Source: Micromonospora carbonacea (GTDB taxonomy: Bacteria > Actinomycetota > Actinomycetes > Mycobacteriales > Micromonosporaceae). From it: a DNA stretch of 64,000 nt. The notes under the pieces were generated by a model, which was given only the letters and a program-made list of their open reading frames with translations, was not told the origin of the DNA and ran no database searches. This document shows positions 1 through 64,000 of the stretch, one piece after another. Made by a program: the position numbers and the translations under genes. The DNA is taken from contig NZ_JACHMZ010000001.1 in the NCBI RefSeq assembly GCF_014205165.1, positions 6,368,501 to 6,432,500 of the forward strand, written 5' to 3'. Position 1 is the stretch's first letter. Each line of letters opens with the position of its first letter.

Positions 1-13
1 TGGTGTCGGTCAT
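1..13 (-). CDS. 5' end of a gene running off the left edge
   Basis: An ATG on the minus strand (positions 13-11) overlaps the TGA stop of the ATP-grasp gene (12-10) in an ATGA arrangement. The four visible codons read Met-Thr-Asp-Thr. The overlap suggests a downstream, translationally coupled gene in the same operon as the peptide ligase. Nothing more can be said because the window ends. Confidence 0.35.
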
Positions 14-1431
14 GCCGCACCGCCGACCAGCTCGGCGACGCGCTCGCCCACCCGCCGGTCCAGTTCGGCGACCTCGTCGGCCGAGCGGCCGACGACCATG
101 CCGTAGAGCCGGCCGTCGAACGTCGGGTGCGCCGCTCCGTCGCGGCCGTCGCCGGGTGCCGGGGCGGCCGCGTTCACGGTGGCGAAGTTGTTCACCAGGA
201 AGCCGACGCCGCTGCGGCGCTCGAACTGCAGTTCGCCCAGCACCGACCGCAGCCGGTGGAAGGCCACCGGCTGGCGCAGCCGCAGCGGGTAGTGCCGGGC
301 CAGCGCGATCGCGTCCGGCGGGATCAGCCGCTCCTGGATGCCCACCTGGTAGGTCGACATGTTGTTCCGGGCGTTGATCTCCACCAACGGGTAGAGCCGG
401 CCGTCGGGATCGATCATGGCGTCGATCCCGGCCACGCCGAAGTAACCGTCGCGGTGCAGCCGCGCGCCGACCGCGACGGCGACCTCGGCCAGCTCGGCGG
501 CCTGCGCCCGGGACAACCGGGCCGGGATGCGGTGGCCCTTGTGGATCCCGCCCTCGGTGATCGCCTCCTTGACGAAGTCGAGGTGGACGGCACCGTCGCG
601 GCCGACCGTCACCTGGTAGTTGAGGTCGGTCTCCTTGGCCACCCACTCCTCGACGACGACGTCGGCCCGGCTGCAACCGGCTCGTCGTTCCCGGGCCAGG
701 ATCATCCGGCACAGCCGCTCGAACCGACGGACGTCGTCCACCAGGGTGATGCCCCGCCCGGACACCCCGAGGGCGTCCTTCACGGCGAACCGGTGGCCGG
801 CGGCGAGCAGCTCGGCGACCGGACCGGCGACCTTCTCCAGCTCGTCGAGCGTTTCACAGGCCCACCCCGTCGGCTGGCGCAGGCCCAGCTCGTCGCCGAC
901 GCGTCGGCTGTAGATCTTGCTGTTCACCCGGATGCACAGCCGGGCGTCCGGCGCGCCCAGGGGCAGGCCGGTGGCCTCGGCCAGCTTCTCCTCCACCGCG
1001 GAGACGCCGTGCGGCCACAGCCGCGCGCCACCGGCGGCGAGCCGGCGCAGCTCGTCGACCAGCCGGGAGTCGGCCAGCGCGTCCTCGGTGACGGTCTGCT
1101 GGGCATCCTGGGAGCCGCAGGCCAGCACCCGCGGCACCGGGAGTTCGAGCTCGTGCAGGTAGGCCAGGTAGTCCGGATCCGGGGCCGCCTTGAGGACCAC
1201 GGTGTCGCCCGCGTCGCCGAGCAGCAGCGCGAACTCGTCCATCCGGTTCACCACGGCGCGGCTGCCCGCCGAGGACAGCCGCGGCAGGCCCGGCTGTTCC
1301 CGGGCCCACTGGTCCTCGACCTCGAAGTTGCCGAGCAGCACCAGTGGCCCCGGCGCACCGAGCGCGGACCGAATCCGTCCGAGGAAATCTGGTGGAGTCT
1401 CCGCCACGTGTCCCGTCCCGTCTGCGTGCAA
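10..1431 (-). CDS. ATP-grasp peptide ligase, PGM1-like
   Basis: This 473-residue protein looks like the peptide ligase family typified by PGM1 of pheganomycin synthesis, which joins a carboxylate to a peptide amine using ATP. Seen: an N-terminal pre-ATP-grasp segment (around residues 30-45, with GNFEVEDQW), a central ATP-grasp fold containing the glycine-rich KDALGVSGRG stretch (about 220) and the metal-ligand motif EINARNN near residue 355. The C-terminal block (FLVNNFATVN, then GRLYGMVVG) matches the PGM1 C-terminal domain as I know it. The annotated start is TTG; a GTG at 1407 is an alternative and neither has a strong ribosome site. It is divergent from the radical SAM gene and overlaps a further gene on its left. 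The substrate cannot be read from sequence; a RiPP or peptide-tailored product is inferred. Confidence 0.75.
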   Translation of the reverse strand: MHADGTGHVAETPPDFLGRIRSALGAPGPLVLLGNFEVEDQWAREQPGLPRLSSAGSRAVVNRMDEFALLLGDAGDTVVLKAAPDPDYLAYLHELELPVPRVLACGSQDAQQTVTEDALADSRLVDELRRLAAGGARLWPHGVSAVEEKLAEATGLPLGAPDARLCIRVNSKIYSRRVGDELGLRQPTGWACETLDELEKVAGPVAELLAAGHRFAVKDALGVSGRGITLVDDVRRFERLCRMILARERRAGCSRADVVVEEWVAKETDLNYQVTVGRDGAVHLDFVKEAITEGGIHKGHRIPARLSRAQAAELAEVAVAVGARLHRDGYFGVAGIDAMIDPDGRLYPLVEINARNNMSTYQVGIQERLIPPDAIALARHYPLRLRQPVAFHRLRSVLGELQFERRSGVGFLVNNFATVNAAAPAPGDGRDGAAHPTFDGRLYGMVVGRSADEVAELDRRVGERVAELVGGAA

Positions 1432-1751
1432 GCTGCCGGATGACGCCGATCAACATAGGCACTCGGTGCGATCCGGGGTAAGGACGGGAAGCGCGCACTT
1501 CCGAACCCGGCTGATCGGGTATGGCCGCCGGTCGCGCCGGACCATCGCCCGAATGTGTGCCCCGCACGACCGGGGGTGGTCTCGCCTGCGCTGCGTAGCA
1601 TGGCCGGGGAAGAGTCGAGCCAATTGGTTCGAGGCTTGCCCAGGATGCCGAAACGGCGTCCTCACCGGCCACGGGTGCCTAAAGGCGATACCGATTCCTC
1701 GTATCCGGGCGGTCGGAGCACAACCACCAACCGGACGCGGGAGCAATTTCT
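1432..1751. promoter_or_regulatory. divergent intergenic region, ligase/radical SAM
   Basis: These 320 bases separate two divergent genes and must carry both promoters. The radical SAM GTG start has a GGGAG ribosome site eight bases upstream. I found no convincing paired -35/-10 boxes, palindrome or conserved small ORF. Confidence 0.4.
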
Positions 1752-2909
1752 GTGAATGATTCGGAGAAACGTCGCCTTCGCCACGCGCTGGTCCGCGCGA
1801 ACATTGCCATTCGCGCTGGACGCCCACTCTACCCCGAATACAACAATGTATTCCTGCGCACCTACCCGGTGACCTTCGGCGCCCCCCGGATCGAATACCA
1901 GATGTATCAGTTCTGGTTCCGCACCCGAGGCTGCACGTACGATCGGGCCGGCCAATGCAGCATGTGCAACTACGGCATCGGCCCCGAAATCCGCCCGGAG
2001 GTCGTTGCCCATTCGGTCGAGCGCAAACTGGCCACCGTTCCCGAGGGCGCCTGCCTGTATCTTTCGCCGTCCGGGAGCCTGCTCGACGACCGGGAGGTGC
2101 CTGCGGAGATGCGCGACCGGCTGCTGCGCGCAGCGGCCGCGCGCCGCCCGGCCACGTTCGCGTTCGAGAGCCGCCCCGAGGTCTGCGACCGCGACAAGCT
2201 CGACCGGCTGCGGCGGTACTTCGCCCCCGGCACGCGGCTGGTGTGCCAGATCGGCGTCGAGTCGTGGGATCCGCAGGTGCGCTCGATGTGCCACCTCAAG
2301 CCGACCCGCCAGCAGGCCTATCTGGACACCGCGCGCACACTGCTCGACCTGGGCTTCGACCCGATCGCCAACATCACCCTCGGCGGCCTGGGCCTGTCGC
2401 CCCGGGAAGCCTACCTGGACACGCTGGCCGGGGTACGCGGTGCGCGGGCGGCCGGGTACCGCACCCAGATGGTCTTCCCGCTGAGCGCGAAGGCCGGCAC
2501 GCTGCTGGGCTGGGCGCACGACCAGGGGCTGTGGGAACCGCCGACGCTGTGGATGCTGGTCCGGCTGCTCGCCGCGTGCGCCGACGACGCCATCGGCCCC
2601 GACGGCTACGGCGACCTCGACATCTCCTGGTTCAACCCGCAGTTGGACGACGTCGTGCAGTCCCGGCCGGACAGCTGCGAGCTGTGCCGTCCGGTGCTGG
2701 TCGAGTCGCTGTCGGCGTTCCGGTTGCACCCCCGGGCCGACGCGCTGGCCCCGGCGATGGCGTGGGGCGACTGCCCGTGCCCCGCCCGGACCGACCGGCT
2801 GCTGGCCGACCCCGACCCGCTGGACCACCTCGATCGGCTGGTCGCGGTCGCCGACCGCTGGGCCGGCCAGGGCGACGCGCCGGACCGGCACGGGCTCGGC
2901 GTCGGCTGA
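1752..2909 (+). CDS. radical SAM protein, Elp3/RaSEA-like cluster motif
   Basis: The 385-residue protein has an atypical radical SAM cluster motif, RGCTYDRAGQCSMC at about residues 57-70, i.e. Cys-x7-Cys-x2-Cys followed by NYG, rather than the classical Cx3Cx2C. This spacing and context recall the Elp3 and archaeosine-synthase (RaSEA, TIGR01210) groups. Later motifs include SPSGS (strand 2), an ESRPE segment, and GVES, typical of radical SAM barrels. The C-terminal part carries a CELC pair and a CPC group that may bind a second metal site. The start is GTG with a GGGAG ribosome site. It stands opposite the PGM1-like ligase, suggesting the two modify the same product. The reaction is unknown; tRNA modification remains an alternative to peptide modification. 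Confidence 0.65.
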   Translation: MNDSEKRRLRHALVRANIAIRAGRPLYPEYNNVFLRTYPVTFGAPRIEYQMYQFWFRTRGCTYDRAGQCSMCNYGIGPEIRPEVVAHSVERKLATVPEGACLYLSPSGSLLDDREVPAEMRDRLLRAAAARRPATFAFESRPEVCDRDKLDRLRRYFAPGTRLVCQIGVESWDPQVRSMCHLKPTRQQAYLDTARTLLDLGFDPIANITLGGLGLSPREAYLDTLAGVRGARAAGYRTQMVFPLSAKAGTLLGWAHDQGLWEPPTLWMLVRLLAACADDAIGPDGYGDLDISWFNPQLDDVVQSRPDSCELCRPVLVESLSAFRLHPRADALAPAMAWGDCPCPARTDRLLADPDPLDHLDRLVAVADRWAGQGDAPDRHGLGVG

Positions 2910-3437
2910 CCGCGCGGGAGCCGCACCGCACCGCCGGCCGGCGCGGGCGGCCGCCCCGTCGCCGCGCCTGAGGCACGTGCGGCAACCCCGCGCCGCGACG
3001 GCCTCGGACGCGGTCGTGAACCGGACCCTTGCCGCCGCCACGCCACCGCGCCCGTCCTCGGACCGTGCGCCGCGGCACCCCCTGGGCGGCACCGTCCGAA
3101 CGATCATGGATCCCGACCGTCGACCGGCCTGGATAAGGCACTGCCCCAACCAGTCTGAACGCCTCGAAACTCCCCGCAGGGGACACCACGGACGCACCCG
3201 GTCAGCCCACCAGAGTCCTCATCACGCTCGAAACCCGAAACGTTACCCAAAACAGTGACAACAGTCAATTAATATCCCACGTTGCCAAGATCGATACGGC
3301 CACTCAGCCGTTTCACATGAGCCAACTGTTGACCAACGGCTCCGTGGGGGGTTGTCTATATAGGACGGAAGCTCGCCGACCGCCGCACGCCACAGCGGGG
3401 GAATCCGTGGTCGGCTGGTGACGAAGGGGGATCCATA
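2910..3437 (+). other. intergenic region before the peptide gene
   Basis: About 530 bases without a credible gene. Open frames here on both strands lack ribosome sites and recognisable protein character. The last 230 bases are clearly less GC-rich than the neighbourhood, as expected for a promoter and leader; the best promoter candidate is listed separately. Confidence 0.5.
3329..3362 (+). promoter_or_regulatory. candidate promoter for peptide-luxR operon
   Basis: A TTGACC hexamer (3329-3334) is followed by an AT-rich TCTATATA tract (3355-3362) about 75 bases before the GTG start at 3438. The gap to the best TATATA is 22 bases, longer than the usual 17-18, so the exact -10 is uncertain; it may need an activator. 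Confidence 0.4.
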
Positions 3438-3620
3438 GTGGATTTCGGAAGTCTGCCTTCCCTCGGAAGGCTCAGCAGCGAAGACTCGGGATACCGATCA
3501 GGGTTCGGCAACGCCGAATGCGGTCTGGTAACCGCGCTGCCGCTCCCGCTGTTCTCTGCGCACCCGGTCGGCGACCGACTCCGGCCGAACCGCGGCCTGA
3601 AGGGGATTCGCAAGCGATGA
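3438..3620 (+). CDS. small peptide, 60 aa, coupled to luxR
   Basis: A 60-residue reading frame with a GTG start and a very good ribosome site (AAGGGGG, seven bases upstream). Its TGA stop (3618-3620) overlaps the ATG of the LuxR gene, so the two are probably translated together. The N-terminal half is rich in Gly, Ser and acidic residues and has one Cys (in GNAECGL); the C-terminus is basic and ends GIRKR. It resembles no family I recognise. Given the nearby peptide ligase and radical SAM enzyme it could be a precursor peptide, but it could equally be a leader peptide controlling the regulator. Expression is supported by the ribosome site and overlap; function is inference. Confidence 0.55.
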   Translation: MDFGSLPSLGRLSSEDSGYRSGFGNAECGLVTALPLPLFSAHPVGDRLRPNRGLKGIRKR

Positions 3621-4288
3621 CCCAGATCGGATCGCGGGAAGTGCCGGTCGACCTCCGCCTCACCGTCGCCGTCTGCGCCAGCAATGAGCTCGTGCGCCGC
3701 GGCCTGAACTCCATACTGGACGACCTGGCCATCGTCGGAGACGATTTCTACTGCGAGAGCTGGGAACAGGCCTGCCAGCTCATGTCGGCCACCCCGGTCG
3801 ACATCCTGATCATCGCGGAGGCCGGCTACGGCGGCTGCCAACTACCGGACGGCGTCCAGACCAAGGTCCTCGTCCTGGTCGACGCGACCGACCTGCGCAC
3901 CGCGCTCAAGGACGCGCCCCCGTGGGCCCACGGATTCCTGGCCCGCCAGGATCTGACTCCCACCAGCATCGACGAGGCGGTCCGCCGGGTGGCCGTCGGC
4001 AAGAGCCAGATCCCGGCCCGACTCGCGAGCGAACTGATCCGCCGCGCGGCGGCCCCGCTGCCCGCGCGCGCAGCCCGACCGGCCAAGCTGACCAGCCGGG
4101 AGAGCGAGACCCTGGCGCTGCTCGCCGACGGGCTCAGCAACAAGCAGATCGCCCGTCGCCTGAGCATCTCCGACCACGGGGCGAAACGACTGGTGGCAAG
4201 CCTGCTGCTCAAGCTCGGCTCGCCCAATCGGACGATGGCCGTGGTCACCGCGATCAAGTCGGGGCTGATCGAACCGTCCCTGCTGTAA
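3617..4288 (+). CDS. LuxR/NarL-family regulator with degenerate receiver
   Basis: The 223-residue protein has an N-terminal receiver-like half and a C-terminal LuxR helix-turn-helix (about residues 150-215, starting LTSRESETLALLADGLSNK and continuing through the recognition helix). In the receiver half, the place where the phospho-accepting Asp is expected (after DILII) holds Ala, so control by ordinary phosphorylation is unlikely; ligand or peptide sensing is possible. I chose the ATG at 3617 because it overlaps the stop of the preceding small gene in an ATGA arrangement. A strong hairpin follows the gene. It probably regulates the surrounding locus. Confidence 0.75.
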   Translation: MTQIGSREVPVDLRLTVAVCASNELVRRGLNSILDDLAIVGDDFYCESWEQACQLMSATPVDILIIAEAGYGGCQLPDGVQTKVLVLVDATDLRTALKDAPPWAHGFLARQDLTPTSIDEAVRRVAVGKSQIPARLASELIRRAAAPLPARAARPAKLTSRESETLALLADGLSNKQIARRLSISDHGAKRLVASLLLKLGSPNRTMAVVTAIKSGLIEPSLL

Positions 4289-4325
4289 CGCCTCGGTCGC
4301 ACCGCGTCCGCCATGTGAGCGCTCA

Positions 4326-4375
4326 CCTCGCTGGGTTTGCACGGAGCTCCCGACGACGTGCAAACACCAGCGAGG
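4326..4375 (+). terminator. hairpin terminator after luxR
   Basis: An 18-pair stem (left arm 4326-4343, right arm 4357-4375, with one bulged A) closes a 13-base loop 37 bases after the LuxR stop. Just before it lies a perfect 12-base palindrome, GTGAGCGCTCAC (4315-4326), which has the look of a LacI-type operator but no obvious target promoter. Confidence 0.75.
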
Positions 4376-4440
4376 CCACGTGAGCCCCGGCGAACGAGGG
4401 CTCTCGCTGGGCGCACATGTGCCGTGGTGATACCCGCGCG

Positions 4441-4653
4441 CTAGAGGCTGACATGGTCGAGAAGCCACGAGGTCAGCGCTCGCGCGACACCGGACGCGGC
4501 GCCAGCGGTCACCACCGGGAACACCTTGTTCCGGAGCACACGGTCGCGGCCGCTCTCGGCCTCCGAAGGCGCCTTCTGCTGACAGGATTCTGGCGCGAAC
4601 GACTTGTTGGTGGGCATGAAACCAGCAGGCATCTCGGACCACCCGTCCGACAA
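4441..4653 (-). CDS. candidate small protein, 70 aa
   Basis: A 70-residue frame on the minus strand in the gap between the LuxR and HTH-DUF5919 genes. It has a TTG start with AAGGAG four to five bases upstream and a GC-rich third codon position. The last 28 residues form a plausible amphipathic or membrane-seeking helix (ending TSWLLDHVSL), while the middle is charged with one Cys. No family is recognised. It might be a bacteriocin-like peptide, a small membrane protein or a chance frame. Confidence 0.35.
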   Translation of the reverse strand: MSDGWSEMPAGFMPTNKSFAPESCQQKAPSEAESGRDRVLRNKVFPVVTAGAASGVARALTSWLLDHVSL

Positions 4654-4813
4654 GAGTCTCCTTGAGGCTCAGACACCACCACCGTCCGGTGGCACACCAG
4701 GGGTTCAGCCGAGCGACAAACGCTCGATGTGTCCGACCGGACGCCCGAGCGGGTGCCAGACACACCGAAGGTCGCCAATACTCGGTCGCATCCAGCTTTC
4801 CCGGGGAGGGACC

Positions 4814-5890
4814 ATGGCCGACCGCAGCATGGCGTCCGAACTCCAGTCGGTGCAGACGACGGAGGCACTGGCCGGGTGCATCCGGAACCTGTTGTCCCGC
4901 AACGGCAATCTGTCCCTGCGGGAGTTGGAGTCGTGGGGGATCGCGCACAACCGCCCGATGCCCCGGGCTTCGCTCGGAGAGGCCCGCGCCGGAGTCCGGC
5001 CACCTGGCAGGCAACTCCTGCTCAATCTCCTCGTCGCCTGCGACGTCCGCGACGACCAGGAGGTGTCGGCGTGGCTCGACGCGCTCGACCGCATCCACAA
5101 GTCGAAGTCGATCCAGACCCGGCACCGCAGCTTCGGCGATCTGCAGCAGCCCGCCTCCGCCAACCGGTTCTTCGTGGAACAGGACGACCTGATCGAGATC
5201 TCCCGCCTGATCCAGGGCGCCCAGGACGAGGTATGGCTGTGGGGCACGACCCTGTCGATGCACATCCCCTTCCTCGACAACTATCTCGGGCAGGCGCTGG
5301 CCCGCGACGTCCGCGTCAAGGTTCTGCTGATCCGCCCCGGCGGAGCGGCAATGTCCATGCTGGCCTTCCGCGCGGGACCGGCTTGGGGCCTGACGAGGCT
5401 GGAGGAACACCTCGCCATCAACCTCGGACTGCTCGACCGGCGGCTCGAACAGGGCAACGCCCTCGAGGTGCGCCTGGTCGACTACCTGCCCCCGTACACC
5501 CTCTACGCCTACGATCCCGGACTCGACGACGGCTCCATGGACGTTCGCCTCGGCTCCTTCGGCGGCCAACACGAACTGCGGCCCACGTTCAGACTGAACC
5601 GCAGACGCGAGGGCGAGTGGTTCGACTACTTCTACGAGCAGTTCACCGGCGTGTGGAACGCCGCCAGCCCGTACCGCCGAGGTCAGGCACCCGACACGCC
5701 CCCCGCCGGCTCCGCGGCCGCTCGGCGGGCGGCCCCCGATGGCCACACCGACGGACGCCAGGTCGGCAGCGCGCGCTCCGCGCCGGCCCGGCCCGGCGGA
5801 GCGCGCCCTCACCCGGACCCCACGGGCGTCGCTGGCACACTTGGCGGGGAGGGTGATGACGATGCCGAGCGACACCCCCACGGGGACTGA
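4814..5890 (+). CDS. HTH protein with DUF5919 (PLD-like) domain
   Basis: The 358-residue protein starts at an ATG with a GGGGAGGG ribosome site. Residues about 10-90 resemble the XRE-type helix-turn-helix module common in actinomycetes (SLRELESW then a short spacer and the LLNLLVACDV segment). Residues about 110-280 match DUF5919, a phospholipase-D-like fold; I see no HKD pair, so catalysis is doubtful. The last 70 residues are low-complexity and Pro/Ala/Arg-rich. It overlaps the following NPCBM gene by 35 bases. A role in signalling or DNA-dependent regulation is inferred; no enzyme activity can be claimed. Confidence 0.6.
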   Translation: MADRSMASELQSVQTTEALAGCIRNLLSRNGNLSLRELESWGIAHNRPMPRASLGEARAGVRPPGRQLLLNLLVACDVRDDQEVSAWLDALDRIHKSKSIQTRHRSFGDLQQPASANRFFVEQDDLIEISRLIQGAQDEVWLWGTTLSMHIPFLDNYLGQALARDVRVKVLLIRPGGAAMSMLAFRAGPAWGLTRLEEHLAINLGLLDRRLEQGNALEVRLVDYLPPYTLYAYDPGLDDGSMDVRLGSFGGQHELRPTFRLNRRREGEWFDYFYEQFTGVWNAASPYRRGQAPDTPPAGSAAARRAAPDGHTDGRQVGSARSAPARPGGARPHPDPTGVAGTLGGEGDDDAERHPHGD

Positions 5891-6602
5891 ACGACCACCG
5901 TCCTGGTTGCACCGTGTCCTCGCCATGATCGGCGTGGTGGCGGTGCTCACCGTCATCGGGCTGATCGCCGACCTGATGGGTATCGTCAGCTTCGTCACCG
6001 GAAAGAACGGCCCTGAGCTCGTCGCGCCAGCGTCCCCGTCGGCGGGGGCCACCACCCCTCCAGCCCTGGGCGTCACCAGCACTGCGCCGCCCACGGCGTC
6101 TCCTCACCCGGAGGCCACCCCGGGGCAGTCCGCCAGCCCCACGGTGGAGACCGTGTACGCCACTGATCTGGACCTGCTCAACCGGGCGTCTGACATCGAT
6201 GTCGGGTCAGCGGAGATCCGGGGAGCGCACTACGGCCACAGCGTCGTCTACCGCTGCTCCGTGTTCTGCAACAGCCCTCGCGGCACCGTGGAGTTCAACC
6301 TCGGCGGCCGATACCGCACCTTCGAGGCCACCGTCGGCGTCCTCGACGATGCCCAGGACGCCGACCAGGTCGGATACTTCGAGGTGTTCGTCGACGGCTC
6401 CCCGGTGAAGAAGGTCAGCGCGACCCTCGGGAAGCCCAGGTCGATGAGGATCGACCTTCCTCCTGACGCGGTGCGGCTGAAACTGCTGGCCTACCGGACG
6501 GACACCGTCGACAACCCGCTGCAAGCGGGCGCCAACGTCGCGGGCGGCCGGTCCAACGGTCTTCCCGAGTTGGCCTGGGGTGACCCCCGGTTGACCGCGT
6601 AG
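5856..6602 (+). CDS. membrane-anchored NPCBM-domain protein
   Basis: The 248-residue protein has one transmembrane segment near residues 25-48 (VLAMIGVVAVLTVIGLIA), a Pro/Ser/Thr-rich linker to about residue 105, and an NPCBM/NEW2-like beta-sandwich (about 110-235) with the family pattern of a GTVEFNLGG strand, TFEATVGV and YFEVFVDG. NPCBM domains usually bind carbohydrate. The ATG at 5856 is preceded by GGGGAGGG; a second ATG at 5862 is possible. It overlaps the end of the upstream gene, so the two are probably cotranscribed. An extracytoplasmic sugar-binding role is inferred. Confidence 0.65.
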   Translation: MTMPSDTPTGTERPPSWLHRVLAMIGVVAVLTVIGLIADLMGIVSFVTGKNGPELVAPASPSAGATTPPALGVTSTAPPTASPHPEATPGQSASPTVETVYATDLDLLNRASDIDVGSAEIRGAHYGHSVVYRCSVFCNSPRGTVEFNLGGRYRTFEATVGVLDDAQDADQVGYFEVFVDGSPVKKVSATLGKPRSMRIDLPPDAVRLKLLAYRTDTVDNPLQAGANVAGGRSNGLPELAWGDPRLTA

Positions 6603-6610
6603 AGCTCCGG

Positions 6611-7306
6611 TCACGGCGTCGGGAGGTCCACCGCCCGCGTCGCCCAGCGGCGCAGCAGGGCCGGGTCGTGGGTGATGAGCAGGACCCCCGCGCCGGTGCG
6701 GCGCTGGTAGTCGCCGACGACGGCGGCGACGTGGGCCTGGGTGGAGGCGTCGAGCATGGCGGTGGCCTCGTCGCAGAGCAGGTAGTCGGGCCGGTGCACG
6801 AGGGCGCGCGCGAGGCAGGCGCGTTGCAGTTGCCCGTCGCTGACCGCGTGGGGGCGGCGGGCGAGCAGATCGGGGGTGAGGCCGACCAGGTCGGCCAGCT
6901 CGGCGGTACGGGCGGCCGCCTGGTCGCGGGGGACGCCGGTGGCGCGGAGCGGTTCGGCGACGAGGTCGGCGAGGCTCAGCCGGGGGTCGGTGGCGGCGCG
7001 GGGGCTCTGGAACAGGATCGCGACGCGGGTCCGCAGGGCGGCGGGCACCCGGTGCCGGACGCCGGCGACGGGCCGCCCGCCGATGGCGACGTGCCCGCTG
7101 TCGGGGGCGTGCAGGAGGGCGAGGACGCGGGCGAGGGTGGACTTGCCGCTGCCGGAGGGCCCGCGCAGTCCGACCGTCTCGCCGGGGGCGACGTGCAGGT
7201 CGACCCGGTCGAGGACGCGCTGCCGGCCGTAGCGGACGGTGACCCGGTGCGCGGCGAGCCCGCCGGCTGCGGCCCCGTGCGTGGTGTCGTCGGTCGTCGC
7301 GGTCAT
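6611..7306 (-). CDS. nikE: ABC transporter ATPase, NikE/DppF type
   Basis: The 231-residue ATPase has Walker A (GPSGSGKST, about residue 50), a Q-loop (FQSPRAA), the signature AVSDGQLQRACLARAL and Walker B (YLLCDEATAML), followed by the switch His (LLITHD). It couples ATP hydrolysis to uptake by the permeases encoded upstream. Its ATG overlaps the stop of the other ATPase gene, and it is the last gene of a five-gene coupled operon. The signature SDGQ replaces the usual SGGQ, a conservative change. The nickel assignment rests on the Nur-like site at the operon promoter; a peptide importer is the alternative. Confidence 0.75.
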   Translation of the reverse strand: MTATTDDTTHGAAAGGLAAHRVTVRYGRQRVLDRVDLHVAPGETVGLRGPSGSGKSTLARVLALLHAPDSGHVAIGGRPVAGVRHRVPAALRTRVAILFQSPRAATDPRLSLADLVAEPLRATGVPRDQAAARTAELADLVGLTPDLLARRPHAVSDGQLQRACLARALVHRPDYLLCDEATAMLDASTQAHVAAVVGDYQRRTGAGVLLITHDPALLRRWATRAVDLPTP

Positions 7307-8298
7307 CCGGGTGCTCCGGGGGTGAGCCGGTGGTGGCAGGCGACCCGCCCCGGGCCGTCGGGCACGAGGCGGGGTGGCGTGCGGCAGGCGTCGCCGGCGT
7401 GGGGGCAGCGTGGGGCGAAGGCGCAGCCGTCGGGCAGGTCGGTGAGCATGGGCGGATGACCGGGCACGGGCGTGAAGGCCCGGTCCGGCAGGGCGTCGAG
7501 CAGCCCGGCGGTGTAGGGGTGGGCGGGGGCGTCGAACAGGGCGGCGGTGGGGCGGTGTTCGACGATGCGGCTGGCGTACATGACGGCGACGGTGTCGGCG
7601 ACGCGGCGGGCGGCGGCAAGGTCGTGGGTGATGAGCAGGACGGCCGCGCCGCTGTCGCAGCGGCGGCGCAGCAGGTCGAGGGTGTGGTCGACCAGGGGCC
7701 GGTCGAGGCCGGTGGTGGGTTCGTCGGCGAGCAGCAGCGGCGGGTCGGGCGCGAGGGCCAGGGCGGTGGCCAGCCGCTGGGCCGTGCCGCCGGACAGCTC
7801 GTGGGGGTAGCGGTCCAGGTCGCCGGGGTCGAGTCCGACGGCGGCGGCGATCCGGTCGGCGGCGGCGGGGGCGGCGCGGCGGGCATGCCCGTGGGCGCGC
7901 AGCGTCTCCTCCAGCAGCCGCCGGCCGCTGCGCACCGGGGTGAGCGCGGTGGCGGGGCTCTGCGGGACGAGGCCGACGACGCGGCCGCGCACGTGGCGGG
8001 CGAGGTGTCGTTCACCGGCGTCGACCAGGTCGACGGGACGGCCGCCCGGCGGGTGCAGGTGGGCGCGGCCGGTGACGGTGGCGTTGCGCGGCAGCAGGCC
8101 GAGCAGGGCATGGGCGAGGACGGACTTTCCGCAGCCGGACTCACCGACGACGGCCAGCAGCTCGCCCGGGCGCAGGGTGAGGCTCAGGTCGGTGACGGCG
8201 TGCACGGTGCCGCCCGGGAGGCGGAAGCGGACGGTGAGCCCGTCGACGCCCAGCAGGGCCGCCGCGCGGCGGGTGTCGGTGCGGACGGCGGCGGTCAC
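7303..8298 (-). CDS. nikD: ABC transporter ATPase, NikD/DppD type
   Basis: The 331-residue ATPase has Walker A (GESGCGKS), signature LSGGTAQRLATALAL, Walker B (LLLADEPTTGLD) and the switch ITHD. The C-terminal extension with the Cys pattern CAFAPRCPHAGDAC (about residue 295-310) is the oligopeptide/nickel ATPase tail, which in relatives can carry a metal cluster. The GTG start at 8298 overlaps the stop of the permease gene (GTGA); reading further upstream only continues into the permease in another frame. It energises import together with the smaller ATPase. Confidence 0.78.
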   Translation of the reverse strand: MTAAVRTDTRRAAALLGVDGLTVRFRLPGGTVHAVTDLSLTLRPGELLAVVGESGCGKSVLAHALLGLLPRNATVTGRAHLHPPGGRPVDLVDAGERHLARHVRGRVVGLVPQSPATALTPVRSGRRLLEETLRAHGHARRAAPAAADRIAAAVGLDPGDLDRYPHELSGGTAQRLATALALAPDPPLLLADEPTTGLDRPLVDHTLDLLRRRCDSGAAVLLITHDLAAARRVADTVAVMYASRIVEHRPTAALFDAPAHPYTAGLLDALPDRAFTPVPGHPPMLTDLPDGCAFAPRCPHAGDACRTPPRLVPDGPGRVACHHRLTPGAPG

Positions 8299-9194
8299 AG
8301 GTGCAGCTCCGCCCGGACGCGGGGGTCGAGGCGGTCGCGCCAGCGGCCGGTGAGCACGGCGAGGGCGAGGGTGACCGCCACGAGGAGGAGGCCGGGGACG
8401 ATGCTGGCCCACCAGGCGCCGGTGAGCAGGGACCGCTGCCCGTCGTTGATCATGTTGCCGATGGAGGCGAGGTGCGGGGGCAGCCCGAGGCCGAGGAAGG
8501 ACAGGGCGGTCTCGTGCCAGACGGCGTGCGGCACCATCAGGGTGGTGGCCAGGGCCAGCCGCGGCAGGACGTGCGGCAGCAGGTGCCGGGTGAGCACCCG
8601 GGCGCGGGAGGCCCCGCCGGAGATGGCGGCGTCGACGAACGGGCGGGTGCGCAGGCTGAGCAGCTCGGAACGGACGATGCGGGCCGTGGACAGCCAGTGC
8701 GTCAGCCCGATCGAGGCGACGACGGCGCCGAGGCTGGGGCGCAGCATCGCGACGACGAAGATGCCCAGCAGCAGGTGCGGCAGGGCGGCGACGGTGTCGA
8801 CGACGCGCATGAGGGCCCGGTCGACCCGGCCGCCGAGGGTGCCGGCGACCGCGCCGACGAGGCCGCCGACGACGGTGGCCACCAGGGCGGCGACCGCGCC
8901 GACCAGCAGCGACACCCGCAGGCCGTAGAGGCTGCGCAGCGCCACGTCGCGGCCGAGGTCGTCGGTGCCGGCCAGGTGGTCGGGCGAGGGCGCGAGGCGG
9001 GTACGGGCGAGGTCCACCGCACTCTGGTCGAGTGGCCACAGCAGCGGCGCGAGCAGGCACGCGGCCACCGCGGCGGCGAGGACGCCGACGGCCGCCCCCG
9101 CGCCGAGGCGGCCACGGCGGGACCGGGCCGGCGGGCGGCGGGCCGGGCGGGTGCGGGTCGGGGTGGCGACCGGCGGCGGGGCGAGGTCAGTCAT
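8295..9194 (-). CDS. nikC: ABC transporter permease, NikC/DppC type
   Basis: The 299-residue permease has an N-terminal Pro/Arg-rich cytoplasmic tail, a first membrane segment (about 32-55), the periplasmic GTDDLGRDV motif characteristic of the DppC/NikC family, and four to five further membrane helices. The coupling loop that contacts the ATPases (GGASRARVLTRHLLPHVLP) is around residue 195-213. The ATG at 9194 overlaps the last codons of the partner permease. It forms the membrane channel with the NikB-type subunit. Confidence 0.78.
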   Translation of the reverse strand: MTDLAPPPVATPTRTRPARRPPARSRRGRLGAGAAVGVLAAAVAACLLAPLLWPLDQSAVDLARTRLAPSPDHLAGTDDLGRDVALRSLYGLRVSLLVGAVAALVATVVGGLVGAVAGTLGGRVDRALMRVVDTVAALPHLLLGIFVVAMLRPSLGAVVASIGLTHWLSTARIVRSELLSLRTRPFVDAAISGGASRARVLTRHLLPHVLPRLALATTLMVPHAVWHETALSFLGLGLPPHLASIGNMINDGQRSLLTGAWWASIVPGLLLVAVTLALAVLTGRWRDRLDPRVRAELHL

Positions 9195-10191
9195 CGAGGC
9201 GTACCCGGGGGTCGGCGGCGGCGTAGGCGAGGTCGGTGGCGAGGTTCGCGGCCAGCACCACGACGGTGGTGGCCAGGGTGGTGGCCGCCAGCAACGGGAA
9301 GTCCGCGCCCAGCGCGGCCGCGACGGTGACCGCGCCGAGGCCGGGCAGGGAGAACACCGTCTCCACCAGGACCGCGCCGCCGACGAGCTCGGGCAGGTGC
9401 GTGCCGACCAGGGTGAGGAACGGCAGCAGCGCGGTGCGCAGCGCGTGGCCGAACAGGACGGTGCGGCCCGGCAGGCCACGGGCGCGGGCGGCCAGCACGT
9501 GATCGTCGCGCAGGCTCTCGGCGACGGCGTCGCGGACGAACAGCACGAACCACGGGGCCTGGGAGACCGCCAGCACCGTCACGGGCAGCACGAGGTGCCG
9601 GGCCACGTCGGCGGGGTCGGTGCCGGTGGCGGTGATGTCGGTGAGCCCGCCGGCGGGCAGCCAGCCGAGGGCGAGGGCGAACACGGCGATCGCCGCGAGG
9701 CCGATCCAGAACACCGGCATCGACTGCACGGCGTACGCGGCGGCGCGCAGCGCCCGGTCGAACCAGCCGCCGCGCCGGTACGCGGCGAGGGTGCCCAGCA
9801 GCACGCTGGCCACCAGGACCAGGGCGAGGGCGGCGCCGACGAGCAGCAGGGTCCAGCCGGCGCGGGCGGCCAGCACGGAGGTGACCGGCTCGTGGCGGCT
9901 CGTGGACCAGCCCAGGTCGCCGCGCAGCAGGTTGCCGATCCAGCGGGCGTACTGCACCGGCAGCGGGTCGTCGACGCCCCAGTTCGCGCGGAGCTGGGCA
10001 AGGTTCTCCTCGCTGGTGGTGAACGCCGCCGCGCCCGCGTACTGCTGGGCGGGGTCGATCGGGGAGGCCGCGCCGAGGGCGAACATGCCCATGCTGGTCG
10101 CGGCCAGCACGGGCACGGCCACCAGCAGCCGCCGCCGGACCACCGCCCCGGCCCCGGCCAGCCGCCGACGCCCGGCCGTCGCCGCGGTCAC
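9187..10191 (-). CDS. nikB: ABC transporter permease, NikB/DppB type
   Basis: The 334-residue permease shows the DppB/NikB layout: membrane segment near the N-terminus (VAVPVLAATSMGMFALG), the QYARWIGNLLRGDLGWS motif at about 90-106, then five helices and the ATPase-coupling loop ARARGLPGRTVLFGHALR. The family usually begins with a classical first helix and MVPVLL-type loops, which fits. The GTG at 10191 overlaps the binding-protein stop (GTGA), supporting strict stoichiometric expression. Confidence 0.78.
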   Translation of the reverse strand: MTAATAGRRRLAGAGAVVRRRLLVAVPVLAATSMGMFALGAASPIDPAQQYAGAAAFTTSEENLAQLRANWGVDDPLPVQYARWIGNLLRGDLGWSTSRHEPVTSVLAARAGWTLLLVGAALALVLVASVLLGTLAAYRRGGWFDRALRAAAYAVQSMPVFWIGLAAIAVFALALGWLPAGGLTDITATGTDPADVARHLVLPVTVLAVSQAPWFVLFVRDAVAESLRDDHVLAARARGLPGRTVLFGHALRTALLPFLTLVGTHLPELVGGAVLVETVFSLPGLGAVTVAAALGADFPLLAATTLATTVVVLAANLATDLAYAAADPRVRLDD

Positions 10192-11783
10192 GGCTGCTTC
10201 GTCCAGGCGTGCACGTTCCACCAGAGGCTGTTGGCGACGTCGTGCTCGTGCGGCTCCACCCGCGGCGTCACGCCCGTCACGGTGTCCTTCACGACGTAGG
10301 TGTGCTGGAGGTAGGTGAGGAACACCCACGGCACGTCGGCGGCGAGCTGCTGCTGGAAGGTGGCGTAGGCGGCCCTGCGGACGGCCGGGTCGGCGCTGTC
10401 GCGGCCCTGCTGCAACGCGCGGTCGGCGACGGCGGACCGGTAGGAGCCGGGGTTGAAGAAGCCCTGCCCGGCGAAGGCCGAGCCGAACAGCTTGTAGGAG
10501 ACGAAATCCGGGTCGTACGGGGTGCCGTAGCCCATGACCAGCGCGTCGGTCCCCATCCGTGGGGTGATCGCGTCCCAGGTCAGCCCCTCCGGGGTGACCT
10601 TGACGCCGACCTTCTTCGCGTCGGCGGTGACGGCGAGGGCGAACTCCTTGCGCAGGCTGTCGGTGGCCGGGTACATCAGCGTGAACGCGGCCTGCCGGCC
10701 GTCCCTGACCCGGATGCCGTCCGGGCCGGGCCGCCAGCCGGCGGCGTCCAGGGTGGCGGTCGCGGTGGCCGGGTCGGCGGCGGGCCTGCCGGCGGTCGAC
10801 GGCGCGGCGAACTCCGAGGAGGGCGGCACCGGCCCGAACGCCGGCTCCCCCGCGCCGCCGAGCACGCCGGTCACCATGGCCTGCCGGTCCACCGCCGCGT
10901 TCAGGGCCCGCCGGATCGCCAGGTCGCCGGTGACCGGACCGCCCATGGGCAGCATCACGCCCCGGTAGTCGGCGGTCGGGACCCGGTGCACCCGGTAGCC
11001 GCCCTGCCCGTCGAAGCCGGTGGCGAGCCTGGGCGGCAGCTCGGCCGCGTCGAACTCCCCGGCCCGCATCCGCTGGGCGCGCACGTTGTCGTCGGCGACG
11101 AACGCCACCACGACACCCGGGTTCTTCGGCCTGCCGCCCCAGTGCTTGTCGTTGGCGGCCAGGACGAGCCGGTCCCCCGGCGTCCACGACGTCACCCGGT
11201 ACGGGCCGGTGCCGACCGGCTTGCGGTTGAACCCCGCCTTGTTGACGTCCTGCCCGACGAACGCCTTCGCCGGCACGACGCCCAGCGCCAGTCGTTGCAG
11301 GAACGGCGCGTACGGGTGTTTCAGGGTGAACACCACGGTGGCCGGGTCGGGTGCGGCCACGGAGGCGAGCATGTCCAGGTCCGAGCGGAGGGTGGAGTCG
11401 ACCTTCGGGTCCAGCACCGTCCGATAGGTGAAGACGACGTCCTCGGCGGTGAGCGGGGTGCCGTCGTGGAACAGCACGCCCTCGCGCAGCCTGGCCGTCA
11501 CGGTCCTGCCGTCCGCCGACACGGTCGGCAGCTCGCGGGCCAGGGCCGGCACCAGCCGGTTGCCGGCGTCCCGGGCGACCAGCCCGTCGAAGATCAGCGA
11601 CGCGCCGTCGACGCCGTAGTTCAGCACCGGGTTGAGGGTGTCCGGCTCACCGGCGGTGGCCACCACCAGCGTGCCGGCGTCGCCCGTCCCGCCGGACGAT
11701 GTCGCCCCCGACGAGCAACCGGCGACGGCGAGCAGGGCGGCGACGGCCGTCGCCGTCACGCGCGCGGGCAGGGGCCTGACCAT
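10188..11783 (-). CDS. nikA: solute-binding lipoprotein, NikA/DppA family
   Basis: The 531-residue lipoprotein captures the substrate outside the cell. It has a signal peptide ending in a lipobox (LLAVAGC, Cys about residue 23) and the SBP_bac_5 fold (GEPDTLNPVLNYG near the N-terminus; RALNAAVDRQAMV around 310). The ATG at 11783 has a GAGGAG ribosome site. Length and layout fit NikA or DppA. The operator over its promoter matches the Nur (nickel-responsive Fur family) pattern, which favours nickel; family alone would not separate nickel from peptides. It is first in a five-gene operon. Confidence 0.72.
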   Translation of the reverse strand: MVRPLPARVTATAVAALLAVAGCSSGATSSGGTGDAGTLVVATAGEPDTLNPVLNYGVDGASLIFDGLVARDAGNRLVPALARELPTVSADGRTVTARLREGVLFHDGTPLTAEDVVFTYRTVLDPKVDSTLRSDLDMLASVAAPDPATVVFTLKHPYAPFLQRLALGVVPAKAFVGQDVNKAGFNRKPVGTGPYRVTSWTPGDRLVLAANDKHWGGRPKNPGVVVAFVADDNVRAQRMRAGEFDAAELPPRLATGFDGQGGYRVHRVPTADYRGVMLPMGGPVTGDLAIRRALNAAVDRQAMVTGVLGGAGEPAFGPVPPSSEFAAPSTAGRPAADPATATATLDAAGWRPGPDGIRVRDGRQAAFTLMYPATDSLRKEFALAVTADAKKVGVKVTPEGLTWDAITPRMGTDALVMGYGTPYDPDFVSYKLFGSAFAGQGFFNPGSYRSAVADRALQQGRDSADPAVRRAAYATFQQQLAADVPWVFLTYLQHTYVVKDTVTGVTPRVEPHEHDVANSLWWNVHAWTKQP

Positions 11784-11882
11784 GCGGGGCAGCTCCTCGG
11801 ATCCTCGTCGTCGCACGAACCGGGCGGGCCTCCGGCGATGGTTCCGATCATCGCGTCGCCGGAGCACCCGCCCACTGATGCC

Positions 11883-11911
11883 ACTATCGCGCAGTTGCCA
11901 ACTCTTGGCAA
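11883..11911 (-). promoter_or_regulatory. nik-type operon promoter with Nur-like box
   Basis: On the minus strand a -35 TTGCCA (11911-11906) and -10 GATAGT (11888-11883) are separated by 17 bases. A perfect palindrome TTGCCAACTCTTGGCAA (11895-11911) covers the -35 and half of the spacer. It fits the published Nur pattern TTGCnn-N5-nnGCAA. Binding would block transcription of the importer operon when nickel is plentiful; this is inference from pattern match. Confidence 0.6.
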
Positions 11912-12048
11912 TAACCTCATTGGGGCGTCACGCGAGACGGCACGACTCGCGTACGGCCCGAACGGGCGCGACGGCCGATCGACGAAAGTGAAGCGATCGC
12001 CGATAGTGTTCTCAGCCCCACTGCCCGCGCGTCCCGAAGGGTCCTGTC

Positions 12049-13278
12049 ATGAGCTTTGGTCGTCGGCGGCCGCCGCGAACCGTCGCCGCCGCGCTGCTCC
12101 TCCTCGCCGGGGTGGCCGTCCCCGCCGCTCCCGCCGAGGCGGCCGGGCGGGGGCCGGACCTCGCGGTCGACGCCTCCGGGACGACGATCCCGCTGGGGGT
12201 CGAGCGGAAGGTCGCCCATCTGAAGATCAGCAACCTGGGTGACGAGACCCCGGGCGACGTCGTCGTCAGGGTCCGCCAGCCGCAGGAGGGCCCCGACCCC
12301 CTGCCGGTCACCCTGATCTGGCACTCGGGAGGGGGCGTGGGCGAGTGCGACGGCGACTTCGGCGGGTTCTACTGCCAGTTGTCGCCGGAGCTGATCCCGG
12401 GGCCGGGCGAGACCGTCGACGTGCCCATCGACGCCACCGCCGCCGGGGCCACGGAGCCCTACGCGGGCAGGTTCGAGGTTTCGGTCACCAGCGGGCCGGG
12501 CGAGGACGCGAATCCGGCCGACAACACCCGGTGGTTCCCGCTGGAGCTGGTCGACCAGCCCAGTGCCGACCTCTCGGTGGTCGCCGGGGACGTGAAGCAG
12601 TCGGTGCGGACCGGGGCCGACGGCACGCCCGAGCCCACCGGGACGCTGCGCCCGGGTGAGACGGGCGCGGTGTGGCACACCGTCGCCAACCAGGGCCGGC
12701 GGACGGTCGTCGGGGTACGCGTCACGCTGCGCCTGCCCAAGGGCGCGACCTTCACCAGGCCGCCGGCCCAGTGTGTGCTCTCCGACGCCGGGCGGTCGGC
12801 GGTCTGCACCTACGACAGCCTCACCCTCGTCCCGGCCGCCGAGGACACCGACCCGAACGACGCGGTCCACTCGGCGGTCGAGCTGTTCAACCTGGTGACG
12901 ACTGCGGCGTCCGCCGCCGCCCCGGCGACGCTGCAGGGCGGGACCGTGCAAGTGGAGGGCCTCGCCGAGCGCTCGACGGACGACCGCTCCAAGGCTGCTC
13001 GGGCCGAGCTGCCCGCGAACGCCGTCGCCGTGCGGGTGGCCGACACGGACGACAGCGACAACGAGGACGGGTTCGCCGTGGTGCTGGCCGCGAAGAGCGG
13101 TGACGGCGACGGCGGCGAAGGAGGCGGCGACGGTGGGTTGCCGGTCACCGGGCCGCAGGCCGGGCTGATCGGCGGCATCGGCGTCGCGGCACTGGCGGTC
13201 GGAGGCGTGTTGTTCCTCGCTGCCCGGCGGCGCCGGATGATCCTGGTGACCCCCGAGGACGAGAGGCCAGCAGCCTGA
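12049..13278 (+). CDS. LPXTG-anchored CARDB/DUF11-like surface protein
   Basis: The 409-residue protein has a signal peptide (residues 1-34, Arg-rich start then AALLLLAGVAVP), two immunoglobulin-like CARDB/DUF11-type domains (about 40-160 and 175-300) and a C-terminal sorting signal: LPVTG at about 363, a hydrophobic helix and an RRRR tail. It should be linked to peptidoglycan by a sortase encoded elsewhere. The ATG has GAAGGG about nine bases upstream. Its neighbour across a strong bidirectional hairpin is a second LPVTG protein. Function, perhaps adhesion or wall structure, is not shown. Confidence 0.75.
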   Translation: MSFGRRRPPRTVAAALLLLAGVAVPAAPAEAAGRGPDLAVDASGTTIPLGVERKVAHLKISNLGDETPGDVVVRVRQPQEGPDPLPVTLIWHSGGGVGECDGDFGGFYCQLSPELIPGPGETVDVPIDATAAGATEPYAGRFEVSVTSGPGEDANPADNTRWFPLELVDQPSADLSVVAGDVKQSVRTGADGTPEPTGTLRPGETGAVWHTVANQGRRTVVGVRVTLRLPKGATFTRPPAQCVLSDAGRSAVCTYDSLTLVPAAEDTDPNDAVHSAVELFNLVTTAASAAAPATLQGGTVQVEGLAERSTDDRSKAARAELPANAVAVRVADTDDSDNEDGFAVVLAAKSGDGDGGEGGGDGGLPVTGPQAGLIGGIGVAALAVGGVLFLAARRRRMILVTPEDERPAA

Positions 13279-13395
13279 AGCCTGAGCCCGACTGGATCAG
13301 GTAGTCACGGGGCTCGGCCAGCAATCGGCGGAAGAACGGCTGGCCGACGTCAATGCCACCTCAACCGCTTGAGGCGGAGCCGACAGCCGGGGAAA

Positions 13396-13466
13396 CGGGG
13401 CCGCACCGGGCGATGACGCAGACCCGATGGGGGTCTGCGTCATCGATCCGTCTCGGTGCGGCCCCG
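13396..13466. terminator. bidirectional hairpin terminator
   Basis: Two nested perfect stems: outer arms 13396-13408 and 13454-13466, inner arms 13412-13425 and 13431-13444, closing a five-base loop. It lies between two convergent surface-protein genes and can terminate both. The rest of the 300-base gap (13279-13578) holds nothing else I can recognise. Confidence 0.85.
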
Positions 13467-13578
13467 CTCCATGTGGTCCGGCTCCCCGGGCGGACATTCG
13501 CCCACGATCGCCCTGCGCAGCTCGGCCATCGGTACTCAAAACCTGACGGATTACCTGATCAACGTTCAGGACGAGGCA

Positions 13579-16500
13579 CTAGGCGGTTCGACGCCGACGC
13601 CGGGCCAGCCGGTGACTCATCACGATGAGCGCTCCACCCAGGCCGAGCATGGTCAGTGCGATCGCGGCGTAGCTGGAGATCCGGCTTCCGGTGACGGGCA
13701 GAATGCTCTTACGGACCGTGATGCTTGCCGAGGCAGGAGCGCCTGGGCCGCTCTCGATCGAGGTGGCTGCCGTCGTATTGACCTTCTTCCCCTCGGTCTT
13801 GCCGGTGACGTTCACCGACACCGTGCAACTCCCGTTGGCCGGCAGGGTCGCTCCGGCCAAGCTGATGCTGCTACCGCCGGAAGTCGCGGTGACCGTTGCG
13901 GAGGCGCAGTTGGTCTGCGCGGCGTTGGGCGTGGCGACCACCAGCCCCGCAGGAAGGTTGTCGACGAAACCGACTCCGGTCAGCGACATGGCCGGGTTGG
14001 GGTTGCGGAGGGTGAAGCTCAGTGACGTCGTCCCGTTGAGGGGGATGATGTCATCCTGGAAGGTCTTGGCGATCGTCGGTGCCGCGACAGCGCCGACCGT
14101 GATGCTTGCCGAGGCGGTAGCACCTGGGCCGCTCTCGTTCGAGTCCACCGGACCGCTCGTGTTCACCTTCGTTCCGCTGGTCGTGCCGGTGACGTTCACC
14201 GAGAACGTGCAACTCCCGCCAGCCGGCAACGTCGCACCGGTCAGCCGGATGCTGCTGCCACCGGCGGTCGCGGCGACCGTGCCACTACCGCACGATCCAC
14301 TCACACCGCGGGGAGTAGCTACCACCAGCCCCGCAGGCAGCGCGTCGGTGAAACCGACCCCGGTCAACGAGGTGCGCGCGTTGGGGTTGCTGAGCGTGAA
14401 GACCAATGAGGTCGTCCCGCCAATCGGAATGGTGGCGTCTTCGAAAGCCTTCGAGATCGTCGGCGGCGCGACGACCGCCGCGCCGACCGTGACACTTGCC
14501 GAGGCAGGCAAGCCCGGACCACTCTGGACCGAGGTGACCGCAGCGGTGGTGTTGACCTTCGTTCCGGTGGTTGTGCCGGTGACGTTGACTGACACGGTGC
14601 AGCTCGCGTTGGCCGGCAGGGTGGCGCCGAATAGGCTGATGCTGCTGCTCCCGGCAGTCGCGGCGATCGTGCCGGAGGCGCAGTCGGTTTGCGCGCCATT
14701 GGGAGTGGCGACCACCAGCCCCGCAGGAAGGTTGTCGACGAAGCTGACACCGGTCAGCGTCGTGTTCGCGTTGGGGTTGGTCAGGCTGAACTCCAGCCTC
14801 GTCGTTCCGTTGAGCGGAATGGTCGCGTCCTCGAAAGCCTTGGCGATCGTCGGCGCTCCCGCAACCCTGACGGTGATGCTCGCCGCGGCGGGCGCACCCG
14901 GGCCGCTCTCGTTCGAGTCCACCGGACTTGTCGTGTTGACCTTCGTACCACTGGTCGTGCCGGTCACGTTCACCGAGAACGTGCAACTCCCACCAGCCGG
15001 CAACGTCGCACCAGACAAGCTGATGCTGCCACCACCAGCCCCCGCAGCGATCGTCCCACCACCACACGAACCAGTCAGACCATTCGGAGTGGCCACCACC
15101 AGCCCCGCAGGCAACGCGTCGGTGAAGCCGACCCCGGTCAACGGCGTGCTCGGGTTGGGGTTGCTGAGGGTGAAGCTCAGCGACGTCGTCCCGTCCGCGG
15201 CGATGGTCGTGGCCCCGAAGGCTTTGGCGATCGTGGGTGGCGTGGCGACGGCAACGGTGACGCTCGCCGACGCGACGGCGCCCGGGCCGCTCTCGTTCGA
15301 GTCCACCGGACTTGTCGTGTTGACCTTCGTACCACTGGTCGTGCCGGTCACGTTCACCGAGAACGTGCAACTCCCACCAGCCGGCAACGTCGCACCAGAC
15401 AAGCTGATGCTGCCACCACCAGCCCCCGCAGCAATCGTCCCACCACCACACGAACCAGTCAGACCATTCGGAGTGGCCACCACCAGCCCCGCAGGCAACG
15501 CGTCGGTGAAGCCGACCCCGGTCAACGGCGTATCCACGTTCGGGTTGGTGAGAGTGAAACCCAGCGACGTCGTCCCGCCAGCCGGAATGGTCGCGTCATC
15601 GAAAGCCTTGGCGATCGTCGGCGGCGCGACGACCGCCGCGCCGACCGTGACGCTCGCCGACGCGACGGCGCCCGGGCCGCTCTCGTTCGAGTCCACCGGA
15701 CTTGTCGTGTTGACCTTCGTACCACTGGTCGTGCCGGTCACGTTCACCGAGAACGTGCAACTCCCACCAGCCGGCAACGTCGCACCAGACAAGCTGATGC
15801 TGCCACCACCAGCCCCCGCAGCGACCGTCCCACCACCACACGAACCAGTCAGACCATTCGGAGTGGCCACCACCAGCCCCGCAGGCAACGCGTCGGTGAA
15901 GGTGACGCCAGTCAACGCCGTACCCACGTTGGGGTTGGTGAGGGTGAAGCTCAGCGACGTCGTCCCGTCCGCCGGGATCGTCGCATTTCCGAAAGCCTTC
16001 GAGATGGTCGGTGGCGCAATGGACGCGACGCAGAACGGTCGCGTGATCGTGTTGTGGATCAACGTGACGGCGCCGTTGCGGGCCAACACCCGTCCAGCGA
16101 CGGTGGCTCCCTCACCCAGGGTCGCCGATTGCAGCGCCAGGATGCTTCCGACGAAGACGGTCCGGGTGTTCAGGGTCGCCGAGCTACTGACCTGCCAGAA
16201 CACGTTGCACGCCTGGGCCCCGTTGACCAGGCTGACCCGGCTGTCGACCGCGGTGATCAGATCGGATCCCGCCTGGAAGATGAACACCGAGTTGGGATCG
16301 TTCTGCCCGTCCAGCGTGACGGTGCCGGTCAGAGACATGGTGGCGGGTGACGTGTACACCCCTGCGACCAGGGTTTGGCCGCCGAGCTCGCCGACCGTGC
16401 TGGTCGTGGGCTCGGCCGCCGCGAAGTTGTATGCGGTGGTCAGATCGGCCTGGGCCTGCATCGCCTCTGTGTCACCGACGTGCGTGGCACCGTTCACCAC

Positions 16501-16764
16501 CGGGGCCCCGGTAACCGACGTACCCGGCCAGACACCCAAGTCCCCGTTGATGACCGAAGGACCGACGGGGGGCGGAACGTCGGTGACCGCCTGACCGGCC
16601 AACACCCCGTAGGTCTCGGCAACCCCCAACGGCACCGGGGACTGGGCCCAGGCCGGTGTCCCCACGACACCGACAAGGATCGTCGTAGCGGCGACCGCCC
16701 CCGCCATCAACATCGCGGTAGACCGACGACGCACGCGGTACGCGAGCCAAGCGGATCTCGACAC
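13579..16764 (-). CDS. LPXTG surface protein: DUF3494 plus six repeats
   Basis: The 1061-residue protein has a signal peptide (to about residue 40, ending TPAWA), an ice-binding-like DUF3494 domain (about 45-250, with GPSVINGDLGVWPG and the VFVGSILAL segment), six tandem immunoglobulin-like repeats of about 115-130 residues, each opening with a PTIxKAF motif and containing a DALPAGLVVATPN or DNLPAGLVVATPN strand, and a C-terminal LPVTG signal with hydrophobic helix and RRRRR tail. I prefer GTG 16764 because a GGGGG stretch sits six to seven bases upstream; TTG 16779 is possible. Similar proteins act as adhesins or ice-binding factors; here a stalked adhesin is inferred. Three central repeats are almost identical in DNA. 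Confidence 0.78.
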   Translation of the reverse strand: MSRSAWLAYRVRRRSTAMLMAGAVAATTILVGVVGTPAWAQSPVPLGVAETYGVLAGQAVTDVPPPVGPSVINGDLGVWPGTSVTGAPVVNGATHVGDTEAMQAQADLTTAYNFAAAEPTTSTVGELGGQTLVAGVYTSPATMSLTGTVTLDGQNDPNSVFIFQAGSDLITAVDSRVSLVNGAQACNVFWQVSSSATLNTRTVFVGSILALQSATLGEGATVAGRVLARNGAVTLIHNTITRPFCVASIAPPTISKAFGNATIPADGTTSLSFTLTNPNVGTALTGVTFTDALPAGLVVATPNGLTGSCGGGTVAAGAGGGSISLSGATLPAGGSCTFSVNVTGTTSGTKVNTTSPVDSNESGPGAVASASVTVGAAVVAPPTIAKAFDDATIPAGGTTSLGFTLTNPNVDTPLTGVGFTDALPAGLVVATPNGLTGSCGGGTIAAGAGGGSISLSGATLPAGGSCTFSVNVTGTTSGTKVNTTSPVDSNESGPGAVASASVTVAVATPPTIAKAFGATTIAADGTTSLSFTLSNPNPSTPLTGVGFTDALPAGLVVATPNGLTGSCGGGTIAAGAGGGSISLSGATLPAGGSCTFSVNVTGTTSGTKVNTTSPVDSNESGPGAPAAASITVRVAGAPTIAKAFEDATIPLNGTTRLEFSLTNPNANTTLTGVSFVDNLPAGLVVATPNGAQTDCASGTIAATAGSSSISLFGATLPANASCTVSVNVTGTTTGTKVNTTAAVTSVQSGPGLPASASVTVGAAVVAPPTISKAFEDATIPIGGTTSLVFTLSNPNARTSLTGVGFTDALPAGLVVATPRGVSGSCGSGTVAATAGGSSIRLTGATLPAGGSCTFSVNVTGTTSGTKVNTSGPVDSNESGPGATASASITVGAVAAPTIAKTFQDDIIPLNGTTSLSFTLRNPNPAMSLTGVGFVDNLPAGLVVATPNAAQTNCASATVTATSGGSSISLAGATLPANGSCTVSVNVTGKTEGKKVNTTAATSIESGPGAPASASITVRKSILPVTGSRISSYAAIALTMLGLGGALIVMSHRLARRRRRTA
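14907..15900 (-). repeat. three near-identical intragenic repeats
   Basis: About 230 bases beginning at 14907, 15291 and 15681 are nearly identical, with only a few differences, although the spacing is 384 and 390 bases. They encode the second half of repeats 1-3 of the surface protein; the other three repeats are clearly diverged. This is the pattern left by recent duplication or gene conversion. Confidence 0.85.
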
Positions 16765-16779
16765 GGATGCCCCCACCAA

Positions 16780-17718
16780 TCACGAGCCCGCCAGCGGGCA
16801 CGATTCAGAATGCGAAAGTTGTACCGGCGCTCGCGGTGAGCACCTCAGCCTCGGGCCGGAGTGTATCCACACAAAAGCATGACAATATGCCGAAGTGCAC
16901 TAAAAGGGGATAATCGGGACGGACGCCGTCCCGCGAGGCGAGTGCCCCGACCTGCGACGCGCCCGCCCGCTCGTCCGGCGGTTCTGCGCCGAGCACGGCA
17001 TCGGCTCCCCGGAACCGGGCCGCCTTCAGTCAGGTCCCTGAGCGCCCCATCACCGACAAAGCCGGGCCAGCCTCCATGTCCATCTCACCTGCCAGGCAGA
17101 CCAACGCGGTGGGGCATCGAGGGGCAGTCAGTACGGTGATGACAAAATCCGCGCCGGACACCTGGGCCATAGCCTCACCTCGGCATGAATCAACTGATGC
17201 CGGGGGGCTGGGGCAACGACCTGTAACAGGCGGCGTCCTGATGCTAGCCCTCGGCGACCCGATGCGGGCACGCATACCCAATGGGTCAAGCGCGAGTAGC
17301 CGGCGCATCGAGTCGCCACGGCGTACGCGGCCACCGGCGCGATCACCACCAGGTCGAACCGCAGATCCCTCGGCCAGTGCCTCGTGCTGCACGATGTCCC
17401 AGTGAGTGTCACGACGACCGGTCCCGCGCGGAGGCGCGGTGGTGCTGGCTGTCGACCGGTTGCCGGGTGGACGGGACCCGGCTTCTGACGCCAGCCTGGT
17501 CGATGAGCGCGCCACAGGCGCGGTCCCTCGCCAGCCCAGGACCGAGCCGGGTGAGGAACGGCAGCGGCGTGCTGCGCAGCAGGCGATCACCGGGACCGGG
17601 ACCGGCCCCGCTCGGCGGACGAGCGGGGCCGGTCGGCGATCACTACGGCGTCAGGCGGTGCGGCCGGGTCGGGCTGCAACGGACTCCCGGCCCGCCCCGG
17701 GCCCGTCGACGACGATCG
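16780..17718. other. gene-poor stretch with decayed coding
   Basis: About 940 bases between a surface protein and a hydrolase hold no intact gene. The only recognisable part is a truncated STAS-domain start (listed separately). A short plus-strand stretch around 16935-17040 also reads like a protein fragment (DLRRARPLVRRFCAEHGI) but has no start or partner. The area looks like a graveyard of regulatory genes. Confidence 0.5.
17030..17170 (-). pseudogene. truncated STAS-domain (anti-anti-sigma) gene
   Basis: An ATG at 17170 with an excellent GAGGTGAGG ribosome site opens a 46-residue frame whose residues 9-40 match the first strands of a STAS domain (CLAGEMDMEAGPALS corresponds to the G-E-D-x-x-x-x-P-x-L start of anti-sigma-factor antagonists). 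The frame then ends, so the Ser-containing helix and the rest of the fold are missing. It appears to be the 5' remnant of a partner-switching regulator. Confidence 0.5.
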
Positions 17719-19191
<1,473 letters not shown>

Positions 19192-19213
19192 TTACCAAGG
19201 CTGACAGACAACC

Positions 19214-19260
19214 CCGGACGTTTCAACCGGTAGTTTCGAACGAGAGGCCCGAAAGTTTCG
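19214..19260 (-). promoter_or_regulatory. three GTTTCR repeats upstream of the cutinase-like gene
   Basis: Three 12-base copies of CCGnnnGTTTCR occur at 19214-19225, 19227-19238 and 19249-19260; the last contains the palindrome CGAAAGTTTCG. They sit about 105-150 bases before the hydrolase start. Streptomycete xylanase genes carry similar CGAAA/TTTCG elements, as I recall, so a shared type of repressor is possible. Confidence 0.45.
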
Positions 19261-19291
19261 GCTGCGGCCGACGGCCGTCCCGCACCCCGAA

Positions 19292-19338
19292 ACGGCGACA
19301 ACGGCACTGCCGGTGATGCGCAGTGCCGTTGTCGCCGT
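19292..19338. terminator. hairpin terminator
   Basis: A perfect 19-pair stem (19292-19310 with 19320-19338) around a nine-base loop lies 87 bases beyond the stop of the minus-strand CU044_5270-type gene and isolates it from the hydrolase promoter. Confidence 0.85.
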
Positions 19339-19424
19339 GGCGCTCGGGCCAGCTTCAGCTCCCCACCCCCACCCCCCGGGGGATCGGCCGTGCCGGGCAC
19401 CGTCGCAGCCCCGGTGCCGACCCG

Positions 19425-20642
19425 CTACGGGCGCAGGGCCTTCGCGGCCGGGGTCCAGGTCGACTCGTCCGTCACGTCGGCGACCGTGATCCCCCGCGCG
19501 ATCTTCTCCACCTCGGCCAGCGGCAGCCTGTTGCCGAGGCCCTGGCTGCTGACCTGGAGGACGACGGTGCCGTCGGCGCTCCAGACGTTGCAGAAGCCAC
19601 CGCGCGCGGGGCCGTCGGTGCTGCGGTGGCACTTCGTCGTGCCGGGCTCCGGCGACTGGTTCGAGCTGGTGCTCGGCGTGACGAAGATGTGGAACCCGTC
19701 CTTGATGGCGCCCTCGGCCTGGTCGTACGGCGCGGTGAGGCCCGTGGTGGGCATGGCCGGCCTGGTGTACGTCGCGCCGCCGTAGTCACCGGCGCGGGCC
19801 GCGGCGATGCCGCTGAGGCCGGGCATGGCGTGCGTGCCGCTCTGCAACGGCACGTAGCCCGCCGGCACGTAGCCCACCGTGAACGGCACCGGGGCCGGCT
19901 CCGGCTTGCTGGGCCTGAGGCCCTCGACCAGGCCCCCGAGGTCCTGGAAGCTCGGCGTGGCCTCGTCGCCGGAAACCGACGTGACGGCCGCCCAGGCGTC
20001 GTGGGCGTACTCCCAGGCGAAGAGCTTGTTGCCCGCGACCGCCGGGCCCTGCGGGTCGAGGCCGACCGGCAGCGTCGCCTCGACGGCCCGGTGCCCGGCC
20101 ACGGTGACCTTCCTGCCGTTCCTGATCCCGGCGGGGTCGAAGGCCCCCGGCCGGTAGACGGTCAGGTACGCCCACAGGCTCGGCTTCCCCCGGGCGGCCC
20201 GCTTCTTCTGCTCGACGCTGTCGCCCTGCGCCTCGGCCTCCTCCGCCGTGACGGGCTTGTCGTTCGAGGTGTGGAGGTCGGAGTAGACGGAGGCGATCTG
20301 GTAGGTGGTGGACGCCACGATCGGGTCCTGCACGTGCAGCGTGCCGGCGTCGTACCCCTGGAAGGTGAAGGTGAACGGCGCGGCGGCGGGCCACTTCGCC
20401 TCGCCCGGCCGGGCCGCCGCCGCGCCGGCCGGCGCGGCGGCGGTGTCCCGCCCGGCGCCGAAGGCCGGCAGCAGGAACGCGCCGGCGACCGCGACCACGA
20501 CGAGACCGGCCGCGCCCGCCGAGGCGAAGCCGGCCCGACGTCGCCGCTCCGCCCGCCGCCCGGCCGCGACGATGTCGTCGACGGTACGGACCATCGGCGG
20601 CTCCTCACCCGTCACGGCGTCCACGAAATCACGCAACTGCAC
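19425..20642 (-). CDS. CU044_5270-type membrane protein, sigma partner
   Basis: The 405-residue protein has a short cytoplasmic N-terminus with the LRDFVDAVTGEEPP start common in anti-sigma-like partners, a single membrane segment (about residues 40-65, GFASAGAAGLVVVAVAGAFLLP) and a large extracytoplasmic domain of the CU044_5270 type. The GTG start has GGAGGAG about eight bases upstream and overlaps the end of the sigma gene by 14 bases. Position and topology suggest that it holds or senses for the sigma factor; this is inference, since no ZAS zinc motif is present. Confidence 0.65.
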   Translation of the reverse strand: MQLRDFVDAVTGEEPPMVRTVDDIVAAGRRAERRRRAGFASAGAAGLVVVAVAGAFLLPAFGAGRDTAAAPAGAAAARPGEAKWPAAAPFTFTFQGYDAGTLHVQDPIVASTTYQIASVYSDLHTSNDKPVTAEEAEAQGDSVEQKKRAARGKPSLWAYLTVYRPGAFDPAGIRNGRKVTVAGHRAVEATLPVGLDPQGPAVAGNKLFAWEYAHDAWAAVTSVSGDEATPSFQDLGGLVEGLRPSKPEPAPVPFTVGYVPAGYVPLQSGTHAMPGLSGIAAARAGDYGGATYTRPAMPTTGLTAPYDQAEGAIKDGFHIFVTPSTSSNQSPEPGTTKCHRSTDGPARGGFCNVWSADGTVVLQVSSQGLGNRLPLAEVEKIARGITVADVTDESTWTPAAKALRP

Positions 20643-21162
20643 TGGTCCACTCCTCCATCTGCTTCCCGCTGAGACTGATGTGCTCGCTGGCGAGGGCCTC
20701 GCGCAGCTTCGCCAGGCCACGGGAGACCTGGCTCTTGGCCGTGCCGACCGTGCAGTCGAGGACGCCGGCCGTGTCCTCCAGGCTCAGGCCCAGGTAGTGC
20801 CGGAGCACGACCGCGGCCCGCTGCCGGGCCGGCACGGCGTCGAGCGCCGCCCGCAGGCGCATCCGCTCGTCGGTCGCGGCGGCCGGGTCCCGCAGCGCGA
20901 CGTCCGGCATGGCGTCGCCGACCGACCGCTCGCGCCGCCAGGGCCGGCGGGTCTCGTCGATCGCGGCCCGGTAGACCATGGTCTTGACGTAGAGATCGGG
21001 CCGTTCCAGCCTCCGCCAGCGGGGATAGAGCTTGATCAGCGCATTGGCCACGGCGTCCTCCGCCGTGTGCCAGTCGCCGCAGGTCATGTACGCCAGCTTG
21101 CGCAGCGACGCCATCTGTGACGTCACGAACTCGCGGAACGCCTGTTCGTCATCGGCTTTCAA
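20629..21162 (-). CDS. SigE-family ECF RNA polymerase sigma factor
   Basis: The 177-residue protein has sigma region 2 (FREFVTSQMASLRKLAYMTCGDWHTAEDAVANALIKLY begins here, about residues 10-48) and region 4 (about 105-160, with ARQRAAVVLRHYLGLSLEDTAGVL). The CGDWHxAED signature is typical of actinobacterial SigE-type (TIGR02983) sigma factors. I chose the TTG at 21162 because AGGAGG lies eight bases upstream and the product then has the family's normal length. It overlaps its membrane partner gene. Target promoters are unknown. Confidence 0.8.
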   Translation of the reverse strand: MKADDEQAFREFVTSQMASLRKLAYMTCGDWHTAEDAVANALIKLYPRWRRLERPDLYVKTMVYRAAIDETRRPWRRERSVGDAMPDVALRDPAAATDERMRLRAALDAVPARQRAAVVLRHYLGLSLEDTAGVLDCTVGTAKSQVSRGLAKLREALASEHISLSGKQMEEWTSAVA

Positions 21163-21547
21163 GTCGCCTGCCTCCTCGTGACGGAGGTAGAACGGAGCCG
21201 ACCGCCCGGGGAGTTGCACCGCCGGGAGAAGTAGTCGATCGATCACGCTGCGCGCACGCGCCGCGCCGCGCGTGCGCACCGCCGACCCAAGATCGAAACT
21301 ATCGCTTGATGAATCCGCAACTTTCTGAAAACATACGACCATCGATGCGTGAGCGTTAACACGGCTGCACCACTTCCGGCACGCGCGGCACGGTCGCCCC
21401 AGGGCAGGGCGACGGGCGGCACGGTCGCCCCCAGGGCAGGGCGACGCGCGGCAGCGTCACGGCCATGTCGTCCCACGCCACCCCGGCCCCGGCCGGCGAT
21501 CCGACCCCACCCCACCCGCACAGGACGACCGATGAAAGGAGCCAGGC
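21163..21547. promoter_or_regulatory. divergent control region, sigma / CE1 esterase
   Basis: About 385 bases. It contains CGAAACTATCG (21294-21304, one change from a CGAAAnTTTCG palindrome), a LacI-like 14-mer (listed separately), and two consecutive copies of a 28-29-base unit (21387-21446), each folding as a GTCGCCC/GGGCGAC hairpin, 100 bases before the esterase start. No tRNA or small gene is evident. Confidence 0.5.
21348..21361 (+). promoter_or_regulatory. LacI-type operator-like site before CE1 gene
   Basis: CGTGAGCGTTAACA matches the consensus TGTKAKCGnTAACA shared by three other sites in this window, with a mismatch at the first base. It lies about 190 bases upstream of the esterase gene. 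Confidence 0.45.
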
Positions 21548-22873
21548 ATGGCGAGGCACTGGAAACACAGATACGTTCTCTCCTCCGTCGCGGCCGCGGC
21601 GGCGCTCGTCGTGGCCACCGCCGGCGGCGTGCTGACCGGCGGCCTCGGCGAGGCGGCGGAGGCCGCCACCAACGGCACGCTCGCGGCGACCGCCGGCTGT
21701 GGGAAGGCCCCCACGCTGACCAGCGGCACGCGCACGATCTCCAGCAGCGGACAGAACCGCAGCTACATCCTGCGGATCCCCGACGGGTACGACAGGAACC
21801 GCCCCTACCGGCTGATCTTCGGCTTCCACTGGCTGAACGGCTCGGCCAACAACGTCGCCTCGGCCGGCTACTACGGGCTGCTGCCGCTGTCGAACAACAG
21901 CACGATCTTCGTCGCGCCGCAGGGCATCGACAACGGCTGGGCCAACACCAACGGCCGTGACCTGACCCTGTTCGACGACATCTCCCGGGTGGTCGAGAAC
22001 GACCTCTGCGTCGACACGACGCAGCGCTTCGCGCTCGGCTGGAGCTACGGCGGGGCCATGAGCTACGCGGTGGCCTGCGCCCGGCCCACCGTCATCCGGG
22101 CGGTCAGCGTCCTGTCCGGGGCCAACCTCAGCGGCTGCAACCCCGGCACCCAGCCGGTAGCGTACTTCGGCATCCACGGCATCTACGACAGCGTGCTGAA
22201 CATCTCGGCGGGCCGGTCGCTGCGCGACACGTTCGTCAGGAACAACGGCTGCACCGCGCAGAGCCCCCGCGAGCCGAGCCGGGGCAGCCTCACCCACATC
22301 ACGACCCTCTACTCCGGCTGCCGCGCCGGCTACCCCGTGCAGTGGGCCGCCTTCGACGGCGACCACACCCCCAGCCCGGTGGACGGCTCCTCCAGCCCCA
22401 ACGACTCCCGGACCTGGACCTCGGGCGAGATCTGGAAGTTCTTCAGCCAGTTCGCGTCGACCACGCCCCCGACCACCCCGCCGCCCACCACCCCGCCGCC
22501 GACCACCCCGCCGCCCACCACGCCCCCGCCCACCACGCCGCCGCCGACCACCCCGCCGCCCACCGGCGAGCCCGGCACCTGCACCGCCACCTACCGCGCG
22601 GTCAACAGCTGGCCCGGTGGCTTCCAGGGCGAGGTCACCGTGGCCAACGGCACCTCCGCCACGCTGAACGGCTGGACCGTGCGCCTGACGCTGGGCAGCG
22701 GCCAGGCCATCAGCAGCGTCTGGAACGGCGTCAACACCGGCACCACCGGCAGCGTCACCGTCAAGAACGCCCCCTACAACGGCACGTTGGCCCCGAACGC
22801 CTCGACCACGTTCGGGTTCACCGCCACCGGTGACGGACCCGCGCCCAGCGGCGTCTCCTGCACCAGCCCCTGA
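21548..22873 (+). CDS. secreted CE1-type esterase with CBM2
   Basis: The 441-residue protein has a signal peptide (to about residue 40), an alpha/beta-hydrolase of the PHB-depolymerase/feruloyl-esterase type (about 45-300; nucleophile Ser in GWSYGGAMSY, likely His in FDGDHTP), a TTPP-repeat linker of about 40 residues and a C-terminal cellulose-binding CBM2 (about 345-441, bounded by GTCTATYRAV and GVSCTSP, with Trp in NSWPGG and GWTV). It probably removes feruloyl or acetyl groups from arabinoxylan while the CBM2 holds it on cell-wall fibres. ATG has AAAGGAG upstream. PHB depolymerase is the alternative assignment. Confidence 0.75.
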   Translation: MARHWKHRYVLSSVAAAAALVVATAGGVLTGGLGEAAEAATNGTLAATAGCGKAPTLTSGTRTISSSGQNRSYILRIPDGYDRNRPYRLIFGFHWLNGSANNVASAGYYGLLPLSNNSTIFVAPQGIDNGWANTNGRDLTLFDDISRVVENDLCVDTTQRFALGWSYGGAMSYAVACARPTVIRAVSVLSGANLSGCNPGTQPVAYFGIHGIYDSVLNISAGRSLRDTFVRNNGCTAQSPREPSRGSLTHITTLYSGCRAGYPVQWAAFDGDHTPSPVDGSSSPNDSRTWTSGEIWKFFSQFASTTPPTTPPPTTPPPTTPPPTTPPPTTPPPTTPPPTGEPGTCTATYRAVNSWPGGFQGEVTVANGTSATLNGWTVRLTLGSGQAISSVWNGVNTGTTGSVTVKNAPYNGTLAPNASTTFGFTATGDGPAPSGVSCTSP

Positions 22874-22885
22874 GCACGGCACGAC

Positions 22886-22917
22886 GCGGGCCCGGAGCCA
22901 CCCGGCTCCGGGCCCGC
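22886..22917. terminator. bidirectional hairpin terminator
   Basis: A perfect 14-pair GC stem (22886-22899 with 22904-22917) with a four-base loop separates the convergent CE1 and GH43 genes. Confidence 0.88.
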
Positions 22918-22923
22918 CCGCTG

Positions 22924-24513
22924 TCAGCGCGCCGGTCCGGCCCCGGCCGGCGGCGTCCCGTCCGCGCCCCCGGCATCGCCGGGGGCGTAGTCGAACCAGT
23001 CGAAGCGGACGCTGCCGGCCCCGGCGTACATGCCGACGACCCGGCCGGTGAAGCCGCCGGCGACCTCCGTGGACAGGTACCGGCCGTCGAGCTCGCCCAG
23101 CACGTCGTACGCGCCGTCGGCCGCCTCGATGCCGAACCGGAGCACATCGGGCTCCTTGGCCGGATGCCAGTCGCCGGGCGACGGGGAGACCACGTCGACG
23201 CGCAGCCGCACCGGGCCGGGGGCGACCGGCCGGGTGGCCACCGTGGACAGCACCGAGCCGATCCGCGCGAGCAGCCGCACCCCGCCGTCGCCCGCCTCGA
23301 TCCCGTAGTGGTGCCGCTCGTCGAGGCGTACGGCGAGCCCGCCGCGCCCCCCGGTCGCGTCGACAAGCGTCCGCACCCGGCACGACAGGTGCTGCTGGCG
23401 GCGGCCGACGAACGTGACGTCGGGCTCGTCCAGCGACGCGCCGCGCGCCCGCAGCGTGAGCCAGCCCGGCCGCTCCGTGAGCGACCAGCTCCCGGCGGGC
23501 CGGGACCGCACCGACACCCAGCGCGGGTGCAGCCCGTCGGCGTCGAAGTCGTCCCGCACGGGCGGGGGCGGCACCGGGCGTGCGGGCCACGACGGGGCCG
23601 GCATGACCGGCTCGACCGCGCCCACCACCGGCCAGTCGTCGACCCAGGTCACCGGGGCCAGGAACGTCTCCCGCCCGAGCACGTGCCAGCCGGGGGTGCC
23701 GCCGCCGGGGCGTACGCCGAGCAGCACCATCCACCACGTCCCGTCGGCCGCCTCGACGAGGTCGGCGTGGCCGGTGTTCTGGATCGGGCGGTTGGTGCCC
23801 CGGTGGGTGAGGACGGGGTTGGCGGGGCAGGGCTCGTAGGGCCCGTCGGGCGCGGTCGAGCGGGCGATCGAGACGGCGTGCCCGCGTTCGGTGCCGCCCT
23901 CGGCGATCAGCAGATACCAGTAGCCGCCGATCCGGTACAGGTGCGGGGCCTCCGGGGCCTGGGCCCCGGGCGCGCCGGACCACAGGCGGCGGGGCCCGCC
24001 GAGCGTCCGCCCGGTGTGCGGGTCGATGCGCACCTGCTCGATGCCGGCGTAGGTGCACCAGCAGGTGCCGTCGTCGTCCCAGGCGAGGTCCGGGTCGATT
24101 CCGGCGATGCCGGGCAGCCGGACGGGATCCGACCAGTCGCCGGCGGGGTCGGTGGCGGTGCAGATCAGGTTGCCGCCGCCCTCGGCGCAGTTGGTGACGA
24201 CAAGCCAGAAGCGGCCGGCGTGGTGGCGCAGCGTCGGCGCGTAGATGCCGGCGGACGACGGCATCGTCGCGGGCAGCACCAGTTGGCTGGGCCGGTCCAG
24301 CACATTGCCGATCTGTTCCCAGTGCACGAGGTCGCGGCTGTGGAAGATGGGCACCCCGGGGAAGTACTCGAAGCTGGAGCAGGCCAGGTAGTAGTCGTCG
24401 CCGACCCGGCAGACGCTCGGGTCCGGGTGCAGGCCGGCGAGCACCGGGTTGGTGAACGCGCCGTCGCTCCAGCCGGCGGCGCCGGGGGTCGGGTGGGCCT
24501 GGGCCGGAGTCAT
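22924..24513 (-). CDS. intracellular GH43 beta-xylosidase/arabinofuranosidase
   Basis: The 529-residue enzyme has no signal peptide, so it should act on imported oligosaccharides. Residues about 15-300 form the five-bladed GH43 propeller, with the three acidic residues in HPDPS (base), GIDPDLAW (pKa modulator) and APEAPHLY (acid). The FEYFPGVPIFHSRDLVHW segment is typical of GH43 beta-xylosidases. Residues about 330-520 are the concanavalin-like C-terminal beta-sandwich. ATG is preceded by GGGAGG. It would release xylose or arabinose from short arabinoxylan fragments; subfamily cannot be fixed by eye. It is divergent from the secreted GH43 pair. Confidence 0.82.
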   Translation of the reverse strand: MTPAQAHPTPGAAGWSDGAFTNPVLAGLHPDPSVCRVGDDYYLACSSFEYFPGVPIFHSRDLVHWEQIGNVLDRPSQLVLPATMPSSAGIYAPTLRHHAGRFWLVVTNCAEGGGNLICTATDPAGDWSDPVRLPGIAGIDPDLAWDDDGTCWCTYAGIEQVRIDPHTGRTLGGPRRLWSGAPGAQAPEAPHLYRIGGYWYLLIAEGGTERGHAVSIARSTAPDGPYEPCPANPVLTHRGTNRPIQNTGHADLVEAADGTWWMVLLGVRPGGGTPGWHVLGRETFLAPVTWVDDWPVVGAVEPVMPAPSWPARPVPPPPVRDDFDADGLHPRWVSVRSRPAGSWSLTERPGWLTLRARGASLDEPDVTFVGRRQQHLSCRVRTLVDATGGRGGLAVRLDERHHYGIEAGDGGVRLLARIGSVLSTVATRPVAPGPVRLRVDVVSPSPGDWHPAKEPDVLRFGIEAADGAYDVLGELDGRYLSTEVAGGFTGRVVGMYAGAGSVRFDWFDYAPGDAGGADGTPPAGAGPAR

Positions 24514-24734
24514 CTGCTGCCTCCCGGGGTCGAGGTGGCCCGCGCGGTGCGGGCCGTCTCGCAGTCTGCCCGGCGGCCGGCTGCCGGGTCAGCCCTCCTC
24601 GGTGGCGTCCGACGGGCGGCCCGGCACCCCGGAAAATGCATCGGCACATCGACATGACTCATTCTTAATTGCGCCGGCCGGGTGTTTGTGAGGGGACGAC
24701 ACCGTCATTTCGTGACGCTCTGTGGACCGAATCG

Positions 24735-24748
24735 TGTTAGCGCAAACA
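24735..24748. promoter_or_regulatory. LacI-type operator-like site
   Basis: TGTTAGCGCAAACA has one change from the perfect palindrome TGTTAGCGCTAACA. It lies 222 bases from the intracellular GH43 start and 240 from the secreted GH43 start. Confidence 0.5.
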
Positions 24749-24860
24749 TGTAGGCCCGATATTCGGCACTCGACAGCTCTTGCCGGATAGGTCGCGCTCA
24801 GGCGACTCGTCAGGAAGTGGGCGACTTGCACCTGATCACAGCGCGCCTGATCTGCCACTT

Positions 24861-24874
24861 CGGGAGCGCTTCCA
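24861..24874. promoter_or_regulatory. CebR/CelR-like operator
   Basis: CGGGAGCGCTTCCA matches 12 of 14 bases of the actinobacterial cellobiose-repressor operator TGGGAGCGCTCCCA. It lies 114 bases before the secreted GH43 start, near its promoter. Confidence 0.5.
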
Positions 24875-24925
24875 CGCTGCATCACGCCTGTTTCACGAAG
24901 ATTTCCGGCAAGTCTCGGGAACGTC

Positions 24926-24954
24926 TTGACAGCGCATGTGAGCGATAACACTAT
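24926..24954 (+). promoter_or_regulatory. promoter with operator in the spacer
   Basis: A consensus -35 TTGACA (24926-24931) is followed after 17 bases by a weak -10, CACTAT (24949-24954). The LacI-type box TGTGAGCGATAACA (24937-24950) fills the spacer, so a bound repressor would exclude polymerase from the secreted GH43 operon. Confidence 0.6.
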
Positions 24955-24987
24955 GAGCTTCCCGTTACGTTGGCGGCAGGAGTTCGC

Positions 24988-27924
24988 ATGAAGGTAACCG
25001 TGAGTCGTGGTGCCTCCGGAGGGCTACGACGGGTCTCGCTGGCGGCGGTGGGTGCCCTCCTGCTGTGCGCCGGCCTCGTGACCGCCGGCACGGCGGCGCA
25101 GGCGGCGGACGACTGGTCCCCGGAGTCGTCCCACACGTCGACCGACCGGGGCGACGGCAGATATTCCGTGCCGCTGCTGCGCTCCGACGTGCCGGACATC
25201 AGCGTCGAGCGGGTCCCGGCCGCCGACAACGACGAGGGCCGGGACATCTACTACATGATCAGCACGACGATGCACCTGAGCCCCGGTGCGCCGATCATGA
25301 AGTCGTACGACCTCGTCAACTGGGAGACGGTCAACTACGTCTTCGACCGGGCCAGCATCGGCGACTCGTTCTCCCTGCGCAACGGCCAGAACTCCTACGG
25401 GCAGGGGCAGTGGGCGTCGTCCCTGCGCTACCACGACGGCATGTACTACGTCGCGTTCAACACCAACAACCTCAACGGCGCGTACATCTACCGCACCGAC
25501 GACATCGAGAACGGCGCGTGGCAGCGCACCGCCCTCGGCCGTGGCCTGCACGACCCGTCGCTCTTCTTCGACGTCGACGGCACGCCCTACATCTTCTACG
25601 GCTCGGGCGGCACCAGCGCCGTCCGCCTCAACGCCGGCCTGACCGCGATCGAGCAGGACTACCCGAACATCTTCACGGCGGCCGACTACGCCGGCCAGCC
25701 GTTCATCGGCGGCCTGTTCGAGGGCGCGCAGTTCTACCACATCGACGGCTGGTACTACGCCGTGATCATCACCTGGCCCTCCGGCCAGGGGCGTCAGGTC
25801 GTCATGTTCCGCTCGAAGGACCTGCTCGGGCGGTACACCTCGGCCGGCGGGGGCAACACCTACGAGGCGCGCGGCGTGCTCAACTCCAACGGCTTCGCCC
25901 AAGGCAGCCTCGTGCCGGTCGCGCGCACCGGCGGCGGGACCGACTGGCACGGGATGTTCTTCCGCGACACGTTCCCGATCGGCCGCATCCCCGCGCTCAT
26001 CCCGGCCACCTGGTCCGACGGGTGGCCGACGTTCGGCAACAACGGGGTCGTGCCGGTCGACGGCCTGTTCGACAAGCCGATCCGGCTCAGCCCGGCCGAG
26101 GAGACCCTCGAACGGCAGAAGAGCATCGTCGCCTCGGACGACTTCGCCAACGACGCGCCGCACAAGGCGTACCAGGACGAGGAGTGGACGATCCCGACGC
26201 CGCCCGACCTCGACGAGTCGCTCCTCGGCGTCGAGCTGCTCGGCAACGCCGGCTTCGAGTCCGGCAGCGTCTCGCCGTGGGCCGCGCAGTTCGGGGCCAC
26301 CCTCGCCCTCGACCCGGCCGACGCCGCCTCGGGCTCGGCGGCGCTGCGGGTCGGCAACCGCACGCTCAACGGCTCCGGCCCCCACCAGAATCTCGCCGGC
26401 AAGCTCCAGCACGGCGTGACCTACACGGTGTCGGCGAAGATCAAGTACGCCTCGGGCCCGGCCAGCGTCCGGTTCAACCTGGCCGCCGACTGGGGCTCCG
26501 GCGTGCAGGTGATGGCCTTCGGCACCGTCCCGGCCGGGCAGTGGACGACGGTCACCGGCCGGTACACGTTCCCGGCGACGGCGAACCTCGCCAACGTCAA
26601 GTTCGCGGTGGAGACGCCGTGGGGCAACCCGCAGCCGGCGTCGTCCAGCGTGGAATACCTGATCGACGACCTCTCGGTCGTCGGGCAGCCGGTGACCACC
26701 GAACACCCGACCGAGGCGGAGATCGCCCCGAACGGCTCGCGGCTGGACCTGGCCTGGGAGTGGAACCACGCCCCGGACAACCGGTACTGGTCGCTCACCG
26801 ACCGGGAGGGCTGGCTGCGGCTGACCACCGGCAAGGTCGTCACCGGCGAGTACGTCTACACGAAGCTGTCGAACCGGGCCGAGCTCGCCTGGTTCGAGGA
26901 GGCCCGCAACACCCTGTCGCAGCGCACCTTCGGCCCGCGCCAGTCGGCCGAGACCCGGATGGACATCTCCGGCATGCGCGACGGCGACGTCGCCGGCCTG
27001 GCCGCCTACAACCGGGGCTTCTCGTACGTGGCGGTCAAGCGCGTCGACGGCCGGAACACCCTCGGCGTGGTCAACCGGGGGCAGCCGTTCGCGGTCGACC
27101 TCGACCAGGCCGCGCTGGAGAGCTTCCTGCCGGGCACGACGGTGCCGCTGGGCGACGCGACCGTGGTGCACGTGAAGGCCGACCTGGACTTCGCCGCGCC
27201 GGTCGGGCAGCTCTGGACCACCTTCTACTACAGCCTCGACGGGCTCACCTGGACGCAGCTCGGCAGCCGGGTCGGCCCGCAGACGCTCGACGGCAGCCTC
27301 GCGCACTTCATGGGCCACCGGGTCGGGCTGTTCAACTACGCGACGCAGACCACGGGCGGGCGGGTCGACTTCGACCACTACCTGCTCAGCGACACGCTGA
27401 CCGCGCAGGGCCTGCCGCTGGACACCGACGCGCTCGACGCGGCCGTCGCGCACGCCGAGACGCTCGACAGCCGCCACTACCCGGCGGACGCCTGGGCGGC
27501 GATGCGGGCCGCCCTCGCCACCGCCAAGGCCGCCCGGGCCGGCCGGTTCGGCACCCAGAACCAGATCGACGCGCCGGAGCGGTCGCTCAGCTTCCAGCTG
27601 GCGCGGCTCGGCGTGCTCCGGGCCGCGCCCGAGCTGCCGGTGACGGCGAGCGCGCAGACCCGCTGCGTCGGCGGCCGCGCCTACGTCGCCGTACAGGCCA
27701 CCAACGGCCACACCGCACCCGTCGACATCACCCTCGAAACCCCCTACGGCACCCGCACCGTCACCAACGTCGCACCCGGCACCAACGCCTACCAGTCCTT
27801 CACCACCCGCGCCACCTCCATCCCCGCCGGCACCGCCACCATCCGCGCCACCGGCACCGTCGACGGCACCACCGTCACCACCGTCGTCACCACCACCCAC
27901 CCCGCCCAGAGCTGCGGCGCATAG
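24988..27924 (+). CDS. secreted multidomain GH43 enzyme
   Basis: The 978-residue enzyme has a signal peptide (to about residue 40, ending AAQAAD), a GH43 propeller (about 55-370; acid residues plausible in DVPDISVER, LHDPSLFF and FEGAQFYH), a CBM4/9/22-like sandwich (about 410-570, GNAGFESGSVSPW), a concanavalin-like C-terminal GH43 domain (about 580-800), a small helical FIVAR-like module and a 97-residue terminal domain shared with the next gene. It should act outside the cell on arabinoxylan or related chains. The ATG 24988 has GGCAGGAG six bases upstream. Terminal domain codons differ from the rest of the gene. Exact specificity is unknown. Confidence 0.8.
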   Translation: MKVTVSRGASGGLRRVSLAAVGALLLCAGLVTAGTAAQAADDWSPESSHTSTDRGDGRYSVPLLRSDVPDISVERVPAADNDEGRDIYYMISTTMHLSPGAPIMKSYDLVNWETVNYVFDRASIGDSFSLRNGQNSYGQGQWASSLRYHDGMYYVAFNTNNLNGAYIYRTDDIENGAWQRTALGRGLHDPSLFFDVDGTPYIFYGSGGTSAVRLNAGLTAIEQDYPNIFTAADYAGQPFIGGLFEGAQFYHIDGWYYAVIITWPSGQGRQVVMFRSKDLLGRYTSAGGGNTYEARGVLNSNGFAQGSLVPVARTGGGTDWHGMFFRDTFPIGRIPALIPATWSDGWPTFGNNGVVPVDGLFDKPIRLSPAEETLERQKSIVASDDFANDAPHKAYQDEEWTIPTPPDLDESLLGVELLGNAGFESGSVSPWAAQFGATLALDPADAASGSAALRVGNRTLNGSGPHQNLAGKLQHGVTYTVSAKIKYASGPASVRFNLAADWGSGVQVMAFGTVPAGQWTTVTGRYTFPATANLANVKFAVETPWGNPQPASSSVEYLIDDLSVVGQPVTTEHPTEAEIAPNGSRLDLAWEWNHAPDNRYWSLTDREGWLRLTTGKVVTGEYVYTKLSNRAELAWFEEARNTLSQRTFGPRQSAETRMDISGMRDGDVAGLAAYNRGFSYVAVKRVDGRNTLGVVNRGQPFAVDLDQAALESFLPGTTVPLGDATVVHVKADLDFAAPVGQLWTTFYYSLDGLTWTQLGSRVGPQTLDGSLAHFMGHRVGLFNYATQTTGGRVDFDHYLLSDTLTAQGLPLDTDALDAAVAHAETLDSRHYPADAWAAMRAALATAKAARAGRFGTQNQIDAPERSLSFQLARLGVLRAAPELPVTASAQTRCVGGRAYVAVQATNGHTAPVDITLETPYGTRTVTNVAPGTNAYQSFTTRATSIPAGTATIRATGTVDGTTVTTVVTTTHPAQSCGA
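27628..27921 (+). repeat. duplicated 3' domain, copy 1
   Basis: These 294 bases recur at 30123-30416 with only a handful of changes, although the genes are otherwise unrelated in detail. The segment encodes the 97-residue terminal domain and has a marked preference for C-ending codons and GAA/GCA codons not used by the flanks. Confidence 0.9.
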
Positions 27925-27992
27925 CCGACCGGTCCGAAGACGCGACCGGCGTACCACCACCACGTGCACGTCCGAACGAAGGAGCACACCGA

Positions 27993-30419
27993 GTGAGACA
28001 ACGCTTGCGAGGGGCCGCCCGGCGACGGGTGACCGCGATCGCGGCGGTCGGCGTCATGCTGGCCGCGGGACTGGCCGCCGCGTCGGCACCGGCCCAGGCC
28101 GCCGAGGAGAACCTCATCGTCAACGGCGGGTTCGAGGCCGGCGTCGCCGACTGGTTCGTGAACAACGGCAACTCGACCGACGGCGCGACGCTGTCGGCGA
28201 CGTCGGACGCCTACGCCGGGTCGGGCGCGGCGCTCGTCACCGGCCGGGCGACGACCGGCTCCGGGCCGATGCAGGACCTCAGCGGCAAGGTGCAGGCGGG
28301 GCAGACCTACGCCCTGACGGCCCGGATCAAGTACGAGAACGCCGCCGGGCCCGCGACGAAGCAGTTCTTCGCCACCATGCACTACGGCGGGTCCACCTAC
28401 ACCAACCTGGTGAGCGTGACCGCGACGAAGGGGCAGTGGGCGCAGTTCAACGGGACGTTCACCATCCCCGCGTCGCAGAACGTGTCGACGGCCCGGATCT
28501 TCTTCGAGACGCCGTGGACGAGCACCCCGTCCACCGACCCGGCCCTGCACCTCATGGACTTCAAGCTCGACGACGTGTCGGTGATCGGCGCTCCGCCGCC
28601 CCCGCCGCCGTCGAGGACCATCGAGGTCGTCGGCAAGCTGCCCGGCGAGCACAACCCGTTGATCGGGCACAAGTTCGGCGCCGACGGCTTCGGCTTCGTG
28701 CACGACGGCCGGGTCTACCTGTACCTGACCAACGACACCCAGGGCTACGCGCCCGACCCGGTCACGGGCATCTCGCCGAGCATCAACTACGGCAACATCA
28801 ACCAGATCACGCTGATCTCCTCCGAGGACCTCGTGAACTGGACGGACCACGGCGAGATCCAGGTCGCCGGCCCGAACGGCGTCGCGCCGTTCACCGGCAA
28901 CTCGTGGGCGCCCGGCATGGCCAAGAAGATGGTGAACGGGAAGGAGAAGTTCTTCCTCTACTACGCCAACGGCGGCGGCTCCAGCAACGTGATCACGGGT
29001 GAGTCGCCGCTCGGCCCGTGGACCAGCGAGCGGACGAGCACGCTGATCAACGGCAGCACCCCCGGCGCCGAGGACGTCGCGTGGAAGTTCGACCCGGCCC
29101 CGCTGGTGGACGACGACGGCCAGGCCTACCTCTACTTCGGTGGCGGCCCCGCGTCGACGAGCATGCCGGCCGCCGAGCGCTTCAACAACCCGAAGAACAT
29201 CCGGGCGATCAGGCTCGGCGACGACATGGTCTCGACCCAGGGCTCGGCCGTGGTGGTCGACACCCCGGTCTCGTTCGAGGCGGCCCAGGTCTTCAAGCGC
29301 CAGGGCAAGTACTACCTGTCGTACTCGTCGCACTTCGGCGGGGCGGACTTCGGCGGCAACCAGACCCCGCTGCCCGGCTACCCCGGCGGCGGCCAGATCG
29401 GCTACCTGATCTCGGACGACCCGATGTCCTGGCCGAAGGAGACCTACGCGGGCGTGCTGTTCCCGAACCAGTCGCAGTTCTTCGGCGCCGGCACCGGTGG
29501 CAACAACCACCAGTCGGTGTTCGAGTTCGGGGGCAAGTACTACTTCACCTACCACGCCCCGACGCTCAACAAGCGCATCAACGGCAACACCACGCAGGGC
29601 TACCGCAGCCCGCACATCCAGGAGCTGACGTTCAACCCGGACGGCACGATCCAGCAGGTCGTGGGCACCTACGCGGGCGTGGACCAGGTCCGGGACTTCA
29701 ACCCGTACCGGGTGTTCGAGGCGGAGACCTTCGGCTGGAGCAAGGGCATCGCGACCGCGAAGGTCGACGGCGGCTCCGCCCAGTTCGGCACCTCCGCGCC
29801 GAACCTGGCGGTGCGCGACATCGACAACGGCGACTGGACGGCGCTGTCGTCCGTCGACTTCGGCACGGCCGGCGCGGCGAGCGTGACGGCCAAGGTGCGG
29901 GCGCTGGCCGCCGGCGGCCGGATCCAGGTGCGCCTGGACGACGTGGCGGGCCCCGTGGTCGGCACGGTCGAGGTCGACACGCCCGTCGGCGAGTGGGCCG
30001 AGGTGACCGCCGCGCTCCAGGGCGTCAGCGGCGTGCACGACGTCTACTTCACCTACGCCGGCCCCACCGGCACGGACCTCTTCGAGCTCGACTCCTGGAA
30101 GTTCGCGGCCGCGACCGCCCAGCCCGAGCTGCCGGTGACGGCGAGCGCGCAGACCCGCTGCGTCGGCGGCCGCGCCTACGTCGCCGTACAGGCCACCAAC
30201 GGCCACACCGCACCCGTCGACATCACCCTCGAAACCCCCTACGGCACCCGCACCGTCACCAACGTCGCACCCGGCGCCAACGCCTACCAGTCCTTCACCA
30301 CCCGCGCCACCTCCATCCCCGCCGGCACCGCCACCATCCGCGCCACCGGCACCGTCGACGGCACCACCGTCACCACCGAAGTCACCACCACCCACCCCGC
30401 CCAGAGCTGCGGCGGATGA
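27993..30419 (+). CDS. secreted GH43 enzyme with two CBM-like domains
   Basis: The 808-residue enzyme has a signal peptide (to about 35, ending APAQA), a CBM4/9/22-like sandwich (about 38-195, NLIVNGGFEAGVADW), a short Pro linker, a GH43 propeller (about 205-560, with HNPLIGHKFGADGFGF at the first blade, WKFDPAPLVDDD and VSFEAAQVFK carrying the likely catalytic acids), a CBM6-like domain (about 570-705, FEAETFGWSKG) and the terminal domain shared with the gene before it. The layout recalls arabinoxylan arabinofuranohydrolases. The GTG start has AAGGAG eight bases upstream. It follows the other GH43 gene by 68 bases and is probably cotranscribed. Confidence 0.8.
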   Translation: MRQRLRGAARRRVTAIAAVGVMLAAGLAAASAPAQAAEENLIVNGGFEAGVADWFVNNGNSTDGATLSATSDAYAGSGAALVTGRATTGSGPMQDLSGKVQAGQTYALTARIKYENAAGPATKQFFATMHYGGSTYTNLVSVTATKGQWAQFNGTFTIPASQNVSTARIFFETPWTSTPSTDPALHLMDFKLDDVSVIGAPPPPPPSRTIEVVGKLPGEHNPLIGHKFGADGFGFVHDGRVYLYLTNDTQGYAPDPVTGISPSINYGNINQITLISSEDLVNWTDHGEIQVAGPNGVAPFTGNSWAPGMAKKMVNGKEKFFLYYANGGGSSNVITGESPLGPWTSERTSTLINGSTPGAEDVAWKFDPAPLVDDDGQAYLYFGGGPASTSMPAAERFNNPKNIRAIRLGDDMVSTQGSAVVVDTPVSFEAAQVFKRQGKYYLSYSSHFGGADFGGNQTPLPGYPGGGQIGYLISDDPMSWPKETYAGVLFPNQSQFFGAGTGGNNHQSVFEFGGKYYFTYHAPTLNKRINGNTTQGYRSPHIQELTFNPDGTIQQVVGTYAGVDQVRDFNPYRVFEAETFGWSKGIATAKVDGGSAQFGTSAPNLAVRDIDNGDWTALSSVDFGTAGAASVTAKVRALAAGGRIQVRLDDVAGPVVGTVEVDTPVGEWAEVTAALQGVSGVHDVYFTYAGPTGTDLFELDSWKFAAATAQPELPVTASAQTRCVGGRAYVAVQATNGHTAPVDITLETPYGTRTVTNVAPGANAYQSFTTRATSIPAGTATIRATGTVDGTTVTTEVTTTHPAQSCGG
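30123..30416 (+). repeat. duplicated 3' domain, copy 2
   Basis: Second copy of the 294-base segment at 27628-27921; the observed differences are one A/G change, a GTC/GAA codon change and the last codon. Confidence 0.9.
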
Positions 30420-30458
30420 CCACCAACCCCACCCACCACGGACGTCAACGGAGATCGA

Positions 30459-31085
30459 ATGAACACATGGAAGCGTAAGCGGCTGTACGCGGCGGGTGCC
30501 GCGGCCGCCATCCTGGCCGGAGCGGCGGCGCTGCCGGCACCGGCCCTGGCGGAGGACGGCGCCGACGTGCGGGTGACGGTCGACATCGAGGAGATCCGGG
30601 AGCCGGGCGTGCTCGCTCTGTCGGTCGCGGGCGACTCGGTGGCGCTGTCCGAGGACGGCTCGACCCTGCTGGTGCGCCAGTTCGTCGGCACCCTGCCGAC
30701 GGTGACGGTCACCGACACCCGCACCGCCGACGAGGTCCCGGCCGGCGCGGCCTGGGCCGTGGTCGGCAGCGCGAGCGACTTCGTCGGCAGCTCCGGGCAG
30801 GCCCCGATCAGCGCCGGTCACCTCGGCTGGAAGCCGCGGCTGATCGACGGCGGCGCCACCGGCTCGGTGACCGAGGGCGAGGAGGTCGTGACCGTCCTGG
30901 ACGAGCCGACCCAGCCCGGCAACAATGTCGGCCTGGCCGACCAGGAGCTGCTGATGTCGACGTACGACTCGGGGGCGGTCGCCGGTGACTCGTACTCGGT
31001 CAACGCCGACCTGTACCTGCGCACCCCGGCGGACGTCGCCGCGGGCGCGTACACCTCGACGTTGACCCTGTCCCTGTTCGAATGA
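30459..31085 (+). CDS. WxL-like surface protein
   Basis: The 208-residue protein has a signal peptide (to about residue 31, ending PALAED) and a single beta-rich domain resembling the WxL wall-binding domain of Firmicutes: a VTVTDTR strand, an AAWAVVGSASDF segment in the position of the first W-x-L, and a closing YTSTLTLSLF strand in place of the second. It is immediately followed by a DUF916-type protein, the usual WxL partner, and preceded by secreted GH43 enzymes. It may help fix hydrolases to the wall. The match is structural by eye, so moderate confidence. Confidence 0.55.
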   Translation: MNTWKRKRLYAAGAAAAILAGAAALPAPALAEDGADVRVTVDIEEIREPGVLALSVAGDSVALSEDGSTLLVRQFVGTLPTVTVTDTRTADEVPAGAAWAVVGSASDFVGSSGQAPISAGHLGWKPRLIDGGATGSVTEGEEVVTVLDEPTQPGNNVGLADQELLMSTYDSGAVAGDSYSVNADLYLRTPADVAAGAYTSTLTLSLFE

Positions 31086-31091
31086 TCACGT

Positions 31092-31125
31092 GCGGGGGTG
31101 GGGCCGGCAGCGGCCCCGCCCCCGC
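31092..31125 (+). terminator. intraoperonic hairpin
   Basis: A GC-rich stem (arms about 31092-31106 and 31111-31125 with one G-T pair) sits between the WxL-like and DUF916-type genes, just before the GGAGG site of the latter. It may attenuate transcription or stabilise the upstream message. Confidence 0.55.
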
Positions 31126-31145
31126 ACCCCGCCGGAGGACGCCCG

Positions 31146-32189
31146 ATGATCCGTTCCGTGCCGCAGGCGCTGCCGAGGCTGCTCGCCGTGCTGGCGGCGG
31201 TGCTCGTCGCCGTGCCGGTCGCGCCCGCCGACGCCGGCGCGGAACCCGCCGCGCCGAAGCTGACCTGGGCGGTACAGCCGGCCGACCCGGACGGTCCGGA
31301 CGGCCGGCGGTGGATCGAGCGCACCCTCGACCCCGGCCAGGTGGTGACGGAACACCTGGCCGTGCGCAACTTCAGCGCCGCCGCCGCGGTCTTCCGCCTC
31401 CAGGCCGCCGACGGCTATCTCACCGACAAGGGCCGCTTCAACATGCTGCCCTCGACCGAGACGTCGAAGGACGGCGGCACCTGGATCTCGGTGCGCGACA
31501 CGGTCACCGTCGGCGCGAACGAGACGAAGGTGGTGCCCTTCACGATCACCGTGCCCGCCGACGCCGCGCCGGGCGACCATCCGGCGGGCATCGCGGCGTC
31601 GGTCACCAGCACCGGCGGCACGGTCGCCGTCGAGAGCCGGGTCGGCTTCCGGGTCATGCTGCGCGCCAGCGGCACGGCCACGGCGGCCCTGGCCGTCGAC
31701 GACCTCACCGCCACGTACTCCCGGTCCTGGAACCCGTTCGCGCCGGGCACGCTGCGCCTGCGGTACGCGGTGACCAACGGCGGCAACGTCTGGGCCGCCG
31801 GCACGGGCCGGGTGACCGTCTCGGAGGCGTTCGGCCTCGCCGGGCGGGACACCACCGTCGAGGTGGCGGAGCTGCTGCCCGGCGGCAGCCGCGTGGCCGA
31901 GGCCAGCGTCGGCGGCGTCTGGGGGCTGGGCCCGCTGCGCACGACCGTGACGGTGACCCCGGCGGCACTCGGCGACGGGACCGTCGCCGACGTCCGGCAG
32001 GCCACGGCCACCGTGACGGTCTGGGCGGTGCCGTGGCCGCAGCTCGCCCTGCTGGCCGTTCTCGTCGCGGTCGCCCTGGCGCTGCGGGCCGTCCGTCGGC
32101 GGCGGCAGCGGCGGCTCGACCTGCTGCTCGACCGGGCCCGGCAGGAGGGCCGGGCGTCCGCGACCACGGTGGGGGCCTCGACGGACTGA
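31146..32189 (+). CDS. DUF916-type (WxL-interacting) membrane protein
   Basis: The 347-residue protein has a signal peptide (to about residue 36), a peptidoglycan-binding WxLIP/DUF916-like domain (about 38-165; pattern ERTLDPGQVVTEHLAVRNFS then VPADAAPGDHPAGIAASV), a second beta domain (about 170-295), a membrane helix (about 297-315, PWPQLALLAVLVAVALAL) and a basic cytoplasmic tail. In Firmicutes such proteins present WxL partners at the cell surface. The ATG has GGAGG seven bases upstream. It lies 60 bases after the WxL-like gene. Confidence 0.65.
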   Translation: MIRSVPQALPRLLAVLAAVLVAVPVAPADAGAEPAAPKLTWAVQPADPDGPDGRRWIERTLDPGQVVTEHLAVRNFSAAAAVFRLQAADGYLTDKGRFNMLPSTETSKDGGTWISVRDTVTVGANETKVVPFTITVPADAAPGDHPAGIAASVTSTGGTVAVESRVGFRVMLRASGTATAALAVDDLTATYSRSWNPFAPGTLRLRYAVTNGGNVWAAGTGRVTVSEAFGLAGRDTTVEVAELLPGGSRVAEASVGGVWGLGPLRTTVTVTPAALGDGTVADVRQATATVTVWAVPWPQLALLAVLVAVALALRAVRRRRQRRLDLLLDRARQEGRASATTVGASTD

Positions 32190-32377
32190 GTCCGGCGACG
32201 TCCGGCCGCCGTGGATGCGGGCGGCGCCGGGTATGGTGCGGAGTGACGGTGTCGGCAGGAGGTCCCTCCGCCGTCAGGCATCGTGATCGGGCGCCGGTGT
32301 GAGCGCCGACTGGGGGCCATGCGGCACCACCACCCGCAGCCGCCCAGGTTCTTCCTCTCCAGAAACGGGATCTCCGC

Positions 32378-32572
32378 ATGACTTTCCACGACGACGACCG
32401 CTCGGCCCTGTTCCTCGTCACGCCGACCGCCGACGACCTCGACGACCGGGGCGTGACCTTCGACGGCAGCGAGGAGGCGATGCGGCGGCTGCGGCACCCG
32501 TTCGCGGTGAGCCCGGTCGACCAGGCTGCCGCCCCGACGGCGGCGGGCGACCACCCGGAGCGGAACGCCTGA
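32378..32572 (+). CDS. small acidic hypothetical protein, 64 aa
   Basis: A 64-residue frame with clear actinobacterial codon bias. The sequence is acidic (FHDDDRS, TADDLDDRGV), has no signal peptide, membrane segment or Cys, and matches no family I know. The ribosome site is weak (ACGGGA). It stands alone between the DUF916-type gene and the galactanase promoter. Confidence 0.5.
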   Translation: MTFHDDDRSALFLVTPTADDLDDRGVTFDGSEEAMRRLRHPFAVSPVDQAAAPTAAGDHPERNA

Positions 32573-32614
32573 CGGGCCCGCCACCTGTGGTATATATTGA
32601 CATCAATTGATGTC
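32569..32614 (+). promoter_or_regulatory. galactanase promoter and operator
   Basis: A -35 CTGACG (32569-32574) and -10 TATATT (32593-32598) separated by 18 bases lead straight into a perfect 16-base palindrome, GACATCAATTGATGTC (32599-32614), which would cover the transcription start. The arrangement is typical of repression by a sugar-responsive regulator. The regulator is not in the window. Confidence 0.55.
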
Positions 32615-32661
32615 CGGCGGTGCCGCGCCCCGGCCCCGCGCCCGCCACCGAGGAGGTCGGG

Positions 32662-33789
32662 ATGACCCGGCACCGCTCCCGCCCGCACGCCTGGATCGCC
32701 GCGTTCCTCGCGCTGGTCGCCCTGCCGGCCGCCCTGCTCGTGCCGCCCGCGCCGGCGTCGGCCGCGAACACGCTCACCATGCTGGGCGCGGACGTCTCCA
32801 GCGTGCAGCGCAGCCTGGACCTCGGCGCGCGCTACTACGACGCCGCCGGCACGGCGCGGGACCCGCTGGACATCCTCAAGGGCCTCGGCGTCAACTACGT
32901 CCGGCTCCGGGTCTGGAACAACCCCGCCAGCGGCTGGAACAACAAGGCCCGGGTGCTGGCGTACGCGCGGACGGTGAAGGCCAAGGGCCTCAAGCTGATG
33001 ATCGACTTCCACTACTCGGACACCTGGGCCGACCCGGGCAAGCAGTACAAGCCCGCCGCCTGGGCCAGCCACGGCATCGGCCAGTTGCAGACCGACGTCT
33101 ACAACTACACCTACGACGTCTGCGCGAGCCTCAAGGCGCAGGGCACCACGCCGGACAGCGTGCAGATCGGCAACGAGATCAACGTGGGCATGCTGTGGAA
33201 CGACGGCAAGGTCGTCAACAACGACTTCACCAACCTCAGCCTGCTGCTCAAGGCCGGCTACCAGGCCACGAAGCAGTGCAACGGCGGCACCCAGGTGATC
33301 GTCCACACCGCCAACGCGGACAGCATGGCCAACGCGCGCTGGTTCTACGACGGCATCCGGGCCAAGGGCGTCCAGTGGGACCTGACCGCCCTGTCCTACT
33401 ACTGCATGTGGCACGGCAGCCTGGCCAACCTCTACAACGTCATCACCGACGCGCGGACCCGCTACGGCAGGCCCGTCGTCCTCACCGAGACGGCGTACCC
33501 GTTCACCGCAGCGAACGCCGACGGCGAGCCGAACGCGATCAACGGCGGCGAGCCCTGCGCCGGCCACCCCGCGAGCTGGAGCGGGCAGGCCACCGAGTTC
33601 TCCTGGGTGCAGAACACCGCCCGCGACGCCGGGGCCGTCGGCGTCTTCTACTGGGAGCCGACCTGGTACGCCGTCCCCGGCAACGGGTGGGACCCGGCGA
33701 ACATCAACGGCACCGGCAACCAGTGGGACAACATGGCCATCTTCAACTGGACCGGCCAGGTGAACCCCGGCATCCGCTGGACCCCGTGA
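32662..33789 (+). CDS. ganA: arabinogalactan endo-beta-1,4-galactanase, GH53
   Basis: The 375-residue secreted enzyme hydrolyses beta-1,4-galactan side chains of pectin. It has a signal peptide (to about residue 35) and a complete GH53 barrel: LGADVSSVQ start, VNYVRLRVWNNP, DFHYSDTWADPGKQ, acid/base Glu in QIGNEINVGMLW (about residue 173) and nucleophile Glu in VLTETAYP (about 278), closing with GVFYWEPTWYA. No binding module is attached. The ATG has GAGGAGG upstream. A palindromic operator covers the promoter. Confidence 0.9.
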   Translation: MTRHRSRPHAWIAAFLALVALPAALLVPPAPASAANTLTMLGADVSSVQRSLDLGARYYDAAGTARDPLDILKGLGVNYVRLRVWNNPASGWNNKARVLAYARTVKAKGLKLMIDFHYSDTWADPGKQYKPAAWASHGIGQLQTDVYNYTYDVCASLKAQGTTPDSVQIGNEINVGMLWNDGKVVNNDFTNLSLLLKAGYQATKQCNGGTQVIVHTANADSMANARWFYDGIRAKGVQWDLTALSYYCMWHGSLANLYNVITDARTRYGRPVVLTETAYPFTAANADGEPNAINGGEPCAGHPASWSGQATEFSWVQNTARDAGAVGVFYWEPTWYAVPGNGWDPANINGTGNQWDNMAIFNWTGQVNPGIRWTP

Positions 33790-33790
33790 C

Positions 33791-33816
33791 CCGCCCCGCC
33801 GCAGTGGGCGGGGCGG
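33791..33816. terminator. bidirectional hairpin terminator
   Basis: A perfect 10-pair GC stem (33791-33800 with 33807-33816, six-base loop) between the galactanase gene and the convergent membrane-protein gene. Confidence 0.8.
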
Positions 33817-33825
33817 CGCACGGGC

Positions 33826-35196
33826 TCAGGCGAAGTCGAACACGAGCGGGAAGGCCAGGACGACGACCCAGGCCCAGCCGGCGTACACGGCGAGGTAGCG
33901 GGTCTGCCAGCGTTCCAGGCGGGCGAAGGGGGTGCGGCCCCGGACGAAGCCGAGGAACAGCCACGCCGACCAGGCCAGGTTGGTCAGCAGGACGATGTTC
34001 TCGCCCAGCGCCGCCGTCTTGTTGGGGCTGAAGCCCCACTCGGTGATCCGGCCGGTGATCGCCACCAGCACCAGGACGTCGATGACCAGGGCGCTGACGA
34101 CGAGCGCCAGTTGCAGGCGGTCGAACAGGCCGGGCCGGGCCACGGCGTCGCGGGCGGAGATGGCGTACAGCAGCAGGCCCAGCACGACGACGAGCAGCAG
34201 GTCGAACAGGATGAGCACGTCGCGCTCGACGTCGATGCCGCTGGTGGTCCACGCGACGGCGGCCAGGAACGCCACCAGGGTGGCGGCGAACAGCGGGGTG
34301 AAGACCCGGGTCAGCACCGGGGCCATGTTCTCGATGACGCTCTGCTTCGCCTCCACCAGCCACGCCGACACGACGACCGCCGCCATCCCGCCGCACGGCA
34401 GCAGCCACGAGCTGATGAAGCCCTCGGCGTCGATGCCGATGGCCCGGAAGGTGCCGGCGGTGAAGGCCGTGAGCACGCCACCGCCCAGGGCGAGGAGGCT
34501 GAAGTAGATCACCCACTCGCCGGTGAACCGGATGAAGTCCATCCGGCGCCGCTCGGAGCGCCAGTCACCGCCCACGTAGGCCACGCCGACGACCAGCCAC
34601 AGCGCGAGCGGCAGGTGGATCGCCGTGAGCCCGAACGACTGCGAGTCCCCGGCGAGCGGGTACGCGTTCGCGGCGACCCCGCCGAGGGCGAACAGCGCCG
34701 CGAGCGCCCCGACGACACGGACGCCGACCCGGCGCTGCCAGGCGAAGTACGCGGCCAGCGCCGGCAGCGCGAACAGGCTCAGGTTGCGGGCGTAGAAGGC
34801 GGCGTCCTCGTCGGCCAGGTCGAGCCCGAACCAGCTCGGCACCTTGATCGCGAGTGCCGCGAGGGCCGCGCAGAGCACCATGACGGGCAGTTCGCGGCGG
34901 GTGCGGGCGGCGGCGGGCGCGTCCGGCTCCCCGGGCAGCACGAGTTGCTTCCACAACCGCTCGGAGTGCTCGCGGGCGAACTCCCGCGACAGCTCGTCGA
35001 GGCTGCCCATGCGCTTGACGGCGATGAGGAACGCCTCGTCGGTGCGCAGTCCCGCCTCGGTCAGCTCGGTGATCCGGCTGCGCAGGTGGTCCTCCAGCTC
35101 CTCGGTGTCGGCGTGGTGCAGCTCCCGGCGGCGGCGCGTGTAGGCCCGCCACTGCGCGATCTGGCCTTCCAGGTCGCTGTCGCTGTCGAGGGTCAT
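33826..35196 (-). CDS. multipass membrane protein in PadR operon
   Basis: The 456-residue protein starts with a soluble helical segment of about 85 residues (a HAAS-like region, with LHHADTEELEDHLRSRITEL and FLIAVKRMG) followed by about ten hydrophobic helices. Its ATG overlaps the stop of a PadR-family repressor gene. PadR-permease pairs of this kind are thought to be stress- or drug-responsive; the function of this permease domain is unknown. Whether it transports anything cannot be told. Confidence 0.65.
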   Translation of the reverse strand: MTLDSDSDLEGQIAQWRAYTRRRRELHHADTEELEDHLRSRITELTEAGLRTDEAFLIAVKRMGSLDELSREFAREHSERLWKQLVLPGEPDAPAAARTRRELPVMVLCAALAALAIKVPSWFGLDLADEDAAFYARNLSLFALPALAAYFAWQRRVGVRVVGALAALFALGGVAANAYPLAGDSQSFGLTAIHLPLALWLVVGVAYVGGDWRSERRRMDFIRFTGEWVIYFSLLALGGGVLTAFTAGTFRAIGIDAEGFISSWLLPCGGMAAVVVSAWLVEAKQSVIENMAPVLTRVFTPLFAATLVAFLAAVAWTTSGIDVERDVLILFDLLLVVVLGLLLYAISARDAVARPGLFDRLQLALVVSALVIDVLVLVAITGRITEWGFSPNKTAALGENIVLLTNLAWSAWLFLGFVRGRTPFARLERWQTRYLAVYAGWAWVVVLAFPLVFDFA

Positions 35197-35567
35197 CGTC
35201 CCGCCTCCCAGGCCGGTGCCACGATCGGGTTGATGGACCGGGTCGTGTTCCAGACGCCGCGCAGGGCGTCGACGACCGCGGCCCACTGGCGGTGCTGCTC
35301 GACCAGCTCGGCCCGGCCCTGGTCGGTGATGCGGTAGTACTTGCGGCGGCGTCCCCCGGGCGGGGTCTGCCAGTACGACTCGACGTGCCCGAGCCGCTCC
35401 AGGCGGTGCAGCAGCGGGTAGAGCAGACCCTCGGTCCACTCCAGCCGCCCGCCCGAAAGCTCGTTGACCTGCTTGAGGATCGCGTAGCCGTAGCTCTCGC
35501 CCTCGGCGAGGATCCCCAGCACGAGCGGCGTCGCCGAGGCGGCGACGAGGTCCTTGGTGATGTGCAT
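35193..35567 (-). CDS. PadR-family transcriptional repressor
   Basis: The 124-residue protein is a typical PadR winged-helix repressor: LVLGILAEGESYGYAILKQV (helices 1-2), GRLEWTEGLLYPLLHRLERLG (recognition and wing) and GRRRKYYRITDQGRAEL, then a C-terminal dimer helix. It is cotranscribed with a membrane protein through an ATGA overlap. A near-palindrome over its own promoter suggests autoregulation. Confidence 0.85.
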   Translation of the reverse strand: MHITKDLVAASATPLVLGILAEGESYGYAILKQVNELSGGRLEWTEGLLYPLLHRLERLGHVESYWQTPPGGRRRKYYRITDQGRAELVEQHRQWAAVVDALRGVWNTTRSINPIVAPAWEAGR

Positions 35568-35580
35568 CCGACCACCTATC

Positions 35581-35625
35581 CCTAGAACTGCAATGCATAG
35601 TAGTTCTAGGTAACACGCCCCGCAA
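35581..35625 (-). promoter_or_regulatory. padR promoter with near-palindromic operator
   Basis: On the minus strand, -35 TTGCGG (35625-35620) and -10 TACTAT (35602-35597) are 17 bases apart. A 30-base near-palindrome (35581-35610) with arms CCTAGAACT and AGTTCTAGG and centre ATGCAT covers the -10. It is a good candidate site for the PadR protein encoded 13 bases downstream. Confidence 0.75.
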
Positions 35626-35739
35626 TCCCCTCCGGCGGGACCACCCGCCGCCTGGCGTTTTGCCGTTCCGGCAACTTCTCTTGTCGGATCGGCGGGCCGC
35701 GCGGCACGGTGGGCGCACGACGAGTGGAGGAGGCGCACG

Positions 35740-37320
35740 GTGGACGAGGCGTACGACGTGGTGGTGGTCGGCGGGGGCGCGGCCGGGCTGAGCGGGGCCC
35801 TGGCCCTCGCCCGGGCGCGGCGGTCGGTGCTGGTGGTGGACGCCGGGCAGCCGCGCAACGCCCCGGCCGGGCACGTGCACAACTACCTGGGCCGGGAGGG
35901 CACCCCGCCGGCCGAGCTGGTGGCGGCCGGGCGCGACGAGGTGACCCGCTACGGCGGCGAGATCGTCGCCGGCCGGGTCGAGGCGGCGGCCCGGGAGGGC
36001 ACCGGCTTCGTGGTCACGCTGGACGGCGGGCGGGCCGTGCGGGCGCGGCGGCTGCTGGTGGCGACCGGGCTCGTCGACGAGCTGCCCGACGTGCCGGGGC
36101 TGGCCGAGCGGTGGGGGCGCGACGTGCTGCACTGCCCGTACTGCCACGGCTGGGAGGTCCGGGACCGGCGCATCGGCGTCCTGGCCACCGGGCCGACAGC
36201 CGTGCACCAGGGGGAGCTGTGGCGGCAGTGGAGCCCGCACGTGCTGCTCCTGCTGCACGACGCGACGCTCGCCGCCGAGGACGCCGAGCGGCTCGCCGCC
36301 CGGGAGATCACCGTCGTGCCGGGCCCGGTCGCGGCGGTCGAGGTCACCGACGACACCCTGACCGGCGTACGGCTGGCCTCCGGCGAGGTCGTCGCGCTCG
36401 ACGCGGTGGTCGTCGCGCCCCGGTTCACCGCCCGCGCCGCGGTGCTGGAGTCGCTGGGGTGCAAGCCGGTCGACGTCGAGTTCGGCGGGCAGGTGATCGG
36501 CAGCCAGGTGCCGGCCGACCCGACCGGGGCCACCGCCGTGCCCGGGGTGTGGGTCGCGGGCAACGTGGCCGACGTGCGCGCCCAGGTCGTCTCCTCCGCC
36601 GCGGCGGGCCTGACCGCCGGCGCGGCGGTCAACGCCGACCTCGTCGCCGAGGAGGGCCGCGCCGCCGTCGACGCCTACCGGGAGCGGCTGCGGACGATGT
36701 TCGAGGAGGCCGCCTGGGAGGAGCGCTACCGCGCCCGGCCGACGGTCTGGAGCGGCCGACCGAACCCCCAGCTCGTCGCGGAGATCACCGGGCTGCCGGC
36801 GGGCCGGGCGCTCGACGTCGGCTGCGGCGAGGGCGCCGACGCCGGCTGGCTCGCCGGGCGGGGCTGGCGGGTCACGGCGGTCGACATCTCCGCCACCGCC
36901 CTGGAGCGGGCCGCCGCCCACGCCGCGGCGGCGGGCCCCGAGGTCGCCGACCGCATCGAGTGGCTGCACGCCGACCTGCGCGTCCGGCCGCCGGCCGAGG
37001 GCGCGTACGACCTGGTGTCGGCGCAGTTCATGCACCTGCCGGGCGCGGCGCGGCGGGAGCTGTTCGCGCGGCTCGCCGCGGCGGTCGCGCCGGGCGGGAC
37101 GCTGCTGATCGTCGGGCACCACCCGCGTGACCTGCGCACCACCGCCCACCGGATGCACTTCCCGGACGCGATGTACACCGCCGAGGAGGTCGCGTCCGCC
37201 CTCGACCCCGCCGCCTGGCAGGTGCTGGCCACCGAGACCCGGGCCCGGAACACGGTCGACCCGGAGGGCCGCGAGGTCACCATCCACGACGCCGTGCTGG
37301 TCGCCCGCCGCCGGGCGTGA
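35740..37320 (+). CDS. FAD/NAD(P) oxidoreductase-SAM methyltransferase fusion
   Basis: The 526-residue protein fuses two enzymes. Residues 1-310 are a thioredoxin-reductase-like flavoprotein: GGGAAGLSGALALARA dinucleotide motif at the N-terminus, CPYC redox pair (HCPYCHGWE, about residue 130) and the closing GVWVAGNVADVRAQ motif. Residues about 325-526 are a class I methyltransferase with the SAM motif ALDVGCGEGADAGWLA. It would reduce a disulfide or related substrate and methylate a thiol-like or other acceptor; such fusions occur in other actinomycetes, the true substrate being unknown to me. GTG start with GGAGGAGG six bases upstream. Confidence 0.8.
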   Translation: MDEAYDVVVVGGGAAGLSGALALARARRSVLVVDAGQPRNAPAGHVHNYLGREGTPPAELVAAGRDEVTRYGGEIVAGRVEAAAREGTGFVVTLDGGRAVRARRLLVATGLVDELPDVPGLAERWGRDVLHCPYCHGWEVRDRRIGVLATGPTAVHQGELWRQWSPHVLLLLHDATLAAEDAERLAAREITVVPGPVAAVEVTDDTLTGVRLASGEVVALDAVVVAPRFTARAAVLESLGCKPVDVEFGGQVIGSQVPADPTGATAVPGVWVAGNVADVRAQVVSSAAAGLTAGAAVNADLVAEEGRAAVDAYRERLRTMFEEAAWEERYRARPTVWSGRPNPQLVAEITGLPAGRALDVGCGEGADAGWLAGRGWRVTAVDISATALERAAAHAAAAGPEVADRIEWLHADLRVRPPAEGAYDLVSAQFMHLPGAARRELFARLAAAVAPGGTLLIVGHHPRDLRTTAHRMHFPDAMYTAEEVASALDPAAWQVLATETRARNTVDPEGREVTIHDAVLVARRRA

Positions 37321-37328
37321 CCGGCCCC

Positions 37329-37357
37329 GCCCGGTGCGCCGCACGCGCGCACCGGGC
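37329..37357. terminator. bidirectional hairpin terminator
   Basis: A perfect 10-pair stem (37329-37338 with 37348-37357, nine-base loop) between the fusion gene and the convergent alpha-galactosidase gene. Confidence 0.75.
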
Positions 37358-37369
37358 TGGGCCCGCGCG

Positions 37370-39016
37370 TCAGGCGCGGGAGCAGGGGCTGCCGTTGAGG
37401 GTGAAGGCCGCCGGTGCGGCCGAGTCGCCGGTGTGGTTGGCCTGGAAGCCGATGGACACCGAGCCGCCGGGCGGGATCGCCGCGTTGTAGCTGACGTTGG
37501 TGGCGCTGACCTGCCCGCTGGTCGGGGCGTAGGTGGCGTTCCAGCCGCCGGTGATGCTCTGCCCGGCCGGCAGGGTGAACGCCAGGGACCACCCGTTGAT
37601 CGCCGAGCTGCCCGTGTTGGTGATCGTGATGTCCTCGGTCAGGCCCGTGCTCCACGCGTTGACGGTCGCGCCGACCCGGCACCCGGCCGCCGGCGGGCCC
37701 GTCGTGGGCGGCGGAGTGGGCGAGGGCGGGGTGGGCGGCGGGGTCGTGGTGGGGGGCGGGGTGCTGCCCGGGCCGCTGACCCGGTAGACGACCGTGCCGT
37801 GGCTCGGGACGCTGGCCGAGATCGTCCCGGTGGTGGTGGTGCTGGTGCCGTTGGTCCACGCGTCGCGCAGGGTGAGGGTGCCGGGGCTCATGCCGATCGC
37901 GGGGGCCGTGGTCGAGACCGTCGTGGTCGCGCTGCCCTGGTTGAACAGCGCCACCGCCACGTCGCCGTCGGCCAGCTTCTTCGCCAGCACCCGGCGGGTG
38001 CCGTCGTTGGACACCTGCACCCCCTGGAGGCCGAGGGGGTCCTGGTTGATCGCGATCAGGTTCTGGTTCTTGAGGATGGTCTGCGTCGCCGCGTTCATCG
38101 ACCGGATGTCGTTGCCCGCGATGAGCGGCGACGCCATGATCGCCCACATCGCGAAGTGGCTACGCATCTCCGTGTCGGTCATCCCGCCCCGACCGACCTC
38201 CATCATGTCCGGGTCGTTGAACGCGCCCGGCCGGGCGTACGACGCCAGCGGCACGGTCACGTCGATGATGTTCTGGATCCCCATCGGGTAGCCGTTGGTC
38301 TGCCCGGTGTTCCACGCGTTGGTGATGTCCTCCGTGGTCCGCCACATGTTCGCCACGTCGCCCCAGTTGCGCTGGGGACCCGTCTTCGCGTGGATGCTGT
38401 TCGGGTTGATGCTGTACACGATCGGCCGGTCGGTCGCCGCCAGCGCGTCGCGCATCTTCGCGAACGTCGCGACCTGGTCGTTGATCGAGCCCTCCGGGGA
38501 GCACCAGTCGTACTTGAGGAAGTCGACCCCCCAGGCGGCGAACTGCCGCGCGTCCTGGACCTCGTGCCCCCGGCTGCCGGTCGCCCCCGGGTACCCGCCG
38601 AAGTACTGCGCGCAGGTCTTGTCCACCGGCACCTGGTAGATGCCGAACTTGAGGCCCTTGCCGTGGATGTAGTCCCCCAGCGCCTTCATCCTGCTGGGGA
38701 AGCGCCCCGGATCGCCCTGGAGGTTGCCGGCGGAGTCCCGGTTGGGGTTGAACCAGCAGTCGTCCACCACCACGTACTGGTAGCCCAGGTCCCGCATGCC
38801 GGTGCTGACGATCGCGTCCGCCATCTGCCGGATCAACGCCTCGTTGATGTTGCAACCGAACGTGTTCCAGCTGTTCCAGCCCATCGGCGGGGTGCGGGCC
38901 ACCCCGTTCTCCAACGCCTGGCCCGCCGGGGCGTGCAGGCCCACGGCGGCGCCGACCAGCAGGAGCCCGGCCGCCAGGGCGGTCACCCACCGCCGGCGGG
39001 AAGTGGTACGTCTCAT
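37370..39016 (-). CDS. alpha-galactosidase, GH27, with CBM2
   Basis: The 548-residue secreted enzyme releases alpha-galactose from galactomannans and similar chains. It has a signal peptide (to about residue 34), a GH27 barrel (about 35-320: TPPMGWNSWNTFGC start, YVVVDDCW, nucleophile Asp in LKYDWC near residue 160, acid/base Asp in FNDPDMMEVG near 218), a beta-sandwich C-domain (about 320-410), a Pro/Thr linker and a CBM2 (about 445-548, CRVGATVNAWSTG to CSRA). ATG 39016 has GAGGAG upstream. An operator-like palindrome lies 83 bases before the start. Confidence 0.88.
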   Translation of the reverse strand: MRRTTSRRRWVTALAAGLLLVGAAVGLHAPAGQALENGVARTPPMGWNSWNTFGCNINEALIRQMADAIVSTGMRDLGYQYVVVDDCWFNPNRDSAGNLQGDPGRFPSRMKALGDYIHGKGLKFGIYQVPVDKTCAQYFGGYPGATGSRGHEVQDARQFAAWGVDFLKYDWCSPEGSINDQVATFAKMRDALAATDRPIVYSINPNSIHAKTGPQRNWGDVANMWRTTEDITNAWNTGQTNGYPMGIQNIIDVTVPLASYARPGAFNDPDMMEVGRGGMTDTEMRSHFAMWAIMASPLIAGNDIRSMNAATQTILKNQNLIAINQDPLGLQGVQVSNDGTRRVLAKKLADGDVAVALFNQGSATTTVSTTAPAIGMSPGTLTLRDAWTNGTSTTTTGTISASVPSHGTVVYRVSGPGSTPPPTTTPPPTPPSPTPPPTTGPPAAGCRVGATVNAWSTGLTEDITITNTGSSAINGWSLAFTLPAGQSITGGWNATYAPTSGQVSATNVSYNAAIPPGGSVSIGFQANHTGDSAAPAAFTLNGSPCSRA

Positions 39017-39098
39017 CGTTGTCTCCTCTTCGGCGGCGGAGCCGGCCGCCGCGGACGCCGGACCGGGCAACCCCGGGCCAGATAACTATCAGCGTCTA

Positions 39099-39112
39099 TG
39101 TTATCGGTAACA
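39099..39112 (-). promoter_or_regulatory. LacI-type operator-like site before GH27 gene
   Basis: TGTTATCGGTAACA is a near-perfect palindrome (arms TGTTA and TAACA) matching the sites upstream of the GH43 genes. It lies in the probable promoter of the alpha-galactosidase gene. Confidence 0.55.
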
Positions 39113-39225
39113 GCGCCGCCGCCGGAGCACCCGCTCCCGACCCCGTCGACCCGGGCCACCCCGCCACAACCCGGCGGCGGACCGGCGGAGACATCCGTTC
39201 GGTGTGACGTGCCTCACCGCATTTG

Positions 39226-39255
39226 GGAAACCGGGGCGGGGCCGGGGATCGTCTT
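39226..39255 (+). promoter_or_regulatory. ECF-type promoter, probably autoregulated
   Basis: GGAAAC (39226-39231) and CGTCTT (39250-39255), 18 bases apart, resemble the GGAAC/CGTC boxes of ECF sigma-factor promoters. Transcription would start within a few bases of the GTG at 39263. Confidence 0.5.
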
Positions 39256-39262
39256 GCCTGTT

Positions 39263-39814
39263 GTGAGACAGAGCTTGGAGACCCTCGACGAGGGTGCGCT
39301 GCTGCGCCGCGTCGCCCGGGGCGACCGGCGGGCCTTCGACGAGCTGTACCGCCGCACGTCGCCCTGGTTGACCGCCCGGCTGCGGCGGCGCTGCGCCGAC
39401 GACGACGTGGTTGCCGAGGTGCTCCAGGACACCTACCTCGCGGTGTGGCGGTCGGCCGCCAGCCAGGCCCGGCACTCGGGCGGCGGCAGCGCCGTCGGCT
39501 GGCTCTGGACGATCGCCGCGCACCGGCTGGTCGACGCGTTCCGTGCCCGCGCCCGCGCCGCTCGGGTCCCGACGGTGCAGACCTTCGCCACCGTCGCCCC
39601 CGCCGCCGAGGAGGAGGCGCTGGCCGGCGGGATGGACGCCGACCTGGAGCAGGCCCTGCTGGCGCTGCCGCCCAACCTGCGCCGGGTGCTGCGCGCCATG
39701 GTGCTCGACGGGCTGACCACGCGGGAGACCTCGGTGCTGCTCGGCATGCCGGAGGGCACCGTGAAGACGTACGCGCGGCGGGCCCGCATCGCGCTACGGG
39801 AGGCGCTGTCATGA
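39263..39814 (+). CDS. ECF RNA polymerase sigma factor
   Basis: The 183-residue sigma factor has region 2 (RRAFDELYRRTSPWLTARLRRR and VLQDTYLAVWRSA, about residues 15-60) and region 4 (about 125-180, LPPNLRRVLRAMVLDGLTTRETSVLLG). No upstream ribosome site is visible; the GTG at 39263 lies just where an ECF-like promoter would start the message, so it may be leaderless. Its TGA overlaps the ATG of its anti-sigma gene. It probably drives its own five-gene operon. Confidence 0.75.
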   Translation: MRQSLETLDEGALLRRVARGDRRAFDELYRRTSPWLTARLRRRCADDDVVAEVLQDTYLAVWRSAASQARHSGGGSAVGWLWTIAAHRLVDAFRARARAARVPTVQTFATVAPAAEEEALAGGMDADLEQALLALPPNLRRVLRAMVLDGLTTRETSVLLGMPEGTVKTYARRARIALREALS

Positions 39815-40605
39815 CCGACCACCCCACCCCCGTCCTCCTCTCCCGGTACGCCACCGGCGACGACGGCGTCGACGACGTCACCGTCTGGGCCGTCGAGGCG
39901 CACCTGGAGTCCTGCGCCGGCTGCCGGGCGCTGCTGGCCGGCGCGGTCGACCCGGCCGCCCGGCAACTGCTGGACCGGGTGGCCGTCGGGATCGCCGCCG
40001 GGGTCGACGCCGGGCCCGGACCGGTGCGTCGTCGCCGGCTGCGGCGCACCGGTGTCGCCGCGCGGCTCCTGCCCTGGCTGGCCACGGCCACCGCGCTGGT
40101 GCTCGTCGCCGTCCTGCTGGAGATGGTGTCGGTCCGGATGCCGTCCCCGGTGCTGCTGGTCGCGCCGCTGGCGCCGCTGCTGATGGTGGCCGCCGCGTGG
40201 AGCCGACGCACCGATCCGGCCTGGGAACTGATCGCCACCACGCCCCGCGCCGGGCTGTCGCTGCTGCTGCGCCGGGCCCTGGCGATCCTGACGGCGGTCG
40301 TCCCGGTGCTGGCCGTGGCGGGCTGGTGGACCGGGCACGCGCCGGCGGTGTGGCTGCTGCCGTGCTTGGCCTTCACCGCGGGCGCCCTGGCGCTGGGCGG
40401 GCTGGTCGGGGTGGACCGGGCGGCGCTCGGCCTGGCGGTCGCCTGGTCCGCCGGCGTGATCACCCCGAGCCTGGTCGGCCAGGAGCTGCCGATCTTCCTC
40501 GAGACCCGTAGCTGGCCTGGCTGGGCGCTGGCCACCGTCGCGCTGAGCGCGGCGGTGCTCCTGCGGGCCACCGACCACAGTCGGCTGCGCGCCGACCGGA
40601 GCTGA
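39811..40605 (+). CDS. zinc-finger (ZAS) anti-sigma membrane protein
   Basis: The 264-residue protein begins with a zf-HC2/ZAS motif (HLESCAGC, i.e. His-x3-Cys-x2-Cys, about residues 28-38) that would bind the sigma factor of the preceding gene, followed by about six membrane helices (about 78-255). Overlap ATGA with the sigma gene supports the pair. A signal that frees the sigma factor is unknown, but the ABC transporter in the same operon suggests envelope or antibiotic stress. Confidence 0.78.
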   Translation: MTDHPTPVLLSRYATGDDGVDDVTVWAVEAHLESCAGCRALLAGAVDPAARQLLDRVAVGIAAGVDAGPGPVRRRRLRRTGVAARLLPWLATATALVLVAVLLEMVSVRMPSPVLLVAPLAPLLMVAAAWSRRTDPAWELIATTPRAGLSLLLRRALAILTAVVPVLAVAGWWTGHAPAVWLLPCLAFTAGALALGGLVGVDRAALGLAVAWSAGVITPSLVGQELPIFLETRSWPGWALATVALSAAVLLRATDHSRLRADRS

Positions 40606-40697
40606 CCGGCCCGGGCGTCACCGGCGACCCCGGTCGCCCGGGCCGGCGCCACCCTTCTCCGTCGGCGGGCACCGCCGACGACACGACGAACGGAGAG

Positions 40698-41504
40698 ATG
40701 ATGATGCGTGCCGTCAGCGCGGCGGAGACCGCACCGACCACGTACGCGTGGACCGTACACGCCGACAACCTGGCGGTCCGCGCCGGCCGACGCCTCGCCG
40801 TCAACGGGCTCGACCTGGCGCTGGGCACCGGTGTGCACGGGCTGCTCGGCCCGAACGGCGCCGGCAAGACCACCCTGATGCGGGCGCTCGCCACCGTGGT
40901 GAAGCCCGCCGGCGGGCGGCTCGACCTGCTGGGCGAGGACGTCAGCGGCCGCGCTGACCTGCGTCGGGTCCGCCGCAGGCTGGGCTACCTGCCGCAACAC
41001 TTCGGCTTCTACCCGCGCTTCACCGTCCGGGAGTTCGTCGAGTACATGGCCTGGCTCAAGGAGATGCCGAAGGCCGACATCCCCGGCGCGGTCCAGCGGG
41101 CCGTCGACCGGGTGGGCCTGACCGACCGGGCCGACTCCCGGATGAAGACGCTCTCCGGCGGCATGGTGCGCCGCGCCGGGATCGCCCAGGCGATCGTCAA
41201 CGACCCGGAGCTGCTGCTGCTCGACGAGCCGACCGTCGGCCTCGACCCCGAGCAGCGGCTCGACTTCCGCGAGTTGCTCCGCGACATCGGGTCGGACAGC
41301 TGCGTGCTGGTCTCCACCCACCTGGTCGAGGACGTCGCCGTGGCCTGTAGCGACGTGGTGCTGGTCCACGAGGGCCGGCTGGTGTGGCAGGGCACCACGG
41401 CGCAGCTCGCCGCGCAGGGCGGCACCGGCGACGCCGGGGACAGCGCCACCGAGCGCGGCTACTCGGCGCTGCTGCGCGCCCACCGGGAGCGGGTGGCGGC
41501 ATGA
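40698..41504 (+). CDS. ABC-2 type transporter ATPase
   Basis: The 268-residue ATPase has Walker A (GPNGAGKTT, about residue 52), the Q-loop in YLPQHFGFYP, a signature LSGGMVRRAGIAQAI, Walker B (LLLLDEPTVGLD) and switch His (VSTHL). Three consecutive ATG codons follow a GGAG site; the first is used here. Its stop overlaps the next gene. It should power export or a membrane-stress function with the two following membrane proteins. Confidence 0.82.
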   Translation: MMMRAVSAAETAPTTYAWTVHADNLAVRAGRRLAVNGLDLALGTGVHGLLGPNGAGKTTLMRALATVVKPAGGRLDLLGEDVSGRADLRRVRRRLGYLPQHFGFYPRFTVREFVEYMAWLKEMPKADIPGAVQRAVDRVGLTDRADSRMKTLSGGMVRRAGIAQAIVNDPELLLLDEPTVGLDPEQRLDFRELLRDIGSDSCVLVSTHLVEDVAVACSDVVLVHEGRLVWQGTTAQLAAQGGTGDAGDSATERGYSALLRAHRERVAA

Positions 41505-42880
41505 CCGGGCGGATCATGCGGATCGAGGTACGCCGCTCGGCGGTCCCCGGCATCGCCCTGCTGCTGGTGATCGTCGGCGCCGCGCTCATGCTGACCGTCA
41601 CCGGTGGGTACGCGGGACGGTGGACGCAGTTGGCGGTGTACGCCCGGTCCACGCTGATGATGCTGATGCCGCTGGCGCTGGCCGGCGGCGCCTGGCTGGG
41701 ACGCCGCGACCGGCGGCACCGGGTCGACGAGCTGTTCGGCACCACCGTCCGCCCCCGGTGGCGGCGCAGCGTCCCGCTCGCCGCCGGATACGCGCTCGCG
41801 CTGGTCACCGTGTACCTGCTGACGTTCCTCCTCGGGATCCCCTGGGTGGCGCCGAGCGCCGGATACTTCCCCGTCTCGACGATCCCGATCACCGCGGTCG
41901 GCGCGCTCGCGCTGGTCGCCGCCGGCTGGCTGGGCATGGCCGCCGGCCGGGCGGTGCCCCGGGTGGCCACCGCCCCCGTCCTCGCGGTGGTCGCGTTCGC
42001 CGTGCTGACCTTCGTGCCCGACTACGTCTCGATGTCCGGCTACGACGAGAACTTCGTCAAGGTCCGGCCCGACCCGGCGGCGCTGCTGCTGGCCCCGGCC
42101 ATCAATTCGTTGAACGACTTCAAGACGATCCCGTCGTCGGTCAGCCTGCTCCAGGCGCTGTGGCTGGCGGCCCTCGCCACGACCGGGCTGCTGCTGCTCG
42201 GCGCGGTCGGCCGCCGCGCCGTCGCACTGGCCGTGCTGCCGGCCGTGGTCGGCGCCGCCGTCGCGGTGCCGTTGCTGCCCACCGGCGGATACTCCGGGTC
42301 GGCCGTGCTCGATCCGGCCGCCGTCGAGCTGGTCTGCGACGACGACGGCCCCCAGGTCTGTGTGACCCGGGCGCACGCCGCGCTGCTGCCCGAGGTCGTC
42401 GGCCCGGCCCGGAAGACGCTGGCCCTCATCGACGCGAAGCTGCCCGGCACCGCACCCACCCGCGTGGAGGAGGGCCGGCAGCTGGTCGACAACACGGTCC
42501 GGTCGGACGCGAACCACGTCCGCGACGACGGAACCCTGGTCTTCGACGCCCTCTCGATCGGCTGGACCGGCTTCTCCGACGTCTCGCCCGACGAGCTGTC
42601 GGCAGCGCTGCTCGACGCCGCCTGGTGGCGGGAGTGCGAGACCGGGTACCCGACCTTCCTGGCCCGTGCGGTCGCCGTCGCCTGGCTCACCGGCGGGCAG
42701 CCGGACCTCGGTCGGGGGTCGACGGCCCCCGAGGAGCGGGAGAAGGCGGACGCCGCCCTCCGGGAGCTGCGGAACCTGCCCTCCGACGAGCAGCGGAAGC
42801 GGGTGCAGGCGGCCCGGGCCGCCGCGCTCGGCTGCGAGATCGACCGGTTCCACTCGCTGCTGTTCCTGGCGCAGCCGTGA
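41501..42880 (+). CDS. ABC transporter membrane subunit with soluble C-domain
   Basis: The 459-residue protein has six hydrophobic helices (about 15-285) followed by a long soluble tail of about 165 residues (from VELVCDDDGPQVCV on) with two Cys near its start and one near its end. The tail is unusual for an ABC-2 permease and could be an extracytoplasmic or peptidase-like domain; no catalytic motif is evident. ATG overlaps the ATPase stop. Confidence 0.65.
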   Translation: MTGRIMRIEVRRSAVPGIALLLVIVGAALMLTVTGGYAGRWTQLAVYARSTLMMLMPLALAGGAWLGRRDRRHRVDELFGTTVRPRWRRSVPLAAGYALALVTVYLLTFLLGIPWVAPSAGYFPVSTIPITAVGALALVAAGWLGMAAGRAVPRVATAPVLAVVAFAVLTFVPDYVSMSGYDENFVKVRPDPAALLLAPAINSLNDFKTIPSSVSLLQALWLAALATTGLLLLGAVGRRAVALAVLPAVVGAAVAVPLLPTGGYSGSAVLDPAAVELVCDDDGPQVCVTRAHAALLPEVVGPARKTLALIDAKLPGTAPTRVEEGRQLVDNTVRSDANHVRDDGTLVFDALSIGWTGFSDVSPDELSAALLDAAWWRECETGYPTFLARAVAVAWLTGGQPDLGRGSTAPEEREKADAALRELRNLPSDEQRKRVQAARAAALGCEIDRFHSLLFLAQP

Positions 42881-43491
42881 GGTGGCTCCGGCTGTACCTG
42901 CGGGCCCGCCGGGTCCCCCTGGCGCTGGCCGGCACGGTCTGCGCGATCGGGTCGCTCTGGGCGAGCTGGCCGCACTTCTCCGACGGGCAGACCGTCAACG
43001 CCCGGGTGGTCAGCGCCGCCGCGCTGATCGCGGCGGTCGCCGTCGGCACCACGCTCGGCGGCGCCGACGACGCGCTCGACCACACCGCGTCGGTCAACTG
43101 GCCCGCCCGCCGCGCCGGGCACGTGCTGGCGGCCGCCGCCGCGGTCGTCGCGCTGCTCCTGGTCAGCACGCTCACCGACGTGCGGTTCGAGCCGCTGGGC
43201 GTGGTGGCGCGCAACACCGCCGGGCTGCTCGGGCTCACCGCGCTCGGCGCCGCGCTGCTGGGCGCCGCGCTGTCCTGGATCGCCCCGCTGATCTGGACCC
43301 TCGTCGCGCTCCTGCCGTGGCTGGGGCCGAGCGACCAGGTGCGGTGGCAGATCGCCGCCTGGCTGGTCCAGCCGGCCGGCACCACCGCCGCGACGGCCTG
43401 CGCGACGCTCCTCGCGGTGGTCGGGCTCGTCGCGTACGCCCTGCGGGGGTGCCCCCGTCGCCCGGCCGCGGAGACGGCCCCCGACCGGTGA
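42877..43491 (+). CDS. membrane protein of the ECF-ABC operon
   Basis: The 204-residue protein has about six hydrophobic helices and no other motif; it probably is the second membrane subunit of the transporter. The GTG start overlaps the stop of the previous gene (GTGA). It is the last gene of the operon, followed by a strong terminator. Confidence 0.6.
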   Translation: MRWLRLYLRARRVPLALAGTVCAIGSLWASWPHFSDGQTVNARVVSAAALIAAVAVGTTLGGADDALDHTASVNWPARRAGHVLAAAAAVVALLLVSTLTDVRFEPLGVVARNTAGLLGLTALGAALLGAALSWIAPLIWTLVALLPWLGPSDQVRWQIAAWLVQPAGTTAATACATLLAVVGLVAYALRGCPRRPAAETAPDR

Positions 43492-43527
43492 CGGGGCCCG
43501 CTCCCGGTCGGGCGGCCGGATGCGGGC

Positions 43528-43566
43528 CGGGCCGCGTCGGGGCGGAGATCGCCCCGACGCGGCCCG
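43528..43566. terminator. bidirectional hairpin terminator
   Basis: A perfect 16-pair stem (43528-43543 with 43551-43566) with a seven-base loop between two convergent transcription units. Confidence 0.9.
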
Positions 43567-43584
43567 GGTGAAACCGACGTCAGC

Positions 43585-46500
43585 TCAGCTGACGGTCACC
43601 GAGATGGTGGTGGCCGGCTGCTGGAGCTGCCCGTAGTTGTCGACCGCCCGCACCGAGATGGTGTACTTGCCCGCCGGCACCACCGGCGACGTGTAGGCGA
43701 AGTTCGACCCCGGCGAGCCCGGGCTGGTGAGGAACGTGGCGATCCACGGGGCGGAGCCGCCACCGAACGTGCCGGAGGAGCTCATCCCCTGGCCCGCGCC
43801 GTTGACGATCTGCACCTCCACCTTCGACATGCCGACGTCGTCCACCGCGCGCCCGGTCACCACGATCCGCGAGTCGCCGAAGACCGCGCCGTTGGTCGGG
43901 CTGAGGCTCGGCTCCAGGCGCGGGTCGAGGTCGCCCGGGTAGACGAGGTACTTGGCGGTGGCCCCGGAGGTCGAGCTGTCCTGCTGGCCCGACGTGTCGA
44001 CGGCCCACGCCTCGACGCTGTACTCGCCCTTGGTCGGCAGGTCGATCGACAGGGTGAAGGCGGTGCTCGTCGCGCCGGGCGCGGCGAGCGTGGCGTTCAC
44101 CGTGGCAAAGCTCGCCGCCATCGTGCCGTTGGGCTGCACGTACCGGCCGGTGTCCAGGTCGCGCAGCGCCACCCGGACGCCCTGCACGCCCTTGTCGTCG
44201 GTCGCGGTGCCGGCCAGGCCGAGGTGCAGCTGCTCGACGTTCTGGTCGGTGCCGGTGAAGTTCAGCTTGCCGTTCGGGAAGGCGTCGCCCGGCACCTGGG
44301 CGGTGACGCTCAGCTTGCCCAGGTTGGCGTTCGTCGTGACCAGGCCCAGGTTGTCGGTGGCGCGGACCCGGAAGTCGTAGACGCCCGGGGTGAGCGACGC
44401 CGTGGTGAACGACCAGTTGTACGACGCGGCGTTGAGGTTCGTCGGCGACACCCGGTGGTAGGCCGCGACCGCGTCCACGCCCCACGTGCCGTCGGCGGCC
44501 AGCGACTCTCGGGTGGTGGTGTTGCGCAGGTAGACCTCGACCGACTTCAGGGTGCCGTCGTCGCTGGCGGTGCCGGAGAAGGTGACCGGGCTGCCGGGGG
44601 CGACCGTGAGCGGCGCGGCGGCGGTGGGCGGGTTCATCGCGGCGGGCGCGGTGATGGCCACCGTCGGGGCCACCCCGTCCTCCGCGATGATCCAGTCGCG
44701 GACCTCGCCCTTGAGGTCGGCCTGGCCGGCGGTGTCGACGGCGGTGGCGGTCATCCGCCACTCGCCCTCGGTCGGCAGGGTCACCTCGACCTGCCAGGTG
44801 GTCGACACCGCGCCGATCACGTCCGGCTCGGTGCGGAACGTGTTGTAGACCGCCGCGACGGTGCCGTCGTCCTGGAGGTAGTGGTTGTCCGGGGTGCGGA
44901 ACGAGTAGGTCAGCGCCTCGACGCCCTTGTCGTCGGTGGCGGTGCCGGTGGCCACGAAGGTCTTCGTGGCGAGCAGGCCGGCGGCCGGCGCGCTGATCTT
45001 CGTCGTCGGGGGCAGGTCGTCGAAGCTGAACGTCTCGATCTTCTTGACGGCCTTCGTCGCGTCGGTCTCGCTGCTGGTGCGACCGAACGTCTTCGCCTGG
45101 ATCTGGTATTCGCCGACGGGCAGCGAGACGGCCAGCGACCACATGGTCGAGGTGGCGTTCGGGCTGGCCAGGGTCGACACGATGACGGCGGAGGAGCCCC
45201 ACGTCTTCAGGTCCGGCTGGAGGTACTTCTTGGAGCCGCGGTTCTGGATCTCGACCTGCACCTTCTTGACGCCGGACGGCGCGGTCGCCTGGCCCTCGAT
45301 GGTGAACGAGCCGTTGGCGGGCTTCACCCGGCCCTCGATGGGCGTGTCGATCGTCGTCTCCACCGCCGAGGGCGCCGGCACCCGGCCCAGGTCGAAGAAG
45401 CCGACCCGGCCCACCGTGAGGCCGCCCTTGGTGTTGCCGTCGCCGCCGACGAAGAGGCCGCGCGGGGTGGCCAGCATCGCCTTCTCGCCCTCGTAGGAGC
45501 TGGAACCCGGGTTCCACTCCAGGGCGGTGCCCGTCGCCGGGTCGAGCGCGCCGAGGTGGTCACGGCGGACCACCTGGTCGCCGAGGCCGTAGCCGCTGAG
45601 GCCCTGGCCCGTGCCGTACCCGACGTTGTCCAGGCCCGGCCACGGGACGTTGGCGGTCGGCGACTCCTGCCAGCTGAAGTGGCCGCCGACGTACACGGCC
45701 GCCTCGGTGACGGCGACCGAGTAGATGCTGTCGAAGTGCCGGGAGATCCAGATCGGCTCGACGTTGTCGCCGCCGGCCACCGGGAACGCCATCGCGGTGT
45801 CGTTGATCGGCGGCCGGTCGCCGCCCGAGCCGCTGGTGACCACGAAGTACGAGTCGTCCGGCGCGATGTCGCCGCCGAAGGCCCGCTGGATGCCGCCGAC
45901 GAAGGAGAGGTTGTCCTCCCACAGCCGGGTCCGCCACGGCAGCAGGGCCTTGGCGGCGGTGTCGATCAGGCCGACCCCGTAGCGGTCCTGGCCGGCGATC
46001 TGCCGGCCGGTGTGCACGACCATCAGCTTCGCGCCGTCGTGGGTCAGCTTGAGCTGCTGCACGGTCAGCATGCCGCCGACGCCGATGCCGCCGGACAGCT
46101 GCAGGTCGAAGCCCGCGTCCACCGCCCCCGTGGTCGGGTTCAGCGCCGCCAGGCCGGTGCGGTTCGTGCTGTTGATCTTGGTGAACTGGCCGCCCACGTA
46201 CACCGCGTTGTTGGTCACGGCCAGGGCGGTCCCGCGACCGTTGCCCTGCGCGGTGAAGCCGGCGACCGGGGCGCCGGTCACCGGGTCGAGCCGGGCGACC
46301 TTGCGCTTGGTGAGGCCACCAACGGTGTTGAACGTGCCGGTCACGTAGAGCGCCGAGCCGTCCGGCGACGCCTCGACGGCCTCGACGGCCCCGTCGAACG
46401 TCGGCCGGAAGCCGGTGTCGACCTTGCCCGTGTCGATGTTGTAGGACGCCAGCCACCGCTGCGCGAGCGCGGTCTGCCCGACGTTGGCGATCCCGGTGAA

Positions 46501-46743
46501 GGAGCCGGCGACGAACACCCGGTTACCGATCACCTCGATGTCGGTGACCTCACCGTCGGTGATCCTCGGGACGTCGTTACGCGGTGCGCTGGGCACCAGG
46601 CCGGTGTGCCCCGGTACTTCGACGACGAGCGCCTTGGCGGCGAGACCCGCCTGCCAGGCAGACACCGCCGCGATGACCGGTTGGCCGATCAACACGACAG
46701 TCCCGGCCACCAGACCCGCGATGACGCGGCTCCGAACACGCAT
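43585..46743 (-). CDS. secreted beta-propeller and Ig-like repeat protein
   Basis: The 1052-residue protein has a signal peptide (about 1-38), a propeller-like region (about 50-455) with repeated strands of the type VFVAGSFTGI, LYVTGTFNTV and VYVGGQFTKI, and five or so Ig-like domains (about 470-1052) each with a TGTATDDKGV or related motif and a VYDFRVRATDN-type strand. No sorting signal or membrane tail is seen, so it is probably released or held non-covalently. ATG 46743 has AGGGGG upstream. Function, perhaps adhesion or substrate binding, is unknown. Confidence 0.7.
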   Translation of the reverse strand: MRVRSRVIAGLVAGTVVLIGQPVIAAVSAWQAGLAAKALVVEVPGHTGLVPSAPRNDVPRITDGEVTDIEVIGNRVFVAGSFTGIANVGQTALAQRWLASYNIDTGKVDTGFRPTFDGAVEAVEASPDGSALYVTGTFNTVGGLTKRKVARLDPVTGAPVAGFTAQGNGRGTALAVTNNAVYVGGQFTKINSTNRTGLAALNPTTGAVDAGFDLQLSGGIGVGGMLTVQQLKLTHDGAKLMVVHTGRQIAGQDRYGVGLIDTAAKALLPWRTRLWEDNLSFVGGIQRAFGGDIAPDDSYFVVTSGSGGDRPPINDTAMAFPVAGGDNVEPIWISRHFDSIYSVAVTEAAVYVGGHFSWQESPTANVPWPGLDNVGYGTGQGLSGYGLGDQVVRRDHLGALDPATGTALEWNPGSSSYEGEKAMLATPRGLFVGGDGNTKGGLTVGRVGFFDLGRVPAPSAVETTIDTPIEGRVKPANGSFTIEGQATAPSGVKKVQVEIQNRGSKKYLQPDLKTWGSSAVIVSTLASPNATSTMWSLAVSLPVGEYQIQAKTFGRTSSETDATKAVKKIETFSFDDLPPTTKISAPAAGLLATKTFVATGTATDDKGVEALTYSFRTPDNHYLQDDGTVAAVYNTFRTEPDVIGAVSTTWQVEVTLPTEGEWRMTATAVDTAGQADLKGEVRDWIIAEDGVAPTVAITAPAAMNPPTAAAPLTVAPGSPVTFSGTASDDGTLKSVEVYLRNTTTRESLAADGTWGVDAVAAYHRVSPTNLNAASYNWSFTTASLTPGVYDFRVRATDNLGLVTTNANLGKLSVTAQVPGDAFPNGKLNFTGTDQNVEQLHLGLAGTATDDKGVQGVRVALRDLDTGRYVQPNGTMAASFATVNATLAAPGATSTAFTLSIDLPTKGEYSVEAWAVDTSGQQDSSTSGATAKYLVYPGDLDPRLEPSLSPTNGAVFGDSRIVVTGRAVDDVGMSKVEVQIVNGAGQGMSSSGTFGGGSAPWIATFLTSPGSPGSNFAYTSPVVPAGKYTISVRAVDNYGQLQQPATTISVTVS

Positions 46744-46991
46744 CGAGACAACCCCCTGTAAGCGCCCGCATCGCCCACCGGGTCGGCCCCGGCAGCGTCC
46801 ACCCGCCGGCATGCCGAGAACACCGTAGGAGGCGAAAGCGCCTCACCACCCCGTGCCTCGCCGGAATCCGGCCGATCGCTATCAGACATGATCCCGGCGG
46901 CGGAACGCACCACCATCGGAGCGAATCTCACTCCACCGAACGGATCGGCTCGGCGGTTACACGCCGTGCTGCTCCCGCTCCGGGACCGGCC

Positions 46992-47777
46992 TCAGGCCCC
47001 GCCCAGCCGGGCGTAGACGTCGCCGGAGCGGCCCGCCGGGCGGAACCGCTCCAGCAGCCGCACCAGCCCGGCCGCGTCGAGCCACTCGTCAGCGGCGTAG
47101 CGCATCGTCTCCACCGGCGAATAGTTGTAGCGGTACCCGCCGGCCGGGCCGCCCAGCCGGTCCACGACGTCGAGCGCGGCGAGGGCCGCGTCGTGGGCCG
47201 GGGGGAGGTACTCGAAGGACAGCGCGGGCAGGGGCCGGCTGAGCCCCGACAGCACGTCCACCTCGAAGCCCTCGACGTCGATCTTGCAGAACGCGGGCAC
47301 GCCGTGCGCGGCGACGAGGTCGTCGAGGGTCACCACGTCGACCTCGACGGACCGGTCCCAGCGGACCCCGGAGAAGCTGCTGTCTGCCGTGACCGACTCG
47401 ATCCACTCGGTCGACATGGTCGAGACCGTCGGGGTGGCGGTGGACAGGGCGAGCCGTGCCCGGCCGGCGTCCGCGCCGACGGCCTCGGGCACGATCGTCA
47501 CGTTCGGGTCCCGGCCGAAGAAGAGGCGCAGGGCCTGCAGACAGTCGGGTTGCGGCTCCACCGCCACCACCCGCGCGCCCAGCCGCCGCCAGGTGCGTAC
47601 CCGGCCGCCGACGTGGGCGCCGATGTCGAAGCCGACGTCCCCGGGCTTGAGGAACTCCCGGTAGAGCTCCAGCGCCCGCCGGTGCTTGTGGGGTTGCCCG
47701 TGGTAGATGGCCAGGGAACGGGTGAGTCCCCAGGCCCGGCGCAACGTCCGCTGTCCGGGCCGCGGGTCGCTGGTCAT
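46992..47777 (-). CDS. FkbM-family methyltransferase
   Basis: The 261-residue protein is a class I methyltransferase of the FkbM family: SAM motif GDVGFDIGAHVGG (about residue 47), acidic end of the second strand in VVAVEPQPDCLQAL, and the family motif KIDVEGFEVDVLSGL (about 167). Such enzymes often methylate sugars or polysaccharide ends. It neighbours a family 2 glycosyltransferase on the same strand, so glycan modification is plausible. ATG with GGGAGG upstream. Confidence 0.8.
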   Translation of the reverse strand: MTSDPRPGQRTLRRAWGLTRSLAIYHGQPHKHRRALELYREFLKPGDVGFDIGAHVGGRVRTWRRLGARVVAVEPQPDCLQALRLFFGRDPNVTIVPEAVGADAGRARLALSTATPTVSTMSTEWIESVTADSSFSGVRWDRSVEVDVVTLDDLVAAHGVPAFCKIDVEGFEVDVLSGLSRPLPALSFEYLPPAHDAALAALDVVDRLGGPAGGYRYNYSPVETMRYAADEWLDAAGLVRLLERFRPAGRSGDVYARLGGA

Positions 47778-47960
47778 GGTGGTCCTCCCGTCGCCCCGCC
47801 ACCGGGACACCTCGGATCGTCGGTGCCGCCGCCGCACCGCCCCGCCGTACGGCTGGACGCCGCGCGGCGCTGACGATGACTACGCGGGCAGCGGCGAAAC
47901 GGTTCATCCGCCCCACGGGATGCCCGCCGGTCCACGAGAGAGGTGAGAGGGGAACCCTGC

Positions 47961-47997
47961 TATACCGAATGCGTTAACAGGGGGCCCTTCCTTACCG
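47961..47997. repeat. possible interspersed intergenic element
   Basis: The stretch from TATACCGAATGCGTTAACAG to the GGGGCCCTTCCTTACC tract, near the end of the glycosyltransferase gene, is AT-richer than its surroundings. I recall similar sequences many times between genes of Micromonospora, so it may be a dispersed repeat. Only one copy is in this window. Confidence 0.3.
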
Positions 47998-49533
47998 GCC
48001 CAGCAGGCGGTTGGCCACCCGGCGCAGGCGGTTGCGTACGCGCTGGTGCAGGGCGGGCTTCTTCTTCGCGGCGGGCACGACCCGCACCGGGGCGGCACCG
48101 TCGGCGGCGCACCGGAAGGTCAGCGGGAGCCGCGCGTCCTCGGTCCACCCGTTCTCGGTGAGCCGGGCCTTGAGCAGCCAGGTGCCCTCGGTCCGGCCCG
48201 AGTTCAGGGTGGCGAAGTCCACCGTGGCGGTGGCGTGGTGCACGAGATGCACCCGCTCCGGCCCGGCGCCCTGGACCGGGGCGTCCTCGACCCGGAACTC
48301 GACCGGCAGGAAGCACTCCTCGCCGCCCTCCTTGCGCCGGGCCACCACGTCGAGCCGGGCCATGGCCCGGCGGGCGGTGACGTCGAGAATCTCCGGGGCG
48401 AGGTCGACGGGCAGGACGATCTGGTAGCGCCCGTCGGAGACGGTGAGGGCCACCGGCTGGTCGCCGGACGCGAGGTGCGCGGTGACGTCGACGGTGAGGA
48501 CCGTCCCGTCCACCCGGTGGTCGTCGACCCGGGCCTGGACGCGGACGCCCGCCTCCCACTCGGCCAGCTCGCGCAGCCCGGCGACGTCGTCGGCCGCGGT
48601 GAGGGCCGTGATCGCCCGTTGCAGCGGCGGGAGCCCGGCGGCCACGCCCGGCGCGAAGCGCTCACGGATGATCTTGCCGCACTCCAGCGCCACCTGCTCC
48701 ACCCAGTCGGCCGGCTCTCGGAGGAACCGCTTGCCCCGCAGCCGGCTGACCATCTCGTTGCGCAGCCAGCGCCGGTGCAGCCTGTCGCGCAGCGGCCCCG
48801 GCTCGGTGTGCGCGTCGACGACGTCCAGCACGTCGCGCAGGTTGGCGTAGTAGCCCGCCGGGTCCAGCCCCTGCGCCGTCACGTTGCCGGCGTCCTGCCG
48901 GCGGATGTGGTGGTAGCAGACGTAGTTCGACAGCACGGAGGTGCGCTTGGACAGCAGGAAGGCCCGCACCACGAAGAGGTGGTCCTCCAGCCGGCGCTTC
49001 TCCTCCACGAAGCGGATCTCGTGCTCTTCGAGGAAGGACCGGCGGAACAGCTTGTGTGCCGTCAGGCTGTCGATCAGCGGCGCGTTGTCCAGCGTGGCGT
49101 CCGGGCGGTCCCGGCGGAACAGCTCACGCGGCACCGAGCGCCCGTGGCCGGCCATCTTGCCGATCACGATGTCCGCGTCGTTCTCGACGGCGTACGCGTA
49201 GAGGCGTTCCAGGGCCTCGTCGCCGAACCAGTCGTCGTCGTCGGAGAAGAAGACGTACTCGCCGCGGGCGTTGGCCACGCCGACGTTGCGCGGCCGCGAC
49301 GGCCAACCGGAGTTCTCGATGTGCACCACCCGGATGTGCGGGTGTTCGGCGGCCAGCTCGTCCAGCCGGGCCCCGGTCGAATCGGTGGAGCCGTCGTCGA
49401 CGAAGACCGCCTCGAACTCCCCCGGCGGCAGCGACTGGCGCAGCAGCGAGGCGATCAGCCTCTCGATGTGCGGGCCCGAGTTGTAGGCCGGCACCACCAC
49501 GCTGACTTTCGGAGCATTCGTACTGGCGGTCAT
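47992..49533 (-). CDS. family 2 glycosyltransferase
   Basis: The 513-residue protein is a GT-A fold glycosyltransferase: VSVVVPAYNSGPHIERLIAS at the N-terminus, VFVDDGSTDSTG, and the metal-binding SDDDDWFGD (about residue 95). After the GT2 domain (about 1-310) comes a beta-rich C-terminal part (about 330-490), as in teichoic-acid or capsule GT2 enzymes (TagF-like CDP-glycerol companions). It has no signal peptide and a basic C-terminus that could rest on the membrane. It may build an extracellular glycan with the neighbouring FkbM enzyme. ATG preceded by GGGGAAG. Confidence 0.8.
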   Translation of the reverse strand: MTASTNAPKVSVVVPAYNSGPHIERLIASLLRQSLPPGEFEAVFVDDGSTDSTGARLDELAAEHPHIRVVHIENSGWPSRPRNVGVANARGEYVFFSDDDDWFGDEALERLYAYAVENDADIVIGKMAGHGRSVPRELFRRDRPDATLDNAPLIDSLTAHKLFRRSFLEEHEIRFVEEKRRLEDHLFVVRAFLLSKRTSVLSNYVCYHHIRRQDAGNVTAQGLDPAGYYANLRDVLDVVDAHTEPGPLRDRLHRRWLRNEMVSRLRGKRFLREPADWVEQVALECGKIIRERFAPGVAAGLPPLQRAITALTAADDVAGLRELAEWEAGVRVQARVDDHRVDGTVLTVDVTAHLASGDQPVALTVSDGRYQIVLPVDLAPEILDVTARRAMARLDVVARRKEGGEECFLPVEFRVEDAPVQGAGPERVHLVHHATATVDFATLNSGRTEGTWLLKARLTENGWTEDARLPLTFRCAADGAAPVRVVPAAKKKPALHQRVRNRLRRVANRLLGR

Positions 49534-49778
49534 CGTCTTCTTCCCCGTCAGGTCCGTGAACCGGTATGCGAACAACCGACGAACATCATGGACCGCAACG
49601 GGCACCCTGCGGTGCCCCACATGTGTCCATGCCGTTACGCCGGCCGGCCCGTCCCGCTCCACCTGGACTGCCTCGCCCCGGTCCGGAACACGGAACACGG
49701 TAGCGGTCCGTGGTTGGGCCCGCTCTACCGGGGAAGTTCACTGTCGTACCACCGGCCCCGGAGGAAAGGGATGCGGCC

Positions 49779-50678
49779 GTGACCCACGACCAGTACGACA
49801 GGCAGGACCCCCAGGAGCAGTTTCCCGCCCCCGACGAGCAGACCGGCGGACAGCAGTCGGCCCCCGGGCGGACCGGACGGATGCCCGACGCCCCCGACCA
49901 CGGCGAGGACAGCTACCGGGGCACCGGCCGGCTGACCGGCAAGCGGGCCGTGATCACCGGCGGGGACTCCGGCATCGGCCGCGCGGTGGCCATCGCCTTC
50001 GCCCGGGAGGGCGCGGACGTGCTGATCACCTACCTGCCGGAGGAGAAGGACGACGCCGAGGAGACCGCCCGCCTCGTCCGTGCCGCCGGCCGCACCGTGG
50101 TCACCGTGCCCGGCGACATCCGCGAGGAGGAGCACTGCGCGGAGATCGTCCGGCGGGCCGTCGACGAGCTGGGCGGGCTGGACATCCTGGTGAACAACGC
50201 CGCACACCAGATGGCGCAGGAGGGCGGCATCACCGACATCACCACCGAGCAGTTCGACCGGGTCCTCAAGACCAACCTGTACGCCCTGTTCTGGCTCTGC
50301 AAGGCCGCCGTGCCGCACCTCGCGCCCGGCTCCACGATCATCAACACCGCGTCGATCCAGGCGTACCAGCCCTCCCCGCAGCTGCTCGACTACGCCACCA
50401 CCAAGGCCGGCATCGTCAACTTCACGAAGGGGCTGGCGCAGAACCTGGCCGACCGGGGCATCCGGGTCAACTGCGTGGCGCCGGGGCCGGTCTGGACGCC
50501 GCTGATCCCCGCCACCATGCCGGAGGAGGCCGTCGAGTCGTTCGGCCAGGACGTCCCGCTGGGCCGGGCCGGCCAGCCGGCCGAGCTGGCCCCCGCGTAC
50601 GTCTTCTTCGCCTCGCAGGAGTCCAGCTACGTCACCGGCGAGGTGCTCGGGGTGACCGGCGGCAAGCCGCTGGCCTGA
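49779..50678 (+). CDS. short-chain dehydrogenase/reductase (YhdF-like)
   Basis: The 299-residue protein has a charged 45-residue N-terminal arm, then a Rossmann SDR domain: nucleotide motif GGDSGIGRAVA (about 58-68), NNAAHQM, catalytic Ser in TASIQ, and YATTK (catalytic Tyr and Lys, about 205). The end (VLGVTGGKPLA) is typical of the YhdF/YghA-type SDRs associated with stress. NAD(P)H-dependent carbonyl reduction is the general reaction; substrate unknown. GTG start with AAAGGG eight bases upstream. Confidence 0.85.
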   Translation: MTHDQYDRQDPQEQFPAPDEQTGGQQSAPGRTGRMPDAPDHGEDSYRGTGRLTGKRAVITGGDSGIGRAVAIAFAREGADVLITYLPEEKDDAEETARLVRAAGRTVVTVPGDIREEEHCAEIVRRAVDELGGLDILVNNAAHQMAQEGGITDITTEQFDRVLKTNLYALFWLCKAAVPHLAPGSTIINTASIQAYQPSPQLLDYATTKAGIVNFTKGLAQNLADRGIRVNCVAPGPVWTPLIPATMPEEAVESFGQDVPLGRAGQPAELAPAYVFFASQESSYVTGEVLGVTGGKPLA

Positions 50679-50681
50679 CCG

Positions 50682-50727
50682 CGGCCCCCGGCCGGGCCCG
50701 CCGGGCGACGGGCCGGCCGGGGGGCCG
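50682..50727. terminator. hairpin terminator
   Basis: A long GC-rich stem with small bulges (arms 50682-50700 and 50709-50727) follows the dehydrogenase stop by a few bases. Confidence 0.75.
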
Positions 50728-50761
50728 TGTGAACGACGAGCACGCAGGGTACTGCCCGGTC

Positions 50762-51217
50762 ATGGGATCGCTGCGGACGTCGCCGCCACCGCCCCGGGCC
50801 GTCGAGATGCGGACCTGGGCCCTGGCCAGTGGGGCGGAGCTACGCGCCCTGCGCGCCTCGCTGCACGAGGCGTTGACCGGCCACGCGCTCGCCGAGGGCG
50901 AGGAGCTCGACGACATCCCCGAACGGATCGTGCTCGTCGCCACCGAGCTGGCCACCAACGCCCTGCTGCACGGGCTGCCGCCCACCACCGTCCGGCTGCT
51001 CCACGACGACGACCTGTTCATCCTCGACGTCGCCGACCACGACCTGACCACCGTGCCCGAGCTGGCCGGCACCCGCCCCCTGGGGGCCGGCGGCCGTGGC
51101 CTCCAGCTCGCCCGGGCCTTCTCCCTGGACGTCGGCTGGTACGCCACCCACGACACGAAGCACATCTGGGCGTCCTTCCCCCGGCGGGAGGCCAGGGAGG
51201 CGGGCGGCGCCCGCTGA
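50762..51217 (+). CDS. anti-sigma-type HATPase regulator
   Basis: The 151-residue protein is a small GHKL-fold ATPase: N-box ELATNALLHG (about residue 62), DVADHD, and the G2-like GAGGRGLQLARAF. This is the partner-switching kinase type that binds sigma factors or phosphorylates STAS proteins; a STAS gene lies 1.4 kb away. The ATG 50762 is used, with GTG 50729 (162 residues) as an alternative; neither ribosome site is strong. Confidence 0.75.
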   Translation: MGSLRTSPPPPRAVEMRTWALASGAELRALRASLHEALTGHALAEGEELDDIPERIVLVATELATNALLHGLPPTTVRLLHDDDLFILDVADHDLTTVPELAGTRPLGAGGRGLQLARAFSLDVGWYATHDTKHIWASFPRREAREAGGAR

Positions 51218-51386
51218 CGCCGGGAGGCGGCACCCGCTGACGAGGGTGGGGTGCTCGCTGACGAGGGTGGGGCGCTCGCAGGCAGTGGGCCGCCGAGGTC
51301 GGCGGGGATTGGCCGGACGACCGCCCGGGTATCGGTCCACGGCCGTCGGCGAGAGGAGAAGGGGCCGGCGGCGGAAGGGGGCCGTC

Positions 51387-52154
51387 ATGGACGTCGAGAG
51401 CCGCCCGGACCCGGTCCGGTCGCGCCGGATCAGGGCCACGTCGAGCCGCCGGCCGCGCGCCGCCGGGCCGGACGACGACCTCGCCGCCCGCCTCGCCGAG
51501 ATCGCCCGCGCGCTCCAGGACGAACCCGGCCTGGACGCCACCCTCCACGGGATCGTCCGGTGCGCCGTCGGCACCGTGCCGGGCGCCTGGCACGCCGCGA
51601 TCACCGAGGTCGAGGGCCGGCACCGGGTGGTGACCAGCGCGGCGACGGGCAATCTGGTACGCCGGGTCGACCAGGCGCAGTACGACACGGGTCAGGGCCC
51701 CTGCCTGACGGCGCTCTTCGAGCACCACACCGTGCGGATGCCCGACGTCGGCGCGGAGACCCGCTGGCCGGATTTCGTCCGCCGGATCGACGGGCTGGGC
51801 GTACGCAGCATGCTGTCGTTCCAGCTCTACCTGGCCCGGGACAGCCTCGGCGCACTGAACCTCTACGCGCGTGAGCCGGGGGCGTTCACCGACGAGTCGG
51901 AGCGGATCGGGGTGCTCTTCGCCGCGCACGCGGCGGTGGCGATGGGGGACGCCCGGAAGCTGGCGCAGCTCTCCCAGGCGCTGGACGTGCGGGACCTGAT
52001 CGGGCAGGCGAAGGGGATCCTGATGGAGCGGCACCGGCTGACCGGGGAGCAGGCGTTCGAACTGCTCGTCCGGGCCAGCCAGGGGCTCAACGTGAAACTG
52101 CTCGACGTCGCCCGCGACCTGATCGAGACCGGCGAGCTGGCCGACCGGCCCTGA
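51387..52154 (+). CDS. GAF-ANTAR RNA-binding regulator
   Basis: The 255-residue protein has a GAF domain (about 30-185, with YDTGQGPCLTALFEH) and a C-terminal ANTAR domain (about 190-245: LSQALDVRDLIGQAKGILME then LTGEQAFELLVRASQ). ANTAR domains bind hairpins in RNA and act as antiterminators. ATG with GGAAGGGG upstream. It lies between an anti-sigma-type ATPase and a STAS protein, in a small regulatory cluster. The GAF ligand is unknown. Confidence 0.85.
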   Translation: MDVESRPDPVRSRRIRATSSRRPRAAGPDDDLAARLAEIARALQDEPGLDATLHGIVRCAVGTVPGAWHAAITEVEGRHRVVTSAATGNLVRRVDQAQYDTGQGPCLTALFEHHTVRMPDVGAETRWPDFVRRIDGLGVRSMLSFQLYLARDSLGALNLYAREPGAFTDESERIGVLFAAHAAVAMGDARKLAQLSQALDVRDLIGQAKGILMERHRLTGEQAFELLVRASQGLNVKLLDVARDLIETGELADRP

Positions 52155-52199
52155 CCGGGAGCGCCGACCCGCACCTCCGGCGTCATCGCGTCGGCGCGG

Positions 52200-52287
52200 C
52201 GTCGTCAGCGGGTCGGCGCGGCGTCGTCAGCGGGTCGGCGCGGCGTCGTCAGCGGGTCGGCGCGGCGTCGTCAGCGGGTCGGCCGGG
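52200..52287. repeat. 22-bp tandem repeat, four copies
   Basis: Four consecutive copies of a 22-base unit (starting CGTCGTCAGCGGGTCGGCGC) occupy 52200-52287, the last diverged at its end. The 3' end of the STAS gene and its stop codon lie inside the array. Confidence 0.9.
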
Positions 52288-52664
52288 ACGCCCAGGCCGA
52301 GCAGCTCCAGCACGCCGGTGATCTCCAGGACCCGGCGGACCGTGGGCTGCACGTCGGCGACGGTGAGGCGGCAGCCCCGGTCGGCGGCCCGGCCCTGGGC
52401 ACGCAGCAGCACCAGGATGCCGGAGGAGTCGAGGAACCGGACGCCGCCGAAGTCGAGCTCCAGGGCGGCCGGCGGCGCGCCGTCGAGCAGGGCGGCGAGG
52501 ACCGAGGCCAGCTCACCCGAGGTAGCGATGTCGATCTCCCCGGTCACGACGAGTCGCCCCCGGCCCTGCGCGACCGTGAGCGGGCCGATCGACAGGCAAC
52601 CGGGGGGCGGCGGCGAAACGGACAGCGGCATGGCGGGGCCCAAAGGAACTCCCCTGATCGGCAC
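52227..52664 (-). CDS. STAS-domain anti-sigma factor antagonist
   Basis: The 145-residue protein is a STAS domain (about 30-125): GEIDIATSGELASVL, then FLDSSGILVLL with the phosphorylatable Ser in DSSG (about residue 78). It would bind an anti-sigma ATPase and free a sigma factor. The GTG start 52664 has GAGGG ten bases upstream. Its last 20 codons (rich in Pro, Arg and Asp) are encoded by a tandem repeat and are not part of the fold. Confidence 0.8.
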   Translation of the reverse strand: MPIRGVPLGPAMPLSVSPPPPGCLSIGPLTVAQGRGRLVVTGEIDIATSGELASVLAALLDGAPPAALELDFGGVRFLDSSGILVLLRAQGRAADRGCRLTVADVQPTVRRVLEITGVLELLGLGVPADPLTTPRRPADDAAPTR

Positions 52665-52792
52665 CGGCAGCGGTCCCTCGTAGCAGAAGGCGGGTGCCGG
52701 TCGTCCCCAGGGTAGCCGTCATCGTCGTCAATCGCACTCACCCTGCGTGCCGGCAGCGCACCACCCGGTCCGAACGGGCCGCCGGGCCGGCC

Positions 52793-53653
52793 TCACCAGC
52801 CGGCCGGCACCGGGTCGTCGTACTGGCCGGGCGGGCCGGTGAACACGGCACCGTCCACCTCGGGCCAGGCGTTCGGGAGGCAGCCGTGCAGGCCCAGGGT
52901 CTGCTGCTGCATGACCGGGGCGGGACCCCCGGCGCCCGGGCACAGCTCGTGCCCCCGGCCGAGCCGGTGGCCCACCTCGTGATTGAGCAGATACCGGCGG
53001 TAGGAGGCCAGGTCGCCGTCGAACTGCGGCACGCCGCCCGCCCAGCGCGCCACGTTGATCACCACCCGGTCGCCGTTGCGGCAGGACGTGTAGTGGTCGG
53101 TGACGTCCCCGCAGAGGACGCCCCGGGTCACCGGGGTGGCGAGCGCGACGGTGAAGTCGGCCGGGTCGTCCGGGCCGACGCGTTGCAGCCGCCACCGGCC
53201 CGCCCCGGTCCACCCCCGGGGGTCGGCGAGGATCGCGCCCACCTCCCGGCCGAACCGCTCCACGTCGACGCCGTCGATCCCCTCCTCCACGGTCACCCGG
53301 TACCGCAGCAGCTCACCGGAGCGCCCGGCGACGGCCCCCCGCAGGGTGGCGGCGCGGAAGTCGCCCGTACCCCGGGGTGGGAAGGTGATGTCGGCCGGCG
53401 CCTGCGCGGTCGGGGTCGCGGACCGGCCCGGGGCCCGGGTGGTCGGCGCGGCGAGGGTGGGCGCGGCGACCCCCGCGGCGGCGACCGGCCGGCCCGCCTG
53501 GTCCGGCCCGCCCCGGCGGACGGCCCCGGCACCGGCCGTGGCCAGCGCCACCACGGCCAGTGCGACGCACGCGACCAGCGGCCCGTTCCGGGTGGCGGCG
53601 CGCCGCCGGCGGTGGCCACCCGGGCCGGACCTGGCATGGGTACGACTCGACAA
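52793..53653 (-). CDS. DUF3152 membrane protein, metallopeptidase-like
   Basis: The 286-residue protein has a membrane anchor (about 24-45, PLVACVALAVVALATAGAG), a Pro/Ala/Thr-rich linker, and a DUF3152 domain (about 105-286) with an HExxH-like helix, NHEVGHRLGRGHELC (about residue 215). This resembles zinc-dependent peptidases and the His further on would be the third ligand. Two Cys pairs (CGDVTDHYTSC) suggest an extracellular location. I chose TTG 53653, which has GGAG six bases upstream; longer starts are possible. Peptidase activity is inferred. Confidence 0.7.
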   Translation of the reverse strand: MSSRTHARSGPGGHRRRRAATRNGPLVACVALAVVALATAGAGAVRRGGPDQAGRPVAAAGVAAPTLAAPTTRAPGRSATPTAQAPADITFPPRGTGDFRAATLRGAVAGRSGELLRYRVTVEEGIDGVDVERFGREVGAILADPRGWTGAGRWRLQRVGPDDPADFTVALATPVTRGVLCGDVTDHYTSCRNGDRVVINVARWAGGVPQFDGDLASYRRYLLNHEVGHRLGRGHELCPGAGGPAPVMQQQTLGLHGCLPNAWPEVDGAVFTGPPGQYDDPVPAGW

Positions 53654-53889
53654 CTCGCGCTCCGTCCCGTCGATCCGCTGTCGGTGCACGGACGGATTCC
53701 GCACCCGTGCACGGATGGATACGGACGGCGACCCGGAGCGGATGAGGCGTCCGGCGGTCATTTCGTCGGCGGTGGGGGCGCTCACGCCCGGCGGGTGCTG
53801 CTCCGGCGGTACGGTTTCCGGCGGGACCTGGCCGACCGGCTCCGCCCCGGCCAGCGGACGTTGCGCCACCCGACCCTGAGGAGCAGCTC

Positions 53890-55179
53890 GTGCCGGACGC
53901 CGACGCCCTGGTCGCCGACGCCCTCGCGGCGGCGCGCGGCACCGACGTGCGCGCCGCCGAGCGGCAGTTGGACCGCCTGGTGGTCGGCGGCGGCGTGCCG
54001 GACGGGCCGGCGGCGGTCGACGCGGCCCTGACCGCGCGCCTGGTGCGCGGCGTGGGCCGGCTCTGGCCCCGGGGCTGGCAGCCCGTCGACCTGGTCCGCA
54101 TCGCGACCCGTCGGCTCGGCCCGGCGGCCGGGCGGCTCGTGGCCGATGTGGCCGCCGCCCAGCGCAGGGTCCAGCCCGAGCCGGTGCCGCTCTGGTGGGA
54201 CGACCAGCTCGCCGGCCTCGACGCGGCCGTGTGGTGGGACGACGACCGGCGACACCTGACGGCCTGGGCGGCCCGGGAGGGCACCGACCGGATCGCCGCC
54301 CTGCGCGACGCCGTCGACGTGCTGGCGCTGGTGGAGGGGCTGCCGCCGATCGCGGTGCTGCGCCCGCCGCCCGGCGTGACCGCCCCGGCCACGGCCGTCG
54401 GGCGCGGCGGCAGCGGGTCGCGGATGCTCGACCGGGTGCGGGCGCTGCTGGCCAAGGCCGAGTCGACGACCTTCCCGGCGGAGGCGGAGGCGCTGACCGG
54501 CAAGGCTCAGGAGCTGATGGCCCGGCACAGCATCGACGCGGCCCTGGTCGAGGCGACGGCCGAGCGGGGCGACGCGCCCGGCGGCGTGCGGCTGGGCACC
54601 GAGCCGCCGTACCCGGGGGCGAAGGCGCTGCTGGTGCAGGAGGTGGCGGCGGCGAACCGGTGTGAGTCGGTGTGGTCCGACGACCTGGGCTTCGCCACGG
54701 TGCTCGGTTTCCCCGCCGACCTGGCCGCCGTCGAGCTGCTCTACACGTCGCTGCTGGTGCAGGCCACCGCCGCCATGCTGCGGGGCCGCACCGAGCGCCG
54801 GACGCGCGGCGGCAGCCGGCGCACGAAGGCGTACGACGAGTCGTTCCTCAACGCGTTCGCGCTGCGCATCGGCGAGCGGCTGCGGGCCGCCGCCGACGAG
54901 GCGGGCCGGGAGGCCGCCCGGGAACAGGGTGGGGAGCGGCTGCTGCCGGTGCTCGCCTCCCGCGCGACCGCCGTGCGGGAGCGGCTGAACGACCTCTTCC
55001 CCGGGGTGACCAGCAAGCGGCTCACCGTCGCCGACGAGGAGGGTTGGGCCTCCGGCACCTCCGCCGCCGACCGGGCGGCGCTGCACCCGGGCGGATCCGC
55101 CCCGGCCCGGGTGTCGGGCGCGGCACACCGGCCCCGACCCCCCGCCGGGACGCGCCGACGGGGCCCGGCCGACAGGTGA
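53890..55179 (+). CDS. DUF2786-domain protein
   Basis: The 429-residue protein contains a DUF2786 helical segment at about residues 175-215 (SRMLDRVRALLAKAEST to KAQELMARHSIDAAL), preceded by an all-helical N-terminal region and followed by an alpha/beta part rich in Arg. The C-terminus is Pro/Arg-rich. No catalytic motif is known to me. GTG start with GAGGAG. It is divergent from the DUF3152 gene. Confidence 0.7.
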   Translation: MPDADALVADALAAARGTDVRAAERQLDRLVVGGGVPDGPAAVDAALTARLVRGVGRLWPRGWQPVDLVRIATRRLGPAAGRLVADVAAAQRRVQPEPVPLWWDDQLAGLDAAVWWDDDRRHLTAWAAREGTDRIAALRDAVDVLALVEGLPPIAVLRPPPGVTAPATAVGRGGSGSRMLDRVRALLAKAESTTFPAEAEALTGKAQELMARHSIDAALVEATAERGDAPGGVRLGTEPPYPGAKALLVQEVAAANRCESVWSDDLGFATVLGFPADLAAVELLYTSLLVQATAAMLRGRTERRTRGGSRRTKAYDESFLNAFALRIGERLRAAADEAGREAAREQGGERLLPVLASRATAVRERLNDLFPGVTSKRLTVADEEGWASGTSAADRAALHPGGSAPARVSGAAHRPRPPAGTRRRGPADR

Positions 55180-55184
55180 GGCCG

Positions 55185-55440
55185 CACACCGGGCAACACC
55201 TGCTGCTGACGTGCGACCGCCCGGCTTCGTGGACGGCATGTCGGAGCAGGACCGGGCCACCCTCTTCGGCGAGGCGGACGAGATCATGCGGGGGTTGACG
55301 GAGTCTCGGGCGAACTGGTCGGCACCACCGGCTCGCCGCCGTGCGGGGCCACCTGCTGGGGATGGCCGGGGACAAGGCCGCCGCCCGGCACGCGCACCGA
55401 GCGGCGGCCTCACCGAGGCTACGGGAGCCCGCCGAGATGA
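55185..55440 (+). pseudogene. remnant of a YciI-sigma(DUF6596) operon
   Basis: With two frameshifts the first half reads as the N-terminal part of a YciI-family protein (HLLLTCDRPASW, then MSEQDRATLFGEADEIMRGL, then SGELVGT). From about 55320 it abruptly continues as the C-terminus of a DUF6596-type sigma factor (HRLAAVRGHLLGMAGDKAA), closely matching the intact gene at 57326-57440. A deletion evidently joined the start of one gene to the end of the other. Confidence 0.65.
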
Positions 55441-55890
55441 TCACAACAACTCGAGAGCCCCGCCCCAGCCGAAGTCGCCGTTGGCGTTCAGGAAAGCGTG
55501 CTCAAACGTCCACGTGGACGTGGACCAGTTGGGGTTGTCCGGATCGAGTTTCTGGGTATGCACGTAGGTCCCGTAGAAGGTGCCCTGCAGGCAGTCTTCC
55601 CAGAAATACCATCCCGCACCGAGACCGATGGTGCCGTGAATGACGTCCTCATAGCCCGACCCACCCGGGTCCTCGACAAGCGCCAGGTCCCTGAGGTAGG
55701 TGCCCTCATCCAGGAGAATCCGCCGCGACACGCAACTGCGATTGCCTTCGTTCGGGCTGGCCACCAGATACTGCGACCTCTTGTTGTAAGCCACGGCCGA
55801 TGCGGAGACGGGCGCCGGAGCGACGAGCAGTGCGGTCAGCCCGACGGCAGTCACCAGAGCGACCACAAGAGCACGAGGAATTGTTTTCAA
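55441..55890 (-). CDS. small secreted protein of unknown family
   Basis: The 149-residue protein has a signal peptide (to about residue 31, LLVAPAPVSASA) and a mature domain with two Cys (RSCVS and EDCLQ) and several aromatic residues (GWYFWEDC, WTFEHAF). No family is recognised. The start is TTG with a GGGAGG site eight bases upstream. Codon choice and flanking DNA are less GC-rich than the neighbours, and pseudogene fragments lie on both sides, so it may have arrived by recombination. Confidence 0.6.
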   Translation of the reverse strand: MKTIPRALVVALVTAVGLTALLVAPAPVSASAVAYNKRSQYLVASPNEGNRSCVSRRILLDEGTYLRDLALVEDPGGSGYEDVIHGTIGLGAGWYFWEDCLQGTFYGTYVHTQKLDPDNPNWSTSTWTFEHAFLNANGDFGWGGALELL

Positions 55891-56082
55891 GCGAGATACC
55901 TCCCGAGATCGACTGGGAATATCATAGGCGAGAATGAATCAGAACGCCCCCCTGAGCGACATTCGGAACAACGGGCGCATTTCAAGCTTTGTGCCGATAT
56001 GGCATCGCAGACCGCCTAGCGCCCCGGCAGCCGGGAAGGCAGGTGTCGCAGCCCTGATGGTTCTTCAAAGAGATCCACCCGC

Positions 56083-56161
56083 GTCAGGCGTGGCACTCCC
56101 GGGCCAGCTTCGGCGGGATGTCGACGAACGTCTCCCCCAGCCACTTCGCCGGGCTGGCCGG
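56083..56161 (-). pseudogene. 3' fragment of a lipoprotein gene
   Basis: These 79 bases match 62526-62604 with one clear difference. In that place they encode the last 25 or so residues of a lipoprotein (PAKWLGETFVDIPPKLARxC) and its stop. Here the 5' part of the gene is missing. The fragment abuts the DUF6596 sigma gene and shows local duplication or recombination. Confidence 0.75.
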
Positions 56162-56249
56162 CTGCGGTCCGGCTGCCCCCGGCGGGCCGGATGGTGTGGG
56201 CGTCTTCGCCGGCCGGGGCGGTCCGGCCGCCCCCGGCGGGCAGGGCGGT

Positions 56250-57512
56250 GTGGCCGTGGGTGACCTGCTGCGCGGGCTCGCGCCGCAGGTCCTCGGCCTG
56301 CTCGTGCGCCGGCACGGCCAGTTCGACGCCTGCGAGGACGCCGTGCAGGAGGCGCTGCTCGCCGCCGCGACCCGGTGGCCCACCGACGGGATGCCCGACA
56401 ACCCCCGGGCGTGGCTGCTCACCGTGGCGACCCGCCGGCTCACCGACGCCTGGCGCAGCGAACGCGCCCGCCGGGACCGCGAGGTCGCGGTGGCCCTCCG
56501 GGAGCCGGCGTACGCGGCGCTGGCCCCTCCGCCCGACGAGCAGCCGCCGGCCGGCGACGACACCCTGCTGCTGCTCCTGCTCTGCTGCCATCCGGCGCTG
56601 AACCGTTCGGCGCAGGTCGCGCTGACCCTGCGCGCGGCCGGCGGGCTGACCACCGCCCAGATCGCCCGCGCCCACCTGGTGCCCGAGGCGACGATGAGCC
56701 AGCGCATCCGCCGGGCCAAGCAGCGGATCGAGGCGGCCGGGGCCCGGTTCGTCCTGCCGTCGCCCGCCGAACGCGACGAGCGGATGCGCGCCGTACTCCA
56801 GGTGCTCTACCTCGTGTTCAACGAGGGCCACACCGCCTCCAGCGGGCCGGACCTCCAGCGCGCCGAGCTGACCGCCGAGGCGATCCGGCTGACCCGGGAG
56901 CTGCGCCGGCTGCTGCCCGACGACGGCGAGGTCGCCGGGCTGCTGGCGCTGATGCTGCTCACCGACGCGCACCGGGAGGCGCGCACCGGCCCGGACGGTG
57001 AGCTGGTGCCGCTGGCCGAGCAGGACCGCGACCGGTGGAACCGGGCCGCGATCGCCGAGGGCACCGCCCTGGTGACCGAGGCGCTGACCTGGTCGCCGCC
57101 CGGGCCGTACCAGCTCCAGGCGGCGATCGCGGCGGTGCACGCCGAGGCACCGAGCGCCGCCGACACCGACTGGCGGCAGATCGTGGCGCTCTACCGGCTG
57201 CTGGGCCGGCTCGCCCCGAACCCGATGGTCACCCTCAACGAGGCGGCGGCGGTGGCCATGGTGGACGGCCCGCGCGCCGGGCTGGCCCTGCTCGCCCCGC
57301 TCGACGGCGACGAGCGCGTCGCCGGGCACCACCGGCTCGCCGCCGTGCGGGGCCACCTGCTGGAGCTGGCCGGGGAGAAGGCCGCCGCCCGGGACGCGTA
57401 CCGGGCGGCGGCCCGGTCCACCACCAGCCTCCCCGAGCGCCGCTACCTGGAATCCCGCGCCACCCGCCTCCCCCCTCCCCGCCCCCACCCCGGCCTCGCC
57501 CCGTCCCGGTGA
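56250..57512 (+). CDS. DUF6596 (SigJ-like) ECF sigma factor
   Basis: The 420-residue protein combines sigma region 2 (LVRRHGQFDACEDAVQEALLAA), region 4 (about 115-180, ALNRSAQVALTLRAAGGLTTAQIARAHL) and the long helical DUF6596 tail (about 185-400). Family members usually start just before the GDLLRGLAPQVL segment, so GTG 56250 (or 56256) is likely; reading from ATG 56118 would add residues encoded by the lipoprotein fragment and a GC-rich duplication. Sigma factors of this group often pair with YciI proteins; here the partner gene survives only as a remnant. Confidence 0.78.
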   Translation: MAVGDLLRGLAPQVLGLLVRRHGQFDACEDAVQEALLAAATRWPTDGMPDNPRAWLLTVATRRLTDAWRSERARRDREVAVALREPAYAALAPPPDEQPPAGDDTLLLLLLCCHPALNRSAQVALTLRAAGGLTTAQIARAHLVPEATMSQRIRRAKQRIEAAGARFVLPSPAERDERMRAVLQVLYLVFNEGHTASSGPDLQRAELTAEAIRLTRELRRLLPDDGEVAGLLALMLLTDAHREARTGPDGELVPLAEQDRDRWNRAAIAEGTALVTEALTWSPPGPYQLQAAIAAVHAEAPSAADTDWRQIVALYRLLGRLAPNPMVTLNEAAAVAMVDGPRAGLALLAPLDGDERVAGHHRLAAVRGHLLELAGEKAAARDAYRAAARSTTSLPERRYLESRATRLPPPRPHPGLAPSR

Positions 57513-57584
57513 TCAAGAGAAAAGCGTCAGAGTTGATCTCCAGGATGACGCAAACCTCTTGATCACCGAGCCGGGGTGGGGGCG
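57480..57584. repeat. double inverted repeat between convergent genes
   Basis: An inner inverted repeat (CGGTGATCAAGAG, 57507-57519, and CTCTTGATCACCG, 57556-57568) contains further short arms GCGTCA and TGACGC. An outer pair (57480-57494 and 57570-57584, 15 bases, perfect) encloses it. It can terminate both convergent genes. I recall related TGATCAAGAG elements as common in Micromonospora. Confidence 0.7.
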
Positions 57585-57593
57585 GGGTGGGGG

Positions 57594-59099
57594 TCAGCGT
57601 GGGGTTAGTGCCGGGCAGTGGGTGGTGGGGGCGGGGGGCGTCAGGTCGACCAGGTAGCGGTCGATCGCGCTGCCCATGCAGGGGCTGGTGGTGTAGCTGC
57701 CGTGCCCCCACCCCTCGTACGCGAGCAGGACCCCGCGGAGCTGGCGGGCGACGGCGGCGGCCCGGTCGAACTCGCTCACCGGGTCGTGCCGGGTGGCCGC
57801 CACCAGCACCGGCACGTCGGTGCGCCCCCGAAGGCGGTGCTGCGGGTTGCCGACGGGTGCGCCGAGGCACAGGGCGAGCGCCTGCACCACCAGCGGATAC
57901 CGGACGTCGGGCGCGAGCGCGGCGAGCCGGCGCAGGAGCCGGGCGTACTCGGCGTAGTCGCCGACGGGCAGACTCCAGTCCTGGCAGAAGACGGCGAGCG
58001 GGCTCGCTGCGGTTGCCGCTGCTCCTGGGCCGGCGGTGGCGACGGCGGGTGCCGGGGCCGCCGACCAGGTCGCGATGCGGTCGGCGAGCACCGTCCAGTA
58101 GGGGCCGTAGAGGTCACGTTGGGCGCGGGCGGTCAGCGCGAACGGGGTCAGCGTCGGGTCGGGCAGCTCGCCCCGCTCGGCCCGGTCGAGCAGCTCCGCC
58201 CAGCGGGCCCGGACGTCCTGGCCGTGCAGGGCACACTCGACGGAACGGTCGCACCAGGCCACGAACTCGTCGAACGAGTCCTGCGCGGCGACGGCCTGGC
58301 TGGCCAGGAACGGCCGCATCGGCAGGCTGTGGTCGATCACGCTCTCCAGCACCATGGCCCGCACCCGGTGCGGATACTCGTCGGCGTACTGCGCGCCGAG
58401 CAGCGTGCCGTAGGAGCTGCCGTGGAAGGTCAGCCGCTCCTCGCCGAGGGCGGCCCGGACGGCGTCGAGGTCGCGTACCGCGCTGCGGGTGTCGAGGTGG
58501 TCGAAGACGGGGCCGGTGCGGACCCGGCAGTCCGCCCGCAGCTCCGCGTTGTCGCGTGCGGTGGCGTCGAACTGCGCCTGGTCGGTGATCACCTGTGGGA
58601 CCCGGGCGAGCAGGTCCGCCGCGCAGACCACCGGGTTGCTGCGACCGACGCCGCGCGGGTCGAAGCTGACGATGTCGAAGCGGCGGCGCTGCTCGGCGCT
58701 GAACCGCACGCTCTCCACCACCTTCTGCACGCCGGAGTCCCCCGGGCCGCCGGGGCCGAAGAACAGCACGCCGACCCGGGCGGCGGGGTCGGTCGCGGGC
58801 CGGCGGGCCAGGGCAAGGTCGAACCGTTGCCCGGCCGGGTCGGCCCAGTCCACCGGCAGCGACAGGGTGCCGCACTCGGCGGACCCGTCGGCAGGGCAGG
58901 GCGCCCACCGGATCGGCCCGGACGCCGTCGAGCCTGACGTCGGCCGTACCGTCGGCTCTGCTGCCGGATCGGCGCGGGCCGCGCCGGGCGCGCCGGCGAG
59001 GAACGTGCAGGCGACGGCCGCCGCCAGCGTCGCGCCGACGGCCCGGCGGAGGCCGACGCTCGCCGGACCGCCGGCGGCGGATCTGCGGGTACGCAGCAT
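57594..59099 (-). CDS. secreted TAP-like alpha/beta hydrolase
   Basis: The 501-residue protein has a signal peptide (to about residue 43), an alpha/beta hydrolase fold with oxyanion segment FFGPGGPGDSG, nucleophile Ser in FHGSSYGTLLG (about residue 216), DPRGVGRS, likely Asp in TRHDPVS and His in GWGHGSY, and the C-terminal TAP-like domain (about 400-495). Relatives (Streptomyces tripeptidyl aminopeptidase family) cleave N-terminal tripeptides or esters. ATG 59099 has GAGAGG upstream. Confidence 0.82.
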   Translation of the reverse strand: MLRTRRSAAGGPASVGLRRAVGATLAAAVACTFLAGAPGAARADPAAEPTVRPTSGSTASGPIRWAPCPADGSAECGTLSLPVDWADPAGQRFDLALARRPATDPAARVGVLFFGPGGPGDSGVQKVVESVRFSAEQRRRFDIVSFDPRGVGRSNPVVCAADLLARVPQVITDQAQFDATARDNAELRADCRVRTGPVFDHLDTRSAVRDLDAVRAALGEERLTFHGSSYGTLLGAQYADEYPHRVRAMVLESVIDHSLPMRPFLASQAVAAQDSFDEFVAWCDRSVECALHGQDVRARWAELLDRAERGELPDPTLTPFALTARAQRDLYGPYWTVLADRIATWSAAPAPAVATAGPGAAATAASPLAVFCQDWSLPVGDYAEYARLLRRLAALAPDVRYPLVVQALALCLGAPVGNPQHRLRGRTDVPVLVAATRHDPVSEFDRAAAVARQLRGVLLAYEGWGHGSYTTSPCMGSAIDRYLVDLTPPAPTTHCPALTPR

Positions 59100-59224
59100 G
59101 AGATGCTGTCCTCTCCTCGAAGGAGCATTGCGCAGAGAACTCGCCCACGGGCGAGGTGATGCTGCTTCCACCTGGGTCGCCGAGTTGCCGCTCGGCGGCC
59201 CAGGGCCTTACTGCTTGCCTGCGC

Positions 59225-59503
59225 TCAGTCGACGTCCCGCAGGACGCGCTCCAGCGCGGCCGTCCGGGTCGCCAGTTCGCCGAGCCGGGCGTCGATCGTG
59301 GCCAGGAGCCGCTCGTTGGCCTCCTGGGCCCGCGCCGACGCCTCGGCGAGCCGGCGGTAGTCGTCCTCGCGCCCGCCGGACAGCCTGGCCCGGCGGTTCT
59401 TGGACAGCTGCACGACCAGCACCGTGACGACGGTGACGAGCAGGGTGAAGATGCCGGCCGCCCCGATCACCTCGGTCCAGTCGTGGCCGCTCATCCCGGT
59501 CAT
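59225..59503 (-). CDS. small single-pass membrane protein with coiled coil
   Basis: The 92-residue protein has one membrane helix (about residues 13-33, GAAGIFTLLVTVVTVLVVQLS) and a cytoplasmic helix (about 45-92, heptad-like Leu/Ala pattern). No family is certain; it recalls phage-shock or membrane-stress accessory proteins. Its ATG overlaps the stop of the HTH gene in an ATGA arrangement. Confidence 0.6.
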   Translation of the reverse strand: MTGMSGHDWTEVIGAAGIFTLLVTVVTVLVVQLSKNRRARLSGGREDDYRRLAEASARAQEANERLLATIDARLGELATRTAALERVLRDVD

Positions 59504-59838
59504 CCCCCCTCCTGCCCGGCCGCGTCCGGCGGGGTCAGCGTCTCGGCCGCCCGCCGGATGACCTCGGGGGTGAGGGTGAACACGAACGGATTCACCTCGT
59601 AGTACTTCATTGCCCTCCCGTCCTCGGAAAGCTCCAGGCGCGCGGAGACCAGCCCGGCCGCCGCCAGCTTGCGCAGGTGGACCTGGAGCAGGGCCCGGCT
59701 GATGCCCAGCTCGCGTGCCAGCCGGCTGACGTAGGCGCGTTCCCTGGCCAGCGCGGCGACCACCCGGAGGCGGTGCGGGTTGGCCAGGGTCGCCAGCACC
59801 CGCAGGAGGTCGTCCCCGATGGGCGGCTCGCCGCTCAT
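59500..59838 (-). CDS. ArsR-type winged-helix regulator
   Basis: The 112-residue protein is a winged-helix repressor of the ArsR/YjdC-like type: LLRVLATLANPHRLRVVAAL, then recognition helix SRLARELGISRALLQVHLRKLAAAGL and a wing with MKYYEV. No metal Cys is seen, so it is not a classical metal sensor. A TTGCA/TGCAA palindrome ten bases upstream suggests autoregulation. It is coupled to the small membrane protein gene. Confidence 0.75.
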   Translation of the reverse strand: MSGEPPIGDDLLRVLATLANPHRLRVVAALARERAYVSRLARELGISRALLQVHLRKLAAAGLVSARLELSEDGRAMKYYEVNPFVFTLTPEVIRRAAETLTPPDAAGQEGG

Positions 59839-59847
59839 AACCAACCC

Positions 59848-59859
59848 TTGCACATGCAA
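59848..59859. promoter_or_regulatory. palindromic operator before ArsR-type gene
   Basis: TTGCACATGCAA (arms TTGCA and TGCAA) lies ten bases before the ATG and is probably the autoregulatory site. The 95 bases further upstream hold no gene. Confidence 0.5.
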
Positions 59860-59955
59860 AGGAAAGTTAGCAGGGAGGGTTGCGCGGTCACAAGTGGACG
59901 GTCCCCGATTCCGGGTAGGGGTGATCCCCGGGACGCCCCCGAGGCAGACGGCGGA

Positions 59956-60399
59956 TCAGAAGAGGCGGCCCCGGTACGGGTGCGGCCGGCCCCACTTCCC
60001 TTCCCAGTTCAGCAGGTCCGCTTCCCACTCGGGCAGGTCAGGACGGTGCTCTCGAACCAGGTGGGGATTCTCCGGCAGACCGGCGAGGAAGCTCCAGTAC
60101 GCCTCCACCGCCTCCCGGAACTCGGCCAGCGGGTATCCGGCCTCCTCGCCCTCCACCCACTCGTTGCGCAGCGTGACGCCCTCCGGGGTGATCGAGACGG
60201 CGTAGTTCTCGCTGCTCCACTCCTCGAAGGGCGGGCGCCCCTGGCTGACGTCGTCGACCATGGCCAGGGCGTCCAGGCAGACCAGCGGATGCTTGGAGAC
60301 GTCGGTGATCAACCAGGCGCCGAGAACCCGCAGGCGCTGGTCGTCGACCTCGAACGTCGGCAGCCGGTACTGGTCGGTCGAGAACCTGATGCCGTTCAC
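59956..60399 (-). CDS. candidate immunity protein for the EndoU toxin
   Basis: The 147-residue protein is acidic and cytosolic (no signal peptide), with conserved-looking SENYAVSITPEGVTL and EFREAVEAYWSFL stretches. It follows the EndoU gene by 17 bases, the usual place of an immunity gene. GTG start with GGAAGGG seven bases upstream. No named immunity family is assigned. Confidence 0.6.
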   Translation of the reverse strand: MNGIRFSTDQYRLPTFEVDDQRLRVLGAWLITDVSKHPLVCLDALAMVDDVSQGRPPFEEWSSENYAVSITPEGVTLRNEWVEGEEAGYPLAEFREAVEAYWSFLAGLPENPHLVREHRPDLPEWEADLLNWEGKWGRPHPYRGRLF

Positions 60400-60416
60400 A
60401 GCAGAACCCTTCCAGG

Positions 60417-60926
60417 TCAGACGACGGGCCAGCCGTGGGTGAACCCGCCCGTGCCATTGTAGAAACCCTCGATCACGACTCCCCGATACGTCCCGCGCCA
60501 CATGTTGGTGCCCGGCACCCGGGTGGCGTTCTGGAACGCGCCGGGGATGGCCGCGTCGACCTGCGCGGGCGTCCAGTTGTCGGGAAAGAACGAGCTGACC
60601 CCACCATTGCCGGCCTTGGGCTTCCAGGTGCCCTGAGGCGGGTTGATGGTCGGGTCGAAGAACTCGGGCTCCGCCTTGTACGCCCCGGTGCGCGGGTCGC
60701 GGACGGTGGTGCCGGGTCGCAGCCGCCGGCCGGGGAAGTCCTGCCCGCCGGGCCGATAGTGATAGCCCGAGCCCTTCGGGTTGCCTGGCTTGACGTGCCC
60801 GCCGAAGACATGGTTCCGGAAGTAAGCGTTCATCCGCCCGGGGCGATTACGCCGGTTCGCCTTCCGCAGGTACGTCAGCGCCGCCCGCATCAACCGGCCG
60901 CTGGACTTGCCCGATCCCTTCGCCAT
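60417..60926 (-). CDS. EndoU-type ribonuclease toxin
   Basis: The 169-residue protein matches the bacterial EndoU nuclease domain: HVFGGH (first His), GSGYHYRPGG (second His region), SSFFPDNWTPAQVDAAI and a GVVIEGFYN strand near the end, with the Lys-containing TWKPKAG. EndoU toxins cut RNA, often tRNA. The N-terminus is basic and has no secretion domain. The ribosome site is poor and the gene starts six bases after the upstream gene, suggesting coupling. Delivery probably depends on the upstream WXG100-like proteins. Confidence 0.75.
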   Translation of the reverse strand: MAKGSGKSSGRLMRAALTYLRKANRRNRPGRMNAYFRNHVFGGHVKPGNPKGSGYHYRPGGQDFPGRRLRPGTTVRDPRTGAYKAEPEFFDPTINPPQGTWKPKAGNGGVSSFFPDNWTPAQVDAAIPGAFQNATRVPGTNMWRGTYRGVVIEGFYNGTGGFTHGWPVV

Positions 60927-60932
60927 CCGGCG

Positions 60933-61427
60933 TCAACCGTCGGCCAGTTTCCACAGAACCTCCTGAATGAGGTTCCCCACCACGGTCCGGGCAAGCGCCT
61001 GGAAGACCGGGATCTCCAGCAGCGAGGCACCGAAGGTCACGGCGGATGTCGCGACGGCCTGGGCGATCTGGATGGCCAGGATCACCAACTGCACGATGAC
61101 CGCGATCTTCAGGGCAAGCACGATCGCCGCACAGATGATCAGGCCGGTGCCGGTGAGCAGTGCGGCGGTCGCCCCGTCCGAGAGGCTTGCCGCCGGGCTG
61201 TCCTCCTTGGACCACCACTGTTGAAAGGCGGTGACGTCCTTGCCGCTGTTGGCCACCCAGACCTCGGTAGCACCCGTCTGCGCCTCGACAACCACGCTGC
61301 CGAGCCGCCCAGAGAACGCGATCCAGGCGTTCCCCATCTCGAAGAGCTTGTCCTCGTCGGCCTCGGGCCAGGTGTAGCCGAGCACGCCCAGCAGGGACCG
61401 CAGCTCGCCGGGAAGTTCCAGTGCCAT
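60933..61427 (-). CDS. CpnT-N/WXG100-like translocation domain protein
   Basis: The 164-residue protein has a helical N-terminal part with a WxG-like loop (FQQWWSKEDS) and a hydrophobic C-terminal half (about 95-150), like the N-terminal module that carries toxin domains in mycobacterial CpnT-type and ESX-linked polymorphic toxins. Here it is a separate gene, six bases before the EndoU gene, rather than fused. ATG with weak ribosome site, three bases after the WXG100 gene. Confidence 0.6.
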   Translation of the reverse strand: MALELPGELRSLLGVLGYTWPEADEDKLFEMGNAWIAFSGRLGSVVVEAQTGATEVWVANSGKDVTAFQQWWSKEDSPAASLSDGATAALLTGTGLIICAAIVLALKIAVIVQLVILAIQIAQAVATSAVTFGASLLEIPVFQALARTVVGNLIQEVLWKLADG

Positions 61428-61430
61428 TGG

Positions 61431-61760
61431 TCAGCCGTCCAGTCGCTGGCGGATCCCGTCGAGGCCCTGCCGGATGGCCTGCTCGACGGCGGCGTACCGT
61501 TGGCCCATCTCGTCCAGATCCACGCCGGCCGACCCGATCTCGGTCAACGCGCTGTCGAAGCACTCGAAGGCCCAGGCCGAAACCTCGTCGTGAGCCGCGC
61601 CGATCAGCGAACCAATGTCGTCGGAGCCCCATGGTCGGCCGAAGCCGGCCAGCTCACCGCGAAACGCGGCCAGCTCACCGACGAACCGGGTGGCGAGATC
61701 CTGGAGGGCGCGACCTGAGCCGCTCAGTCGATCCGGGTCGACCTCGATCCCCCCGTTCAC
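61431..61760 (-). CDS. WXG100-like ESX-type small protein
   Basis: The 109-residue protein is all-helical, with a central W-x-S turn (FGRPWGSDDIGSLIG) that resembles the WXG motif of type VII secretion substrates. It is encoded between the YbaB-like and CpnT-N-like genes; the GTG start overlaps the YbaB-like stop (GTGA). It probably accompanies the toxin during secretion. Confidence 0.65.
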   Translation of the reverse strand: MNGGIEVDPDRLSGSGRALQDLATRFVGELAAFRGELAGFGRPWGSDDIGSLIGAAHDEVSAWAFECFDSALTEIGSAGVDLDEMGQRYAAVEQAIRQGLDGIRQRLDG

Positions 61761-62170
61761 CGGCCGCCCCGAGCGGCCATCCGGTCCTGCGCCTGAACGA
61801 GGGCATCGGTGAACGCAGTAAGCCGCCGCCCGGTGTCCTCCTGGATCCGGCGCAGCGTGTCACCGAGGCCACTCAGGTCGATGGGACCGATGGTGGTCGC
61901 CTTGCCCCGCAGGTCGGTCAGGGCCTGGTTGACCGCTGAGGTGATCTCCTCGGCCAGCGTCTCGCTGGGCAGCCGCATCACCCGGGGGTCGAGCGTCAAC
62001 TCGGCGACCTCGCCGGGCGGCACGACGGTCACGGTCACCATGCCGTCGGCACCTTCACCGAACCCCTCTGGCCGCGGGCTGCCCTCGGCCGTGCTGGTGA
62101 TGCTATCGAGAGCGGACATCGTTTCGGAGAGCGCCCGGCCGAGGCCGGACGGGTCAACGGGTTCGGCCAT
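61757..62170 (-). CDS. YbaB/EbfC-family protein
   Basis: The 137-residue protein has the YbaB fold pattern (MVTVTVVPPGEVAELTLDPRV then EEITSAVNQALTDLR). In actinobacteria YbaB-like genes often open WXG100 toxin operons. ATG with GGAGG eight bases upstream, probably the first gene of the operon. Confidence 0.7.
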   Translation of the reverse strand: MAEPVDPSGLGRALSETMSALDSITSTAEGSPRPEGFGEGADGMVTVTVVPPGEVAELTLDPRVMRLPSETLAEEITSAVNQALTDLRGKATTIGPIDLSGLGDTLRRIQEDTGRRLTAFTDALVQAQDRMAARGGR

Positions 62171-62526
62171 CTCGGCTTCCTCCGGTGTCTGATCGCCGCG
62201 TGTCTCGGGTCGCCTCGCATTCTAGGTCGACAGCTCGATCCACGCCGCCCGCCTGCAGCGTCGGCCTACGCGCCCCGATGCACCTGGCGCCCCGATCTGC
62301 AGCGATCAGATCGTGGAATGCGCATTCGTCCTTCTCCGGCGTGACGCAGGCGCGGGGCCGCCGAACCGACGTTGCTGCGCAAGTCTCATCAGGCCAAGGA
62401 GGAACCCTCGGCAAAACGACTCCCGGTCTGAACGACGCCGAGAACGACCGACGGAAGCATCCCGGGCCTCGACAATGCGGTAAGCCCGCACCGTCGAAGG
62501 GTCTTCCAACCTGGGGTCTCGCGGAG
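62171..62526. other. intergenic region before the toxin operon
   Basis: About 356 bases between the operon start and the lipoprotein end, presumably with the operon promoter. A minus-strand frame here lacks a ribosome site and protein character. No operator or repeat stands out. Confidence 0.45.
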
Positions 62527-63057
62527 TCAGGCGTGGCAGTCCCGGGCCAGCTTCGGCGGGATGTCGACGAACGTCTCCCCCAGCCACTTCGCCGGGCTGG
62601 CCGCCTTCGCGCCCCCGTCGAGCTGCTTCGCGACGTCCCCGATCAGCTTCTCGATCTCCGGGTCCTCGGCGCGCGCCGCCTGCCTGCGGACGTCGCCGGC
62701 CAGCCCCGCGATGGTCCGCTTGAGCCGGTCGTTGAGCTCGTCGGGGGTGGTCTCCTTGTCCTTGGTGGCGGCGGCCGAGTCGGCGGCGAGCTTCTTGCTG
62801 CCGGCGAGGATCAGCCGGTCGACCTCCCCGCACACCTCGGCGGTGTTGGCGGCGGTCACGCCGGGCGTGGACGCGGACGGCGTCGAGGTGGCGGCGAACG
62901 GCTCGACGGAACCGGTCGGGGCGTCGGCGGTGGGCGCGGCGGTGGCGGGACCGGCCGCCGGATCGTCTGCGGTGCCGTCTGACTGGCAGCCGGCGGCCAG
63001 CGCGAGCAGGGCCACCAGGGCGGCGGCGCGGAGCGTGGTCACGGCAGGACGAGACAT
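62527..63057 (-). CDS. putative lipoprotein
   Basis: The 176-residue protein has a lipobox (LALAAGC, Cys about residue 24), a Thr/Ala/Pro-rich linker and a helical C-terminal domain of about 105 residues with one Cys pair (VCGEVD, RDCHA). No family recognised. The last 25 codons recur as a fragment at 56083-56161. Confidence 0.7.
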   Translation of the reverse strand: MSRPAVTTLRAAALVALLALAAGCQSDGTADDPAAGPATAAPTADAPTGSVEPFAATSTPSASTPGVTAANTAEVCGEVDRLILAGSKKLAADSAAATKDKETTPDELNDRLKRTIAGLAGDVRRQAARAEDPEIEKLIGDVAKQLDGGAKAASPAKWLGETFVDIPPKLARDCHA

Positions 63058-63193
63058 GTTCTCCCCGTTCGGTGGTGGACCGTCCCAGCATGCCGGTCGC
63101 CGTCCACCCCGGGCGCACCGGCTCGCCGCAGCACAGACGCGCGCCGGGCCGACAGGAGGGGCCGGTCCGGCGCGCGCGACGGGACGTACGGAA

Positions 63194-63370
63194 TCAGCTC
63201 TTGAAAGCGTCCTTGATCTTCTCGCCGGCCTGCTTGAGGCTGGCCTTGGCCTGGTCGTTGCGGCCCTCGGCCTCCAGGCGCTCGTCGTCGGTGGCCCGCC
63301 CGGCGCCCTCCTTCAGCTTGCCGGCGGCGTCCTCGGACGCGTTGGCGATCTTGTCGTCGAAACCCATCAT
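63194..63370 (-). CDS. CsbD-family stress protein
   Basis: A 58-residue protein (MMGFDDKIANASEDAAGKL at the start, then GRATDDERLEAEGRNDQAK, ending DAFKS) that matches the CsbD family of small hydrophilic general-stress proteins. The ATG has GGAGG upstream, and a second ATG follows directly. It is too short for most automatic calls. Confidence 0.85.
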   Translation of the reverse strand: MMGFDDKIANASEDAAGKLKEGAGRATDDERLEAEGRNDQAKASLKQAGEKIKDAFKS

Positions 63371-63441
63371 GAACCTCCAACGTCCTGGTCACTGGGGTGG
63401 TGCAACACCCATCCAGTACCCCGACGTGGCCCGCCAAACCC

Positions 63442-64000
63442 TCAACCGACGCGGGCCGGCCGGAAGCGGCGCAGGCGGAGGCTGTTGGCGACGACGAAGA
63501 CCGAGGAGAACGCCATCGCCGCCCCCGCGATCATCGGGTTGAGCAGGCCGGCGACGGCCAGCGGGAGGGCGGCCAGGTTGTAGGCGAACGCCCAGAACAG
63601 GTTGCCCTTGATGATCGCCAGGGTGCGGCGGGACAGCCGGATCGCGTCCACGGCGGCGGTCAGGTCGCCCCGGACGAGGGTCAGGTCGCTGGCCTCGATC
63701 GCCACGTCGGTGCCGGTGCCCATCGCCAGGCCCAGATCGGCCTGGGCGAGGGCGGCGGCGTCGTTGATCCCGTCACCGATCATCGCCACGGTGCGACCGG
63801 CGGCCTGGAGCTGCTTCACCACGTCGACCTTGTCGGCGGGCAGCACCTCGGCGGTCACCTCGGCGATGCCGACCTCGGCGGCCACCGCCCGCGCCACCGT
63901 GGCGTTGTCGCCGGTGAGCAGGATCGGCGTGAGGCCGAGGGCGCGCAGCCCGGCGACGGCCGCCGCGCTTGTCGCTTTCACCACGTCGGCCACCGCGAGC
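63442..64000 (-). CDS. copA: copper-type P1B ATPase, C-terminal part
   Basis: The partial protein (about 186 residues visible) is the end of a P-type heavy-metal ATPase: LLTGDN (hinge), MIGDGINDAAAL (Mg site), the last two membrane helices and the closing MAFSSVFVVANSLRLRRF, a MxxSS motif typical of Cu+-ATPases. Phosphorylation domain and metal-binding region lie beyond the right edge. It should export copper. Cu+ specificity is inferred from the last helix. Confidence 0.85.
   Translation of the reverse strand, partial: LAVADVVKATSAAAVAGLRALGLTPILLTGDNATVARAVAAEVGIAEVTAEVLPADKVDVVKQLQAAGRTVAMIGDGINDAAALAQADLGLAMGTGTDVAIEASDLTLVRGDLTAAVDAIRLSRRTLAIIKGNLFWAFAYNLAALPLAVAGLLNPMIAGAAMAFSSVFVVANSLRLRRFRPARVG

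Follow-up and report, generated by a model that had tools for sequence, protein, structure and literature searches.

The left edge of a 64,000-nucleotide stretch of Micromonospora carbonacea DNA (the window) raises the question of whether an ATP-grasp ligase, a radical SAM enzyme, a short open reading frame and a LuxR-type regulator belong to one system, and what such a system would produce. The first-pass annotation had proposed a peptide-modification locus that might run past the left edge. The genes were instead found to form the right end of a larger biosynthetic cluster. From the observed gene content, conservation and co-occurrence, we infer an antibiotic-type cluster, probably for a pyrrole-amide DNA binder of the congocidine (netropsin) type that would contain a novel acyl building block.

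Extent and conservation of the cluster

Reading and annotation of the left flank revealed a cluster of 26 genes spanning approximately 32 kb (genome positions about 6,340,853 to 6,372,788), most of which lies to the left of the window, as the suspected continuation had implied. Besides a UvrA-like gene, a set of sugar genes (the sugar set) and two paired acyl-CoA dehydrogenase genes, the leftward part contains a module composed of the ATP-grasp ligase and genes for an acyl carrier protein (ACP), a KASIII-type ketosynthase and a BtrK-like decarboxylase. The complete complement of 26 is present in both Micromonospora sp. ATCC 39149 and Lentzea aerocolonigenes; Sinosporangium album and Streptomyces olivaceoviridis have the module alongside the radical SAM gene and the sugar set. 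No match was obtained at E 1e-8 for the UvrA-like, transglutaminase-like and condensation-like proteins in the stretches of the latter two, nor for the amidase in that of S. olivaceoviridis. Two further genomes (G034 and G131) hold clusters with the module and sugar set and without the radical SAM gene, which is thus found in five of the seven module-bearing clusters. The ligase and radical SAM genes co-occur in 4/4 named loci encoding the radical SAM protein. The proposal of a single system therefore held with respect to this co-occurrence and the leftward extension, but not with respect to peptide modification.

The ATP-grasp ligase and its carrier protein module

The ligase is encoded on the minus strand at 10..1407 (465 aa from a GTG start, or 473 aa from a TTG at 1431), opposite the plus-strand radical SAM gene as originally described. 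Its stop codon (10-12) shares an ATGA overlap with the start of the gene for the BtrK-like PLP-dependent decarboxylase (429 aa, minus strand), whose first codons occupy 1..13 and whose remainder (L010:7227-8513) lies outside the window. The divergent intergenic region between the ligase operon and the radical SAM gene (1408..1751) is 88% identical in Lentzea and 94% identical in Micromonospora sp. ATCC 39149. The nearest solved structures to the decarboxylase are those of BtrK (2j66/7ru7; E 5e-87, 296 bits), followed by a diaminopimelate decarboxylase at 168 bits. The Cys-His-Asn residues of the KASIII protein, at positions which we take to correspond to those of FabH, are retained in all seven clusters, and the best NCBIfam match of the ACP was AmcB (45 bits, under the cut-off of 80). 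The locus of S. olivaceoviridis also has a FabG-like gene, and that of Sinosporangium has HadA/HadB-like and PPTase-like genes, a content that would fit with beta-keto processing.

Pfam analysis of the ligase identified a PreAtp-grasp domain (PF18604, 78 bits against a cut-off of 27.5), with no match to PGM1_C (PF18105) at E 0.01. A homologue of 58% identity (P0162) is listed with PF18105 and a PGM1-related name. The initial designation as a PGM1-type ligase is thus applicable in a loose sense, for the pre-ATP-grasp domain and not for PF18105 in the window protein. These features would also suit a PGM1-/Ant23-like amide (peptide) ligase, coupling one amino acid with another or with an aminopyrrole, with the BtrK/KAS unit operating separately. 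In the anthelvencin pathway, itself a pyrrolamide pathway, the ATP-grasp enzyme Ant23 reportedly acts as an amide ligase on a PCP-bound aminopyrrole, a role unlike ACP loading. Such a function is considered less likely here, because the ligase is present in 7/7 module-bearing clusters but in none (0/6, genome-wide, E 1e-20) of the Streptomyces genomes that have the sugar set without the module, and these would presumably also need amide bonds. Among four further ligase loci, KASIII and BtrK-like genes flank the ligase in three (L059, L060 and L061), which were found independently of the sugar genes. The fourth (L057) is without these neighbours, yet ketosynthase-like and FabG-like ORFs were seen by eye to adjoin it. 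As with BtrJ, the ATP-grasp protein is co-encoded with an ACP and a BtrK-like decarboxylase. With these and a KASIII protein as its partners, a role in carrier-protein loading rather than in peptide modification is suggested; judged from gene context, the most likely function of the enzyme is a BtrJ-like loading of the ACP with an amino acid.

The radical SAM enzyme

The radical SAM enzyme (1752..2909, plus strand, 385 aa) is RaSEA/Elp3-like and carries the Cx7Cx2C cluster seen earlier, at C61-x7-C69-x2-C72, with additional invariant cysteines at 180 and, in the C-terminal part, at 309, 312, 341 and 343. At E 0.001 the sole NCBIfam family reached, by 30/30 members, was TIGR01210, which represents RaSEA, the radical SAM subunit of archaeosine synthase. 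The window protein scored 87.3 bits, under the curated cut-off of 212 bits, and a search of its own genome with TIGR01210 also gave values below the cut-off. Unlike RaSEA, of which it is a distant relative, the protein is bacterial and encoded in a metabolite cluster, in which no ArcS-like gene was noticed among the annotated genes. Thirty-seven homologues were found among the candidates scored, with listed names that are merely "radical SAM", "hypothetical" or family-level, and no described counterpart to this step was found in the literature searched.

The genome-wide absence of the gene from G034 and G131, both with module-bearing clusters, could be taken to mean that it is a chance neighbour outside the cluster. 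However, it is divergent from the operon holding X229 and the acyl-CoA dehydrogenase (ACAD) gene in 4/4 named loci, and among the 12 examined of 19 homologues on contigs of at least 25 kb, 10 apparently share their contig with a glycoside hydrolase (GH) homologue and two more have a GH nearby. Chance proximity is accordingly very improbable, and the absence from two module-bearing genomes would therefore point to an optional tailoring step. A more specific suggestion, to which a small chance is given, is that an archaeosine-synthase-like enzyme was recruited for C-N cleavage of an N-substituted amidine to the free amidine (or a comparable C-N change) in the ACP-built, amino-acid-primed tail of a pyrrole amide. 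Amidine formation of this type is the final step of archaeosine synthesis in archaeal tRNA.

The 60-codon frame and the LuxR regulators

The 60-codon ORF (3438-3620, plus strand) overlaps with its stop the start of the LuxR-type regulator gene at the right edge of the cluster (3617..4288, plus strand). The two had been described as a coupled peptide gene and regulator, with the peptide as a possible substrate or sensor. The overlap is present, but the ORF was not confirmed as a gene. Between the window and Lentzea, substitutions at codon positions 1/2/3 number 16/19/13 in the ORF, whereas the neighbouring LuxR gene has 13/12/28. The Lentzea copy of the ORF also shows a one-base gap in the frame and a differing C-terminus. 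An open frame is kept in Micromonospora sp. ATCC 39149 (80% identity to the window); NG86 values against the window are dN 0.098 and dS 0.183 for the ORF and dN 0.023 and dS 0.127 for LuxR, and in this pair alone the third-position share of the ORF is no different from that of LuxR (P 0.26). The peptide was unmatched at E 1e-8 in the stretches of Sinosporangium and S. olivaceoviridis, at E 1e-6 in that of G034 and at E 1e-5 in that of G131, where a short diverged protein is easily missed. A RiPP-like locus acting on the 60-residue peptide would agree with the overlap and with the open Micromonospora frame, but the interrupted Lentzea frame and its lack of third-position excess show that conservation does not extend to the encoded peptide. 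Furthermore, the LuxR gene of Lentzea is preceded by the same leader DNA and lies at the cluster end remote from the radical SAM gene. This explanation is therefore regarded as largely refuted, with scarcely any probability left to it. What is conserved is the upstream or leader DNA of the LuxR gene (3300..3616, plus strand), which holds most of the non-conserved ORF.

The LuxR protein contains a GerE DNA-binding domain and a weak Sigma70_r4_2 match, and Pfam detected no receiver domain (Response_reg), all at E 0.01, with the N-terminal region unrecognised; its early description as atypical was well founded. A paralogue is located at the left of the cluster, which carries two such genes, and by sequence comparison the regulator is part of the cluster as one of these two paralogues, independent of the peptide. 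Congocidine is controlled by the orphan LuxR regulator Cgc1 (PMC11784345). When the window DNA was compared with its own genome, short GC-rich stretches were matched besides the LuxR paralogue.

Sugar genes, UvrA-like protein and product class

The sugar set comprises a nucleotidyltransferase, UDP-sugar dehydrogenase, epimerase, glycosyltransferase, GH, DegT aminotransferase and alcohol dehydrogenase, and was matched to the congocidine pyrrole-pathway (cgc) genes through presumed gene functions and not through sequences. The functional classes presumed to be needed for sugar-derived 4-acetamidopyrrole-2-carboxylate are present and conserved. GH and the same alcohol dehydrogenase occur jointly in 12/12 other clusters examined, and the rest of the set in 11, the exception being G1079, of which 18 kb was read. 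The stand-alone carrier protein matched PF00550, and the condensation-like protein reached E 0.026 against PF00668, below the cut-off. A Pfam scan covering 24 of the 26 proteins of the cluster gave no match to the PF04909 amidohydrolase family (Cgc14/Pya25 type); an amidase-signature protein (PF01425) is encoded and might take its place. A sugar-set cluster of Streptomyces (G1193) has NRPS modules and a PF04909 amidohydrolase, which are described as pyrrolamide-cluster features (PMC4047045), and the pyrrole precursor is stated to derive from N-acetylglucosamine (PMC10058459).

The UvrA-like protein scores 906 bits with TIGR00630, the model for ordinary uvrA, whose cut-off is 730 bits; this weighs against the preferred reading, although three further UvrA-like matches were found in the genome. 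UvrA-like genes serve self-resistance and also accompany anthracycline and aureolic-acid products (PMC10413001). The gene would point to DNA as the target of the product.

The same association with anthracyclines and aureolic acids would be compatible with a non-pyrrolamide product, such as an aminosugar- or amino-acid-decorated compound for which the sugar set supplies a sugar and not a pyrrole. No N-methyltransferase was noticed in the cluster by eye, and the class assignment draws on presumed gene functions, which would also agree with such a product. The recurrence of GH, alcohol dehydrogenase and the remaining sugar genes, however, together with the composition of the G1193 cluster, leaves it a minor share of the probability. 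The best reading is that of a new variant of the pyrrolamide-type cluster, for which product and reactions are proposed below.

Proposed pathway and comparison with known systems

In the proposed pathway, the sugar set would convert a sugar to an aminopyrrole carboxylate, to be activated by an AMP-ligase and the stand-alone carrier protein. The ATP-grasp ligase may place an acidic amino acid, glutamate by the precedent of BtrJ, on the ACP, where decarboxylation by the BtrK-like enzyme would give an omega-aminoacyl-ACP that KASIII and a partner protein could extend by a C2 unit. The oxidation state would be set by the ACAD, X229 and an aldehyde dehydrogenase. X229 is a degenerate partner of the ACAD: the best 50 Foldseek matches were acyl-CoA dehydrogenases or superfamily members, some of which we take to belong to that superfamily, with a model pLDDT of only 58. 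The radical SAM enzyme may further tailor the ACP-bound unit or the final molecule. The condensation-like and transglutaminase-like proteins would join the units, a MATE protein may export the product, the UvrA-like protein may shield the host DNA, and the two atypical LuxR regulators would control the cluster.

Among known systems, butirosin BtrI-BtrJ-BtrK likewise co-encodes an ACP, an ATP-grasp enzyme and a BtrK-like decarboxylase, the likeness of the ligase to BtrJ being drawn from gene context. The present module differs from that of butirosin in its coupling to KASIII and to a pair of acyl-CoA dehydrogenases. Compared with the congocidine/distamycin clusters (cgc, pya) by presumed gene-by-gene function and not by sequence, the cluster adds the ATP-grasp/BtrK/ACP/KASIII/ACAD module, the radical SAM enzyme and the transglutaminase-like and UvrA-like proteins, and has an amidase-signature protein where those have an amidohydrolase. 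The aminopyrrole sugar-type set, the stand-alone carrier protein and the orphan atypical LuxR regulator are shared with them (PMC4047045, PMC11784345, PMC10058459). In S. ambofaciens ATCC 23877 the congocidine cluster is carried by a genomic island at 7,191,867-7,225,858 (PMC11195616), and the pya cluster has the accession KF158418. The type II PKS-like set of cispentacin (AmcB-AmcH) also handles a small non-aromatic unit on a discrete ACP, but AmcH is an adenylating 2-oxoglutaryl-ACP ligase, in contrast to the ATP-grasp enzyme here (PMC10698177). The ketosynthase also differs, being of the KASIII type in the present cluster.

If the proposed pathway is correct, the cluster would represent a branch of pyrrolamide-type DNA binders whose building block comes from an amino-acid-primed miniature fatty-acid pathway. 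It would place a bacterial family of RaSEA-like proteins in a testable substrate context and connect ATP-grasp proteins named "PGM1-related" with the loading of carrier proteins, as the neighbourhood of KASIII, ATP-grasp and BtrK genes recurs outside this cluster type. Should the C-N reading also be true, chemistry that finishes archaeal tRNA would have been reused for an antibiotic binding the minor groove of DNA.

Gene content and limits of the cluster

At the left edge of the window, on the single 7.53 Mb contig of this genome, the ATP-grasp ligase gene lies on the minus strand (10–1407 from a GTG start, or to 1431 if an upstream TTG start is used), divergent from the radical SAM (rSAM) gene on the plus strand (1752–2909). 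A 60-codon ORF (3438–3620) lies upstream of a LuxR-type gene (3617–4288). Searches against Pfam identified a PreAtp-grasp domain (PF18604, 78 bits) in the ligase and a GerE DNA-binding domain in the LuxR protein, with no receiver domain recognised in the latter; the 60-residue ORF was without any match in Pfam or NCBIfam. The name "PGM1-type" used for the ligase in the first-pass annotation was a fair guess at its family, given a 58% identical homologue (P0162) named as PGM1-related among the best 120 of 670 matches listed.

The ligase gene ends in an ATGA overlap with the start of its neighbour, a gene that exits the window leftwards and encodes a PLP-dependent decarboxylase. Its closest solved structures are those of BtrK of butirosin biosynthesis (296 bits), with diaminopimelate decarboxylase as the runner-up (168 bits). 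Continuing leftwards on the minus strand, as read from loci L009 and L011, are genes for an ACP, a MATE exporter, KASIII, a family-less protein in the KAS-partner position ("KAS2"), a protein of 229 residues (X229), an acyl-CoA dehydrogenase (ACAD), a carrier protein and a transglutaminase-like protein. Further left are a UvrA-like gene and an aldehyde dehydrogenase, followed by another transglutaminase-like protein and by a LuxR protein paralogous to that of the window. The plus strand carries an alcohol dehydrogenase, a glycoside hydrolase (GH), a DegT aminotransferase, a glycosyltransferase, an epimerase and a UDP-sugar dehydrogenase, then an AMP-ligase, a nucleotidyltransferase and an amidase, after which a condensation-like protein is encoded on the minus strand. 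The total is 26 genes across approximately 32 kb. The right edge was set at the LuxR gene because the ORFs right of 4288 (ORF5, ORF6 and two ABC genes) had no match (E 1e-8) in four related loci. It should also be noted that a 358-residue ORF next to the cluster, at 4814–5890, is without a match in Pfam, in NCBIfam and in these loci, and that minus-strand genes at 6611–9060, outside the conserved cluster, resemble by eye those for ATP-binding components of an ABC transporter of the peptide/nickel type.

Conservation in related clusters

A contig scan with a 30-sequence rSAM alignment gave 20 stretches matching the pattern, of which four were confirmed: Micromonospora sp. ATCC 39149, Lentzea aerocolonigenes NBRC 13195, Sinosporangium album and Streptomyces olivaceoviridis. 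The ligase and rSAM genes belong to one conserved system, as first proposed, and the suspected leftward continuation of the locus was borne out. With extended flanks, all 26 cluster genes were present in ATCC 39149 and Lentzea. The GH of ATCC 39149 is in two overlapping pieces (G694:C4, approximately 6737267–6739116), reflecting either a sequencing error or a true break. Sinosporangium and S. olivaceoviridis share the ligase, BtrK-like enzyme, ACP, KASIII, KAS2, X229, ACAD, aldehyde dehydrogenase, carrier protein, MATE exporter, one LuxR protein and the sugar set; at E 1e-8, UvrA, the transglutaminases and the condensation-like protein had no match in either locus, nor had the amidase in that of S. 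olivaceoviridis. Three cluster genes showed 90–96% DNA identity to Lentzea (L021–L023) with 84% for the rpoB core, and 93–97% to ATCC 39149 with 97.8% for the rpoB core. The greater similarity to Lentzea of the cluster genes than of rpoB suggests horizontal transfer of the cluster between families.

In each of the three close clusters the LuxR gene is preceded by conserved DNA. The 60-codon frame within it, previously considered a peptide substrate or sensor, is not conserved: a one-base gap interrupts it in Lentzea, and substitutions against Lentzea fell at third positions in 13 of 48 cases, compared with 28 of 53 in LuxR (P 0.014). In the comparison with ATCC 39149 alone, where the frame stays open, the third-position shares of ORF and LuxR do not differ significantly (P 0.26). 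Because of the Lentzea gap and the substitutions without third-position preference, this stretch is interpreted as a leader region in which an ORF occurs by chance, and the peptide gene of the first-pass annotation is not upheld.

The ligase and its neighbours

Among 200 order genomes, five carry members of the ligase family (E 1e-60), at six places in all. Two are the window and G131:C233; a third, L057 (4.4 kb), is without other cluster genes and adjoins, by eye, ketosynthase-like and FabG-like ORFs. At the remaining three, the ligase gene is flanked by KASIII and, on its opposite side, by a BtrK-like gene; these places lie outside sugar-set clusters in genomes G156 (L059), G830 (L060, with the start of an ACP gene) and G131 (contig C226, L061). 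This neighbourhood is a recurring, putative aminoacyl-ACP cassette, and its flanking genes favour carrier-protein loading over a peptide ligase role; the peptide-modification locus originally envisaged is not supported.

GH was found in four of 397 order genomes, two being this genome and G866 (contig number, hit coordinates and score the same as those of Lentzea). The other two, G131 and G034, hold the sugar set and a complete module of ligase, BtrK-like, ACP and KASIII genes, with no rSAM gene in a genome-wide search, so that the rSAM step is an optional addition to the cluster. Among 392 genomes of a Streptomyces draw, six had GH; the stretches read around it (16–40 kb) gave no ligase, BtrK, KASIII or rSAM match, and genome-wide searches gave no match to rSAM (E 0.001) or ligase (E 1e-20). 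The ligase occurred in 7/7 clusters with BtrK/KASIII versus 0/6 of these Streptomyces clusters and so tracks these genes (Fisher P 0.0006, only a guide as the clusters are related and five of the seven, window included, came via the rSAM search). The alcohol dehydrogenase accompanies GH in 12/12 other clusters. A UvrA-like gene is present in three of the six Streptomyces stretches (G1193, G1043 and G1053; L046–L051), G1193 additionally holding NRPS modules and an amidohydrolase; these are probably further, different DNA-binder clusters.

By analogy, the ligase and BtrK-like enzyme would act as in the butirosin pathway and KASIII, with Cys-His-Asn kept in 7/7, would elongate; FabG-like and Had-like genes were found at one locus each. 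ACAD may pair with X229, whose model resembles ACADs. The UvrA-like protein, which passes the ordinary uvrA cut-off, would give protection, for which PMC10413001 offers precedent; besides the cluster copy, this genome has UvrA-like matches at G000:C1:1731135, 3051165 and 6553165. Control may be by an orphan LuxR protein, as described for Cgc1 (PMC11784345).

The radical SAM protein

The rSAM gene was found in one of 300 family genomes and one of 396 phylum genomes, in both cases this genome only. A protein search gave 37 rSAM homologues among 7996 candidates scored, 19 of them on contigs of at least 25 kb. For ten of these the longest contig has the same length as that of a GH homologue, which serves as a proxy for a shared genome; the Sinosporangium locus was, in addition, read directly. 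GH was directly shown near two more, P0001 and P0006, with 12 of the 19 long-contig homologues covered.

All 30 aligned sequences match TIGR01210, the archaeosine synthase subunit RaSEA, and no other NCBIfam family (E 0.001), and Cys 61, 69, 72, 180, 309, 312, 341 and 343 are invariant in 30/30. The window protein, at 87 bits, falls well short of the model's 212-bit cut-off. As control genomes of E. coli, Thermotoga and Lactococcus contain matches to TIGR01210 too, and PMC11298593 describes archaeosine as specific to archaea, the match is a marker of superfamily neighbourhood. An AlphaFold2 model of good quality (pLDDT 88) has Elp3, queuine lyase and NifB tied as nearest folds; a profile search of PDB sequences weakly retrieved Elp3 and queuine lyase (E 0.002–0.005). 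RaSEA turns preQ0-lysine in tRNA into archaeosine (PMC11298593), and known pyrrolamides bear amidine tails (3-aminopropionamidine, PMC4047045). By this analogy an amidine-related role for rSAM can be put forward as a speculative idea. The rSAM step is the part of the cluster that deserves bench work.
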